Of a DNA stretch of 64,000 bases, positions 1 through 64,000 are shown one piece after another (position 1 is the first letter of the stretch; every line of letters starts with the position of its first letter). The DNA lies in contig CAUYUJ010001302.1 in assembly GCA_963575745.1 (NCBI GenBank), forward strand, positions 15,001 through 79,000. The letters run 5' to 3'. The notes beneath the pieces were generated by a model. That model worked only from the letters and a program-made list of their open reading frames with translations. It did no database searches and was not told where the DNA came from. The DNA is from Prorocentrum cordatum (Eukaryota > Sar > Dinophyceae > Prorocentrales > Prorocentraceae). The position numbers were made by a program, and so were the translations under genes.

Positions 1-207
1 GGTGCCTCCACGTTTTTCGCAATGATATGGCAGTTACGGGTCCGAGGATTTGACAGCCGAACGCAGCACAAACCAGTCTACGTTACACTTAAAAATTGCT
101 CCCGAAACGAATTTTCAAATGTCTCACAGTCTTCAAAAAAACGACCCCAGGTTGTCACATTGTCCGCCCGGGCCGGGTCGGCCAACTAGCTCCACCCCAC
201 GCCGGAA
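1..207 (-). mobile_element. HLE-C fragment (central part)
   Basis: This stretch matches the interior of C-type elements (a CACATTGTC..GGTCGGCCAACTAGC segment and the CCGGAA site). It is cut at CCGGAA by the element starting at 208. Neither terminus is in the window. Confidence 0.6.
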
Positions 208-1732
208 CTGGAAGCCGGCGGTATACCGTCAACCAGGTTACCGCCAGGACCCTCGTAGACCTCTGGACTCACGAAATATTCTTGAGATGCCGAGAAGAAA
301 ACTCAAATAAATATACACTCGAAAATAATTCGAAACAATAGTTCACTAGAATAAGAAGTTGTTCCGCATTTCTTTACGGTTATATCAGCTAAAGACCTCG
401 GGAGTGAACAGATCGACGCGTGATCACATACTGGAATTGTGCAGCTTGCTTCCATCTTGTGTCACATGCACGAGACCATTCTCTTTGGAGAATAATCCCC
501 GACCCCGGACGGTTCCTCCACGGTTTTTGACAGTAATACTGGGCGCCGGAGGTAAACCGTCAACCTTGGTTACCGCCGGGAGACTCGTGGAGCTTCCTTG
601 CCATACACCATCTCCAAAGAATTAGCAGAGTACGAATAGTTGTTCAGCCCGAGCGCTGATAACAGACTGATTTCAGGCGTCTAGATACATTTCACTAGCG
701 CCCCTGACGATTCCCTTCCCATTGCTGTGCTGAACAGCTCTGTAGCTCATCTGCAGCACGAGAGAAACCAAGAAAACCAATACCATCTCCAAGGAATTAG
801 CAGAGTACGAATAGTTGTTCAGCCCGAGCGCTGATAGCAGACTGAGTTCAGACGTCTAGATACTTTCGAATAGCGCGGCTGATGATTATCTTCCGATTGC
901 TGTGCCTAAGAGCTCTGAAGCTGATCTGCATCTCGAGTTAAGTCAAAAAAAAAACAATACCGTCACCAGAAAAAAAAAACAGAGTATGACTAATTGTTCG
1001 ACTTCTGGGCTCATAACAGACCCAATTCAAGCGTTTAGATACTTCAGAGTAGCGCGCCTGATGATTTCCCCCCGAGTGCTGTGCCACAGAGCTCTCAAGC
1101 TCATCTGCAGCTCGAGTTAAGTGAAGAAACTCATCATCATCTCGAAAACATCGGAAGAATACGAATAACTTCGCAGACCTAGCTCGAGTAGCAGACCGAG
1201 TTCAAACCTCAGGATGCTTCGGACGAACGCGCCTGATGATTCTGAATCGATTACGTGTGCGCACCAGCTCTGTAGCTCTCCTACAGCTCGAGTTAAGCAC
1301 AGAAAACCGACCGCACCTGTCAAGATGACTCGAAACAGCCGATCCCGCCCGGACGCTTTTTGGCAGCAATACGTACCCGATCGAGCTGAGATTAAGATGG
1401 CGAGCGGGAACAAGATCGAATATCACGGGAACAAAAAAACTAGAGGTCAAACGAATTGTTGAATTTTCGAGAACATAATTTTCAACCGAGCAAAAGTCAC
1501 CAAAAAATCAGTCGAGATTTGTCTTGCCAGTTAGCCCTCGAGCGCGCCGGAATTACTCTTAAGCTTCCAGCAACTAGCTAAGGGAAGCTCTACGCGTTAT
1601 TTCAGCTACGGCCCTGAGGATTTGACAGACAAACGCGACACAACCCAATTCACGTTACAAAAATAGTGGTTCCTAACACGAACTTTCAAATCTCTCACAA
1701 TCTGCAAAAAAAAACGACGCCAGGTCATCACA
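208..1732 (-). mobile_element. HLE-C, diverged, hairpin end at 208
   Basis: It opens with CTGG, then the hairpin (CCGGCGGTA..TTACCGCC) and an imperfect inverted repeat (CTCGTAGACCTC). The interior at about 260-480 is unfamiliar and may hold an older insertion. It is interrupted by the A element 539-1599, after which its sequence resumes (TTTCAGCTACGGCCCTGA). It is cut again at 1733. I could not find its other end. Confidence 0.55.
539..1599 (-). mobile_element. HLE-A, complete copy (1061 bp)
   Basis: Plus-strand order: CTGGGCGCCGG hairpin, ACTCGTAGAGCTTCC repeat, about four diverged ~177-bp satellite units, the A-specific 5' region (CGATCCCGCCC to AAGCTTCCAGC), then GGAAGCTCTACGCGTTA. It lies in C sequence at GTAATA^TTTCAGC, with no duplicated target bases beyond the ambiguous terminal A. 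No coding capacity is seen. Confidence 0.75.
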
Positions 1733-2657
1733 CTGGGCGCCGGCGGTAGACCGTCAACCTTGGTCACCGCCGGGAGACTCGTAGAGCTTCCTTGCTCATC
1801 TGCAGCTCGAGTTCAAATCATGAAAGCCAATACCAATACCATTTCCGGCGTCTAGATACTTTTAACTAGCGCCTCTGATGATTCCCTTCCGATTGCTGTG
1901 CTGAACAGCTCTGTAGCTCATCTGCAGCGCGAGTTAAGTCAAGAAAACCACTACCATCTCCTAGAAATTAGCAGAGTACGAATAGTGTTTCAGTCCGAGC
2001 GCTGATAGCAGACTGATTTCAGGCGTCTAGATACGTTGAAATAGCGCGCCTGGTGATTTCCTTCCGATTGCTGTGCCTAAGAGCTCTGGAGCTCATCTGC
2101 AGCTCGAGTTAAGGCAAGAAAACCAAGTTCATCTCCAAAAAAATATGAACAGTTGTTCGGCTTCTGCGCTGATAGCAGACCGAGTCCAGGTGTCTAGTAG
2201 CGCGCCGGATGATTGTCTTCCGATTTACGCGCCGAATAGCTCTGTAGTTGATCTGCAGCTCGAATTGAATCAAGAAGATCATCACCAGATCGACAAAAAT
2301 AGCAGATTAGAGATAGAGTCTCAGCCACAGTGCTGATAGCAGACTGATTTCAAGCGTCTAGATACTTAGACCTATCGCGCCTGATGATTTCCTCATGATT
2401 GCTGTGCCGAACAGCTCTGTAGCTCATCTGCAGCTCGAGTTACGTCAAGAAAACCGTCACCATCTCCAAAAATTGGAGAGTACGAATAGTTTTTCGGCTC
2501 GAGTGCTGATAACAAACCGAGTTCGGACGTCTAGATACTTTGGACTAACACGCCTGATCAATGCCTTCGGATTGCTGTGCCAGAGAGCCCTTTAGCTCAT
2601 CTGAGGCTCGAATTAAGTCAAGAAACTCATCACCATCTTAAAGAAAATATTAGAGTA
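1733..2657 (-). mobile_element. HLE-A, 3' part
   Basis: It begins with the hairpin (here GGTAGACC..GGTCACC, imperfect) and the terminal repeat at 1733, followed by about five diverged satellite units. At 2658 it is interrupted by another A element. The matching 5' end was not resolved. Confidence 0.65.
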
Positions 2658-2709
2658 CTGGGCGCCGGCGGTAAACCGTCAACCTTGGTTTTTTTGCGGA
2701 CTTTGCGGT

Positions 2710-2737
2710 CGACTGTGCAGGCTTTCCAGCCTAGTCG
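2710..2737 (-). other. 3' terminal stem-loop of LINE-like insertion 1
   Basis: Plus strand: CGACT, unpaired GTGC, AGGCT, loop TTCC, AGCCT, AGTCG. It starts 21 nt from the insertion junction. The shape is shared with the four other insertions although the sequences differ. It is probably a recognition structure for the reverse transcriptase, as in stringent-type LINEs. Confidence 0.6.
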
Positions 2738-3115
2738 GAGCAAGGAGCGGACGTATCCAAACAGGCAAGGCGTGAGCGAGCACAAACTCTTATTCACATC
2801 AAACCAGTCCGAAATACGCATGTTCAACCCGCCGTATGACAAGAGGCGCATGCTCAACGTCACATGTGAAGTAATCAACGAATTAGACGGGGAAACAACC
2901 CGTGGAAGAACGTCACCTGAAGAATATGAGGGGCCCCTGCCCATTACACACCTGAATCGCTTAGTGGGGCCCACAGCGGGCCGTAGAGCCATCATGGCTC
3001 CAACGAGAGGTCAAACAGAGAGATAAAGTGAGGAAAACAAGAACAGGTGAGATACAAGCATTACAGCCTTCGCTGTTCTAAACCGAAAGATGCATACAAG
3101 TGCGCACGAATAGCT

Positions 3116-4282
3116 TCATCCCAACTTGTCGAAACTCCTCGGGCGTCCGAAGAATATTATTCGGTAATCGCTGCACTTGGAAACCTCAAGAAACTTGGCC
3201 ATCTCGGCGCGGTTCATTTGTCCTGTCAAGAACCTGTGCACCTCGAAGAATCCTAGAAGATCCTCCAGCGTCGCTTGCACATTCTGGAGCATCTCATACA
3301 GTTTCCGAGCATAATATTTTTGGGCCTTCTTTGTAGGGAACCCACGTTCTGTCACCAGCTTATCAAACAAATCCATGCCGTTCTTTAAATACTGGATCGC
3401 ATTCAACTCGTTGATGCTGGCAACAGCGTCAATCCACGCTTTGACATCGGCAATGGTGGCCTGAGAGCACGTCGATGTCCCCTTGACCTTGTCACGATCT
3501 CTCCCTCGAGTCCCCTGGCGCGACTCCTTCGATACCTCATTGAGCGTGACGGGACGATTCAGACACCCCTGGGACGCTCCTGACAAGGCGCGGCTATCAG
3601 AATCAGACTGCACGTTCGGAGAAGACTCCGCACTCGAGGGTGCATCCAGCTCCTCCTCCGCCGCCACAGTCACTTTCCCAAGAAGAACTCCTGAAGCTCC
3701 TCCCTCCATCCCAACGACACTATCTGTCTGACAGCCGACTTCACAATGAAAGTCCGCAACATCAACCGTCTGCACTCCAACATCAACCAGCGATTCAGAA
3801 GCCTGCACTCCAATATCTACATCAACCAGCGATTCAGAAGCCTGCATACGGCAAGAAAGATTATCCGAAACAGTCTTAATGTTTGCCTCCTCCTCCTCCT
3901 CCTCCAAACTGCGTTTGACAACAGGTGGATCGCGCAACAAGAGATGATCTAGAACCAAATCGGCAGTCGCCCGCTCCAGCCCTGGTGGTGGGAGACACGT
4001 AGGTGGCACCAAACCATCCAGAGGCAAACGAATAGGTAAATGCACACAGTATCCGTTTTGAACAGCCAGCGCCCGACGCATAATGCGAGCACTTGCACTC
4101 CGTACGTGTGGCATAACGAAAGATTGCAGAGACTGCCTCGGAAGCACCCAGCAAAACAAATCAATTGAAGACAACTCAAGGCGATCAAACGTGTCAAATG
4201 AATGGCAGCGCAATATCACTCTAGGCGACAAACGTGTGAAACAAATCAATTGAAGACCACTCAAGGCGATCAAACGTGTCAA
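3116..4282 (-). CDS. Unrecognised 388-aa protein of LINE-like insertion 1
   Basis: I do not recognise this protein. Its N-terminal ~55 residues come from an 83-bp tandem duplication, so the true start is uncertain; Met57 is a plausible alternative. Residues about 64-76 (ARIMRRALAVQN) resemble a motif just before the RNase H in the LINE ORF2 proteins here. The middle is acidic and low in complexity, with a short repeat (QASESLVDV twice). About 285-375 is charged and probably helical. That C-terminal part weakly resembles the C-terminus of the protein at 6317-8637 (spaced HR..L and AEM/EAM residues). No catalytic motif is visible. It could be a nucleic-acid-binding helper such as an ORF1-type protein, but that is a guess. 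Confidence 0.5.
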   Translation of the reverse strand: MTRLIALSGLQLICFTRLSPRVILRCHSFDTFDRLELSSIDLFCWVLPRQSLQSFVMPHVRSASARIMRRALAVQNGYCVHLPIRLPLDGLVPPTCLPPPGLERATADLVLDHLLLRDPPVVKRSLEEEEEEANIKTVSDNLSCRMQASESLVDVDIGVQASESLVDVGVQTVDVADFHCEVGCQTDSVVGMEGGASGVLLGKVTVAAEEELDAPSSAESSPNVQSDSDSRALSGASQGCLNRPVTLNEVSKESRQGTRGRDRDKVKGTSTCSQATIADVKAWIDAVASINELNAIQYLKNGMDLFDKLVTERGFPTKKAQKYYARKLYEMLQNVQATLEDLLGFFEVHRFLTGQMNRAEMAKFLEVSKCSDYRIIFFGRPRSFDKLG

Positions 4283-4322
4283 ATGAATGGCAGTGCAATA
4301 TCACTCTAGGCGACAAACGTGT
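4153..4322. repeat. 83-bp tandem duplication
   Basis: Two near-identical copies in a row (AAATCAATTGAAGAC... to ...GGCGACAAACGTGTG) differ at only a few bases. They lie over the 5' end of the ORF and change its N-terminus. Confidence 0.8.
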
Positions 4323-5815
4323 GACTTCCTGACGCGCACTCGATCCCACTGGAGGTTACCCAGGCAGAGGGGATCAAATGTCAAGCGCCTTGAGCCGAGA
4401 TCTTGAGCCGGGAGACTGCCGGGAGACTCGTAGAGCTTCCTTGCTCATCTGCAGCTCGAGTTCCAATCACGAAAACCAATACCATCTCCAAAGAATCAGC
4501 AGAATACGAATAGTTTTTCAGCCCGAGCGCTGATAGCAGACTGATTTCAGGCGTCTAGATACTTTAACGAGTGCCTCTGATGATTCCGCTGTTCTCAACA
4601 GCTCTGTAGCTCATCTGCAGCGCGAGTTCAGTGGAGAAAACCAATACCATCTCCAAGAAATTAGCAGAGTACGAATAGTGTTTCAGCCCGAGCGCTCATA
4701 GAAAACTGATTTCCGGCGTCTAGATACTTTCAACTAGCGCGCCTGATGATGTCCTTCCAATTGCTGTGCCTAAGAGCTCTGGATGGAGCTCATCTGTAGC
4801 TCGAGCTAAGTTAAGAAACTCATTCCATCTCCAAAGAAAAACAGAGTACGAATAGTTGGTTGGCTTCTGCGCTGATAGCAGACCGAGTCCAGGTGTCTAG
4901 TAGCGCGCCCGACGATTTGCTTCTGATTGCTGTGCTGGAAAGATGTGCGCCTGATCTGCAGCTCGAGTGGAGCTAAGAAAAACACCACCATATCGAAAAA
5001 AACAGAGTACGGATAGCGTTTCAGCCCGAGTCCTGATAGCAGACTGATTTCAGGCGTCTGGATACTGAAAACTATCGCGCCTGATCAGTGCCTTCTGATT
5101 GCTGAGCCGAACAGCTCTGTAGTTCATCTCCAGCTCGAGTTAAGTCAAGGAAAACATCATCATCTCCAAAACATCTGGAGAGTACGAATATTTGCTCGGC
5201 TCCGGTGCTGATAAAAGACCGAGTTCGGGCGTCTAGGTACTTTGGACTAGCACGCCTGATCGATGCCTTCCGATTACTGTGCCGAAGAGCCCTTCAGCTT
5301 ATCTGAGGCTCGAGTTAAGTCCAGAAACTCATCATCATCTCAAAGCAAAATATTAGAGTACGAAAAGTTTCAGGGACCTAGCTCGAGTAGCAGACCGAGT
5401 TCAGACCTCTAGATGCTTCCGACAAACGCGCCTGACGATTCTGGATCGATAAGGTGTACGCACCAGCTTTGTAGCTATCCTACAGCTTAAGTTGAGTACA
5501 GAAAACCGACAGCACCTCTCAAGATGACCCGAGCAGCCGATCCCGCCTGGATGCTTTTTGGCAGTAATAGCCACCCGAGCGAGCTGAGATTTTGACGGCG
5601 AGCGGGAATAAGATCGAATATCATGAGAAAAATTACTAGAGCTCTAACGAATTGCTGAATTTCGAGAAAATAATTTTCAACCGAGCAAAAATCCGCAAAA
5701 GGTCCGTCGAGATGCTTCTTGCCAACAAGCCCTCTAGCGCGCCGGAATTACTCTTAAGCTTCCAGCAACTGGGAGCCGGCGGTAAACCGTCAACCTTGGT
5801 TTTTGAGTTTGAGTC

Positions 5816-5846
5816 AGGGCGCGGACAGCTGTGACAGCTGAGCCCT
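5816..5846 (-). other. 3' terminal stem-loop of LINE-like insertion 2
   Basis: Plus strand: AGGGC, unpaired GCGGA, CAGCT, loop GTGAC, AGCTG, one unpaired A, GCCCT. It starts 16 nt from the insertion junction, with the same fold as in the other four insertions. Confidence 0.6.
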
Positions 5847-6316
5847 AAGACTCCCAAACGGAGCACAGGGTAGCTAGAGAAGGCATCTCTTATCATCACA
5901 CTGCCGAGCCACTGAGGCATAGGCATCGGAATAGGATGCAGGAACAAGGAAAAGGATGCAGCACGACATGTGAAATTGCAAAGGTGTAGGAACAGATTAG
6001 AGGTGAAAGAGGCCACCCAAAACGTGCACCACGGCCATACAGAGCCGTTGCGCTGCAAACATCACACAGAACACGACCGAAGCAGAGGCATCAAGCGAGA
6101 AAGCTTCCTCCGCCACCAACAGCCACGCCCCGTGCACACACAAACCCAAACACCATTCTGCAGCACATCCCTCCACAGAGCGACCTCCGTCGAAGAATCC
6201 ACGGAGGCCGTCTAGTTCTGTTTTGCTCGCATGTTCAATAAGGGAAGCATGGAATACAACGTAACAATTTCTGGTTCTGGCCAACCATGTCAGCCTATGT
6301 GCAATCACTAAATCAA

Positions 6317-6553
6317 TCAATCAATTGGGTATCCCGCCTTGGCCGCCAACTCGCGGTAGTTCTTTACATTGCGACGCATCCATTCATCCTGAAAGTTCGT
6401 CACGTATCTCATAGCTTCCGCAACGCTTTTGGGAACGAGTCTGTGGTGACTAAAGTCTCTGATGTCCGTCGACAGATGGGTCAAATTGGCTATCGGGCCA
6501 AGTCTCGCGCGACCCCGAAGAAGCGCTTCAGGAAACAGCCTTTTCCGCGGCAC
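6317..6553 (-). pseudogene. C-terminal segment of the insertion-2 protein (shifted frame)
   Basis: This 78-codon frame has no good start. It takes over where the longer frame stops at 6528, so the two are best read as one protein broken by a frameshift around 6530-6553. The segment is basic and probably helical and ends at a stop at 6317. Spaced residues resemble the C-terminus of the 388-aa protein at 3116-4282. Confidence 0.45.
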
Positions 6554-8147
6554 CCGAAGCCATAAGGCGATACAGCGTGGCGGCCGTGAAAGAGTGAACG
6601 AGCTTTACCCAGCCAGACTTGCGGAAACAGTATTTCCTGATCCTTAAATTACCCGCCAACTGAAGCAAATAATCTGCGTGGTTACGTTTCTCCTCGTCCT
6701 CCGTCACAGCTGAACTCACAACTGCATCAGGTAAACTCCCAGTCGTGGAACTCCCAGGGCGTGAAGCTATAGAATCTTTATGATGAGGAGGCCAAAAGGT
6801 TACACGAAGGTTCCCAATGTGGCTCTGCAAGCGTTGTTCCATCAACCGTTGAGCACCACTTGAGTAGACTGTCAAACACCGCCAATGTCCGAAGCACCAC
6901 CCCGCAATACGGTGCATCCTTATCTTGTCCAACCGACACTGCTCCCAGAGTCTCTGGATGTCCGCGCCCTCCTCCCCGTCACGGTGGTAAGCCTCACACA
7001 GACGGTGCAGAGTAGCCTGTTTCAAATAGAAATTTGCCCTCTCTCGCAGGGTGGCCATTTTATCCCATGCGTGGAAGACCGCATCCCAATCAGCGTCCTC
7101 CTTCTGCAGGTGGTCCGCCACGAGCAGGCGCGCGACGTGCCTCTGGAGCACCCACGCGGTAGCCGTGCCGGCGCACTCGACGTGATCTGAAGAACTGCAC
7201 AAGTCCGCAAAAGAGGACGGAGGTTGGGGAGGGTCGCAAGTAGATGGATGGGCCGACTTTGACATAGAAGAGCCAGTTAGAACTGCCTGAGCCTTCGCCC
7301 TTGCCCGCCTCCTGTGTCTGCGGTGCCTCTGGCCTTTCCCACGGCCAGCATCCTCCTCTGGACTCGGCGCCTCCTCGGGACTCTCAATTCCCATTCGAAG
7401 CTTGTATGCCTTGAGCGCCTCGATCCGAGCATGAAACTCATCTTTCGGGAGCCGTTCGAATTCCCGCCAAAGAGCAACTGCATCGCCATTGGCACGGGCC
7501 CAGCCCCTGGCAGCTTGACACTCAGATCGATTGCTCTGCAACCCATCTGAACAGAGCCGGGAAGAAGAAGCACGGTTATCTTTACGCTGGTCAACTTCGC
7601 ACTCTCCGTGGGTTTTCGAGGATGCCAACGGCAGCGCCTCGGGGCCTCCACCTTCCCATTGCACTCGAGAATAATCCAAAGGAACTGACTGCAGAGAATA
7701 ATCCAAAGGAGCTGAGTGCAGAGAATAATCCAAGGGAGCTGAGTGCAGTACAGCATCATTTGATTGAAAAGCAAGCGACGCTTCTTCAGCAGCAACTGCC
7801 GTAGAACTCTCCACGGACTCAACATGAACATTATCCTCCTCCTCGTCCTTGAAATCCTTAAGATCTCCCTGCCAATCCTTCCCACGGCAAGCTGAGTCTC
7901 CGTCAGAAGCTGAAGTGTGGCAAACTTCAGGGCGTGAGGCCGTATAATATGTATGATGAGAATAATGCAACTGCTCATTCAGCAACTCTTCATTCTGCAA
8001 CCCCACATCCTGCAACTCCATCATGCAACTCCTCTTTCCGAACACCTGGGTCAACAGGAGCCGACAGAGTGTCAGGAAATGGAGTGCGGCAAACTTCAGA
8101 GCTTGAATCCAAGAAAACACTATGCTGCGAATAATGCAACTTCTCAT
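6528..8147 (-). pseudogene. Main segment of the insertion-2 protein, unrecognised
   Basis: This is the longest open stretch (539 codons) of a larger reading frame. It probably begins upstream in another frame (7990-8637) and continues in 6317-6553. Acidic repeats (LQNEELLNEQLHYS) match repeats at the end of the upstream frame, placing the join near 8030-8050. A three-fold APLDYSL repeat comes from a 33-bp DNA repeat at 7670-7760. A basic patch (RHRRHRRRARAKAQA) lies at about residues 284-298. The last ~200 residues are charged and probably helical. I see no enzyme motif. The frame breaks suggest a decaying copy; introns are possible but less likely inside a retroelement. Confidence 0.5.
7670..7760. 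repeat. Short in-frame tandem repeat inside the insertion-2 ORF
   Basis: Three units of about 33 bp (GAGAATAATCCAAAGGA...) are in frame and give three APLDYSL-type repeats on the minus strand. Confidence 0.8.
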
Positions 8148-8637
8148 TCAGCACCTCCTCACTCTGCAAATCCTCATCCTGCAACTCCTCGTCCTGCAAC
8201 TCCTCATTCTGAACACCAGGATCAAAAGAAACAGAGCCCAGTCTCGACTGCAGCCCACCACCTGGAGACTGCACCACATCTGGAGAATACGCAACCGAAT
8301 GAGACGAGAAAGCTTCTCCACCATCAGTTGGCCCAGCAGTTGGCACCGATAAGGAACTCAACAATATACTGACCTGCTCCTCCGAGTTCCCCTGAAAAGG
8401 GCATGGGTTTCGCGCACAATCATCGAGGTTATCAAACCAGCCAAACGCGGGCAAAGTATTCGGATCAGCCACAAAATGTGGATCACGAGCATTAAACTGC
8501 ATAACATCAAATACAGCTTGTCTACAAATCGCCAGTTTGATTATCCTTGCTTTTCTTTTCCAACTGGTCGAAACAGAACTCATCGAACAAAATTGCGCTG
8601 TCATGATGCCGCACAGGGAAGGGGCACGCAAGAACAA
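7990..8637 (-). pseudogene. N-terminal segment of the insertion-2 protein (215 codons)
   Basis: It opens about 150 bp from the element's 5' end. Residues 28-46 (KRKARIIKLAICRQAVFDV and on) resemble the segment just before the permuted RNase H of the LINE ORF2 (ARRLAIINEREAVFDIM). Acidic ELQDE repeats follow (around 8170-8225), related to repeats in the next frame, so a frameshift near 8030-8050 explains the stop at 7990. Function unknown. Confidence 0.5.
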
Positions 8638-8713
8638 CTAATCAATCCAATGCCGACAGATCACCCGTTCGGTACTCAGAGATGCACGTTACGTGTGCAT
8701 GCACAACCTGTCC

Positions 8714-8774
8714 GCACGATGCGGCTCGAGGAGCCCCCGACGGGCCAAGGCCGCGGGAGAGCGGGAGGTAAGCT
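8714..8774 (-). promoter_or_regulatory. 5'-terminal box shared with the near-complete LINE
   Basis: On the minus strand this reads AGCTTACCTCCCGCTC..GGCC..CTCGAGCCGCATCGTGC and aligns with the 5' end at 49921-49984. Conservation at the 5' end of two elements with different proteins suggests an internal promoter or other 5'-UTR function; this role is inferred. Confidence 0.45.
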
Positions 8775-8889
8775 CCGCTTCCGAGTCCTTGGTTACCGCC
8801 GGGAACTCGTAGAGCTTCCTCGTGCAATGCGGGCGCGGCAATCTCGCATTGCGCGCGCGAGAGCGCAGTCTCTTGGAAGAGGACGCCAA

Positions 8890-8990
8890 GGAGAAGAAGC
8901 AGTGATAAAGAAGCATACCTGTAGAGAAAAAATAATAGAAATATTGTGGAAAAAAAAGAGAAAAAAAAAATGAGGCGAATGAACACATTG
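8890..8990. other. A-rich low-complexity stretch
   Basis: Runs of A with scattered G (AGAAAAAAAAAATGAGG) replace the usual start of the A interior. No gene is seen. Confidence 0.5.
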
Positions 8991-9403
8991 AGCTAGCGCG
9001 TCTGTTGATGTTCTTCCGATTGCTGCGCCGAAAAACGTAAAGAAAACCATCGCCATCTCCAAAGGATTAGCAGAGTATGACTAGTTTTTCGGCCCCAGCT
9101 CTGATAGCAGACCGATTTCAGGCGTCTGAATACTTTTTAAACTAGCGCTGAGTGTTTCCTTCCAATTGCTGTGCCGAACAGCTCTGTAGCTCATCTGCAG
9201 CTCGAGCTAAGACCAGCTCTCAAGGATTAGCATAATACGAATGGTTGTTCGGCTCTAGCGCTGATAGCAGGCCGAGTCAGGCGTCCAGATACGTTAAACT
9301 AGCGCGCCTGATGATTTCTTCTGATTGCTCTGCCTAACAGCTCTGTAGCTCATATGCAGCTCATGTGCCGAACAGCTCTGTAGCTCATCTTTCGCACAGA
9401 AAT

Positions 9404-9593
9404 CAAAAGAAATCGCAAGGCGCGCTCGTCTGGGGTGTGTTGTTAGCGTAGACGCAACTTGTCCTCTTCTGCTATTGTTGAGGTGATGGAATTCGTTTTC
9501 TGGACTGAACTCGACCGATCAGCGCCGCGCGAGAACGGAGCTCTACGAGGCTTCCGGCGGTTACCTGGTTGACGGTTTACCGCCGGATCCCAG
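9404..9593 (+). mobile_element. HLE-E, plus-oriented, 3' end
   Basis: It ends with CGCCGCGCGAGAACGGAGCTCTACGAGG, the hairpin, and CCAG at 9593, followed by TTCCGG of an A element. The first ~100 bp do not match other families, and its 5' end is not identifiable. Confidence 0.5.
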
Positions 9594-11062
9594 TTCCGGG
9601 GCGCTGGAGAGCTAGCTGGCACGAAAAATCTCGACGGACCTTTTGCTGACTTTTGGTCGGTTGAAAATTTTGTTCTCGAAATTCAGCCATTCGTTCGAGC
9701 TCTAGTATTTTTTTCCCACCATATTCGATCTTATTCCCGCTCGCCATCTTAATCTCAGTTCGATCGGGTAGATACTACTGCCAAAAAGCGTTGCGGCGGG
9801 ATCGGCCGTTTCGACTCATCTTGACATACGTTGTCGGTTTTCTGTACTTAACTCGAGCTGTAAGACAGCTACAGAGCTTCATACTTACAGAAACGGGTTC
9901 AAAATCATCAGTCGCGTCCGTCTGTTTCATCCAGAGGCCTGAACGTCTGCTACTCGAGCTAGGTCCGGGAAGCTATTCGTATTGTTCGAGTCATGTTGAC
10001 GAGTGCTGTCGGTTTTCTGTACTCAACTCGGTCTGTAGGTTGGTTACAGGCGCGTCCGTCTGTTGCATGTAAAGGTCTGAACTCGGTCTGCTACTCGAGC
10101 AGATTCGCGAAAATATCGTATCGCTCGAGCCATCTTGACATCGACTGTCGGTTTTCTGTACTTAACTCGAGCTCTAGGGGAGCTACAGAGCTGATACGCA
10201 CAGAAACCGATGCAGAATAAGCATCCGCGCTCATCTGCTGCATCGAAAGGTCTGAAATCGGTCTGCTACTCGAGCTAGATCTGCGAAACTATTCGTATCG
10301 TTCGAGTCATCTTGAGAGATGCTGTCCGTTGTCGCACGAAGCTCTGGCTGTAGGAGAGCTACAGAGCTGATACGCACAGAATCTGATTTGGCATCATCAG
10401 GCCGGCTCGTTTGTTGCATCCAGAGGTCTGAACTGGGTCTGCTACTAGGTCCGCGAAACTATTTGTATTATTCGAGTCAGCTTGACAGGTGTTGCCCATT
10501 TTCTGTATTGAATTCGGGCTGTAGGAGAGCTACAGAGCTGGTACGCACAGAAACCGATCCGGAAGCATCAGGTGCGTTGCATCGAGAGGTCTGAACTCGG
10601 TCTGCTAGAGCTAGGTTCGCAAAACTATTCGTATTCGACCGATATTGTTCCATATGATAGTGAATTTCTTTATTGAACTCGAGCTGCAGAGCAGCTCGAG
10701 AGCTCTTCTGCCGAAAATTAGAGGGATATCATGAGGCGCGAATCATCTAGACGCTTGATTTGGGTCTCTTGTGAGCGCAGACGCCAAACACGGATTCGTA
10801 CTCTGCTACTTTCACCCTAATGGTACTGTTTTTCTTGGTTCTACACTGCAGATGAGCTATAGAACTGTTCAGCACAGCAATGGGAAGGGAACTATCAGGG
10901 GCAACAGTGAAATGTATCTAGACGCCTGAGATCAGTCTGCTATCAGCGCTCGGGCTGAAAAACTATTCGTTCTCTGGTAATTCTTTACACATAATATATG
11001 GTCAGGAAGCTCTACGAGTCCCCCGGCGGTAAGAAGGTTGACGGTTTACCGCCGGCGCCCAG
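9594..11062 (+). mobile_element. HLE-A, plus-oriented
   Basis: It is the reverse complement of the usual A element: the A-specific 5' region (GGCGCTGGAGAGCTAGCTGG onward), about seven satellite units, the inverted repeat GGAAGCTCTACGAGTC, the hairpin (CCGGCGGTAAG..TTACCGCCGG) and CGCCCAG at 11062. The 5' tip is cut off by the E element. Confidence 0.7.
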
Positions 11063-11649
11063 TCTTTGTGCAAAGTTTGAAAGTTCGTTTTGAGAACCGG
11101 TATTTTTCCTCTTCGGCAAAGAGCTAAGAGGAATTCGGGCGCAGGGTGGAGCTAGTTGGCTGGCCCGACCAAAAGAGAGGATGTGTTAACCTGGGATCGG
11201 TTTTTTCACTTTATACACAAAAAAATGAAGTTTGTTGTGAGAAGTGAGAATTTCATTCCCTATAGTAAGCTATGACACACCTGCTGGTGAATTGTTTATG
11301 GCTGCAGGGGGAATATTACTATGAAAACACTTGGAGGAACCGACTTTGTATCGACACAAAAAATGCGTTTTTCTCAGTCATCTGATAAGCTTTTTCGGTG
11401 AGCAGGCAGGGATGGAGGGGGGGAGTGGATTATGCCGCTGCCAGGAAATTCCCAGGTCCGTAGGTGCAGTATAACTATTTAATCTTGGAGGAACCGACTA
11501 GAGATAAAAACCGAAAAATCGTGAGTTTCGAGTCTTTCGGCTCTCGCTTCAGAAGCTTCCTTCACATGTTCCGAAAAGCGCTGTGCGAGAAAAGAGCTCT
11601 ACGAGGTGCCCGGCGGCAACCTGGTTGACGGTTTACCGCCGGTTTCCAG
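11063..11649 (+). mobile_element. HLE-C, plus-oriented, rearranged
   Basis: C-type landmarks appear in order: the GAATTCGGGCGCAGGGTGGAGC region, AACACTTGGAGGAACCGAC twice, the GAAAAGAGCTCTACGAGG repeat, the hairpin and CCAG at 11649. About 11210-11300 is unfamiliar, and part of the interior is duplicated, so at least two copies may be merged. Confidence 0.55.
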
Positions 11650-12267
11650 TCTTTGTGCAAAATTTGAAAGTTCGTTTTGAGAACCGGTATTTTTCCCACC
11701 TGTAGTGGGTTATGCCGCGTCTGCCACTTAAATTCTCTGGTCCGTAGCTGCAATATTACTATCTAAAGACTTGAGGGAACCGTAAGCCGTTTCGAGCATC
11801 TTGACACGCGTTGACGGTTTTCTGTAGTTCTCTCGAGATTTAGGAGAGCAACAGAGCTGCTACTTACAGGAAGCGATTCAGAATCATCAGGCGCGTTTGT
11901 CTGTTCCATCGAGAGGTCTGAACTCGGTCTGCTACTCGAGCTAGATCCACGAAACTGTTCGCATTATACGAGTGATCTTGAGAGGTGCTGTCGATTTCCC
12001 TTAACTGAAGATTTAGAAGAGCTACAGAGCTGGCACGCATATGAACCAATTCAGTATCACCCGGCGCGTTCTTTTCTCGCATCGAGAGGTCTGAACTCGG
12101 TCTGGCACTCGAGCTAGGTCCACGAAGCGAAGATACAATATATATATGGAGTTTTTTCTTCACGCTCGAGAAAGCTTTTTTCGTATGCTCCGAGCAGCGC
12201 CGCGCGAGAACAGAGCTCTACGAGGCTCCCGGCGGTTACCTGGTGGACGGTTTACCGCCGGATCCCA
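11650..12267 (+). mobile_element. HLE-E, plus-oriented, first of two head-to-tail copies
   Basis: A C-like segment (CACCTGTAGTGGGTTATGCC) runs through ACTTGAGGGAACCGT into two satellite units. The E-specific end follows (CTCGAGAAAGC..GCGCGAGAACAGAGC), then the hairpin and GATCCCA. The true 5' terminus is missing. Confidence 0.6.
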
Positions 12268-12834
12268 ATATTTTTCCCACCTGTAACGGGTTATACCGCG
12301 TCTGCAAGTTATTCTCAGGTTCGTAGCTGCAATATTACTATTAAAAAACTTGAGGGAACCGTCGGCCGTTTCGAGTGATCTTAACACGCGTTGACGGTTT
12401 TCTGTACTTGACTCGAGATTTAGGACAGCTACAGAGCTGATACTTACAGAAATCGATTTAGAATCATCAGGCGCTTTCGTCTGTTCCATCGAGAGGTCTG
12501 AACTCGGTCTGCAACTCGAGCTAGATCCGCGAAACTATTTGTAATGTACGAGTCATTTTGACGAGTGCTGTCGGTGTCCCTTAACTGGTACGCATATAAA
12601 CCGATCCAGTATCACCCGGCGCGTTCTTTCCTCGCATCGATAGGTCCGAACTCGGTCTGGCACTCGAGCTAGCTCCACGAAACGAAAATGCAAAATGAAA
12701 AAAAAACACTCTTGGACCTCTTTTCTTCACGCTTGAGAAAGCTTTTTTCCTGTGCTCCTCGCAGCGCCGCGCGAGAACAGAGCTGTACGAGGCTCCCGGC
12801 GGTTACCTGGTTAACGGTTTACCGCCAGATCCCA
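12268..12834 (+). mobile_element. HLE-E, plus-oriented, second head-to-tail copy
   Basis: It has the same internal order as the copy at 11650-12267, directly abutting it, and ends at the hairpin and GATCCCA at 12834. Tandem head-to-tail copies fit rolling-circle amplification or end-to-end insertion. Confidence 0.6.
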
Positions 12835-12872
12835 ATCTAAAACCCTCTAGCCCTCAGAGAGCTCTCCGGGAA
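12835..12872 (-). mobile_element. HLE-D fragment (5' tip)
   Basis: It matches the last ~38 bp of the D element at 24175-24499 (ACCCTCTAGC..GCTCTCCGGGAA), followed by C-type sequence TAACCCACTACAGG. Confidence 0.55.
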
Positions 12873-12934
12873 TAACCCACTACAGGTGCGGAAAATACCT
12901 GTTCTTGAAACGAATTTTCAAATCTCTCACGACA
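12873..12934 (-). mobile_element. HLE-C fragment
   Basis: C-type interior (CCCACTACAGGTGCGG to TCTCACGACA), cut by the A hairpin at 12935. Confidence 0.5.
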
Positions 12935-13842
12935 CTGGGCGCCGGCGCTAAACCCTCGACATTTCTTACCGCCGGGAGACTCGTAGAGCTTCCATGCCAT
13001 ATATTACTGGCGCCGGCGGTAAGCCGTCAACCTGGTCACCGCCGGGAACCTCGTAGAGCTCCTTCCACGCGTGAGAGTGCGTAGAATCGACAGAGAAAGT
13101 TTCTCGAGGCATTTCTCGAAAAAGGGAAAATTGATTTTTTTGATGTCGATATCAAGTGGGTTCCGCCAAGTGTTTTGATAGTAAGTTTGCGCCTACAGAG
13201 CTCATATTAAGACGCAGAGGCCCTCATAGTCGTTTACAGGTGCGAAAAATCTGCTTTCTCAAAATGAATGGTCAAATATCTTTCAAATATTCGCAAAACC
13301 ACCCAAAAGTTGCCACTTTGTCCTTTCTCGTCGGCTCGACCAACTAGCTCCACCCCGCGCCGGAATTCCTCTAGCTCATCGATGCCGAAGAGGTCTACGA
13401 GGCATGTCCAATGAATTGGCAGAGAACGAATAGTTTTTCAGCCTCAGCGCTGATAGCAGACTGATATCAGGTTTCTAGATATATTTCACTATTACCCCTT
13501 ACGATTCACTCCCATTGCTGTGCTGAACAGCTCCAATGCCTCAGAGCTCTCCAGCTCATCTGCACCTCGAGTTCCGCCAGGAAACGAATTCCATCACAAG
13601 AAAAAAAAGAGTATGACTAGTTCTTTGGCGTTTGCGCTCCTAACAGACCCAAGCCAAGCGTCTAGATACTTCGACTAGCGCGCCTCATGTTTTTTCTTAT
13701 GATGCACGTGCGGAAGAGCTCTCGAACTAATCTGCAGCTCGAGTTAAGTGGAGAAATTCACCATTATTTCGAAAAAATCGGTCGGATATAAAATAATTTT
13801 GCAAACCTAACTCGAGTACAAGACTGAGTTCAGAGCTCTAGA
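12935..13842 (-). mobile_element. HLE-A interrupted by a B element
   Basis: The hairpin and terminal repeat lie at 12935-12995; then ATATATTA is split by B (13017-13403) and resumes TGTCCAATGAATT, matching the uninterrupted ATATATTATGTCC at about 13910. Satellite units continue to 13842, where another A begins. Confidence 0.7.
13017..13403 (-). mobile_element. HLE-B, complete copy (387 bp)
   Basis: It runs from CTGGCGCCGGCGG with the GGTAA..GGTCACC hairpin to GAAGAGGTCTACGAGGCA. The interior has the B landmark GAGCTCATATTAAGACG. Removing it restores the host A sequence exactly. Confidence 0.8.
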
Positions 13843-15661
13843 CTGGGCGCCGGCGGTAAACCGTCAACCTTTCTTACCGCAGGGGGACTCGTAGAGCTTC
13901 CTGACCATATATTATGTCCAAAGAATTAGCAGAGAACGAACAGTTTTTCAGCCCGAGCGCTGATAGCAGACTGATCTCAGGCGTCGAGTGATATTCCATT
14001 GCTGTGCTGAACAATTCTATAGCTCATCAGCAGCGCGTAGAAAATACCATTAGGCAGAAAATAGCAAAGTACGAATCCGTGCTTGGCGTCTGCACTCACA
14101 ACAGACCCAAACCAAGCGTCTAGATGTTTTGCGCCTCGCGATGTCCTTCTGATTTTTCGGCCGAAAAGCAGCTCGAGTTCAGTAAAGAAATCCGCCATCA
14201 TTTGGGAAGAAAATTGGGTCGAATAGGAATAGCTTTGTGAACCTAGCTCGGGTAGCAGACCAAGTTCAAACTTCTCGATGCAACAGACGAACGCTCACAA
14301 TGCTTCTGCATCAGTTTCTGTGCGTACCAGCTCTGCAGCTCTCCTACAGCCCGAGTTCAATACAGAAAAGGGACAAGATCTGTCAAGATGATTTGAAGAA
14401 TACGAATAGTTTTGCGGACCTAGCTCGAGCAGCAAACCCAGTTCATACCTATGGATGCAACATACGAACGCGCATGATCCTTCCGAATCAGTGTCTGTGC
14501 GTATCGGTTCTGTAGGTCTCCTACAGCCCGAGTTACGTGCGAAAATCCACAGCACCTCTCAAGATGACTCGAACGATACGAATAGTTTCGCGAACCAAGT
14601 AGCAGATCGAGTTCAGACCTCTGGATGCAACAGACCGCGCCCGATTATTTGGCATTCGTTTCTGTGCGCATCAGCTCGGTAGCTCCCCTCGAGCTCGAGT
14701 TGAGTATAGCAAACCGACAGTCCCTGTTCAGATGGCTCGAGCAATACGAATAGTTTTGCGGACCTAGCTCGAGTAGCAGACCGAGTTCAGACCTCTGCAT
14801 GCGACAGGCGGACGCGCCTGATGTCTCCGAATCGGTTTCTGTGATTACCAGCTCTCTAGCCCCCCTACAGCCCGAGTTAAGTGCAGAAAACCGACAGCAC
14901 CTCTCAAGATGACTCGAACAATACGAATAGTTTCGCGGATCTAGCTCGGGCAGCAGACTGAGTTCAGACCTCTGGATGCGACAGACGAACGCGCCCGATG
15001 ATTCTGAATTTCTGTAAGTATGAGCTCTGTAACTGCCCTACAGCTCGAGTTAAGTACAAAAAACCGACAACACCTGTCGAGATGACTTGAAATAGCCGAT
15101 CCCGCCCGCGTGCTTTTTGGCAGTAAAAGATACCCGATCGAGCTGATATCAAGACGGCGAGCGGGAATAAGATCGAATATCACGGGAAAAAATACTAGAG
15201 CTCTAACGAATGGTTGAATTTCGAAAACAAGATTTTCAACTGACCAAAAGTCATCAGAAGGTCCGTCGAGATTTTTCTTGCCAACTAGCTTTCCAGCGCC
15301 CCGGAACTGGGAACCGGCGGTGAACCGTCAACCAGGTTACCACCGGGAGCCTCGTAGAGCTCTTTCCTTACGCGGCGCTTACATGGAAAGAGCTTAAAAA
15401 ATATGTTCTTCTCATTTTCATTCAAAGACGGTTCCCCCAAGTCTTTTGATAGACGCGGCACAACCCACTACAGGTGCGAAAAATACCAGATCTCAAAACG
15501 AATGTTGAAATGTCTCACAATCTTTGTCTAACAGGCCCAAATTTCACACATTGTCCGTCGGGGCCGGATCGGCTAACTAGCTGCACCCCGCGCCGGAATT
15601 CCTCTAGCTCATCGACGCCGAAGCTCTACGAGGTACTAGCTGAGGGAAGCTCCACGAGTTA
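13843..15661 (-). mobile_element. HLE-A interrupted by a C element
   Basis: Hairpin at 13843, about seven satellite units (13920-15080), the A-specific 5' region (CGATCCCGCCCG..TTTTTGGCAGTAAAAG), C inserted at 15307, and the 5' tip CTAGCTGAGGGAAGCTCCACGAGTTA at 15636-15661. About 20 bp around the C junction are missing. Confidence 0.7.
15307..15635 (-). mobile_element. HLE-C, short copy (329 bp)
   Basis: It runs from CTGGGAACCGGCGG to GCCGAAGCTCTACGAGGTA. The hairpin is imperfect (GGTGAACC..GGTTACC) and the interior carries small deletions relative to 25910-26307. Confidence 0.75.
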
Positions 15662-15989
15662 CTGGCGCCGGCGGTGAACCGTCAACCTAGTCACCGCCGG
15701 GAACCTCGTAGAGCTTCTCACACTGAGAGTGCTCTGAATCGAGTCATGAAATGAAAGTTGTTTAAAAATCTTGATTTTCGAAATTTTCGATATTCATATT
15801 CGCTCGGTTCCGGGAAGTCAATTCTTAATAAAATACATCGGGAGAGCTCAGCTGCTGTCAGAACAAAGTTTATATGCCAATGCTCGGCGTAAAAATCTGC
15901 TTTCTTGAAATAAATGGTCAAATATCTCTCAAATCTTAGCAAAACCGACCAAAAGTCATCACTTTCTCTGTTCTGGCCGGGTCGGCCAA
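15662..15989 (-). mobile_element. HLE-G, 3' part
   Basis: The B-type hairpin is followed by the G landmarks TTCATATTCGCTCGG and TTATATGCCAATGCTCGGCG. It is cut at GGCCAA (15989) by an E element, at the commonest insertion site in this window. Confidence 0.7.
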
Positions 15990-16167
15990 CTGCGATCCGG
16001 CGGCAAGCCGTCAACCAGATAACCGCCGGGAGCCTCCTAGAGCTCTGTTCTCTCGCGGCGCTGCTCGGTGCACACTCAAGCGCGAAGAGAAAAGGTCAAA
16101 AATATGTCTTTTTCTCCCAACCATCCTGTGGCGTTGGGTCCTCGTTTTGAAGAGACGGTGCCCCGCG
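15990..16167 (-). mobile_element. HLE-E, 3' part
   Basis: The hairpin is diverged (GATCCGGCGGCAAGCC..GATAACCGCCGGG), then GAGCTCTGTTCTCTCGCGGCGC as in the E element at 19539. It runs into a pyrimidine-rich stretch and the 89-bp tandem array, which appears to replace its interior. Confidence 0.6.
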
Positions 16168-16211
16168 TTCCTCTCCTCTACTCTCCTCTCCTCCTCTTCC
16201 CCCTCCTCCCT
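16168..16211. repeat. Pyrimidine-rich tract
   Basis: CTCTCCTCTACTCTCC and similar sequence flanks the 89-bp array. Confidence 0.7.
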
Positions 16212-17149
16212 CGTGCCCGCGCCCGCATGCGTCAGCCACACCCATGTCGGCACACCCCTCACGCGCTTCGTGGCTCCATAGGGAGCTCCACCGAAGGCCC
16301 CAGTGCCCGCGCCCGCATGCGTCACCCACACCCATTTCGGCACACCCCTCACACGCTTCGCGGCTCCATAGGGAGCTCCACCGAAGGCCCCAGCGCCCGC
16401 GCCCGCATGCGTCACCCACACCCATTTCGGCACACCCCTCACACGTTTCGCGGCTCCATAGGGAGCTCCACCGAAGGCCCCAGTGCCCGCGCCCGCATGC
16501 GTCACCCACACCCATTTCGGCACACCCCTCACACGTTCGTGGCTCCATAGGGAGCTCCACCGAAGGCCCCAGTGCCCGCGCCCGCATGCGTCACCCACAC
16601 CAATTTCGGCACACCCCTCACACGTTTCGTGGCCCATAGGGAGCTCCACCGAAGGCCCCAGTGCCCGCGCCGCATGCGTCACCCACACCCATTTCGGCAC
16701 ACCCCTCACACGTTTCGTGGCTCCATAGGGAGCTCCACCGAAGGCCCCAGTGCCCGCGCCGCATGCGTCCCCCACACCCATTTCGGCACACCCCTCACAC
16801 GTTTCGTGGCCCCATAGGGAGCTCCACCGAAGGCCCCAGTGCCCGCGCCCGCATGCGTCACCCACACTCATTTCGGCACACCCCTCACACGCTTCGTGGC
16901 TGCATAGGGAGCTCCACCGAAGGCCCCAGTGCCCTCGCCCGCATGCATCACCCACATCCATTTCGGCACACCCCTCACACGCTTCGTGGCTCCATAGGGA
17001 GCTCCACCGAAGGCCCCAGTGCCCGCGCCCGCATGCGTCACCCACACCCATTTCGGCACACCCCTCACACGTTTCGTGGCCCCATAGGGAGCTCCACCGA
17101 AGGCCCCAGTGCCCGCGCCCGCATGCGTCACCCACACCCATTTCGGCAC
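16212..17149. repeat. 89-bp tandem array, about 10.5 copies
   Basis: Units (GTGCCCGCGCCCGCATGCGT ... CATAGGGAGCTCCACCGAAGG) repeat every 89 bp (GCATGC at 16315 and 16404), a few at 86-88 bp. It is GC-rich and unlike the satellite elsewhere. Stops are absent from several frames, giving long spurious ORFs. It sits between an E fragment and a plus-oriented A fragment. Confidence 0.9.
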
Positions 17150-17698
17150 TCGGGCTGTAGGGGGGCTACAGTGCTGCTGGTCACAGGAATCGATTTGAAG
17201 ACATCACGCGCGTCCACCTGTCGAATCCAGAGCTCGGAACTCGGTCTGCTGCCCGAACTAAGTCCGCGAAACTATTCGTATTGTTCGAGTCATCCTGAGA
17301 GGTGCTGTCGGTTTTCTGCACTTAACTCGGGCTGTAGGGGGGCTGCAGGGCTGATAATCACAGGAATCGATGCGGAGACATCAGACGCGTCCGCCTGTCG
17401 CATTCAGGTCTGAACTCAGTCTGATACTCGAGCTGGGTTTGCCAAACTATTCGTTTTGTTCGAGTCATCTTGAGAGGTGCTGTCGATTTACGCACGTAAC
17501 TCGGGCTGTAGCAGAGCTCGTACAGAAGACAATCCAAAAGCATCGGGGGCGTTCGGCTGTTGCATCGAGAGGTCTGGAACCGCCTGGGCTGAAAAAACTA
17601 TTCGTTCTCTGCAATCTTTTTCGACATTATATATTGTCAGGAAGCTCTACGGGCCCCCCGGCGGTAAGGAAGGTTGACGGTTTACCGCCGGCTCCCAG
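17150..17698 (+). mobile_element. HLE-A, plus-oriented, 3' part
   Basis: About two and a half satellite units in reverse orientation, GGAAGCTCTACGGGCC, the hairpin and CTCCCAG at 17698. The 5' part is missing where the 89-bp array begins. Confidence 0.65.
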
Positions 17699-17746
17699 TG
17701 CGATGACTTGGGGTCGGTTTTTCTTTCTTTCTGCAAAATTTGAAAA
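17699..17746. other. Short unassigned segment between HLEs
   Basis: TGCGATGACTTGGGGTCGG and a T-rich run; possibly the remnant of a C or B element that hosted its neighbours. Confidence 0.3.
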
Positions 17747-17969
17747 TACCTCGCAGAGCTCTTCGTTATCGATGAGCTAGAGGAATTCCGGCGCGGGGTG
17801 GAGCTAGTTGGTCGACCCTGCCAGAAAAGAAGATGTCATAACTTTGGGTCGGTTTTGCTAAGATTTGAAAGATATTTGACAATTCATTTTAAGAAAGCAG
17901 ATTTTTCGCACCTGTAGACGACTGTGAAGGCCTCTGCATCTTATTATGAGCTCTGTAGGCGCACTTTTA
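17747..17969 (+). mobile_element. HLE-B, plus-oriented, 5' part
   Basis: It starts TACCTCGCAGAGCTCTTCG, the 5' terminus on its own strand, and continues through the half common to B, C, G, H and I to GTAGGCGCACTTTTA, where a C element begins at 17970. Confidence 0.65.
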
Positions 17970-18300
17970 CTGGGACCCGGCGGTAAACCGTCAACCCGGT
18001 TACCGCCGGGAAGCTTGTAGAGCTCTTTTCTTGCGGCGATCGGGAAAAAGCTTCTGGAGCGAGAAACGGAAAAAAAACTCGAAAAAACACGTTCTTCTGT
18101 TTTCATCCAACGTCGGTTGCTCCAAGTGTTTTGATAGTAATACTGCACCTACCGACATGAAAATTTTACTCGCTGACGCGGCATGATCCACTACAGGTGC
18201 GAGAAATCTGGTTTCTTAAAATAAATGGTTGAATATCTGTCAAATCATAGCAAAACCGACCGAAAGTTGCCACATTGTCCTTTCTGGCCGGGTCGACCAA
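17970..18300 (-). mobile_element. HLE-C, 3' part
   Basis: It opens CTGGGACCCGGCGG with hairpin and terminal repeat; the C landmark TACTGCACCTACCGACATG is present. It is cut at GGTCGACCAA by the G element at 18301. Confidence 0.7.
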
Positions 18301-18637
18301 CTGGCTCCGGCGGTGAACCGTCAAGCTGGTCACCACCGGGAACCTCGTAGAGCTCCTTGGACGAGTAAGAGAGCTCAGGATCGAATCAGAGTAATAAAAT
18401 GAACATTTTCTCAAAATCTTCATTTTTCGATTTTTCGATATTCATGATAGCTCGGTTCCCGGAAGTCAACTCATAATAGAATGCATCAGGGAAGCTGAGC
18501 TGCTCTCAGAATCAAGTTTATATGCGTATGCTCAGCGCAAAAATCTGCTTTCTCAAAATGAATGGTCTAATATCTTTTGAACCTTAGCAAAACCGTCCAA
18601 AAGTCACCACTTTGTTCGCCCGGGCCGGGTCGACCGA
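18301..18637 (-). mobile_element. HLE-G, 3' part
   Basis: CTGGCTCCGGCGGTGAACC hairpin, terminal repeat, then the G landmarks (TTCATGATAGCTCGG, TTATATGCGTATGCTC). Cut at GTCGACCGA by the A element at 18638. Confidence 0.65.
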
Positions 18638-20288
18638 CTGGGCGCCGGCGGTAAACCGTCAACCTTTCTTACCGCCGGGGGACTCGTAGAGCTTCCTGAC
18701 CATATATGATGTCGAAAAAGATTGCAGAGAACGAATAGTTTTTCATCCCAAGCAAATTCAGACCTCTCGATGCAACAGCGGAACGCCCCTGATGCTTCTG
18801 GATCGTTTTCTGTGCGTACGAGCTCTGTAGCTCTCCTACAGCCCGAGTTACGTGCGAAAACCGATAGCACCTCTCAAGATGACTCGAACAATACGAACAG
18901 CTTCGCGAACCCAGCTCGGTATCAGACCGAGCTCATACCTCTGAATGCGACAGGCGGACGTGCATGATTTCTCAATCGGTTCCTGTGATTACGGCCCCCC
19001 TGCAGCCCGAGTTAAGTGCAGAAAACCGACAGCACCTCTCAAGATGGCTCAAACAAACAGACCTAGCTCGGGCAGCAGACCGGGTTCCGAGCTCTGGATT
19101 CGACAGGCGGACGCGCCTGATGTTTTCAAATCGATTTCTGTGACTACCAGCCCTGTAGCCCCCCCTACAGCCCGAGTTAAGTACAGAAAACTGACAGCAC
19201 CTCTCAAGATGATTCGAAGAATACGAATAGTTTCGCGAACCTAGCTCGGGCAGCAACGAGTTCAAAGCTCTGGCTTCAACCGATAAACGCGATTGATGAT
19301 TCTGGGTTGTTTTCTCTAAACATCAGCTCTCTAGCTGTCCTATAGCTCGAGTGAACTACAAAAAAAAAAAAGACAACGCCTCTCGAGATGACTCGAAACG
19401 GCCGATCCCGCCTGGACGCTTTTTGGCAGTAAATAGTACCCGATCGAGCTGAGATCCAGACGGCGAGCAGGAATAAGATCGGATATCACGGTAAAAAATA
19501 CTAGAGCTCTAACGAATGGTTCAATTTCGAGAACAAAACTGGGATCCGGCGGTAAACCGTCAACCAGGTAATCGTAGAGCTCTGTTCTCGCGCGGCGCTG
19601 CTCGAAGCACACGAAAGAAGCTTTCTCAAGCGTGAAGAAAAAATCGAACATATTTGTTCTATTTTGCATCTTCGCTTCGTGGACCTAGCTGCCAGACCGA
19701 GTTCGGACCTCTCGATGCGAGAAAAGAACGTGCCGGGTAATACTGGATCGGTTTACATGCGTAACAGCTCTGAAGATCTAATCTTTAGTTAAGGAAAACG
19801 GACAACACTCGTCAAAATGACTCGTATAATACGAATAGCTTCGCGGGCCTAGCTCTAGCAGCAGACCAAGTTCAGACCTCTCGATGGAACAGACGAACGC
19901 GCCTGATGATTCTGAATCAGTTTCTGTAAGTATCAGCTCAGTAGCTGTCCTAAATCTCGAGTTAAGTACAGAAAACCGTCAACACGTGTCAAGATGACTC
20001 GAAACGGCCAACGGTTCCCTCAAGTCTTTTGATAGTAATATTGCAGCTACAGACCTGCAAATTTAACTGGAAGACGCGGCATAACCCGCTACAGGTGGGA
20101 AAAATACCTGTTTGTAAAACGAACTTTCAAATTTGCACAAAGATAAACAAACCGACCCCAAGTCGTCACATTCTCTCTTAAGGTCGGGTCGGCCAACTAC
20201 ACCCTGCGCCCGAATTCCTCTTAGCTCATCTTGCCGAAGAGCTGACGTATTTTCAACCGACCAAAAGTCAGCAAAAGGTCCGTCGAGA
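18638..20288 (-). mobile_element. HLE-A carrying E, composite copy 1
   Basis: The hairpin at 18638 is followed by three to four satellite units and the A-specific 5' region. GAGAACAAAA^TTTTCAACC is split exactly by E (19539-20249). It is cut at GTCCGTCGAGA (20288) by a D fragment. Much of it recurs at 20990-22138. Confidence 0.75.
19539..20249 (-). mobile_element. HLE-E, complete copy (711 bp)
   Basis: It runs from CTGGGATCCGGCGG to GAAGAGCTGACGTA. The inner hairpin arm is deleted (CCAGGTA joined to ATCGTAGAG), a deletion shared with the copy at 21883. The interior has satellite units next to the hairpin side and C-type sequence next to the 5' side. The flanks rejoin precisely. Confidence 0.75.
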
Positions 20289-20328
20289 CTTGGTAGCGTC
20301 CAAAAACCAGGAGGGCAAAGAGAACACA
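20289..20328 (-). mobile_element. HLE-D fragment
   Basis: CTTGGTAGCGTCC and the next ~27 bp match the start of the D element at 24175. It is cut by a C element at 20329. Confidence 0.55.
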
Positions 20329-20689
20329 CTGGAAACCGGCGGTAAATCGTCAACCAGGCTACCGCCGGCCAACTCGTAGAGCTCGTTCCTTGCACAGCGC
20401 TCTCGGAACACATGAAGGAAATCAGTTCCACCAAGTATGATAGTAATACTGCACCTACGGATCTGAGAATTCGAACGCATTTTTTAATGTCCATACAAAG
20501 TCGGTTTCTCCAAGTGTTTTGATAGTAATACTTCACCTAGAGCCCTTAAAATTTAACCAGCAAATACACCATAGCAAACTACAGCAAATGAAAATCTCAC
20601 TTCTGAAAAAGAACTTCACAATTTTACACACAGTGAAAAAAAAAAACGACCCCAGGTTACCACATTGTCTCATTCAGTCGGGCTGGCCA
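20329..20689 (-). mobile_element. HLE-C, 3' part, rearranged
   Basis: The diverged hairpin (GGTAAATCG..GGCTACCGCCGG) is followed by C interior in which the TGATAGTAATACTGCACC segment occurs twice, an internal duplication or merged copy. Cut at GGCTGGCCAA by B. Confidence 0.6.
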
Positions 20690-20989
20690 ACTGGCGCCGG
20701 CGGTGAACCGTCAACCTGGTCACCGCCGGGAACCTCGTAGAGCTCCTTTCACGCGTCAGAGTGCTCAGAGTCAGGGAGAGCTTCTGGAGGCGTTTCTCGA
20801 AAAAGGCAAAATTGATTTTTTATATGTCGACATAAAGATGGTTCCGCCAAGTATTTTGATAATAAAAATGCGCCTAGAGAGCTCATATTAAGACGGAGAG
20901 GCCCTCATAGTTGTTTACAGGTGCGGAAAATCTGCTTTCTGAAAATAAATGGTCCAATATCTTTCAAATATTTGCAAAACCACCCAAAA
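20690..20989 (-). mobile_element. HLE-B, 3' part
   Basis: Intact B hairpin (GGTGA..TCACC), terminal repeat and GAGCTCATATTAAGACG; cut at CCACCCAAAA by A. Confidence 0.75.
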
Positions 20990-22138
20990 CTGGGCGCCGG
21001 CGGTAAACCGTCAACCTTTCTTGCCGGGGGACTCGTAGAGCTTCCTGACAATATATAATGTCGAAAGAAAAACTGCAGAGAACGAATAGTTTTTCAGCCC
21101 AAGCGATTTCAGACCTCTCGATGCAACAGCCGAACGCCCCCGATGCTTCTGGATTGTCTTCTGTACGAGCTCTGTAGCTCTCCTACAGCCCGAGTTACGT
21201 GCGAAAATCGAAAGCACCTCTCAAGATGACTCGAACAGTACGAACAGCTTCGCGAACCTAGCTCGGTATCAGACCGAGTTCATACCTCTGAATGCGACAG
21301 GCGGACGTGCATGATTTCTCAATCGGTTCCTGTGATTACGGCCCCCCTGCAGCCCGAGTTAAGTGCAGAAAACCGACAGCACCTCTCAAGATGGCTCAAA
21401 CAAGCAGACCTAGCTCGGGCAGCAGACCGGGTTCCGAGCTCTGGATTCGACAGGCGGACGCGCCTGATGTTTTCAAATCGATTTCTGCGACTACCAGCCC
21501 TGTAGCCCCCCCTACAGCCCGAGTTAAGTACAGAAAACTGACAGCACCTCTCAAGATGATTCGAAGAATACGAATAGCTTCGCGAACCTAGCTCGGGCAG
21601 CAACGAGTTCAGAGCTCTGGCTTCAACCGATAAACGCGATTGATGATTCTGGATCGTTTTCTCTAAACATCAGCTCTCTAGCTGTCCTATAGCTCGAGTG
21701 AACTACAAAAAAAAGACAACGCCTCTCGAGATGACTCGAAACGGCCGATCCCGCCTGGACGCTTTTTGGCAGTAAATAGTACCCGATCGAGCTGAGATCC
21801 AGAAGGCGAGCAGGAATAAGATCCGATATCACAGTTAAAAAATACTAGAGCTCTAACGAATGGTTTAATTTCGAGAACAAAACTGGGATCCGGCGGTAAA
21901 CCGTCAACCAGGTAATCGTAGAGCTCTGTTCTCGCGCGGCGCTGCTCGAAGCACACGAAAGAAGCTTTCTCAAGCGTGAAGAAAAATCAAAAAATATGTT
22001 TTCTTTTTAAAATAAAATAAAAAAATGCATATTCGTTTCGTGGACCTAGCTGCCAGACCGAGTTCGGACCTCCCGATGCGAGAAAAGAACGCGTCCGGTA
22101 ATATTGGATCGGTTTACATGCGTACCAGCTCTGAAGAT
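20990..22138 (-). mobile_element. HLE-A carrying E, composite copy 2
   Basis: Near-identical to 18638-19785 at an offset of about 2350 bp, including E nested at the same base and E's deleted hairpin arm. The left flank differs (CCACCCAAAA against GTCGACCGA). The copy is cut inside E at about 22138 by inverted satellite sequence. Confidence 0.75.
21883..22138 (-). mobile_element. HLE-E, 3' part, nested as at 19539
   Basis: Same start (CTGGGATCCGG) and same arm deletion as at 19539. It ends abruptly after CTCTGAAGATCA at an inversion boundary. Confidence 0.65.
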
Positions 22139-22826
22139 CAGTTAAGGGAAAGATTCAGAATGATCAGGCGCGCTTGTCTGTTGAATCCAGAGGTTTGAAC
22201 TCGGTCTGCTGCTTGAGCCAGGTCCACGAAACTATCGAGATATCTTGAGAGGTGCTCTCGGTTTTCTGTACTTAACTCGGGCTCCAGGGCAGATACAGGG
22301 CTGGTTATCACAGAAACCGATTCCGAGACATGAGGCTCGTTCGTCTGTCGCATGCCGAGCTCTAAGCTCGGTCTGCTACTCGAGCTCGGTTCGCAGAACT
22401 ATTTGTATTCCTCGAGTCATCTCGACAGGAACTGTCGGTTTTCTGTACTTAACTCGAGCTATAGGGCACCTACAGAGCTGATAGAAAACGATGCAGAATT
22501 ATCAGGCGCGTTGGTCTGTTGCATTCAGAGGTCTGGACTCGTTCTGCTACTAGGTCAGCGACACTATTCGTATCGTTCGAGTCATCTTGAGAGGTGCTTC
22601 CTATTTTTGCACGTAACTCGGGCTGTAGGACAGCTACAGCGCTGATACGCAGAAACTGATTTGAACTATTATGCGCGTTCGTCTGTTGCATCTAGAGGTC
22701 AGAACTGGAGTTGCTACTCAGATTAGATCCGCAAAAACTATTTGTATTATTCGAGTGATCCTTACAGATGTTTGTCTGTTGCATCGAGGTCTGAACTCGG
22801 TCTGCTACCGAGCTAGGTTAACAAAA
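22139..22826 (+). repeat. Satellite units in plus orientation (A-derived)
   Basis: About four ~177-bp units in reverse-complement orientation lead into TAACAAAA, where TACCTCGTAGAGC of an H/G-type element starts. No hairpin end is present, so this is an internal A fragment. Confidence 0.6.
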
Positions 22827-23058
22827 TACCTCGTAGAGCTCTTCGTGATGAGCAAGAGCAATTCCGGCGCGGGGTGGAGCTAGTTGGTCGACCCGACCAG
22901 AAAGCACAAAGTGATGACTGTGGGTCGGTTTTGCTCAGATTTGAAAGATATTTGACAATTCATTGTAAGAAAGCAGATTTTTACGCCGAACATTGGCATA
23001 TAAACTGGTGCCGGCGGTGAACCGTCAACCTGGTCTTTGCGTCTTTGCGTCTTTGCTG

Positions 23059-23087
23059 GGACCGTCTTGGCCACTAAGGCCAGGTCC
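23059..23087 (-). other. 3' terminal stem-loop of LINE insertion 3
   Basis: Plus strand: GGACC, unpaired GTCT, TGGCC, loop ACTAA, GGCCA, GGTCC. It starts 24 nt from the junction, with the same fold as in the other insertions. Confidence 0.65.
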
Positions 23088-23301
23088 AACAAAGTATCAG
23101 GCGAGACAGAGCCTCTTATTTATCACGCAAGCAGTCAGCTCTTTATACCACGCAGCGAAGCTGTTGGAATAAAGAGAATCACATGCCCGCAATGACACAA
23201 TCAAACGCAAAGCACACAAAAGACAAACGAATGAGTCAATGAACAGCGAAGCTGTTGGAATAAACAAGAACACAGATAAAGATAAAACAATGCGTGACTT
23301 A

Positions 23302-23904
23302 TCACTGCGAATGATCAAAGAAGGTCTGCACAACCTGTGGGAGCACATCGCATATGCGCTCCGCCGCTGATAGTTCCGTATCTGTGACAGTGGCGCTTGG
23401 TGGCAGACACCAAGCCGCAAGATACACATCCTTGAGAATGATGTCGGTCCGCGAGAAGATATATTTGTTTCGCAGACCAATCTGTATCCACACACCACAG
23501 GCACTTCCGCGGCTACAAACACCCCCATCAAAGCCGGCTTTGATAAGGCAAGGAGTATAACACTGAGATTCAAAATCGCTGAGGTAAATGAAATCGGCGC
23601 ACACGTGGCCCTGACGGGCCTGATGGGTCAGTAAGTCAGCTTTCTGGTTCCATTCCCGAAAAGAATGAGAGAAGAAGTCACGGCCAGCCTCTGGAGGCCT
23701 CACCGAGTATGTTTCCTGCATCTCGTCCAACTTATTAATCAGAGTATCCACCCTTTTCTGATATACCTGAGCTAATACTTTCCATTTCCCACAGAGCCAG
23801 TTAATCACAAGCAATGAGTCCCCCTGGATATCCAGTGGTATCCCATCCGTTTCGAGGTCCCACTGTGTGCAACGCATGTTATGCAACGCAATACGTTTGC
23901 TGAG
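23302..23904 (-). pseudogene. LINE ORF2 C-terminus with permuted RNase H (partial)
   Basis: About 200 codons of ORF2 remain; the open frame runs upstream into non-LINE sequence to 24051, so there is no authentic start. RNase H-like motifs in order: GDSLLVINW (Asp near 23820), FREWNQKADLL (Asp near 23637), GFDGGVCSRGSACG (Asp near 23529), TVTDTELSAAE (Glu near 23376). Ordinary RNases H carry the last two first. All four putative metal ligands are kept. The nearest relative in the window is the ORF2 end at 44498-45172. Confidence 0.75.
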
Positions 23905-23990
23905 AGTTCGTAGAGCTCCTTCCACGCGTGAGAGTGCTTGGAATCGACAGAGAGAGTATCTCGAAGCATTTTGCGAGAACAAAAAAAGCA

Positions 23991-24015
23991 TATATATATA
24001 TATATATATATATAT
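23991..24015. repeat. (TA)n microsatellite
   Basis: About 12 TA dinucleotides inside the B element, in the T-rich stretch typical of B. Confidence 0.9.
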
Positions 24016-24174
24016 TGAAAAAAAATGTCGATATGAGGTCGGTTCCGCCAAGTGTTTTGACAGTAAATGTGCCTGGATAGCTCATATTAAGGCGCAGAGG
24101 CCCTCATAATCGTTCACAGATGCGAAAAATCTGCTTTCTTAAAATGAAATGTCAAAAATCTTTAAATCTCAGCA

Positions 24175-24499
24175 CTTGGTAGCGTCCAAAACCCGGAGAG
24201 CAAAGGGCATACACACCAGAAAGCTTCCCTGGCGAGCCTTCAAACGCTTTCGTAAAGCCATTCGGGCGGTCTGGGGAGCCCCCCTACAGCGCTGCTGAAG
24301 CGCTGCCAGAATCGCTTCCATTCGCGCCTGCACGCGTGCAGGCACGCGTGGAAGCTTGCCAGAAGCTCTCCCGGACACGTTGCCGGGCCGGGCGAGGCGC
24401 TGCGGGAACGTGGACCGCCGTGGAGAAGCTCCTGGCGGGCACAAACACCGTCCGGCTTGCAATCTTAAACCCTCTAGCTCTCAGCGAGCTCTCCGGGAA
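24175..24499 (-). mobile_element. HLE-D, complete copy (325 bp)
   Basis: Runs from CTTGGTAGCGTCC to GAGCTCTCCGGGAA. Sub-terminal inverted repeats are CCCGGAGAGC and GCTCTCCGGG. It sits in the B element, whose sequence rejoins as TCTCAGCA^AAACCGACC with no duplication. The interior is GC-rich with an 18-bp perfect palindrome at 24326-24343. Fragments occur at 12835, 20289, 44265 and 62286. Confidence 0.7.
24326..24343. repeat. 18-bp perfect palindrome in D
   Basis: GCCTGCACGCGTGCAGGC reads the same on both strands; the following CACGCGTGG extends the theme. Confidence 0.85.
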
Positions 24500-24825
24500 A
24501 AACCGACCTAAAGTCACCAAATCTTCTTTTCTGGCCGGGTCGACCAACTAGCTCAACCCGCGCCGGAATTCTTCTAGCCCATCGACAACGAAGAGCTCTA
24601 CGAGGTACTCTGTTCCCTGAGCAGCTCAGCTCTGTAGAGCAGTTTCAGTATTAGTTGGCTTCCCGGAACCTACTTCATCTTCACTCCGAAAATCTCAATT
24701 TGACGTTTTTCTAGAAAAGCTCCAAGAGGCTCTTCGCTTCGATCCTGAGCTTTCTTACGGATGCAAGGAGCTTTACGAGGTTCCCGGCGATGACCAGGTT
24801 GACGGTTCACCGCCGGCGCCAGTTA

Positions 24826-25909
24826 CTGGGCGCCGGCGGTAAACCGTCAACCTTCCTTACCGCCGGGGGACTCGTAGAGCTTCCTGACAATATATAATGT
24901 CGAAAAAAATTGCAGAGAACGAATTGTTTTTCAGCCCAAGCGATTTGAGACCTTTCGATGCAACAGCCGAACGCCCCTGATGTTGGATTCTCTTGTATAC
25001 CAGCTCTGTAGCTCTCCTACAGCCCGAGTAACGTGCGTAAATCGACAGCACCTCTCAAGATGACTTGAACAATACGAATAGTTCGGCAAACCTAGCTCGA
25101 GTATTCGACCGAGTTCAGACCTCCGAATGCAATAGTGGGACGCGTCTGTGACTCCAAATCGATTCCTGTGGAAAAGCTTCGCGAACCTAGTTCGGGCAGC
25201 AGACCGAGTTCAGAGCTCTGGATTCGACAGACGGACGCGCCTGATGTCTCCGAATCGATTCCTGAGATTACCAGCCCTATAGCCCCCTACAGCCTGAGTT
25301 AAGTACAGAAAACCGACAACACCTCTCAAGATGACTCGAACAGTACAAATAGTTTCGTGATTCTAGATCGGGCAGCAAACCGAGTTCAGAGCTCTGGACT
25401 CAACAGACAACGCGACTGATATTCTGAATCGGTTTCTGTAAGTATCAGCTCTGTAGCTGTCATATAGCTCGCGTTAAGTACAAAAAACCGAGAGCGCCTG
25501 TCAAGATGACTCAAATAATACGAACAGGTTTGCGGACCTAGCTCGGCTAGCAGACCGAACTCAGACCTCTGGATGCAACAGGCGAACGCGCCTGATCATT
25601 CTGAATCAGTTAACTGTGCTTACCAGCTCTGTAGCTCTTCGATAGCTCGAGTTATGTTCAGAAAACCGCCACCGCGTACCAAGATGACTCGAAACGGCCG
25701 ATCCCGCCTGGACGCTTTTTGGCAGTAAAAGGTACCCGATTTAGCTGAGATCAAGATGGCGGGCGGGAATAAGATCGAATATCACGGGAAAAAATACTAG
25801 AGCTCTAACGAATGTTCAAATTTTGAGAACAAAATTTTCAACCGACCAAAAGTCACCAAAAGGTCCGTCGAGATTTTCCTTGCCAACTAGCTCTCCAGCG
25901 CCCGGGAAC
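24826..25909 (-). mobile_element. HLE-A, nearly complete
   Basis: Hairpin at 24826, about four satellite units (24930-25690) and the A-specific 5' region to CGCCCGGGAA, where a C element starts at 25910. The 5' tip is missing. Confidence 0.7.
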
Positions 25910-26307
25910 CTGGAACCGGCGGTAAACCGTCAACCTGGTTACCGCCGAAACCTCGTAGAGCTCTTCTCTTGCACGGCGGTCGTCGGAACACATGGAGAAA
26001 GCTCCTGGAGCGAGAAACCAAAAACTCGAAAAATCACGTTTTTCTGTTTTTATTCAACGTCGGTTCCTCCAAGTGTTTTGATAATAATACTGCACCTAGG
26101 GACCTGAAAATTTTATTGGCAGACGCGGCAAAACCCACTACAGGTGGGAAAAATCTGGTTTCTCAAAATAAATTGCCAAATATCTATCAAATCTCAGCAA
26201 AACCGACCCAAAGTCATCACATTGTCTCTTCTGGTCGAGTCGGCCAACTAGCTCCACCCCGCCCCGGAATTCCTCTAGCTCATCGATGCCGAAGAGCTCT
26301 ACGAGGT
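25910..26307 (-). mobile_element. HLE-C, complete copy (398 bp)
   Basis: From CTGGAACCGGCGG to GAAGAGCTCTACGAGGTA. Landmarks: TCTTGCACGGCGGTCG, TACTGCACCTAGGGACCTG, and the common half. It abuts the next element directly. Confidence 0.8.
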
Positions 26308-26647
26308 ACTGGCACCGGCGGTGAACCGTCAATCTGGTCACCGCCGGGAACCTCGTAGAGCTCTTCTCTTGCACGGCGGTCGTCGGAACACATGGAGAAA
26401 GCTCCTGGAGCGAGAAACCAAAAACTCGAAAAAACACGTTTTTACTGTTTTTCTTCAACGTCGGTTCCTCCAAGTGTTTTGATAGTGATACTGCACCTAT
26501 AGACCTGAAAATTTTACTGGCAGACGCGGCATAACCCACTACAGGTGCGAAAAATCTGCTTTCTCAAGATAAATGGTCAAATATTTTGAAATATTTGCAA
26601 AATTACCGAAAAATAATCACTTTGTCCTTTCTGGCCGGGTCGACAAA
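26308..26647 (-). mobile_element. HLE-C interior with a B-type hairpin (chimera)
   Basis: The hairpin is B type (GGTGAACC..GGTCACC) but the interior is nearly identical to the adjacent C element (TCTTGCACGGCGGTCGTCGG). Cut at GTCGACAAA by A. Confidence 0.7.
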
Positions 26648-27805
26648 CTGGGCGCCGGCGGTAAACCGTCAACCTTTCTTACCGCCGGGGGACTCGTAGA
26701 GCTCCCTGACAATAATGTGGGAAAAAATGTTCAGAACGAATAATTTTTCAGCCCAAGCGATTTCAGAGCTCTCGATGCAACAGCCGAACGCCCCCGATGC
26801 TTCTCGAGTCTCTTCTGTACGAGCTCCGTAGCCCTCCTAAAGCCCGAGTAACATGTGTAAACCGACAGCACCTCTCAAGATGAATCGAACAATACGAATA
26901 GTTTGGCAAACCCAGCTCGAGTATCAGACCGATTTCAGACCACTCAGCAGACGCGTCTCATCTCTCCGAACGATTCCTGTGATTGCCAGCCCTGCAGCCC
27001 CTCTACAGCCCGAGGTTGCGTGCAGAAAACAGACAGCACGTCCTCAGGATGACTCGAACAATACGAATAGTTTTGCGGACCTAGTTCGGGTAGCAGACCG
27101 AGTTCCAAGCTCTCGATTCGACAGGCGAACGCACCTGATGTCTTCAAATCGATTCCTGTGACTGCCAGCACTTTATCCGCCCTACAGCTCGAGTTGAGTA
27201 CTGAGACCCGACAGCACGTCTCGAACTGACTCGAACAATACGAATAGTTTCGCGATTCTAGATCGGGCAGCAGACAGAGTAGAGAGCTCTGCATTCAAGG
27301 GCCGAACGCGACTCATCATGCTGAATCGGTTTCTGTAAGCATCAGCTCTGTAGCTCTCAGATAGCTCGAGGTAAAAACAGAAAACCGAGAGCGTCAATCA
27401 AGCTGACTCGAATAATACGAATACGTTTGCGGACCTAGCCCGGTTAGCAGACCGAGTTCAGACCTCTGGATGGAACAGGCGAACGCGCCTGATGATTCTG
27501 AATGCAATAGGTGTGCTTACCAGCTCTGTAGCTGCCCTACAGCTCGAGTTCAGTACAACATACCGACAACGCGTATCAAGATGACTCGAAACGCCCGATC
27601 CCGCCAGTGTGCTTTTTGGCAGTAAAAGGTACCCGATCGAGCTGAGATCAAGATGGCGAGCGGGGATGAGATCGAATACCACGGGAAAAAATATTAGAGC
27701 TCTAACGAATGGTTGAATTTCGAGAACAAAATTTTCAGCCGACCAAAAGTCACCAAAAGGTCCGTCGAGATTTTTCTTGCCAACTAGCTCTCCAACGCCC
27801 CGGAA
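26648..27805 (-). mobile_element. HLE-A, nearly complete
   Basis: Hairpin, about five satellite units (26740-27590) and the A-specific 5' region to GCCCCGGAA, cut by H at 27806. Confidence 0.7.
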
Positions 27806-28063
27806 CTGGCGCCGGCGGTGAACCGTCAACCTGGTCACCGCCGGGAACCTCGTAGAGCTCCTTGCACCCGTAAGAAAGCTCAGGATCGAAGTGGAGAGCT
27901 TCTGGGAGCTTTTCCAGAAAAACGTCAACTTGACATTTTCGGAGTGAAGATGAAGTCGGTACCGGGAAGTCAACTAACACTTACACTGGCTCTAGAGAGC
28001 TGAGCTGCTCAGGGATCAAAGTTTATATGCCAATGCTCGGCGTAAAAATCTGCTTTCTCAAAA

Positions 28064-28461
28064 CTGGCGCCGGCGGTGAACCGTCAACCTGGTCACCGCC
28101 GGGAACCTCGTAGAGCTCCTTGCATCCGTAAGAAAGCTCAGGATCGAAGGGGATAGCTTCTGGAAGCTTTTCTAGAAAAACGTCAAATTGAGATTTTCGG
28201 AGTGAAGATGAAGTCGGTTCCCGGAAGTCAACTAATACTAAAACAGGCTCTACAGAGCTGAGCTGCTCAGGAAACAAAGTTTATATGTCAATGCTCGGCG
28301 TGAAAATCTGCTTTTTCAAAATAAATGGTCAAATATCTTTCAAATATTCGCAAAACCACCCAAAAGTTGTCACTTTGTCCTTTCTGGTAGGGTCGACCAA
28401 CTAGCTCCCCCCCGCGCCGGAATTCCTCTAGCTCATCGATAACGAAGAGCTCTACGAGGTA
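28064..28461 (-). mobile_element. HLE-H, complete copy (398 bp)
   Basis: Inserted in the other H copy at CTCAAAA^TAAATTG, which rejoins exactly. It has an intact B-type hairpin and the terminus GAAGAGCTCTACGAGGTA. Confidence 0.8.
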
Positions 28462-29771
28462 TAAATTGTCAAATATCTTTCAAATATTCGCAAAACCACC
28501 CAAAAGTTGTCACTTTGCGCCTTCTGGCCGGGCGACCAACTAGCTCCACCCCGCGCCGGAATTCCTCTAGCTCATCAACTGGGCGCCGGCGGTAAACCGT
28601 CAACCTTTGTTACCGCCGGGGGACTCGTAGAGCTTCCTGACAAAATATAATGTCGAAGAAAAATTACTGAAAATAGTTTTTCAGCCCGGGCAATTTCAGA
28701 CCTCTCGGATGCAACAGCCGAACGCCCCCGATGCTTCTGGATTGTCTTCTGTACGAGCTCTGTAGCTCCCCTACAGCCCGAGTACGTGCGTAAATCGACA
28801 GCACCTCTCAAGATGACTCGAACAATACGAATAGTTTGGCAAACCTAGCTCGAGTATCAGACCGAGTTCAGACCTCTGCATGCGACAGGCGGACGCGTCT
28901 GATGTCTCTGAATCGATTCCTGTGATTACCAGCCCTGCAGCCCCCCCCCCTACAGCCCGAGTTAAGTGCAGGAAACCGACAGCACCTCTCAGGATGACTT
29001 GAACAATACGAATAGTTTCGCGGACCCAGTTCAGGCAGCAGACAGAGTTCGGAGCTCTGCATTCGAAAGGCGGACGCGCCTGATGTCTCCGAATCGATTC
29101 CAGTGATTACCAGCCATGCAGCCCCCCTACAGCCCGAGTTAAGTGCAGAGAACCGAGAGCATCTCTCAAGATGACTCGAACAATACGAATAGTTTCGCGA
29201 TTCTAGATCGGGCAGCAGACCGAGTTCAGAGCTCTGAATCCAACAGACAAGGGCCACTGATGATTCTGAATCAGATTATGTACGTATTCGCTCTTTAGCT
29301 GTCCTGTAGCTCGAGTTAAGTACAGAAAACCGAGAGCGTCTGTCAAGATGACTCGAATAATACGAATAGGTTTGCGGACCTAGCTCGGCTAGCAGACCGA
29401 TTTCAGACATCTGGATGCAACAGACGAACGCGCCTGATCATTCTGAATCGATTAGCTGTGCTCACCAGCTCTGTAGCTGACCTGAAGCTCGAGCTATCTT
29501 GAGAAAACCGTCACCGCGTGTCAAGATGACCCGAAACGGCCGATCCCGCCGCAGTGCTTTTTGATCGTAAAAGGTACCCGATCGAGCTGAGATCAAGATG
29601 GCGAGCGGGAATAAGATCGAATATCACTGGAAAAAATACTAGAGCTCAAACGAATTGAGGAATTTTGAGAACAAAATTTTCAACCGACCAAAAGTCAGCA
29701 AAAGGTCCGTCGAGATTTTTCTTGCCAACTAGCTCTCCAGCGCCCCGGAATTACTCTTAAGCTTCCAGCAA

Positions 29772-30167
29772 TGGGAACCGGCGGTAAACCTTCAACCAGG
29801 TTACCGCCGGAACCCTCGTAGAGCTCTTTTCTCACACGGCGCTGCTCGTAAGCACGGAGAAAGCGTTTAGAGGAGATCTGAGAAACTCGAAAAATCATGT
29901 TTTTCTGTTGTTTTCCAACGTCGGTTCGGCCAAGTGTTTTGATAGTAAATGCGCGCCTATAGAGCTCATATTAAGACGCAGAGGCCCTCACATTCGTCTA
30001 CAGGTGCGAAAAATCTGCTTTCTCAAAATGAATTGTCAAATATCTTTCAAATAATGGCAAAACGACCCAAAGTCATCACTTTGTCCTTTCTGGTCGGGTC
30101 GACCAACTAGCTCCACCCCGCGCCGGAATTCCTCTAGCTCATCGATAACGAAGAGCTCTACGAGGTA
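29772..30167 (-). mobile_element. HLE chimera: C next to the hairpin, B inside (396 bp)
   Basis: C-type hairpin and first ~170 bp (CTCACACGGCGCTGCTCG, GTTTTTCTGTTG) switch at about 29940 to B interior (GAGCTCATATTAAGACG) and the common half, ending GAGGTA. The initial C of CTGG is absent. Confidence 0.7.
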
Positions 30168-30467
30168 CTGGCACCGGCGGTGAACCGTCAACCTGGTCAC
30201 CGCCGGGAACCTGGTAGAGCTCGTCCCGCGCGTAAGAGTGCTCAGAGTCGAAGGAGAGAGCTTCTGGAGGCATTTCTCAAAAAAATGAACATGATTTTTT
30301 GTCATGTCGACATAAAGTTGGTTCCTCCAAGTGTTTTGATAGTAAATGTGCGCCTACGGAGCTCATATTAAGACGCAGAGGCTCTCACATTCGTCTACAG
30401 GTGCGAAAAATCTGCTTTCTCAAATGAATATCTTTCGAATAATGGCAAAACCGACCAAAAGTTACCA

Positions 30468-32074
30468 CTTGGCGCCGGCGGTAAACCGTCAACCTTTCTT
30501 ACCGCCGGGGGACTCGTAGAGCTTCCTGACCACATATAATGTCGAGGAAAATTGCAGAGAACAAATAGTTTTTCAGCCTCTCTTGATGCAACAGCCAAAC
30601 GCCCCTCATGCTTCTGGATCGGTTTCTGTGCGCACGAGTTCCGTAGCTCTCCTACAGCCCGAGGTACGTGCGAAAATCGACAGCACTTCTCAAGATCACT
30701 CGAACAATAGAAATAGGTTTGCGAATCTAGCTCGAGTATGAGACCAAGTTCAGACCTCTGAATGCAACGGGCGCACGCGCCTGATGTCTCCGAATCGATT
30801 CCTGTGATTACCAGCCCTGCAGTCCCCTTACAGCCCGAGTTAAGTGCAGGAAACCGACAACACCTCTGAAGATGACTCGAACAATACCAATAGTTTCGCT
30901 GAACTAGCTCGTGCAGCAGATCGAGTTCAGAGCTCTGAATGCGACAGACGGACGCGACTGATGTCTCCGAATCGATTCCTGTGATTACCAGCCCTGCAGC
31001 CCCCTTACAGCCCGAGTTAAGTGCAGAAAACGGACAGCACCTCTCAAGATGACTCGAAGAATACGAATCGTGTTGCGGACCTACCTCGGGCAGCCCACCC
31101 AGTTCTGAGCTCTGGATTTGGCAGGCGGACACGCCTGATGTCTTCAAATCGATGCCTGTGAGTACGAGCCCTGCAGCCCCCCCACAGCCCGAGTTAAGTG
31201 CAGAAAACTGACAGCACCTCTCAAGATGACTCGAACAATACGAACAGTTTCGCGAACCTAGCTCGGGCAGCAGACCGATTTCAAACCTATGGATGGAACA
31301 GACGAACGCGCCTGATGATTCGCAATCGATTTCTGTGATAATGAGCTCTGTGGCTGCCCTACAGCTCGAGTTAAGTACAAATTACCGACAACGCGTATCA
31401 AGATGACTCGTAACAGCCGATCCCGCCGCGACGCCTTTTTGCAGAAATATTTACCCGATCGAGCTGAGATCAAGATGGCGAGCGGGAATAAGATCGAATA
31501 TGGTCAGAAAAAAATACTAGAGCTCAAACGAATTGTTGAATTTCGAGAACAAAATTTTCAACCGACCAAAAGTCAGCAAAAGGTCCGTCGAGACTTTTCT
31601 TGCCAACTGGCGCCGGCGGTGAACCGTCAACCTGGTCACCGCCGGGAACCTCGTAGAGCTCCTTGCACGCGTAAGAATGCTCAGATTCAAAGCAGACCGC
31701 TTCTCAGAGCATTTCTAGAAAAACATCATATTTGCATTTCTCGGTGTCAACGTGACGTCGGTTCCTCCAAATGTTTGGATAGTAGAACTGTCTCGAAAGA
31801 GCTGAGCTGCTCGCAGAATAAAGTTAAGATACTAATGCTCGGAGTAAAAATCTGCTTGTTTAAAATGAATTGTCAAATATCTTTCAAATCTTAGCAAAAC
31901 CGACCCAAATTTATCACATCTTCTTTTCTGGCCGGGTCGACCAACTAGCTCCACCCCGCGCCGGAATTCCTCTAGCTCATCGATAACGAAGAGCTCTACG
32001 AGGTACTAGCTCTCCAGCGCGCAGGAATTACTCTTAAGCTTCCAGCCACTAGCTCAGGGAAGCTCTACGAGTTA
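30468..32074 (-). mobile_element. HLE-A hosting I
   Basis: Starts CTTGGCGCCGGCGG; about five satellite units; split at CTTGCCAA^CTAGCTCTCC by I; ends GGAAGCTCTACGAGTTA at 32074. Confidence 0.75.
31607..32005 (-). mobile_element. HLE-I, complete copy (399 bp)
   Basis: B-type hairpin, then I landmarks (TTTGCATTTCTCGGTGTC, TTTGGATAGTAGAACTG), then the common half and GAGGTA. Innermost of a five-level nest. Confidence 0.8.
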
Positions 32075-32434
32075 CTTTGTTCTTTCTGGCCGGGTGGGCC
32101 AACTAGCTCCACGCCGCGCCGGAATTCCTCTAGCTCATCGATGACGAAGAGCTCTACGAGGTATAACTTGCTAAGGGAAGCTCTACTAGTTATCATGAAG
32201 AGCTCTACGGGGCACTGGCGCCGGCGGTGAACCGTCAACCTGATCACCGCCGGGAACCTCGTAGAGCTCCTTCCACGGGTGAGAGTGCTTAGAATCGACA
32301 GAGAGAGCTTCTGGAAGCATTTCCCGAAAAAGGCAAAATTGATTTTTTTCATGTCGATATGAAATTGGTTCCGCCAAGTGTTTTGATAGTAACGGTGCGC
32401 CTACAGAGCTCATACTGGCGCCGGCGGTGAACCG

Positions 32435-33526
32435 TCAACTTGGTTTTTTGCGGTTTTGCGGGCAGCGAAGGCTCCGTCGAAGCCTGCCCGAGCCAAACGC
32501 CCAGCAGGGCGCCTCGAGCTCTCTGTGGGCTCTCAGCACGCACTCGGCCGCCCCAATGAGGCGCTCCTGCGCCGTCAGTTCGGCATCAGTGACTGTGCTA
32601 TCTCTAGGCAAGAGAAGGGCCGCCTCCGCAACATCTCTCCAAACGAGACCGTCACAGGAGGCAGCAAGCTGAGGCGAGTCGGGGGCAGCGGAAAGCCGCA
32701 GGCGCTTGGAGCAATGTTCAGGATGGGGGAGAAAGGCGGCCTCGAGAAAGAAACCAATACCACAACCAGACGCATCCACTCCGCCGTCGAAACGACCGCG
32801 GAGGGCAACAAGCTCATGATACTCTAAAAGATCGGGTGGAACAGGCCTCATAGTGTAACACTCGCGGTCTTCCCGCGCACAATGTGCGAGGGCATCCGCC
32901 CTCTGGTTGTTCTCTCTGAATTCGTGTTTGAGGAAGTCACGACCAAGGAAACTGGATCTGAGATGGTATCGATTTTCCAGCCACGCAATCTTATCCACCA
33001 GCTTATCGACTCTCTTTTGATACACGTTGTTTCCCACCCTCCACTTCCCACGGACCCAATTTATAATAAGAAGACTATCACCGCAGAGCTCCACAGGGAG
33101 CCCATCCGAAACAACATCCCAGACCGTCGCCCTTTCATTTAGGATGGCTAACCGTTTTGCTAACTTTTCCGCCTCCGCTCCAGACACCTCCTGAGACATC
33201 AACTCATCCCTAGACATCTTTTCCACCACAGAGTCTTTCCCCTTTCCAGAATACACGAAATACTCAAACGCTTTCTCATGGCCACAGTGTTTCAGGTAAT
33301 CAGGCATCTTGTCGAGGAACGCTTTCCAGGAAAACTCACCGTCCTTCCACCAAGAGGCCCCAAATAGGAGATATGCCATGTAACTCCAAGGTCTTTCTCC
33401 TGATGCACCAGCTCCGACACGAATACGCTTCAGAGCACTAGCCTCCTTCCACGATCCCTTCTGTCTGAGGACCTCACTGAAGTCTGAACGAGCACCCTCC
33501 CATGATCGACACGAACACAGCAGCAT
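32435..33526 (-). pseudogene. LINE insertion 4 ORF2, C-terminal segment with permuted RNase H
   Basis: 363 codons. The first ~140 match the linker after the RT in the other LINE (LLCSCRSWEGAR, EKAFEYF). RNase H-like motifs follow in the order GDSLLIINW (Asp150), FRENNQRADAL (Asp211), RFDGGVDASGCGIG (Asp247), TVTDAELTAQE (Glu316), so strand-1 and helix-A motifs come after the strand-4 and last-Asp motifs. The frame reads through the A-rich tail and stops in the target, so the native stop is probably lost by frameshift. Confidence 0.75.
32460..32489 (-). other. 3' terminal stem-loop of LINE insertion 4
   Basis: Plus strand: GGGC, unpaired AGCGA, AGGCT, loop CCGTCGA, AGCCT, GCCC. It starts 16 nt from the junction, with the same fold as the other insertions. 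Confidence 0.65.
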
Positions 33527-33625
33527 CCTTCTGGCGTCCCTCCAGGCACGGGCACCATTGGGAGGAGCAATGGGGAGAGCCAGCCGACGACGTTTGCAAT
33601 CTTCCCGATTCGCATAAGCAGCGTC

Positions 33626-33895
33626 TCAGTTAGTCGCATGATACTCCGCAACATCTTTTGCCAGCAACCATGAACGATGCAAAACACGTTGAACCGAACT
33701 CTGAAACCCATGATCGTGAAATAGCTTTCGAACAACATGCAAACGAGCAGGGCGCCATATGTCCCAGGATACACTGGCGGGTTTCGATGTATGACACATC
33801 CTCAACAAACATGTGCCCTCAAAGACGTGAATTGTGTGAATCGAGCCCTTTTCCCACGTCAGCCCTTCCGAACCGAAGAGCAGGGTAGATTGCAC
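33626..33895 (-). pseudogene. LINE insertion 4 ORF2, post-RT segment
   Basis: Its 89 codons are homologous to residues ~204-270 of the other LINE's 3' ORF2 frame (FEGTCLLRM against FEGRCLLAM, and WDIWRP against WEVWKP). It is a third frame linking the RT piece to the RNase H piece, which shows at least two frameshifts. Confidence 0.7.
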
Positions 33896-33901
33896 GATGG
33901 A

Positions 33902-35935
33902 CTAATAACGTTTGAACTTCAGATGCCAATGCACCGCACGGGATCGAAAGTATTGGATATGCCCAAAGAATGCCTTGCGGGCAGCGTTGAGACGGCGGTC
34001 AACATCCACATGCGGCTCGCGAAAAGAATCCGCGATGTCATTCCCCAGTACGTTGATGACAGAAACCTGCTGCAGCTCGACACTGACGTACTCATCAGCC
34101 CCATCGAGGCCGATATCCCCAGGCATATTAGAGCGATGGACACTGGTAAAGAATTTCCCAGGGGAGCAACCAATAGCAGCAAACTGAAGGCTATCCAACT
34201 TCCAATCAAACTTCCATTGATGCAAGGCAAGAGTAAAGTCATTCAACTGTTGTTGAAAAGCCTTGGGATTCAGGCCTGAGCCAATGATGTACACATTGTC
34301 AGCAAAGATGAGATGGTTTACCACGGCGGTCTCTGTTGTCTGGTTGGGGTTGATACACTCGTAGCCTAGGCCTCCCTTGTCCCAGTCCTGAACAATATCA
34401 GCCCACATGGCTGCCACTACAGCGTTCCAACATGCTGGGCTCTCGTTACCTCCCGTCCTAACGTGCTTGTCTACTTTGACCCCAGGGACCCCGAGACCAT
34501 CGAAGAGCACCGTGGAGACCTCGTCCGCCAGGGGTTCCAGTAGAGCCAGCTGGAGATACGGAGGAATACCGAGTCTTTCAAACGCAAATGTGATCTTCTG
34601 AACCGTCATATTCTGGAAAGCTTGTTTAACGTCCAAACTGGCGATCAGCAAAGACCTGTCCTTTCCCCAGACTGCCGCATGTTGGGCCGCACATTTGAGG
34701 GCCCCCGAGATCTCCCCACAGCAGCGTTCGGCCGCGAACCCGAAGAGCGAGATATGGGGCAACACCTTGGCAAAGTAGGGCTCGAGGACGACAAGGACCG
34801 ACGACGAGTACCACTTCTTGATAGCACTCTCCACTGCATAACTCCGAGTAGCCTCCGAGAGATGGGTAAGAACTTTCAACTTTTTCGGCATCAGGGTAAT
34901 GAAGGTCTGACGCCAAGATCCAGGCACGGCACGAAGACCACGAAATATCTCATCAAAGCGATCAGCAAAAATACGAACGGTCCGATACGGGAGTTCTTTG
35001 AGCACCTCCGCGGAGATCCCATCTGGCCCTGACGCCTTTGTCGCATGAAGACGAGAACGAGCTCGAAACACCGCTGAGACAGGCAGACGGGGAACATCCT
35101 GGGATCCAGCAGCCACGCGTGCACGCAGCGAGGCCAGAGAGAGATGGGTACGCTCGCGCTCGTCCACATCTGTGTAGCTCTGCGTGTGATCCAAGAGGGA
35201 GGCGTGCCAATCAACCCGATCCACGGACCCGTGGACGCTCTCGATCGTGTGCTTCTGTGTCCTCCTCCGCCCTTCCGAGAACCTCCAAGCCATCCATCTC
35301 CTGTCGAACTTCCTCTTCTCCTGGTCTCTCCTCCTCCTGATCTTCTTGAACTCCTCCGACGTCTTGTCCCCCTCCCACCTCTTAACTTCCTCCTGCAATC
35401 GAATAAGTTCAGGGTGCCGACGGGGAGGGAGCATAGACGAGCAGGCAGCAGTCGAAGTAGCAGACGCATCACGAGGACAACGTTTCTCAATCTCTCCGAG
35501 GCTGAGGTTCTCCTCGATTGACGAGTCGAGACGTGTCTGAAACGAGCAGCCGTCGTGCCAGGTCAGCGGCATCCATCTGGATAGGCACCGCACAGCCCGT
35601 GCAACGTATCTGGGCGCGACGACTGGTCTATCGAGCTGCAACTCCGTTTGCACCAACGCGTGGTCACTAAACCTGCGAGTACTGCCCAACTCGCGAGGCC
35701 AGGACACCGAGGCGGGCGCAAACACGGTACCACGAGATACTAGCACATAGTCCAAGACCTTCCCCGCCTCTCGTGCCCCTGTCCTCTCCCTGAACGTGTT
35801 GCTGGCAATCAAGCTCTCCTCCATCATCCAGTCCTCCACCTTGATACGTAGTAACGAATACCTCCTCCTCCTTTCCCTCTCCATCCCACCATCCCCATGA
35901 CAAACATCAGCGCCTAGCAGACCTGGGCCCGTCAA
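33902..35935 (-). pseudogene. LINE insertion 4 ORF2, endonuclease end and reverse transcriptase
   Basis: 677 codons. The frame enters inside an APE-type endonuclease (KVLDYVL about 59-65; SDH about 90-92). RT follows: GPDGISAEVLK about 303-313, motif A LDVKQAF (Asp435), motif B RTGGNESP about 493-500, motif C FADNVYI about 544-550. Motif C has Asn where the second catalytic Asp is expected, and motif B has Glu where Gln is usual. Homology extends upstream of the apparent start (TTG) to about 35955, where the truncation meets the target hairpin. It ends at a stop after HLKFKRY, a frameshift relative to the other LINE. Confidence 0.8.
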
Positions 35936-36535
35936 GGCGGTGCCTTCGATGTCCGTGAGATGTGGTCACCGCCGGGAACCTCGTAGAGCTCCTTTCATGC
36001 GTAAAAGTGCTCAGAGTCGAAAGAGAGAGCTTCTGGAAGCATTTCTCGAAAAAAAAGGAAACATTGTTTTTTTTGGTGTCGACATGAAGATGGTTCCGCC
36101 AAATGTTTTCATAGTAAAAGTACGCCTACAGAGCTCATACTAAGACAGAGAGGCCCTCATAGTCGTTCATAGATCCGAAAAATCTGCTTTCTCAAAATGA
36201 ATTGTCAAATATCTTTCAAAAAATTGCAAAACCACCCAAAAGTTATCACTTTGTCCTTTCTGGCCGGGTCGACCAACTAGCTCCACCCCGCGCCGGAATT
36301 CCTCTAGCTCATCGATGCCGAAGAGCTCTACGAGGTATTAAGACGCAGAGGCTCTCAGAATCGTTCACAGGTGCGAAAAATCTGCTTTCTCAAAATGAAT
36401 TGTCAAATATCTTTCAAATCTTAGCAAAACCGACCGAAAGTTGTCACATTGTCTCTTCTGGTCGGGTCGGCCAACTAGCTCCACCCCGCGCTGGAATTCC
36501 TCTAGCTCATCGATGCCGAAGAGCTCTACGAGGCA

Positions 36536-37688
36536 CTGGGCGCCGGCAGTAAACCGTCAACCTTCCTTACCGCCGGGGGACTCGTAGAGCTTCCTGATAA
36601 TATATAATGTGGAAAAATGCAGAGAACGAATAGTTTCAGCCCAAGCGATTTCAGACCTCTCGATGCAACAGCCGAACGCTTCTGGATTGTCTTCTTTGCG
36701 AGCTCTGTAGCTCTCCTACAGCCCGAGTTACGTGCGTAAATCGACAGCACCTCTCAAGATGACTCTAAGAAAACGAATAGTTTGGCAACCCAGCTCGAGT
36801 ATCAAACCGAGTTCAGACCTCTGAATGCGACAGGCGGACGCGTCTGATGTCTGCGAATCGATTCCTGTGATTACCAGCCCTGCAGCCCCCCTACAGCCCG
36901 AGTTAAGTGCAGAAAGGGGACAGCACCTCTCAGGATGGCTCGAACAATACAATAGTTTCGCGGACCTAGTTCGGGCAGCAGACCGAGTTCCGGGCTCTGG
37001 ATTCGACAGGCGGACGCGCCTGATGTCTTCAAATCGATTCCTGTGACCACCAGCACTGTAGCCCCCCCAGCCCGATTTGAATGCAGAGAACCGAGAGCAT
37101 CTCTCAAGATGACTCGAACAATACGAATAGTTTCGCGATTCTAGATCGGGCAGCAGACCGAGTTCAGAGCTCTGGATTCAACGAAAAAATGCGACTGGTG
37201 ATTCTGAATCGGTTTCTGTAAGTATTAGCTCTGTAGCTGTCCTATAGCTCGAGTTAAGTACAGAAAACCGAGAGCGTCTGTCAAGATGATTCGAATAATA
37301 CGAGTAGGTTTGCAGACCTAGCTCTGCTAGCAGACCGAGTTCAGATCTCTAGATTCAACAAGCGAACGCGCCTGATCCTTCTGAATCGATTAGCTGTGCT
37401 TACCAGCTCTGTAGCTGTCCTAAAGCTCGAGTTATCTTCAGAAAGCCGCCATCGCGTGTCAAGATGACTTCAAACGGCCGATCCCACCTGCCTGCTTTTT
37501 GGCAGTAAAAGCTACCCGATCGAGCTGAGATCAAGATGGCGAGCGAGAATAAGGTCGAATATCATGGAAAGAAATACTAGGGCTCAAACGAATTGTTGAA
37601 TTTCGAGAACCAAATTTTCAACCGACCAAAAGTCATCAAAAGGTCCGTCGAGATTTTTCTTGCCAACTAGCTCTCCAGCGCCCCGGAA
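36536..37688 (-). mobile_element. HLE-A, nearly complete
   Basis: Hairpin with one mismatch (GGCAGTAA), about four satellite units, A-specific 5' region to GCCCCGGAA. Cut by the next A at 37689, so the 5' tip is missing. Confidence 0.7.
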
Positions 37689-38855
37689 CTGGGCGCCGGC
37701 GGTAAACCGTCAACCTTCCTTACCGCCGGGGGACTCGTAGAGCTTCCTGACAATATATAATGTTTTCAGTCCGCAACAGCCGAACGCCCCCGATGCTTCT
37801 GGATTGTCTTCTTTGCGAGCTCTGTAGCTCTCCTACAGCCCGAGTTACGTGCGTAAATCGACAGCACCTCTCAAGATGACTCTAACAAAAAGAATAGTTT
37901 GACAACCCAGCTCGAGTATCAAACCGAGTTCAGACCTCTGAATGCGGCAGGCGAACGCGTCTAATGCCTGTGAATCGACTCCTGTGACTACCAGCCCTGT
38001 AGCCCCCCTACAGCCCGAGTTAAGTGCAGAAAACCGACAGCGCCTCTCAGGATGACTCGAACAATACAATAGTTTCGCGGACCTAGTTCGGGCAGCAGAC
38101 CGAGTTTCGAGCTCTAGATTCGACAGGCGGACGCGTCTGATGTCTTCAAATCGATTCCTGTGACCACCAGCACTGTAACCGCCCCCCAGCCCGAGTTGAG
38201 TGCAGAAAACCGAGAGCACTTTCAAGATGACCCGAACAATACGATTTGTTTCTGCGATTCTAGATCGGGCAGCAGACCGAGTTCAGAGCTCTGGATTCAA
38301 CAGACAAATGTGACTGATGATTCTGAATCGGTTTCTGTAAGTATCAGCTCTGTAGCTGTCCTATAGCTCGAGTTAAGCACAGAAAACCGAGAGCGTCTGT
38401 CAAGATGACTCGAATAATACGAATAGGTTTGCGGACCTAGCTCGGCTAGCAGACCGAGTTCAGACTTCTAGGTTCAACACACGAACGCGCCTGATCATTC
38501 TGAATCGATTAGCTGTACTTACCAGCTCTGTAGCAGTCCTAGAGCTCGAATTATGTTCAGAAAACCGTCATCGCGTGTCAAGATGACTTGAAACGGCCGA
38601 TCCCGCCTGCCTGCTTTTTGGCAGTTAAATGTACCCGATCGAGCTGGGGTCAAGATGGCGAGCGGGAATGATCGAATATCATGGGAAAAAATTCTAGAGC
38701 TCAAACGAATTGTTGAATTTCGAGAACAAAATTTTCAACCGACCAAAAGTCAGCAAAAGGTCCGTCGAGATCGTTCTTGCCAACTAGCTCTCCAGCGCCC
38801 CGGAATTACTCTTAAGCTTCCAGCAATAACTTGCTAAGGGAAGCTCTACGAGTTA
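37689..38855 (-). mobile_element. HLE-A, complete copy (1167 bp)
   Basis: CTGGGCGCCGGCGG to AAGGGAAGCTCTACGAGTTA with about four satellite units. The flanks (CCCCGGAA and CAGCCTGAGG) do not form one uninterrupted site, so the locus was later rearranged. Confidence 0.75.
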
Positions 38856-39927
38856 CAGCCTGAGGTGCATAAATCGACAGCACCTCTCCAGATGACTCGA
38901 ACAAAACGAATAGTTTGGCAACGCGTCTGATGTCTCCGAATCGATTCCTGTGATTACCAGCCCTGCAGCCCCCCTACAGCCCGAGTTAAGTGCTGAAAAA
39001 CAACAGCACCTCTCAGGATGACTCGAGCAATACCAATAGTTTCGCGGACCTAGTTCGGGCAGCAGACCGAGTTTCGAGCTCTGGATTTGGCAGACGGACG
39101 CGCCTGATGTTTCAAATCGATGAATGTGACCACCAGCACTGTGGCCACCCTCAGCCCGAGTTGAGTGCAGAAAACCAAGAGTACTTCTCAAGATGACTCG
39201 AACAATACGAATAGTTGCGGTTCTATATTGGGCAGCAGACCGAGTTCAGAGCTCTGGAGTCAACAGACAAATCTGACTTATCGTTCTGAATCAGTTCCAA
39301 TGAATATCAGCGCTGTAGCTGTCCTTTAGCTCGAGTTAAGTACAGAAAACCAAGAGCGCCTGTGAAGATGACTCGACTAATACGAAAAGCTTTGCGGACC
39401 TAGCTCGGCTAGCAGACCGAGCGCAGACCTCTGGATTTGACAAGCGAACGCGCCTGATTATTCTAAATCGATTATCTGTACTTACCAGCTCTGTAGCTGT
39501 CCTGAAGGTCCAGTTATGTTCAGAAAACCGTCATCGCGTGTGAAGATTATTTGAAACGGCCGATCCCGCCTGCCTGCTTTTTGGCAGTAAAAGGTACCCG
39601 ATCGAGCTGAGATCAAGATGGCGAGCGGGAATAAGATCGAATATCATGGGAAAAAATACTAGAGCTCAAACGAATTGTTGAATTTTGAGAACAAAATTTT
39701 CAACCGACCAAAAGTCATCAAAAGGTCCGTCGAGATTTTTCTTGCCAACTAGCTCTCCAGCGCCCCGAAATTACTCTTAAGCTTCCAGCAATAACTTGCT
39801 AAGGAAAGCTCTACGAGTTACTCGTAAGCTTCCAGCAACAACTTGCTACGGAAGCTCTACGAGTTACTAGCTCCACTCCGCGCCGGAATTCCTCGAGCTC
39901 ATCGATAACGAAGAGCTCTACGAGGTA
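38856..39927 (-). mobile_element. Stack of HLE 5' ends: two A and one B
   Basis: Satellite units and an A 5' region end GAGTTA at 39820; another A tip (CTCGTAAGCTTCC..GAGTTA) ends at 39865; a B-type tip (CTAGCTCCACTCCGCG..GAGGTA) ends at 39927. Such stacks of 5' tips are what is left of nested insertions; the matching hairpin ends were not assigned. Confidence 0.65.
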
Positions 39928-40119
39928 CTGGGCGCCGGCGGTAAACCGTCAACCTTTCTTACCGCCGGGGGACTCGTAGAGCTTCCTGACAATATATAAT
40001 GTGGAAAAAACGCAGAGAACGAATAGCTTTTCAGCCCAAGCGATTTCAGACCTCCCGATGCAACAGCCGAACGCCCCCGATGCTTCTGGATTGTCTTCTT
40101 CACGAGCTCTGCAGCTCTC

Positions 40120-41250
40120 TTACAGCCCGAGTTACGTGCGCATCGACAGCACCTCTCAAGATGACTCCAACAAAACGAATAGTTTGGCAACCCAGCTCGA
40201 GTATCAAACCGAGTTCAGACCTCTGAATGCGACAGACGGATGCGTCTGATGTCTGCGAATCGACTCCTGTGATTACCTGCCTTGCAGCCCACCTACAGTC
40301 CGAGTTAAGTGCAGAAACCGACAGCACCTCTCAGGATGACTCGAACAATACAATAGTTTTGCGGAGCAAGTTCGGGCAGCAGACCGAGTTCCGAGCTCTG
40401 GATTCGACAGACGGACGCGCCTGATGTCTGCAAATCGATTCCTGTGACCACCAGCACTGTAGCCCCCCCTCCCCCCCCCCCCAGCCCGAGTTAAGTGCAG
40501 AAAACCGAGAGCACTTCTCAAGATGACTGGAACAATACGAATAGTTTCGCGATTCTAGATCGGGCAGCAGACCGATTTCAGAGCTCTGGATTCCACAGAC
40601 AAATACGACTGATCATTCTCAATCGGTCTCTGTAAGTATCAGCTCTGTAGCTGTCCTATAGCTCGAGTTAAGTACAGAAAACCGAGAGCGTCTGTCAAGA
40701 TGACTCGAATAATACGAATAGGTTTGCGGACCTAGCTCGGCTAGCAGACCGAGTTCAGACCTCTGGATTCAACAGGCGAACGCGCCCAATCATTCTGAAT
40801 CAATGAGCTGTGCTTACCAGCTCTGTAGCTGTCCTATAGCTCGAGTTAAGTACAGAAAACCGAGAGCGTCAGTCAAGATGACTCGAATAAAACGAAAAAG
40901 TGTGCAGACCTAGCTCGGCTAGCAGACCGAGTTCAGACCTCTGGATTCAACAGGCGAACGCGCCTAATCATTCTGAATCGATGAGCTGTGCTTACCAGCT
41001 CTATAGCTGTCCTATAGCTCGAGTTAAGTACAGAAAACCGAGAGCGCCTGTCAAGATGACTCGAAAAATACGAATAGGTTTGCGGACCTAGCTCGGCTAG
41101 CAGACCGGGTTCAGACTTCTAGATTCAACAGGCGAACGCGCCTGATCATTATGAATCGATTAGCTGTGCTTACCAGCTCTGTGGCTGTCCTAAAGATGGA
41201 GTTATGTTCAGAAAACCGTCATTGCGTGTCAAGATGACTTGAAACGGCCG
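40120..41250. repeat. ~177-bp satellite array (longest example)
   Basis: Head-to-tail units of about 170-181 bp carry TACGAATAG, the palindrome-like CTCGGNNAGCAGACCGAG, and a hairpin around AGCTCTGTAGCTGTCCTACAGCT. Spacings at 28812/28993/29170 are 181 and 177 bp. Arrays lie only inside A or E elements. Others at roughly 620-1340, 1800-2640, 4440-5520, 9830-10960 (inverted), 13920-15080, 18760-19390, 21110-21720, 24930-25690, 26740-27590, 28680-29530, 30560-31410, 36640-37470, 37780-38600, 41850-42660, 42900-43740, 50520-51190, 55170-56040, 57020-57780, 59260-59930, 60600-61930 and 62370-63500. Confidence 0.85.
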
Positions 41251-41718
41251 ATCCCGCCTGCCTGCTGCTTGGCAGTAAAAGGTACGCGATCCAGCTGAGA
41301 TCAAGATGGCGAGCGGGAATGAGATCGAATATCATGGGAAAAAATACTAGAGCTCAAACGAATTGTTGAATTTTGAGAACAAAATTTTCAACCGACCAAA
41401 AGTCACCAAACTGGCGCCGGCAGTGAACCGTCAACCTAGTCACCGCCGGGAACCTCGTAGAGCTCCTTACACTGGTAAGAGTGCTGAGAATCGAAGTAGA
41501 ATCAAAAAATAAAAAAATTTCGGGAATCTTCATTTCGATTTTTTCGATGTTCATATTCGCTCAGTACCGGGAAGTCAACTCTCAAGAAAATTCATCGGCA
41601 GAGCTGAGCTGCTGTCAGAGAGGAGTTCATATGCCAATGCTCGGCGTAAAAATCTGCTTTCTCAAAATGAATGGTCAAATATCTTTCAAATCTGCGCAAA
41701 ACCGACCCAAAGTCACCA

Positions 41719-44106
41719 CTGGGCGCCGGCGGTAAACCGTCAACCTTTCTTACCGCCGGGGGACTCGTAGAGCTTCATGACAACATGTAACGTCGAAAAA
41801 AAATACACCGAAAAAATAGTTTTTCAGCCCAAGCAATTTCAGACCTCGGATGCAACAGCCGAACGCCCCCGATGCTTCTGGATTGTCTTATGTACGAGCT
41901 CTCTAGCTCTCTTAAAGCCCGAGTTACGTGCGTAAATCGAAAGCACCTCTCAAGAAGACTCGAACAATACGAATAGTTTGGCAAACCTAGCTCGAGTATC
42001 AGACCGAGTTCAGACCTCTGCATACGCGTCTGATCTCTCTGAATCGATTCCTGTGATTACCAGCCCTGCAGTCCCCCCTACAGCCCGAGCTAAGTGCAGG
42101 AAACCCACAGCAACTCTCAGGATGACTCGAACAATACGAATAGTTTCGCAGACCTAGTTCGGGCAGCAGACAGAGTTCGGAGCTCTGGATTCGACAGACG
42201 GACGCGCCTGATGTCTCCGAATCGATTCCAGTGATTACCAGCCATGCAGCCCCCCTACAGCCCGAGTTAAGTGCAGAGAACCGACAGCATCTCTGAAGAT
42301 GACTCGAACAATACGAATAGTTTCGCGATTCTAGAGGTAGCAGACCGAGTTCAGCTCTGGATTCAACAGACAACGGCCACTGATGATTCTGAATCAGATT
42401 CTGTACGTATCAGCTCTGTAGCTGTCCTGTAGCTCGAGTTTAATACAGAAAACCGAGAGCGTCTGTCAAGATGACTCGAATAATACGAATAGGTTTGAGG
42501 ACCTAGCTCGGCTCGCAGACCGAGTTCAGACCTCTGGATTCAGCAGGCGAACGCGCCTGATCATTCTGAACCGATTAGCTGTGCTTACCAGCTCTGTAGC
42601 TAACCTGAAGCTCGAGTTATCTTGAGAAAACCGACAGCGCGTGACAAGATGACTCGAAACGGCCGATCCCGCCGGAGTGCTTTTTGGCAGTAAAAGGTAC
42701 CCGATCGAGCTGAGATCAAGATGGCGAGCGGGAATAAGATCGAATATCACGGGAAAAAATACTAGAGCTCTAACGAATGATTGAATTTCGAGAACAAAAT
42801 TTTCAGCCGACCAAACTGGGCGCCGGCGGTAAACCGTCAACCTTGTTACCGCCGGGGGACTCGTAGAGCTTCCTGACAACATATAATGTCGACAGAAAAA
42901 ATAGTTTTTCAGCCCAAGCAATTTCAGGACTCTCGGATGCAACAGCCGAACGCCCCCGATGCTTCTCGATTGTCTTCTCTACGAGCTCTGCAGCCTCCTA
43001 CAGCCCGAGTTACGCGCGTAAATCGACAGCACCTCTGAAGATGACTCAAACAATACGAATAGTTTGGCAAACCTAGCTCGAGTATCAGACCGAGTTCAGA
43101 CCTCTGCATGCGACAGGCGGACGCGTCTGATGTCTCTGAATCGATTCCTGTGATTACCAGCCCTGCAGCCCCCCTACAGCCCGAGTTAAGCGCAGGAAAC
43201 CGACAGCACCTCTCAAGATGACTCGAACAATACGAATAGTTTCGCGGACCTGTTCTCGATTCGGAAGGCGGACGCGCCTGATGTCTCCGAATCGATTCCA
43301 GTGATTACCAGCCATGCAGCCCCCGTACAGCCCGAGTTAAGTGCAGAGAACCGACAGCATCTCTCAAGATGACTCGAACAATACGAATAGTTTCGCGATT
43401 CTAGATCGGGCAGCAGACCGAGTTCAGAGCTCTCGATTCGACAGACAACGGCCACTGATGACTCTGAATCAGATTCTGTACGTATCAGCTCTGTAGCTGT
43501 CCTGTAGCTCGAGTTGAGTACAGAAAACCGAGAGCGTCGATCAAGATGACTCGAATAATACGAATAGGTTTGCGGACCTAGCTCGGCTCGCAGACCGAGT
43601 TCAGACCTCTGGGTTCAACAGGCGAACGCGCCTGATCAATCTGAATCGGTTAGCTGTGCTTACCAGCTCTGTAGCTATCCTGAAGCTCGAGTTATCTTGA
43701 GAAAGGCCTCACCGCGTATCAAGATGACTCGAAACGGCCGATCCCGCCTGGACGCTTACCGGCAGTAAAAGGTACCCGATCGAGCTGAGATCAAGATGGC
43801 GAGCGGGAATAAGATCGAATATCACGGGAAAAAATACTAGAGCTCTAACGAATTGAGGAATTTCGAGAGCAAACTTTTCAACCGACCAAAAGTGATCAAA
43901 AGGTCCGTCGAGATCTTTCTTGCCAACTAGCTCTCCAGTGCGCCGGAATTGCTCTAAAGCTTCCAGCAATAACTTGCTAAGGGAAGCTCTACGAGTTAAG
44001 TCACCAAAAGGTCCGTCGAGATTTTTTGTGCCAACTAGCTCTCCAGTGCCCCGGAATTACTCTTAAGCTTCCAGCAATAGCTTGCTAAGGGAAGCTCTAC
44101 GAGTTA
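41719..44106 (-). mobile_element. HLE-A hosting another A
   Basis: Hairpin at 41719, satellite units, split at GACCAAA^AGTCACC by A 42816-43998, ending GCTCTACGAGTTA at 44106. Confidence 0.8.
42816..43998 (-). mobile_element. HLE-A, complete copy (1183 bp)
   Basis: Both termini are present and the host rejoins as GACCAAAAGTCACC with no duplication, one of the cleanest insertions here. Confidence 0.85.
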
Positions 44107-44264
44107 CTTTGTCCTTTCTGGTCGGGTCGACCAACTAGCTCCACCCTGCGCCGGAATTCCTCTAGCTCATCGATAACGAAGAGCTCTACGAGGTAAGGTC
44201 CGTCGATATTTTTCTTGCCAACTAGCTCTCCAGCGCCCCGGAATTACTCTTAAGCTTCCAGCAA

Positions 44265-44284
44265 CCTATTGGTAGCGTCCAAAA
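44265..44284 (-). mobile_element. HLE-D fragment
   Basis: CCTATTGGTAGCGTCCAAAA matches the D hairpin-side terminus, cut by the C element at 44285. Confidence 0.5.
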
Positions 44285-44327
44285 TGGGAACCGGCGGTAA
44301 ACCGTCAACCAGGTTTTTGTGTTTACG

Positions 44328-44362
44328 CGGGCTGGCGAGGCGCTGGTCTTCAGCGCAGCCCG
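44328..44362 (-). other. 3' terminal stem-loop of LINE insertion 5
   Basis: Plus strand: CGGGCT, unpaired GGCGAG, GCGCTG, loop GTCTT, CAGCGC, AGCCCG. It starts 14 nt from the junction and is the most stable of the five equivalents. Confidence 0.7.
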
Positions 44363-44497
44363 TGTCAGCTACGCAGCTAGGCATTTGAGCAGCAGTGAAA
44401 CGAGCACCTACCCACGGAGGCGGGCTGAGGTGTCATATAACTTAGCTAAACTTGAAGATGATTCCCGAGCCCAGGAGGGCGTAGGGATAACACATCA

Positions 44498-46534
44498 TCA
44501 AGAAGCAAAATCACTGTCATCAAATTGCTGAAGCTGTATGCGTATGGCACGTGTCAATGCTTCGGCAGCGGACAACTCACATTCGGTGATCGTGGCGCCT
44601 GGCTCCAACCAAGCCGCAGCAGCAGCGTCTCTCCAAATCAACGGTGTGTCAGCATGATAATGTAGAGAGGAAGAGGTCGGGTAGGGGGAGTATCGTGTAG
44701 AATACACTCCATGCCGAGACGCCCGCGAAGACATGTTGAGATAGCCAACCTGCATCCAGTAACCGCATGCACTGCCCTTGCTGCACACTCCCCCGTCGTA
44801 CCCTCCACGACAGGCGACTACCTTCAAAGAGTCACGTTCGAAGGGATATCGATGGCAATAGTTATGATGAAATGTGTGGCCATCTCTGGCCAAATGAGTA
44901 AGTTCGTCTGCTCGGGTGTTTGCTTCACGAAATTCATGTACAAATATGTCTCGCCCAACGTTCGATGCCCGTGCTCGGTGTGATAAGCTAAGTGCGTACA
45001 TGTCGTTGACACACCTGTGTACACGCTCACGATATGCACGATTATGACAACGCCAACGTCCCGTAAGCCAGCTCTGGACCAACAAAGAGTCTCCCTTGAT
45101 CTCAATTCCAACTCCGTTCGACATGATATCAAATACAGCTTCCCGTTCATTGATAATCGCCAACCGTCTTGCTTGTTTCATGTTCTCCTCCTCCGTCGCC
45201 TCCTCGTTCCTTCCTGTTCCCTCCTTACATTCTCTCCCAACAACTCCTCCTGGTACCTGTTTCCAATTCGTGCAGAAGTACTCGAATATCTTAGGCCTAC
45301 CATACGTGCGTAAAAGTGCTTCCCATGTCTGCAGAAATGTGGCATATCCTGGTCGGAAGGTCTCCCACCACTCATCCCCATGAATCTGTATGTACGGGTA
45401 CTGCCAAGACCGCTGCCCAACACTATCCCCTCCAGCACGCAGCCGTTTGCCTTCAGAGGCACGCCTACGATCTCCATGACAGCGGAGACACTCAGTGAGA
45501 GCCATGCGGTGCGCTTCCCAGGTCTTGTGTGTACAAAGCAATGCCGTGCGAGAATCAACAAATGCACGTCTCGTGGTATCAGGATGTGGCTCAACCTTGC
45601 GTGCAACACGTCGGCCGTCAGCGCCATCATTGTGCTGGGAACCGCTCGAGACCCCATCCTCACAACTTACTCCTGAACCTGGGCCTCTCCACCGGGGAGG
45701 CCCAGGATTTGTGAAATCAAAATTGCCATAAGCCGTGCTGACCGAATGCGCGACGCTCCAACTCTTCCACGCCACGATCTGGACGATGCTAGGAAATCCC
45801 AGCGAGCAGAAAGAAGCCCTCGCTGTGTCAAGCATATGTGGCTTCCAGACCTCCCATCTCTGTCCCGCAGGCTTCCGTCGACAATGCATGGCCAGCAGGC
45901 ATCTGCCCTCAAAGGTATGAAGCAATCGAACACCTTCAGGGTCCAGCGTACATGTATCCAGTCCGTATGCTAATACACTCTGTACCAGGCTCTGATACCG
46001 TCGATACCGCTTACGAAGAGGGAGAGCACGACAACGATAATACTTAGCTTGCCCATAAAACGCGCGTCGTGCACAGTCAATCCGAAATTGTATGTCCTCA
46101 TGCGTGCCCCCATACTGCTGCGAGACGACCGTTCCCAACACATTCAGCTGAGAGACTGACTTGAATGGGACCTGCACCCCCTGGATATCAGCGAAGAAAG
46201 TAGTGGTATCGCGGTCGCCCACCACCATCGATTCAAGTGAATCTGACTTCCACTCTAGTCCCCATGTACGTAAAGCGTGAGTAAGTGTGTCGATCATCAG
46301 CTGCATCTGAGCCGATGTACTGGCCACGAGATATATGTTATCTGCCCAAATCGCATGATTGTAAACATGTGCGCGCGTCATGTCGTGCATGTTGCTGTAC
46401 GGGATCTCCACACCTATACGTTCGTTATCCCACCTCTGTATGACCTCCGCCCACATGGCCAACACAACCAAAATTAAAGCACAGGGGAGACTCGGTACCC
46501 CCCGTTCTGAGAGATCGATCCCATCGTACCCCAC
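44498..46534 (-). CDS. LINE ORF2, 3' frame: RT end, linker and permuted RNase H
   Basis: This frame has no start of its own. It continues ORF2 after a one-base shift near 46475: an extra G in AATTTTGG splits RT motif B. About residues 24-170 finish the RT, with motif C IWADNIYLV (Asp65, Asn66 instead of Asp). A linker of ~280 residues is conserved in the other LINE (FEGRCLLAM, WEVWKP, LLCTHKTWEAHR, KIFEYF). The last ~220 residues hold RNase H-like motifs in permuted order: GDSLLVQSW (Asp482), FREANTRADELTH (Asp543), GGYDGGVCSKGSACG (Asp580), TITECELSAAE (Glu653). All four putative ligands are present. The RNase H would remove template RNA during reverse transcription. Confidence 0.85.
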   Translation of the reverse strand: MGYDGIDLSERGVPSLPCALILVVLAMWAEVIQRWDNERIGVEIPYSNMHDMTRAHVYNHAIWADNIYLVASTSAQMQLMIDTLTHALRTWGLEWKSDSLESMVVGDRDTTTFFADIQGVQVPFKSVSQLNVLGTVVSQQYGGTHEDIQFRIDCARRAFYGQAKYYRCRALPLRKRYRRYQSLVQSVLAYGLDTCTLDPEGVRLLHTFEGRCLLAMHCRRKPAGQRWEVWKPHMLDTARASFCSLGFPSIVQIVAWKSWSVAHSVSTAYGNFDFTNPGPPRWRGPGSGVSCEDGVSSGSQHNDGADGRRVARKVEPHPDTTRRAFVDSRTALLCTHKTWEAHRMALTECLRCHGDRRRASEGKRLRAGGDSVGQRSWQYPYIQIHGDEWWETFRPGYATFLQTWEALLRTYGRPKIFEYFCTNWKQVPGGVVGRECKEGTGRNEEATEEENMKQARRLAIINEREAVFDIMSNGVGIEIKGDSLLVQSWLTGRWRCHNRAYRERVHRCVNDMYALSLSHRARASNVGRDIFVHEFREANTRADELTHLARDGHTFHHNYCHRYPFERDSLKVVACRGGYDGGVCSKGSACGYWMQVGYLNMSSRASRHGVYSTRYSPYPTSSSLHYHADTPLIWRDAAAAAWLEPGATITECELSAAEALTRAIRIQLQQFDDSDFAS

Positions 46535-48521
46535 CTAACTCCAAGCCCTCGAACGTGAGCGTGCCCGTCGTGTCAGTTAAGGGCTCGATCAGAGCATATT
46601 GTAGCTGTACAGGTATGTTAAGCATGTGCATCGCGCGTGCCAAGGTAGTGAGCTTAACATGGTCGAAGGCTCGTGCTATATCACATGAACAGAAGAACGC
46701 TTTCCTATCTTTCCCCCAGACGCTCGCATGCTGTGAGATGGCCTTAAGGGGTCCCGCTACTTCCCACGTCCTCCGATCCTGTGCGAAACCATACAAGCCC
46801 AATCGCCCCATGTACTGTTCAGCATACCTCTCGATAAGGATAGTAACACAGGTGAGGTACCATTTTCCTAACGTGTTCTGTACAACTATATTGCGTGTTT
46901 GTGTGAGCGAATCTAGATTCACCAGCTTGGGCATCAGCGTGATGAGTACCTCTCTCCAGCAGTCAGGTGACCGACGATCACCATCAAAGATATCTCGAAA
47001 CACATGGAAAATCTGGCGAACAGATCGCCACGCCAAAGCCTTCAAGAGCTCCACGCTGACCCCATCTGGGCCGCAGCTCTTGCCAGATCTCAATCGTGCA
47101 CGTGCTTCGTTCACCACCCCCATCGTGAGCTGCATGTGCATGTCGTGCATCGTACTGCTGCTGCTGTGTGCCCTAGCTGCTCGTGCACGTCGCCGTAAGT
47201 CAGATACCAGCTCGCTGTTCCTCATCCTCTCCTCTACGCTCGTCATCGTGTTCAAGCTGTGCTGCTTCATCCCCTCCTCCACCCACCTCTTACGATCCTC
47301 CGTCACCTCCCCGTCGATCTTCAGAGACTTGACATTCACTTTCTTGCTTTTGCGAGGGTTCGCGAAGGTATACTCGATCTCACTACGCCTATCTGCATTG
47401 ACCAGGGGCCTCATAAGTTCCCTCAGGCGCTTTCTCTCATCAGGATTCCCACGGGCTCCACGATACTGATGCTGAAGATCTGCTAGCTTTTTAGACTTAG
47501 CATGTGCACGATGCGCAGAGGAAGGCGGATTGAGCAGAGGCAACGCATGCTGATGCAACGACTTCGCGATCTCGTCAGGGCGTGTGGCCTCAATACCAAT
47601 GTCCACCAACGCTCTGAAACAGAACTCCTCTCTGTGGGACTCGAATGCCCGGCGTGCCGTGACGTGTGGCCGAACAACCTTGTGTCGGTACATCTCCTGG
47701 GGTTCCCTTGGGGCCAACAGGGTTTTGATCACTGCATGATCGCTCAAACGTGCCACACGCCCGTCCTGCAACCAACTGTACGAGATATCTTCTACTGTCC
47801 ACTGCCTGGGCGCCAAGATGTAATCTAAGACCTTTGTGGGCTCACTCTCACCGAAGTGCCAGTAGGTCGGCACCCGTGCTTCAAAAGTGTTGATCGCAGC
47901 CAGCTCCTCCTCCTCCAAGAACTCCTCAATCTGGTCCCTCATGCACACCTCCTTGGCCCTCCTGTCCTCCAAATCAATGGCACCGTTCCGACCAAGTCCC
48001 CTCTCCCTCGATCTTCTGAGTCCTGGTCCCGTCACCCTCCTCCCATCCACCTCCAACTCTGGCGTGAGCTCCACATTGGCATCACAGGCAAGCAACAAGC
48101 GAAAGTGGTGGCCATGGTTGGCCTGAGCCTGTCGATGCAGGCGGCGTACATCATGCAGTATCCGTCTGCATATCTCTGGAGCGTCTGGATGAGACGCATC
48201 AGCAAAATAAGCACTAGTGAAACAAACTCCCGATCGATGAACAATCATCGCAACCCGATCTGCTTGATAAGAGGCTATCACGTGGGGCAGGTGGCGACGT
48301 TTGAGAAGCACCGCTGCCCGCATGCAAGTACTTTTTGAAACAGCATCCCACCCCAGACGCTGAATTAAGGTGTCATTGAAGTCCACGTTTTGACATTCTT
48401 GCAAAGCCACAACATTTAAGCCTACCCCATGTAGCGCTCGTAGAATAGCGTAAGCCCGAGACTCGAGCCGCCCAGCTCTCGCAACATTGAGTGTGCCTGC
48501 TGCGAGAGTCGCGAGAGCCAT
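46425..48521 (-). CDS. LINE ORF2, 5' frame: APE-type endonuclease and RT start
   Basis: ORF2 starts at an ATG 24 nt after the ORF1 stop. Residues 1-270 are an exonuclease/endonuclease/phosphatase-fold nuclease: TLNVAR (Asn12), LQECQN (Glu42), LACDANV (Asp147, Asn149), KVLDYIL (Asp233) and SDH (260-262). It should nick the target, here the HLE hairpin loop. A basic linker follows, then RT from about 475: GPDGVSVELLK (484-494), WREVLITLMPK, motif A CDIARAFD (Asp614), and motif B RTGGTESP (672-679) with Glu where Gln is usual. The frame stops at 46425 just past motif B because of a one-base insertion; the rest is at 44498-46534. It may be a recent mutation or a sequencing error, as the flanking frames are otherwise clean. 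Confidence 0.9.
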   Translation of the reverse strand: MALATLAAGTLNVARAGRLESRAYAILRALHGVGLNVVALQECQNVDFNDTLIQRLGWDAVSKSTCMRAAVLLKRRHLPHVIASYQADRVAMIVHRSGVCFTSAYFADASHPDAPEICRRILHDVRRLHRQAQANHGHHFRLLLACDANVELTPELEVDGRRVTGPGLRRSRERGLGRNGAIDLEDRRAKEVCMRDQIEEFLEEEELAAINTFEARVPTYWHFGESEPTKVLDYILAPRQWTVEDISYSWLQDGRVARLSDHAVIKTLLAPREPQEMYRHKVVRPHVTARRAFESHREEFCFRALVDIGIEATRPDEIAKSLHQHALPLLNPPSSAHRAHAKSKKLADLQHQYRGARGNPDERKRLRELMRPLVNADRRSEIEYTFANPRKSKKVNVKSLKIDGEVTEDRKRWVEEGMKQHSLNTMTSVEERMRNSELVSDLRRRARAARAHSSSSTMHDMHMQLTMGVVNEARARLRSGKSCGPDGVSVELLKALAWRSVRQIFHVFRDIFDGDRRSPDCWREVLITLMPKLVNLDSLTQTRNIVVQNTLGKWYLTCVTILIERYAEQYMGRLGLYGFAQDRRTWEVAGPLKAISQHASVWGKDRKAFFCSCDIARAFDHVKLTTLARAMHMLNIPVQLQYALIEPLTDTTGTLTFEGLELGGVRWDRSLRTGGTESPLCFNFGCVGHVGGGHTEVG

Positions 48522-48545
48522 GCTTTTGGATCTCTCGCAGCACCC

Positions 48546-49667
48546 TCATTGTCCGAGTGCATCCTCCATTTCTTTGTGGGTCGTGGCGATGCCGTACGTC
48601 ATGACAACTTCGTTCCAGACCGTCTGATCAACGTTCCAAGTGCCCGTATCCTGTTTCCACTTGGCCAGCTCCATGCTTCTTTTGGTACGGAGACATGGGG
48701 GAATGGTCCACATCACACTGACCCCCTTTCCACTCCCAGGCACTCCCTTGATCTTCATTGTCGTTTCAGGATTCCTCGCAATGACCGTATCGCGCCACAC
48801 ACCATGGAATCTGCCAACAGCATTGATGTGGTCCTCTTTCCATGGCGGTGCCTGTGTCTTGATCCGAATGGAGCCTCCAGCCGCACACGGTCTGTTGTCC
48901 ATGTCTTTGAAAAGATCCTGTGGCGTCGGACGGGCAAGAGACCTTTGCTCCTCAGTTCGATCCTCAGGCGGGATCAGAGCTTCTTCCCAAAACTTTTTGC
49001 ACCTCCAGAGTACGTCTGACTCAGTACCAGTGGTAAACTTGATGCGGAAGTTTGCGTAGTTGGGACGATTCCCATTCATACGAAGCGTACCAAGCTCGTC
49101 AATCTTCGCACGGTCATCCTCTGGGAGGCTCATCTTCAAGTTGTGAATGAGAATGCCCACGTCCCGATCTGAAATCATTTGCTCTGACCGTCGAATCGGA
49201 TTCCTCCAGTCAGTCACCCATCCACGAAAATCGATCCACTCTGGATTGAAGGCTCGGAATGGACGCCTGCTCTCGTTTGGCCAAGTCGCCTCACCCCCAA
49301 AGCCAGCAGAAGTAGCACCAGTGGATGCCCCAGAACCTGCAGCAGTATGCGACTTGAGCTCTAAGACCTGCTTCTCAAGATCTGTCATTCGTTTATCCAT
49401 CTGAGCCTGGCCTTCAGCCATTCGTCGTTCAGCACTGTCCTGCCGTCGTTGCATGGTAGCCATATCGTTAACCATGCCTGTCACCTTGCGGTCAGTAATT
49501 CTTTGCTGCTGCAGTTGCTGCTTCCCCAGTTCGAAGAATTGCTTCATGGGATTCTGTTCATCAAAAGCCAATCCGTGGATATCAGCATCTAGTACATTCT
49601 CAGCGTCCATGCCCTCAGCCCCGTCGTCTTCTCTCTTGCGCCGGCTGCCCGACACTGGAAGCGCCAT
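48546..49667 (-). CDS. LINE ORF1 protein, coiled-coil (373 aa)
   Basis: The first ORF of the LINE, starting at the ATG at 49667. The N-terminus is basic (SRRKRE). About 40-108 is Gln/Glu/Lys-rich with heptad-like spacing (KQQLQQQRITDRK, MDKRMTDLEKQVLELK), probably a coiled coil for oligomerisation, followed by a Gly/Ser/Thr-rich linker (109-127). About 143-230 could be an RNA-binding alpha/beta domain (WIDFRGWVTDW, SDRDVGILIHNL, YANFRIKF, KKFWEEAL). A C-terminal domain (about 265-365) holds WKEDHINAVGRF. No zinc knuckle is visible. By analogy with other LINE ORF1 proteins it should bind element RNA as a chaperone; family membership is inferred from position and coiled coil. Confidence 0.75.
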   Translation of the reverse strand: MALPVSGSRRKREDDGAEGMDAENVLDADIHGLAFDEQNPMKQFFELGKQQLQQQRITDRKVTGMVNDMATMQRRQDSAERRMAEGQAQMDKRMTDLEKQVLELKSHTAAGSGASTGATSAGFGGEATWPNESRRPFRAFNPEWIDFRGWVTDWRNPIRRSEQMISDRDVGILIHNLKMSLPEDDRAKIDELGTLRMNGNRPNYANFRIKFTTGTESDVLWRCKKFWEEALIPPEDRTEEQRSLARPTPQDLFKDMDNRPCAAGGSIRIKTQAPPWKEDHINAVGRFHGVWRDTVIARNPETTMKIKGVPGSGKGVSVMWTIPPCLRTKRSMELAKWKQDTGTWNVDQTVWNEVVMTYGIATTHKEMEDALGQ

Positions 49668-49994
49668 ACTCTAGTGGGCACTCGTGCGACGGAGTTGTAT
49701 ATTGTGGCCAACTTCAATGAACACACGTGTGACAGAGTCCACAGAAATGTGCACAGGGAGCAAAACTGACAAGCTCTGGCAAGAATCAATCCCAAAGTAT
49801 AGAGAGTTCCCCACCACTGGAGCAATACGGAGAAACACTCTGATATGTGCACCCGCGGTACTCAGGCAAAACAGACTCTGAAGCACCGTGTACAGTATGT
49901 GGAACCGAAGACTCCCTACTGCACAATGCAGCTCGAGACGAGGGGACCCCAGCGGTGAGGCCAGGCTGAGCAGGAGGTAAGCTCTGCCCAGACT
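49668..49994 (-). promoter_or_regulatory. LINE 5' UTR with conserved 5' box
   Basis: Non-coding leader upstream of ORF1. The first ~65 nt on the sense strand (49921-49984, AGCTTACCTCC..CGAGCTGCATTGTGC) match the 5' end of insertion 2 (8714-8774), and both have a nearby GAGTACCG. It is a likely internal promoter region, inferred from conservation only. Confidence 0.5.
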
Positions 49995-51403
49995 TGGTTA
50001 CCGCCGGGGAACTCGTAGAGCTCTTTTGTTGCACAGCGCTCCTCGGAAGACATGAAGGAAGCTGCTGAAGCGAGAGCCGACAAACTCGAAAAATCACGAT
50101 TTTTCGGTTTCTATCGAAAACCGGTTCCTGCAAGTCTTGCGATAGTAATATTGCAGCTACGGGCCTGAAAATTTAACTGGCAGACGCGGCATAACCCACT
50201 ACACGTGAGAAAAATCTGGTTTCTGAAAATGAATTGTCAAATATCTTTCAAATCTTAGCAAAACCGACCCAAAGTCACCACTTTGTCTCTTAAGGTCGGG
50301 TCGGCCAACTAGCTCCACCCCGCGCCGGAATTCCTCTAGCTCATCGATGCCGAAGAGCTCTACCAAAGTCACCACTTTGTCTCTTAAGGCCGGGTCGGCC
50401 AACTGGGCGCCGGCGGTAAACCGTCAACCTTGGTTACCGCCGGGAGACTCGTAGAGCTTCCTAGCTCGACTTAAGTTGAGAAAACCGACAGCACCTACCA
50501 ACATTCCGACTCATAGTGAATATTTTTTGACCTCTGAATGCGACAGGCGGACGCGTCTGATGTCTGCGAATCGACTCCTGTCATTTTACCAGCCCTGCAG
50601 CCCCCCTACAGCCCGAGTTAAGTGCAGAAAACCGACAGCACCTCTCAGGATGACTCGAACAATACATTAGTTTCGCAGACCTAATTCGGGCAGCAGACCG
50701 AGTTCCGAGCTCTGGATTGGACAGGCGGACGCGCCTGATGCCTTCAAATCGATTTCTGTGACCACCAGCACTGTAGCCCCCCTCAGCGCGAGTTGAGTAA
50801 AGAAAACCGAGAGCACTTCTCAAGATAACTCGACCAATACGAATAGTTTCGCGATTCTAGATCGGGCAGCAGACCGAGTTCAGAGCTCTGGATTCGACAG
50901 ACAGACGCAACTGATGATTCTGAATCGGTCTCTGTAAATATCAGCTCTGTAGCTGTCCTACAGCTCGAGTTAAGTACAGAAAACCGAGAGTTCCTGTCAA
51001 GATGACTCGAATAATACGAATAGGTTTGCGGACCTAGCTCGGCTAACAGACCGAGTTCAGACCTCTGGATTCAACATGCGAACGCGCCTAATCATTCTAC
51101 ATCGATTAGCTGTGCTTACCAGCTCTGTAGCTGTCCTAAAGCTCGAGTTATGTTCAGAAAACCGTCAGCGCGAATCAAGATGACTCGAAACGGCCGATCC
51201 CGCCACAGTGCTTTTCGATAGTAATATTCACCCGATCGAGCTGAGATCAAGATGGCGAGCGGGAATAAGATCGAATATCACGGGAAAAATACTAGAGCTC
51301 TAACGAATTGTTGAATTTTGAGAACATAATTTTCAACTGAGCAAAAGTCACCAAAAGTTCCGTCGATATTTTTCGAGCCAACTAGCTCGCCAGTGCGTCC
51401 GAA

Positions 51404-51800
51404 CTGGCGCCGGCGGTGAACCGTCAACCTGGTCACCACCGGGAACCTCGTAGAGCTCCTTGCACGCGTAAGAGTGCTCAGATTTCAAGACGATAGCTTC
51501 TCAGAGCTTTTGTAGAAAAACGTCAATTTGCATTTCTCGGTGTCAACGTGACGTCGGTTCCTCCGAATATTTGGATAGTAAAACTGCCTCAAAAGAGCTG
51601 AGCTGCTCGCATAAGGAAGTTGAGTTACTATTGCTCGGATTAAAAAACTGCTTTCTCAAAATGAATTGTCATATATATTTCAAATAATGGCAAAACTGAC
51701 CAAAAGTTACCACTTTGTCCTTTCTGGCCGGGTGGGCCAACTAGCTCCACCCCGCGCCAGAATTCCTCTAGCTCATCGATGACGAGGAGCTTTACGAGGT
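51404..51800 (-). mobile_element. HLE-I (about 397 bp)
   Basis: B-type hairpin with one mismatch (TCACCACC), I landmarks (TTTGCATTTCTCGGTGTC), common half, GAGGAGCTTTACGAGGT, then directly a B-type hairpin. Confidence 0.7.
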
Positions 51801-52195
51801 TCCCGGCGGTGAACTGTCAACCTGGTCACCGCCGGGAACCTCGTAGAGCTGCTAACACGCGTAAGAGTGCTCAGCATCAAAAGACAGGGCTTCTCGAAGC
51901 ATTTCTCGAAAAAGAGAAAACATTATTTGTTTCATGTCGACATAAAGTTGGTTTCGCCAAGTGTTTTGATAGTAAAATGGCATCTAGAGAGCTCATATTA
52001 AGACGCTGAGGCCCTCATAGTCGTCTACAGGTGCGAAAAATCTGCTTGCTCAAAATAAATGGTCAAATATCTTTCAAAAAATCGCAAAACCACCCAAAAG
52101 TTGTCACTTTGTCCTTTCTGGTCGCGTCGACCAACTAGCTCCACCCCGCGCCGGAATTCCTCTAGCTCATAGATGCCGAAGAGCTCTACGAGGTA
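51801..52195 (-). mobile_element. HLE-B (395 bp), altered tip
   Basis: It starts TCCCGGCGGTGAACTG instead of CTGGCGCCGGCGG; the rest is a normal B ending GAGGTA at 52195. The altered tip may mark a recombination with the preceding element. Confidence 0.65.
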
Positions 52196-52460
52196 TTAAT
52201 GGCGCCGGCGGTGAACCGTCAACCTGGTCACCGCCGGGAACCTCGTAGAGCTCCTTGCACGCGTAAGAGTGCTCAGTATCAAAAGAGAGGGCTTCTGGAA
52301 GCATTTCTCGATAAGAAAAAACATGATTTTTTTCATGTCAACATAAAATTGGTTTCGCCAAGTGTTTTGATAGTAAAAGTGCACCTAGAGAGCTCATATC
52401 AAGACGCTGAGGCCCTCATAGTCGTCTACAGGTGCGAAAAATCTGCTTTCTCAAAATAAA

Positions 52461-54893
52461 CTGGGCGCTGGCGGTAGACCGTCAACCTTTCTTACCGCCG
52501 GGGGACTCGTAGAGCTTCCTGACAATGTATAATGTAGAAAAAATTGCAGAGAACGAATAATTTTTAACCCAAGCGATTTCACACCTCTCGATGCAACAGC
52601 CGAACGCCCACGATGCGTCTGGATTGTCTTCTGGGCTCTGTAGCTCTCCTACAGCCCGAGTTACGTGCGCAAATCGATAGCACCTCTCAAGATGACTCGA
52701 ACAAAACAAATAGTTTGAGAAACACAGCTCGAGTATCAGACCGAGTTCAGACCTCTGAATGCGACAGGCGGACGCGTCTGATGTCTCCGAGTCGATTCCT
52801 GTGATTACCAGCCCTGCAGCTCCCCTGCAGCCCGAGTTAAGTGCAGAAAACCAAGAGCACCTCTCAGGATAACTCGAACAATACGAATAGTAACTCGTAG
52901 AGCTTCCCTTAGCAAGTTGTTGCTGGAAGCTTAAGAGTAATTCCGAGGCGCTGGAGAGCTAGTTGGCAAGAAAAATCTCGACGGACCTTTTGGTGACTTT
53001 TGGTCGGTTGAAAATTTTGTTCTCGAAATTCAACCATTCGTTAGAGCTCTAGTATTTTGTCCCGTGATATTCGATCTTATTCCCGCTCGCCATCTTGATC
53101 TCAGCTCGATCGGGTAGCTTTTACTGCCAAAAAGCACTGCGGCGGGATCGGCCGTTTCAGGTCATCTTGACACGGGGTGGCGGTTCTCTGAACATAACTC
53201 GAGTTATAGAAGAGCCACAGAGCTGGTGAGCACACCTCATCGATTCAGAATGATCAGGCGCGTTCGCCTGTTCCATCCAGAGGTCTGAACTCGGTCTGCT
53301 AGCCGAGCTGGGTCCGCAAACCTGTTCGTATTATTCGAGTCATCTTGACAGGCGCTGTCGGTTTTTTGTACTTAACTCGAGCTATACGACAGCTACAGAG
53401 CTGATACTTACAGGAACCGATTCAGAATCATCAGTGACGTTGTCTGTTGAATCCAGAGCTCTGAACTCGGTCTGCTGCCCGAGCTAGGTTCGCCAAACTG
53501 TTTCTACTGTTCGAGTCATCATCCTGAGAGGTGCTGTCGGTGTTCTGTACGTAACTCAGGCTGTAGGGGGACTACAGGGCTGGTAATCTCAGGAATCGAT
53601 TCAGAGACATCAGGCGCGTCCGTCTGTCGAATCCAGAGCTTGGAACTCGGTCGGCTGCCCGAACTAGGTCCACGAAACTATTCGTATTGTTCGAGTCATC
53701 CTGAGAGATGCTGTCGGTTTTCTACACTCAACTCGGGCTGTAGGGGGGCTGCAGGGCTGGTAATCACAGGAGTCGATTCGGAGACATCAGACACGTCCAC
53801 TGTCGCATTCAGAGGTCTGAACTCGGTCTGATACTCGAGCTGGGTTTGCCAAACTATTCGTTTTGTTCGAGTCATCTTGAGAGATGCTGTCGATTTACGC
53901 ACGTAACTCGGGCTGTAGGAGAGCTACAGAGCTCGTATAGAAGACAATCCAACATCAGGGGCGTTCGGCTGTTGCATCGAAAGGTCTGAAATCTCTTGGG
54001 CCGAAAAACTATTCGTTCTCTACGTTGTTTCTCGACATTATATATTCCCAGGAAGCTCTACGAGTCCCCCGGCGGTAAGAAAGGTTGACGGTTTTACCGC
54101 CGGCGCCCAGTTTCGCGGACCTAGTTCGGGCAGCAGACCGAGTTCCGAGCTGTGGATTCGACGGGCGGACGCGCCTGATGTCTTCAATTCGATTTCTGTG
54201 ATCACATGCACTGTAGCCCCCTACAGCCCGATTTAAGTGCAGAAAACCGACAGCACCTCTCAAGATGACTCGAACAATACGAATAATTTCGCAATTCTAG
54301 ATCGGGCAGCAGACCGAGTTCAGAGCTCTAGATTCAACAGACAACGTCACTGATGGTTTTGAATCGGTTTCTGTAAGTATCAGCTCTGTAGCTGTCCTGA
54401 AGCTCGAGTTTAGTACAGAAAACCGAGAGCCACAGTCAAGATGACTCGAATAATACGAACAGGTTTGCGGACCTAGCTCGGCTAGCAGACCGAGTTCAGA
54501 CCTCTAGATGTAACAGACGGACGCGCCTGATCATTCTGAATCGATACGGTGTGCTTGCCAGCTGTGTAGCTGTCCTGTATCTCGAGTTAAGTCCAATAAA
54601 CTGACAGCGCGTATCAAGATGACTCGAAACGGCCGATCCCGCCCGTGTGCTTTTTGGCAGTAAAAGGTACCCGATCGAGCTGAGATCAAGATGGCGAGCG
54701 GGAATAGGATCGAATATCACGGGAAAAAATACTAGAGCTCAAACGAATGGTTGAATTTCGAGAACAAAATTTTCAACCGACCAAAAGTCACCAAAAGGTC
54801 CGTCGAGATTTTTCTTGCCAACTAGCTCTCCAGCGCCCCGGAATTACTCTTAAGCTTCCAGCAACAACTTGCTAAGGGAAGCTCTACGAGTTA
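52461..54893 (-). mobile_element. HLE-A hosting an opposite-strand A
   Basis: Hairpin at 52461, satellite units split at ACGAATAG^TTTCGCGG by the plus-oriented A, then satellite and A 5' region to GAGTTA at 54893. Confidence 0.8.
52891..54110 (+). mobile_element. HLE-A, complete plus-oriented copy (1220 bp)
   Basis: Read directly: TAACTCGTAGAGCTTCCC, A 5' region, satellite, GGAAGCTCTACGAGTC, hairpin, CGCCCAG. It sits between G and T of the satellite consensus CGAATAGTTTCGCGG with no duplication. It is the clearest example of the element's own-strand structure. Confidence 0.85.
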
Positions 54894-55088
54894 TGGTCAA
54901 ATATCTTTCAAAAATCGCAAAACCACCGAAAAGTTGTCACTTTGTCCTTTCTGGCCGGGTCGGCCAACTAGCTCCGCCCCGCGCCGGAATTCCTCTAGCT
55001 CATCGATGACGAAGAGCTCTACGAGGTACTCTTAAGCTTCCAGCTGCTAGCTTGCTCTACGAGTCACTAGCTCCACCCCGCGCCGGAA

Positions 55089-56254
55089 CTGGGCGCCAGC
55101 GGTAAACCGTCAACCTTTCTTACCGCCGGGGGACTCGTAGAGCTTCCTGACCATATATAATGTGAAAAAATGCAGAGAACGAATAGTTTTTCAGCTTGAG
55201 CGATTTCAGATCTCTCGATGCAACAGCCGAAAGAACCTCATGCTTCTGGATCGTTTTCTGTGCGCACGAGCTTCGTAGCTCTCTTACAGCCCGATTTACG
55301 TGCGACAATGAACGACAATGAACAATACAAATAGTTTCGCGCATCTAGCTCGAATATCAGACCCAGTTCAGACCTCTGCATGTAACAGGCGGACGCGCCT
55401 GATGTCTCCGAATCGATTCCTGTGATTAGCAGCCCTGCAGCCGCTTTACAGCCCGAGTTAAGTGCAGAGAAAACCGACAGCACCTCTCAGGATACTCACA
55501 CAATACACTAGTTTCGCGGACCTAGTTCAGGCAGCAGACAGAGTTCCGAGCTATCGATTCGACAGGCAGACGCGACTGATGTCTCCGAATCGATTCCAGT
55601 TATTAACAGCCCTGCAGCCCCCTTACAGCCCGAGTTAAGTGCAGAAAACAGACAGCACCTCTCAATATGACTCGAATAATACGGATAGTTTTGCGGACCT
55701 AGCTCGGGCAGCACATGGACTTCTGAGCTCTGGATTTGGCAGGCGGACGCCCCTGATGTATCCGAATCGATTCCTGTGCGCACGAGCCCTGTAGCCCCCC
55801 TACAGCCCGAGTTAAGTGCAGAAAACTGAGAGCATCTCTTTAGATGACTCGAAGAATACAAATAGTTTCGCGAACCTAGCTCGGGCAGCAGACCGAGTTC
55901 CCTCTAGATTCAACAGGCGAACGCGCCTGATCATTCTGAATCGATTAGCTGCGCGAACCAGCTCTGTAGCTGTCCTAAATAAATAAAGCTCGAGTTCAGT
56001 ACAAAATACCGACAACGCGTATCAAGATGACTCGAAATAGTCGATCCCGCCGCGACGCTTTTTTGCAAAAATATTCACCCAATCGAGCTGAGATTGAGAT
56101 GGCGAGCGGAAATAAGATCGAATATGTTCAGAAAAAATACTAGGGCTCTAACGAATGGTTGAATTTCGCGAACAAAATTTTCAACCGACCAAGACTCAGC
56201 AAAAGGTCCGTCGAGATTTTTCTTGCCAACTAGCTCTCCAGCGCCCCGCAATTA
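55089..56254 (-). mobile_element. HLE-A, nearly complete
   Basis: Hairpin with one mismatch (GCCAGCGGTAA), about five satellite units, A 5' region to CCCCGCAATTA, cut by B at 56255. Confidence 0.7.
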
Positions 56255-56591
56255 CTGGCGCCGGCGGTGAACCGTCAATCTATCACCGCCGGGAACCTCG
56301 TAGAGCTCCTGACACGCGTAAGAGTGCTCAGCTCAAAGGAGAGGGCTTCTGGAAGCATTTCTCGAAAAAGAGAAAACATGATTTTTGAAAATGTCGAAAG
56401 GAAGTTGGTTTCGCCAAGTGTTTTGATAGTGAAAGTGCATCTAGAGAGCTCATAGAAAGGCGCAGAGGCCCTCATAGTCGTCTACAGGTGCGAAAAATCT
56501 GCTTTCTCAAAATAAATGGTCAAATATCTTTGAAAAAATCGCAAAACCACCCAAAAGTTGTCACTTTGTCCTTTCTGGCCAGGTGGTCCAA

Positions 56592-58098
56592 CTGGCGCCG
56601 GCGGTGAACCGTCAACCTGGTCACCGCCGGGAACCTCGTAGAGCTCCTCTCACTGGTAAGAGTGCAGAGAATCGACACAGAGTGAAAAAATTAAGATTTT
56701 TCGAAAATCTTCAAATTCGATTTTTTTCGATGTTCATATTCGCTCAGTTCCTGGAAGTCAACTCATGCAAAAATGCATCGAGAGAGCTGAGCTGCTGTCA
56801 GAGAGGAGTTTATATGCCAATGCGACGCGCAAGAATCTGCTTTCTCAAAATAAATGGTCAAATATCTTTCAAATTTTCGCAAAACCACCCAAAAGTTGCC
56901 ACATTGTCCGCCTCGGCCGGCTGGGCCAACTGGGCGCCGGCGGTAAACCGTCAACCTTTGTTACCGCGGGGGGACTCGTAGAGCTTCCTGACAGGATATA
57001 ACGTGGAAAAAATTGCAGAGAACGACTAGTTTTTCAGCCCAGGCGATTTCAGACCTCTCAAGATGACTCTAACAAAAAAACGAACAGTTTGGCAACCCAG
57101 CTCGAGTATGAAACGAGTTCAGACCTCTGAATGCGACAGGCGGACGCGTTTGATGTCTCTGACTCGATTCCTGTGATTACCAGCCCTGCAGCCCCCCTAC
57201 AGCCCGAGTTAAGTGCAGAAAACCGACAGCAGCTCTCAGGATAACTCGAATAATACAAGAGTTTTACCTAGTTCGAGCAGCAGACCGAGTTCCGAGCTCT
57301 GGGTTCGAAAGAAGGACGCGCATGATCTCTCCAAATGAATGTCTGTAACCAGCAGCACTGTAGCTCTCCCCCAGCACGAGTTAAGTGCAGAAAACCGAGA
57401 GCACTTCTCAAGATGTCTCGAACAACGAATAGTTTCGCGAACCTAGCTCGGGCAGCAGGTCGAGTTCAGAGCTCTCGATTGAACAGACGAACGCGTCTGA
57501 TAATTCTCAATCGATTCCTGTGAGTATGAGCTCTGTAGCTGCCCTACAGCTCGAGTTAAGTACATAAAACCGAGAGCGTCTGCTACGATGACTCGACTAA
57601 TACGAATAGATTTGCGAACCTAGCTCGGCTAGCAGACCGGGTTCAGACCTCTGGATTCAACAGGCGAACGCGCCTGATCATTCTGAATCGATTAGCTGTG
57701 CTTACCAGCTCTGTAGCTGTCCTAAGGCTCGAGTTATGTTCAGAAAACCGACATCGCGTGTCAAGATGACTCGAAACGGCCGATCCCGCCTGCCTGCTTT
57801 TTGGCAGTAAAAGGTACCCGATCGAGCTGAGATCAAGATGGCCAGCGGGAATAAGATCGAATATCATGGGAAAAAATACTAGAGCTCAAACGAATGTTCG
57901 AATTTCGAGAACAAAATTTTCAAACGACCAAAAGTCAGCAAAAGGTCCCTCGAGATTTTTCTTGTCAACTAGCTCTCCAGTGCGCCGGAATTACTCTTAA
58001 GCTTCCAGCAACTAGCTAAGGGAAGCTCCACGAGTTACTAGCTCCACCCCGCGCCGGAATTCCTCTAGCTCATCGATGCCGAAGAGCTCTACGAGGTA
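56592..58098 (-). mobile_element. HLE-G hosting A
   Basis: The G element is split at CTGGGCCAA^CTAGCTCC by A 56930-58037 and ends GAAGAGCTCTACGAGGTA. Nearly identical to the G starting at 58138, so recently amplified. Confidence 0.8.
56930..58037 (-). mobile_element. HLE-A, complete copy (1108 bp)
   Basis: From CTGGGCGCCGGCGG to AAGGGAAGCTCCACGAGTTA; hairpin arm TTACCGCGGGG has one mismatch. The host rejoins at GGCCAACTAGCTCC. Confidence 0.8.
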
Positions 58099-58137
58099 CT
58101 AGCTCCACCCCGCGCCGGAATTCCTCCAGATCATCGA

Positions 58138-58472
58138 CTGGCGCCAGCGGTGAACCGTCAACCTGGTCACCGCCGGGAACCTCGTAGAGCTCCTCTCACT
58201 GGTAAGAGAGCAGAGAATCGACACAGAGTGAAAAAATAAAGATTTTTCGAAAATCTTCAAATTCGATTTTTTCGATGTTCATATTCGCTCAGTTCCTGGA
58301 AGTGAACTCATGCAAAAATGCATCGAGAGAGCTGAGCTGCTGTCAGAGAGGAGTTTATATGCCAATGCGACGCGCAAGAATCTGCTTTCTCAAAATAAAT
58401 GGTCAAATATCTTCCAACTTTTTGAAAAACCACCCAAAAGTTGTCATTGTCCGCCTCGGCCGGCTGGGCCAA
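58138..58472 (-). mobile_element. HLE-G, 3' part
   Basis: Near-twin of 56592 (TCTCACTGGTAAGAG, TTCATATTCGCTCAG), cut at the same base (CTGGGCCAA), this time by a C element. Confidence 0.75.
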
Positions 58473-58812
58473 CTGGGAGCCGGCGGTAAACCGTCAACCA
58501 GGTTACCGCCGCGAGCCTCGTAGAGCTCTTATCTAGCACGGAGCTGCTTAGAACACGTGGCAAGGAGCTTTTCTGATACGCGAGCTGAAAACTCGAAAAA
58601 ATAAGATTTTTAGTTGTTACCGAGCGACGGTTCCGCCAAGTGTTTTAATAGTAATACTGCAGTTACAGACCTGAGAATTCATTGGCAGACGCAACGAAAC
58701 CCACTACAGGTGCGAAAAATACCGGTTCTTAAAACCAAAGTTCAAATCTCTCACAAAGTTCGTCCAACCGACCCAAAGTTCGCACATTGTCCGTCGGGGC
58801 CGGGTCGGTCAA
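58473..58812 (-). mobile_element. HLE-C, 3' part
   Basis: CTGGGAGCCGGCGG hairpin, GAGCTCTTATCTAGCACGG, TACTGCAGTTACAGACCTG; cut at GTCGGTCAA by B. Confidence 0.7.
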
Positions 58813-59145
58813 CTGGCGCCGGCGGTGAACCGTCAACCTGGTCATCGCCGGGAACCTCGTAGAGCTCCTAGCACGCGTAAGAGTGCTCAGCATCAACGGA
58901 GAGGGCTTCTGGAAGCATTTCTCGAAAAAGAGAAAACATGTTTTTTTTATGTCTAAAGTTGGTTGCGCCAAGTGTTTTGATAGTAAAAGTGCATCTAGAG
59001 AGCTCATATGAAGATGCGGAGGCCCTCATAGTCGCTTACAGGTGCGAAAAATCTGCTTTCTGAAAATAAATGGTCAAATATCTTTCAAATATTCGCAAAA
59101 CCACCCAAAAGTTGTCACTTTGTCCTTTCTGGCCGGGTCGGCCAA
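58813..59145 (-). mobile_element. HLE-B, 3' part
   Basis: B hairpin (inner arm TCATCGCCGG), AGAGCTCATATGAAGATGC, cut at GTCGGCCAA by A. Confidence 0.7.
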
Positions 59146-60136
59146 CTGGGCGCCGGCGGTAAACCGTCAACCTTTGTTACCGCGGGGGGACTCGTAGAGC
59201 TTCCCAGCTCGACTTAAGTTGAGAATACCGACAGCTTCTACCAACATTCCGACTCATAGTGCATATTTTTTGACCTCTGAATGCGACAGGCGGACGCGTC
59301 TGATGTCTGCAAATCGACTTCTGTCATTACCAGCCCTGCAGCCCACCTACAGCCCGAGTTAAGTGCGGAAAACCGACAGCACCTCTCAGGATGACTCGAA
59401 CAATACAGTAGTTTCGCAGACCTGATTCGGGCAGCAGACCGAGTTCCGAGCTCTGGATTCGACAGGCGGACGCGGCTGATGTCTTCGAACCGATTCCTGT
59501 GACCACCAGCACTGTAGCCCCCCTCAGCGCGAGTTCAGTGAAGAAGACCGAGAGCACTTCTCAAGATGACTCGACCAATACGAATAGTCTAGATCGGGCA
59601 GCAGACCGAGTTCAGAGCTCTGGAGTCGACAGACAAACGCAACTGATGATTCTGAATCGGTTTCTGTAAATACCAGCTCTGTAGCTGTTCTACAGCTCGA
59701 GTTAAGTACAGAAAACCGAGAGTTCCTGTCAAGATTGCTCGAATAATACGAATAGGTTTGCGGACCTAGCTCGGCTAGCAGACCGAGTTCAGACCTCTGG
59801 ATTCAACAGACGAACGCGCCTAATCATTCTACATCGATTAGCTGTGCTTACCAGCTCTGTAGCTGTCCTAAAGCTCGTGTTATGTTCAGAAAACCGTCAG
59901 CGCGTGTCAGGATGACTCCAAACGGCCGATACCGCCACAGTGCTTTTCAATAGTAATATTCACCCGATCGATCTGAGATCAAGATGGCGAGCGGGAATAA
60001 GATCGAATATCACGGGAAAAAATACTAGAGCTCTAACGAATGGTTGAATTTCGAGAACAAAATTTTCAACCGACCAAAAGTCAGCAAAAGTTCCGTCGAG
60101 ATTTTTCTTGCCAACTAGCTCTCCAGCGCGTCCGAA
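59146..60136 (-). mobile_element. HLE-A (variant leader), nearly complete
   Basis: Hairpin, the AGCTCGACTTAAGTTGAG leader as at 50403, about three satellite units, A 5' region to GCGTCCGAA, cut by B at 60137. Confidence 0.7.
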
Positions 60137-60474
60137 CTGGCGCCGGCGGTGAACCGTCAACCTGGTCACCGCCGGGAACCTCGTAGAGCTTCTAACACGC
60201 GTAAGAGTGCTCATTATCGAAAGAGAGGGCTTCTGGAAGCATTCCTGGAAAAAGAGAAGACATGATTTTTTTCAGGTCGACATGAATTTGGTTCCGCCAA
60301 GTGTTTTGATAGTAAAAATGCATTTAGAGAGCTCATATTAAGACGCTGAGGCCCTCATAGTCGTCTACAGGTGCGGAAAATCTGCTTTCTCAAAATAGAT
60401 TGTCAAATATCTTTCAAAAAATCACAAAACCACCCAAAAGTTGTCACGTTGTCCGCCTCGGCCGGGTGGGCCAA
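60137..60474 (-). mobile_element. HLE-B, 3' part
   Basis: Intact B hairpin, terminal repeat CCTCGTAGAGCTTC and B interior; cut at GTGGGCCAA by A. Confidence 0.7.
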
Positions 60475-62106
60475 CTGGGCGCCAGCGGTAAACCGTCAAG
60501 CTTGGTTACCGCCGGGATACTCGTAGAGCTTCCTAGCTCGACTTAAATTGAGAAACCGACAGCATCTACCAACATTCCGACTTGTAGTAAATATGTTTTG
60601 ACCTCTGAATGCAACAGGCGGACGCGTCTGATGTCTGCGAATCGACTCCTGTGATTACCAGCCCTGCAGCCCCCCACAGCCCGAGTTAAGTGCAGAACAC
60701 CGACAGCATCTCTCAGAATGACTCGAACAATATAATAGTTTCGCAGACCTAGTTCGGACAGCAGACCGAGTTCCGAGCTCTGGATTCGACAGGCGGACGC
60801 GCATCTCTTCAAATCGATTCCTGTGACCACCAGCACTGTAGCCTCCCTCAGCGCGACTTGAGTCGAGAAAACCGAGAGCACTTCTTAAGATGACTCGACC
60901 ATACGAATAATTTCGCGATTCTAGATCGGGCAGCAGACCCAGTTCAGAGCTCTGGATTCGACAGACAAACGCAACTAATGACTCTGAATCGGTTTCTGTA
61001 AATATCAGCTCTGTAACTGTCCTACAGCTCGAGTTAAGTACACAAAACCGAGATTTTCTGAAGATGACTCGAGAATACGAATAGATTTGCGCACCTAGCT
61101 CGGCTGACAGACCGAGTTCAGACCGGCGAACGCGCCTTATCATTCTAAATCGATTACATGTGCTTACTACAGCTCGAGTTAAGTACAGAAAACCGGGAGT
61201 TCCTGTCAAGATGGCTCGAATAATACGAATAGGTTTGCGGACCTAGCTCGGCTAGCAGACCGAGTTCAGACCTCTGGATTCAACAGACGAACGCGCCTAA
61301 TCATTCTACATCGATTAGCTGTGCTTACCAGCTCTGTAGCTGTCCTAAAGCTCGTGTTATGTTCAGAAAAACCGTCAGCGCGTATCAAGATCACTCGAAA
61401 CAGCCGATCCCGCCACTGCTTTTCGATAGTAAGATTCATCAGATCGAGCTGAGATCAAGACGACGAACGGTAATAAGATCGAATATCACGGAAAAGAATA
61501 CTAGAGCTCCAACGAATTGTCAAATTTTGAAAACGGACAGCATCTCTCAAAATGACTCGAACTACGAATAGGTTCGCGAACCTAGCTCGGGCAGCAGACC
61601 GAGTTCAGACCTCTGGATGAAGCAGACGAACGCGTCCGATGATTTGTAATCAAGTTCTATGAGGATGAGCTCTATAGCTGCCCTACAGCTCGAGTTAATA
61701 AGTACAGAAACCGAGAGTTCCTGTCAAGATGGCTCGAATAATACGAATAGGTTTGCGGACCTAGCGGCTAGCAGACCAAGTTCCGATCTCTAAGTTCAAC
61801 AGGCGAACACCCCCAATCATCCTGAGTCGATTAGCTGTGCTTACCAGCTCTATAGCTGTCATGAAGCTCGAGTTATCTTGAAAACCGACAGCGTGTATCA
61901 CGATGACTCGAAACAGCTCATCCCCCGCTGCGATGCTTTTTTGCATAAATATTGCTAATCGAGCTGGGATTAAGATGGCGAGCGAAAATAATATCGAATA
62001 TGGTCTGAAGAAAGAAGTAGAGCGCAAACGAATTGTTCAATTTGAAGAACTAGATTTTCAACCGACCAACAGTCAGCAAAAGGTCCGTCATGATGTTTCT
62101 TGCCAA
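60475..62106 (-). mobile_element. HLE-A (variant leader), long copy
   Basis: Hairpin at 60475 (GCCAGCGGTAA), AGCTCGACTTAAATTGAG leader, about seven satellite units with one A 5' fragment inside (61380-61530), then a second A 5' region to TTGCCAA. It is probably two merged A copies. Confidence 0.6.
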
Positions 62107-62285
62107 CTGGAGGCCGGCGTTAAACTATCAATCTGTGATATCGCCAGAAACTCGTAGAGCTTCCGAGCTGCACCTAAGTTAAGAAACCGACAGCACCTAC
62201 CAAAATTCCGACTTATAGTGAATTTATGTTCACCTCTGAATGCGACATGGAGGGGCGTCTGATGTCTCTGAATCCGTTCCTGTTA
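62107..62285 (-). mobile_element. HLE-A (variant), degraded hairpin end
   Basis: CTGGAGGCCGGCGTTAAAC with a damaged second arm (GATATCGCC), then ACTCGTAGAGCTTCC and a leader like that at 50403. Cut by a D tip at 62286. Confidence 0.55.
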
Positions 62286-62299
62286 CTTGGTAGCGTCCA
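62286..62299 (-). mobile_element. HLE-D tip (14 bp)
   Basis: CTTGGTAGCGTCCA, identical to the D terminus, then immediately an A hairpin. Confidence 0.45.
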
Positions 62300-63768
62300 C
62301 TGGGCGCCGGCGGTAAACCGTCAACCTTTGTTACCGCCGGGGGACTCGTAGAGCTTCCTGACAGTATATAGTGTGGGGAAAAATCCAGAGAACGACTAGT
62401 TTTCAGCCCAAGCGATTTCAGACCTCTCAAGATGACTCTAAGAAAAAACAAACAGTTTCGCAACCCAGTTCGAGTATCAGACCGAGTTCAGACCTCTCAA
62501 TGCGACAGGCGGACGCGTCTGATGTCTGCGAATCGACTCATGTGATTACCAGCCCTGCAGCCCCCCTACAGCCCGAGTTAAGTGCAGAAAACCGACAGCA
62601 TCTCTCAGGATGGCTCGAATAATACAATAGTTTCGCGGACCTGTTTCGAGCAGCAGACCAATTTCTGAGCTCTCGAATCGACCAACGAACGCGCCTGATG
62701 TGTGCAAATCGATTTCTATGACCCGCAGCACTGTAGCCCTCCCCCAGCACGAGTTCAGTGCAGAAAATTGAGAGCACTTTTCACGATGATTCGGACAATA
62801 CGAATAGTTTCGCGGACCTAGCTCGGGCAGCAGGCCGAGTTCAGAGCTCTCGATACAACAGACAAACGCGCCCGATAATCCCCAATCGATTTCTGTGAGT
62901 ATAGGCTCTGTAGCTGCCCTACAGCTCGAGTTAAGTACAGAAAACCGAGAGCGTTTGTCAAGATGACTCGAATAATACGAATAGATTTGCGGACCTAGCT
63001 CGGCTAGCAGACCGAGTTCAGACCTCTGGAGTCAAGAGGCGAACGCGCCTGATGATTCTGAATGCGATGGACGTGCTCACCAGCTCTGTAGCTGCCCTGC
63101 AACTCGAATTACGTACAAAATACCCACCACGCGTATCAAGTTGACTCGAATAATACGAAAAGGTTTGCGGACCTAGCTCGGCTAGCAGACCGAGTTCAGA
63201 CCTATGGATTCAACAGGCGAACGCGCCTGATGATTCTGAGTGCGATAGGTGTGCTCACCAGCACTGTAGCTGCCCTACAGCTCGAGTTAAGTAGAGAATA
63301 CCGACAACGCGTATCAAGTTGACTCGAATAATACGAATAGGTTTGCGGAGCTAGCTCGGCTAGCAGACCGAGTTCAGACCTATGGATTCAACAGGCGAAC
63401 GCGCCTGATGATTCTGAGTGCGATAGGTGTGCTTACCAGCACTGTAGCTGCCCTACAGCTCGAGTTAAGTAGAAAATACCGACAACGCGTATCGAGATGA
63501 CTCGAAACAGCCGATCCCGCCAGTGTACTTTTAGGCAGTAAAAGGTACCCGATCGAGCTGAGATCAAGATGGCGAGCGGGAATAAGATCGAATATCACGG
63601 GAAAAAATACTAGAGCTCTAACGAATGTTCAAATTTCGAGAACAAAATTTTCAACCGACCAAAAGTTGTGAAAAGTTCAGTTCTTTTTTTTCGAGCCAAC
63701 TAGCTCTCCAGCGCGCCGGAATTACTCTTAAGCTTCCAGCAACTAGCTTGGGGAAGCTCTACGAGTCA
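62300..63768 (-). mobile_element. HLE-A, complete copy (1469 bp)
   Basis: From CTGGGCGCCGGCGG to GGGGAAGCTCTACGAGTCA, with about six satellite units, the largest uninterrupted A in the window. It abuts the next A directly. Confidence 0.8.
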
Positions 63769-64000
63769 CTGGGCGCCGGCGGTAAACCGTCAACCTTTGT
63801 TACCGCCGGGGGCCTCGTAGAGCTTCCTCACAGCATATAGTGTGGGAAAAAACTCCAGAGAACGACTAGTTTTTTCAGCCCAAGCGATTTCAGACCTCTC
63901 AAGATGACTCTAAGAAAAAACAAATAGTTTCGCAATCCAGTTCGAGTATCAAACCGAATTCAGACCTCTGAATGCGCTAGGCGGACGCGTCTGATGTCTG
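63769..64000 (-). mobile_element. HLE-A, hairpin end, runs off the window
   Basis: Hairpin, terminal repeat (GGCCTCGTAGAGCTTCC) and the first satellite unit, nearly identical to 62300-62530. Confidence 0.7.

Follow-up and report, generated by a model that had tools for sequence, protein, structure and literature searches.

Organisation of the LINE copies

The window, by which we mean the whole stretch of 64,000 nucleotides of Prorocentrum cordatum DNA that was analysed, carries on its minus strand a LINE copy whose ORF2 ends in an RNase H-like region with the motifs of its two halves in exchanged order. The plus strand translation of 44531-45172 contains stops. The features of this copy and of two related copies in the window are as follows.

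48546..49670, minus strand: ORF1 of the LINE copy (P0006, 374 aa), with no Pfam family above cut-off
46425..48545, minus strand: first part of ORF2 (P0004), with the AP-like endonuclease region and the N-terminal part of the RT, from Pfam matches
44498..46534, minus strand: second part of ORF2 (P0001, 678 aa), with the end of the RT (motif C = WADN), the connecting region, the permuted RNase H and the stop
44501..45172, minus strand: putative circularly permuted RNase H domain, residues 455-678 of P0001
44879..45112, minus strand: N-half, β4-αB-β5-αE, residues 475-552, equivalent of the C-terminal half of canonical RNase H
45089..45091, minus strand: Asp482, the β4 Asp of GDSLL, which we take to correspond to Asp70 of E. 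coli RNase HI
44906..44908, minus strand: Asp543, the αE Asp of NxRAD, presumably equivalent to Asp134 of E. coli RNase HI
44507..44827, minus strand: C-half, β1-β2-β3-αA, residues 570-676, equivalent of the N-terminal half of canonical RNase H
44795..44797, minus strand: Asp580, the β1 Asp of YDGG, assumed here to match Asp10 of E. coli RNase HI
44576..44578, minus strand: Glu653, the αA Glu of TECEL, presumably the counterpart of Glu48 of E. coli RNase HI
32501..33163, minus strand: putative permuted RNase H of a second family, in P0002 (ORF 33625-32435)
33902-35965, minus strand: EN/RT part of the second-family copy (P0002), in a separate frame
23305..23904, minus strand: putative permuted RNase H of a third family, in P0003 (ORF 24081-23302)

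Since P0004 and P0001 are in different frames, the LINE copy of the window is broken (frameshifted). The matches of P0004 to Exo_endo_phos (E 3.1e-4) and RVT_1 (E 1.8e-4) are both below the Pfam cut-off; the former, which represents the AP-like endonuclease of a LINE, scored 21 bits against a cut-off of 24.5. An RT match above the RVT_1 cut-off of 29.6 bits was recovered in P0005 (32.7 bits) and in the open frame of L002 (P0019, 42.3 bits), of which 1165 aa are inside the locus. The third-family copy (P0003) seems to be a 5′-truncated LINE that keeps the permuted RNase H.

A separate observation concerns motif C of the RT, which reads WADN, FADN or W/FSDN and not FADD/YADD, i.e. the second Asp is replaced by Asn. 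It was found at about 46340 (minus strand, P0001) and about 34350 (minus strand, P0005) of the window and also in L042, L050, L056, L063, L010, L020 and L033. The altered motif was present in seven of the 14 frames scanned, some of which were without an RT part, and in all three families for which we read the RT the [FY]xDD box is replaced by [WF]ADN. By eye, motif C of L036 is seemingly an ordinary DD.

Roughly 75 % of the window is repeated elsewhere within it, in non-self matches of at least 80 bases. A repeat of about 177 bp occurs in many dispersed short arrays (e.g. 14222-15091, 40105-41218, 53181-53937 and 62478-63506), and a 90-bp tandem array at 16213-17149, with 10.5 copies matching at 96 %, is open in several frames.

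Order and conservation of the RNase H motifs

A preliminary description of this DNA placed four RNase H ligand motifs on the C-terminus of ORF2, GDSLLVQSW and FREANTRADEL first, then a third one, and TECELSAAE last, and named Asp482, Asp543, Asp580 and Glu653 as the acidic residues. Both the order and the residue numbers agree with P0001, whose final ~200 residues hold GDSLL, NTRADEL, YDGG and TECELSAAE in turn; GDSLL starts at residue 481, FREANTRADEL at 535, YDGGVCSKGSACG at 579 and TECELSAAE at 650. The elements of P0001 run β4-αB-β5-αE, then a linker of 23-24 residues, then β1-β2-β3-αA. The canonical linear order β1-β2-β3-αA-β4-...-αE was not found, all families read being permuted. The four acidic metal ligands of RNase H (Asp, Glu, Asp, Asp) are all present in the sequence. 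The two diverged relatives in the window were described as sharing the order with all four acidic residues kept, and the alignment of P0001, P0002 and P0003 confirmed this, with Asp at three of the positions and Glu at the fourth in every copy, at an identity of 36-38 %.

The spacing of the motifs was measured in nine proteins and was consistent in all of them. The two Asp of the N-half are 61 residues apart and the β1 Asp follows 36-37 residues later, both distances being nearly fixed. The distance from the β1 Asp to the Glu ranges from 49 to 78 residues because of a variable insert between β2 and β3, which accounts for the large variation. A stop-free pattern of the four motifs in permuted order matched 27 of 70 loci: L069 and 26 of the 38 loci that P0001, P0002 or P0003 had retrieved (three of the 26 being the window's own copies). 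It had no match in L070 or in any of the 30 canonical RVT_3 loci. We further tallied 39 loci of the permuted families, which are best-scoring matches and no random sample; the residues were D, D, D and E at every motif that the patterns could read, and all four motifs were readable in 27 of the 39.

The order might be permuted in a domain that is no longer an RNase H, such as a structural or nucleic-acid-binding tail whose acidic residues are kept solely to bind metal or to stabilise it. Some RNase H-like folds lack nuclease activity, the profile scores of the domain are low (see below), and its catalysis is predicted from sequence. We nevertheless consider such a tail unlikely, because four carboxylates that stay invariant at 36-38 % identity and appear at every readable motif of the 39 loci are hard to explain without metal-dependent catalysis.

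Within families, pN/pS was 0.16-0.58 in the computable stretches, values that come from the best-scoring copies and are hence biased low (7 of 7, 12 of 14 and 10 of 14 loci were used). The C-half of the first family displayed zero differences among the loci compared. Between the first and the fourth family (L069, see below), synonymous sites were saturated, and dN amounted to 0.42 in one half and 0.52 in the other.

Copy number and relatives

We searched the host genome (4.13 Gb, 21,875 contigs) for further copies. The first family gave 66 matches, partial ones included, 35 of them with an open frame of 1348 aa. At least 107 matches were found for the P0002 family and at least 147 for the P0003 family, in both cases with partial ones counted; in the latter, 29 list an open frame of 1317 aa and six one of 1319 aa. 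Many copies of the first and third families thus have long open ORF2 frames. The fourth family, L069, is 40 % identical to P0002, has the permuted order and ends 17 residues past the Glu motif. Another locus, L070, is 47 % identical to P0002 and has a broken frame with the N-half only.

A search of protein databases resulted in 12 proteins, including one from Prorocentrum cordatum (P0009) and others from NCBI, ENA, JGI and another source. Wherever a protein covered some of each half, the order was permuted, although P0013 loses its frame near the end and P0015 stops before the Glu motif. The alignment of relatives took in 10 of the 12, leaving out P0013 for its lost frame and P0018 for its odd start. 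No long full-length relatives were found among 1147 candidates. Viral contigs gave 52 pattern matches and no confirmed relative, and a scan of phages found none, in sets that may omit records near the genome of the window.

An error of assembly or gene model, or the rearrangement of one dead copy, could in principle produce such an order, and the copy of the window is indeed frameshifted. The permuted order is, however, found in 27 open-frame loci and in relatives from NCBI, ENA, JGI and the other source, and the genome matches of the three families (66, 107 and 147, partial ones included) comprise many in long open frames. The open-frame loci, the relatives from these sources and the copy counts rule this explanation out, and we give it a negligible probability. 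The preliminary description had already argued that the order is more than a rearrangement of one copy, and its presence in three window families, L069 and the database relatives upholds this.

Comparison with canonical RNase H profiles

The canonical profile was built from 10 RNase H domains of the same genome. Of 30 RVT_3 loci (L009-L038), 23 were aligned; five with stops were excluded, as were L035 and L037. Removing those at least 85 % alike reduced the 23 to 10. On the permuted side, the later profile alignments comprised eight sequences, without P0007 (97 % like P0002), P0013 and the partial ones. Using hhalign, the N-half matched the canonical profile with 95 % probability, i.e. as a homologue. 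For the C-half alone the score was 21.58 against a maximum of 18.29 in 200 column shuffles, thus above 200 of 200, with a probability of only 7 %. Profile homology is strong for the N-half and weak for the C-half.

The de-permuted domain, with the halves swapped back, aligned end to end with the canonical profile in global mode and scored 55.63; the maximum over 200 shuffles restricted to the C-half columns was 50.98. Its local score of 52.23 was no better than those of C-half shuffles (mean 50.82, maximum 58.61). Among 48 rotations of the domain in global mode, the best was the one cut at αE/β1 (55.63), and the native order ranked 16 with 46.21; in local mode, the scores were nearly flat over many rotations.

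Regarding Pfam, no family reached its curated cut-off over the permuted region among the matches listed. The N-half matched RVT_3 positions 63-121 of 123 weakly (E 0.15), P0002 scored 12.4 bits and the first member of the de-permuted set 15.1 bits, both below the RVT_3 cut-off of 21.6. De-permuting changed little, with RVT_3 listed for seven of eight sequences (best E 0.0077) against six of eight in native order (best E 0.011). In another run on the permuted region, RVT_3 was listed for four of 13 members. RNase H families were the most frequent among the matches below cut-off, beside weak, chance-like ones (HATPase_c_2 with best E 0.022, Resistin with 0.19, and others). NCBIfam, searched with the de-permuted set only, returned RNase HI models for six or seven of the eight sequences (best E 3.9e-4), the first member scoring far below the cut-offs of these models.

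In the profile search of PDB sequences, all hits up to E 10 were RNases H. With the same eight sequences, de-permuting improved E from 0.024 to 6.4e-4 for 3u3g and from 0.17 to 0.0053 for 4h8k and extended the match into αA; for 4e19, E stayed at 0.012. The C-half alone had no match among PDB sequences. Profile searches with the halves separate and swapped had been proposed as a check of the permutation, with assignment of either half to a family other than RNase H as the outcome that would speak against it. Such an assignment was looked for in the profile searches and was not seen; what they returned was a clear RNase H match for the N-half and, for the C-half, the weak similarity above shuffles.

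Predicted structure

The RNase H fold of the permuted domain is predicted. The AlphaFold model of the whole domain has a pLDDT of 79.8 and a pTM of 0.76, with the elements in permuted order, pLDDT values over 90 in the core of each half and a low-confidence insert between β2 and β3 in the C-half. The N-half of this model aligns with 4e19 residues 93-199, separately from the C-half. When modelled alone, the C-half is predicted as β-β-β-α (pLDDT 88.6), which aligns with 4h8k 3-70, 3u3g 1-70, 4e19 67-133 and E. coli RNase HI 1wsj 1-64. The structure prediction suggested in the preliminary description thus agrees with its reading as to the order of the elements and the separate alignment of the halves to RNases H; it is less clear as to the fold, as both halves tie with other folds in the structure searches, and for the C-half unrelated folds score as high as RNases H. 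The sequential structure searches of the whole model had PelC, CsgG and CapZ in their top rows. We do not take them for relatives: permuted elements cannot be traced by a sequential alignment, and RNase H rows appear per half.

The cut had been placed between αA and β4 with the halves swapped, and motif order, profile comparison and the element order in the AlphaFold model all support this position. Two separate incomplete domains, the fold that would have argued against a single RNase H, were not seen, and the pTM of 0.76 would fit one domain better than two loose halves. Alternatively, the C-half of one ORF2 protomer could complete the N-half of another in a domain-swapped dimer. A linker of 23-24 residues could permit either arrangement, and the models are of monomers only. 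The confidence of the monomer model, overall and in the cores of both halves, and the nearly constant linker length make a dimer of this kind very improbable.

The segment preceding β4 contains a conserved KRLAIxNERxTVWD and is predicted as a helix by AlphaFold, and three solved RNases H align from model residue ~22-25, within this helix, two of these three from chain residues 27-28. It could be taken for the real αA, with β1-3 upstream of it; the order would then be canonical, its N-half having been overlooked, and the C-terminal β-β-β-α would be an extra copy. This is hardly credible, as including the helix does not improve the match to canonical αA (47.52 against a shuffle mean of 47.64), the helix lacks an invariant Glu (Met in P0003), and DGG and TxxEL occur solely at the C-terminus. 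Moreover, the stretch ahead of the domain (up to 144 residues) matched canonical RNase H at shuffle level, its score being reached by 56 of 100 shuffles.

Relation to known RNases H

Among the closest known systems is the RVT_3/archaea-like RNase HI (Pfam PF13456) carried by plant L1 and by LINEs of oomycetes, which shares the four acidic residues, the DSxxV...NxxAD motifs and the position in a LINE ORF2. The domain of the window differs from it in being permuted, with the cut at αA/β4 and a linker between αE and β1. The acquisition of an archaea-like RNase HI by plant L1 was reportedly described by Smyshlyaev and co-workers in 2013. The best PDB profile matches, LC11 RNase H1 (3u3g, 4h8k) and Halobacterium RNase HI (4e19), to which the two halves align separately, are in contrast stand-alone enzymes of canonical order.

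The same genome also has canonical RVT_3 domains in other frames, with 80 matches. Those in LINE-like frames (L010, L020, L036 and others) are homologous to the N-half, but their order is canonical. In L010 and L020 the canonical RNase H is ahead of the RVT_1 match (RVT_3 at 501-622 and 501-625, RVT_1 from 746 and 742). By eye, the RNase H of L010 (minus strand) and L020 (plus strand) apparently follows an endonuclease-like region and a first RT block, which is an unusual place. L036 has, by eye, a CCHC-like stretch; its canonical RNase H is near the C-terminus and its DSLLVVKQINGVWRC motif resembles the permuted ones.

We found no permuted LINE RNase H in literature searches, which covered few subscription papers, and phrases like 'circularly permuted RNase H' occurred in none of the papers. 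The statement that no LINE RNase H with this order had been described therefore stands against the literature searched, with one caveat. A passage of the CIRPIN preprint (2025, PMC12667903) mentions a pair of RNase H-like domains in AFDB/AlphaFold clusters that are related by a circular permutation, i.e. within the same fold as here; the passage leaves the proteins unnamed and states no link to LINEs. The main text of the RNase H-like superfamily survey by Majorek et al. 2014 (PMC3985635) contains no word starting with 'permut'.

Proposed function and origin

Judged by homology and active-site residues, the domain appears to be an RNase H, yet its linear order differs and its scores stay below the Pfam cut-off. 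We think it likely that the C-terminus of ORF2 is a naturally circularly permuted RNase H of the RVT_3 type (archaeal/plant-like) in a group of LINEs from a dinoflagellate-like genome, with one fold and the usual two-metal site, and that it probably removes the RNA of the hybrid. As all residues expected to cut are kept, the permuted domain is probably a working, rewired enzyme.

In the proposed arrangement, the old termini (the end of αE and the start of β1) would be joined by the linker of 23-24 residues and the new termini would be between αA and β4, so that the chain coming from the RT would enter at β4 and the protein would end just past αA. The folded chain would restore a single RNase H domain, where Asp580, Glu653, Asp482 and Asp543 may form the usual two-metal site. 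During retrotransposition, ORF2 would nick the target, the RT would copy the element RNA and the RNase H would then probably remove the RNA strand of the RNA/cDNA hybrid. Other retrotransposon-borne RNases H remove the RNA strand of the hybrid in reverse transcription.

For the origin, we infer that a canonical domain was likely duplicated in tandem and that the two outer halves of the pair were then lost; no tandem-duplicate intermediate was seen among the sequences examined. We see about an even chance that the permutation arose once, in the ancestor of the whole group of dinoflagellate LINEs, and has been the sole RNase H of their ORF2 since. These elements would then form a separate functional lineage with an altered presentation of the site to the hybrid, as the RT is joined at β4 and not at β1.

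The RNase H fold is among the most widely used nuclease folds. If this is a natural permutation in multicopy LINEs, the fold would tolerate new termini at αA/β4 in evolution, and RT and RNase H could be coupled in a different geometry. Profile searches based on order would miss such domains, as the score of the window domain below the Pfam cut-off illustrates. With homologous canonical domains in the same genome, these LINEs would offer a natural test case for circular permutation.
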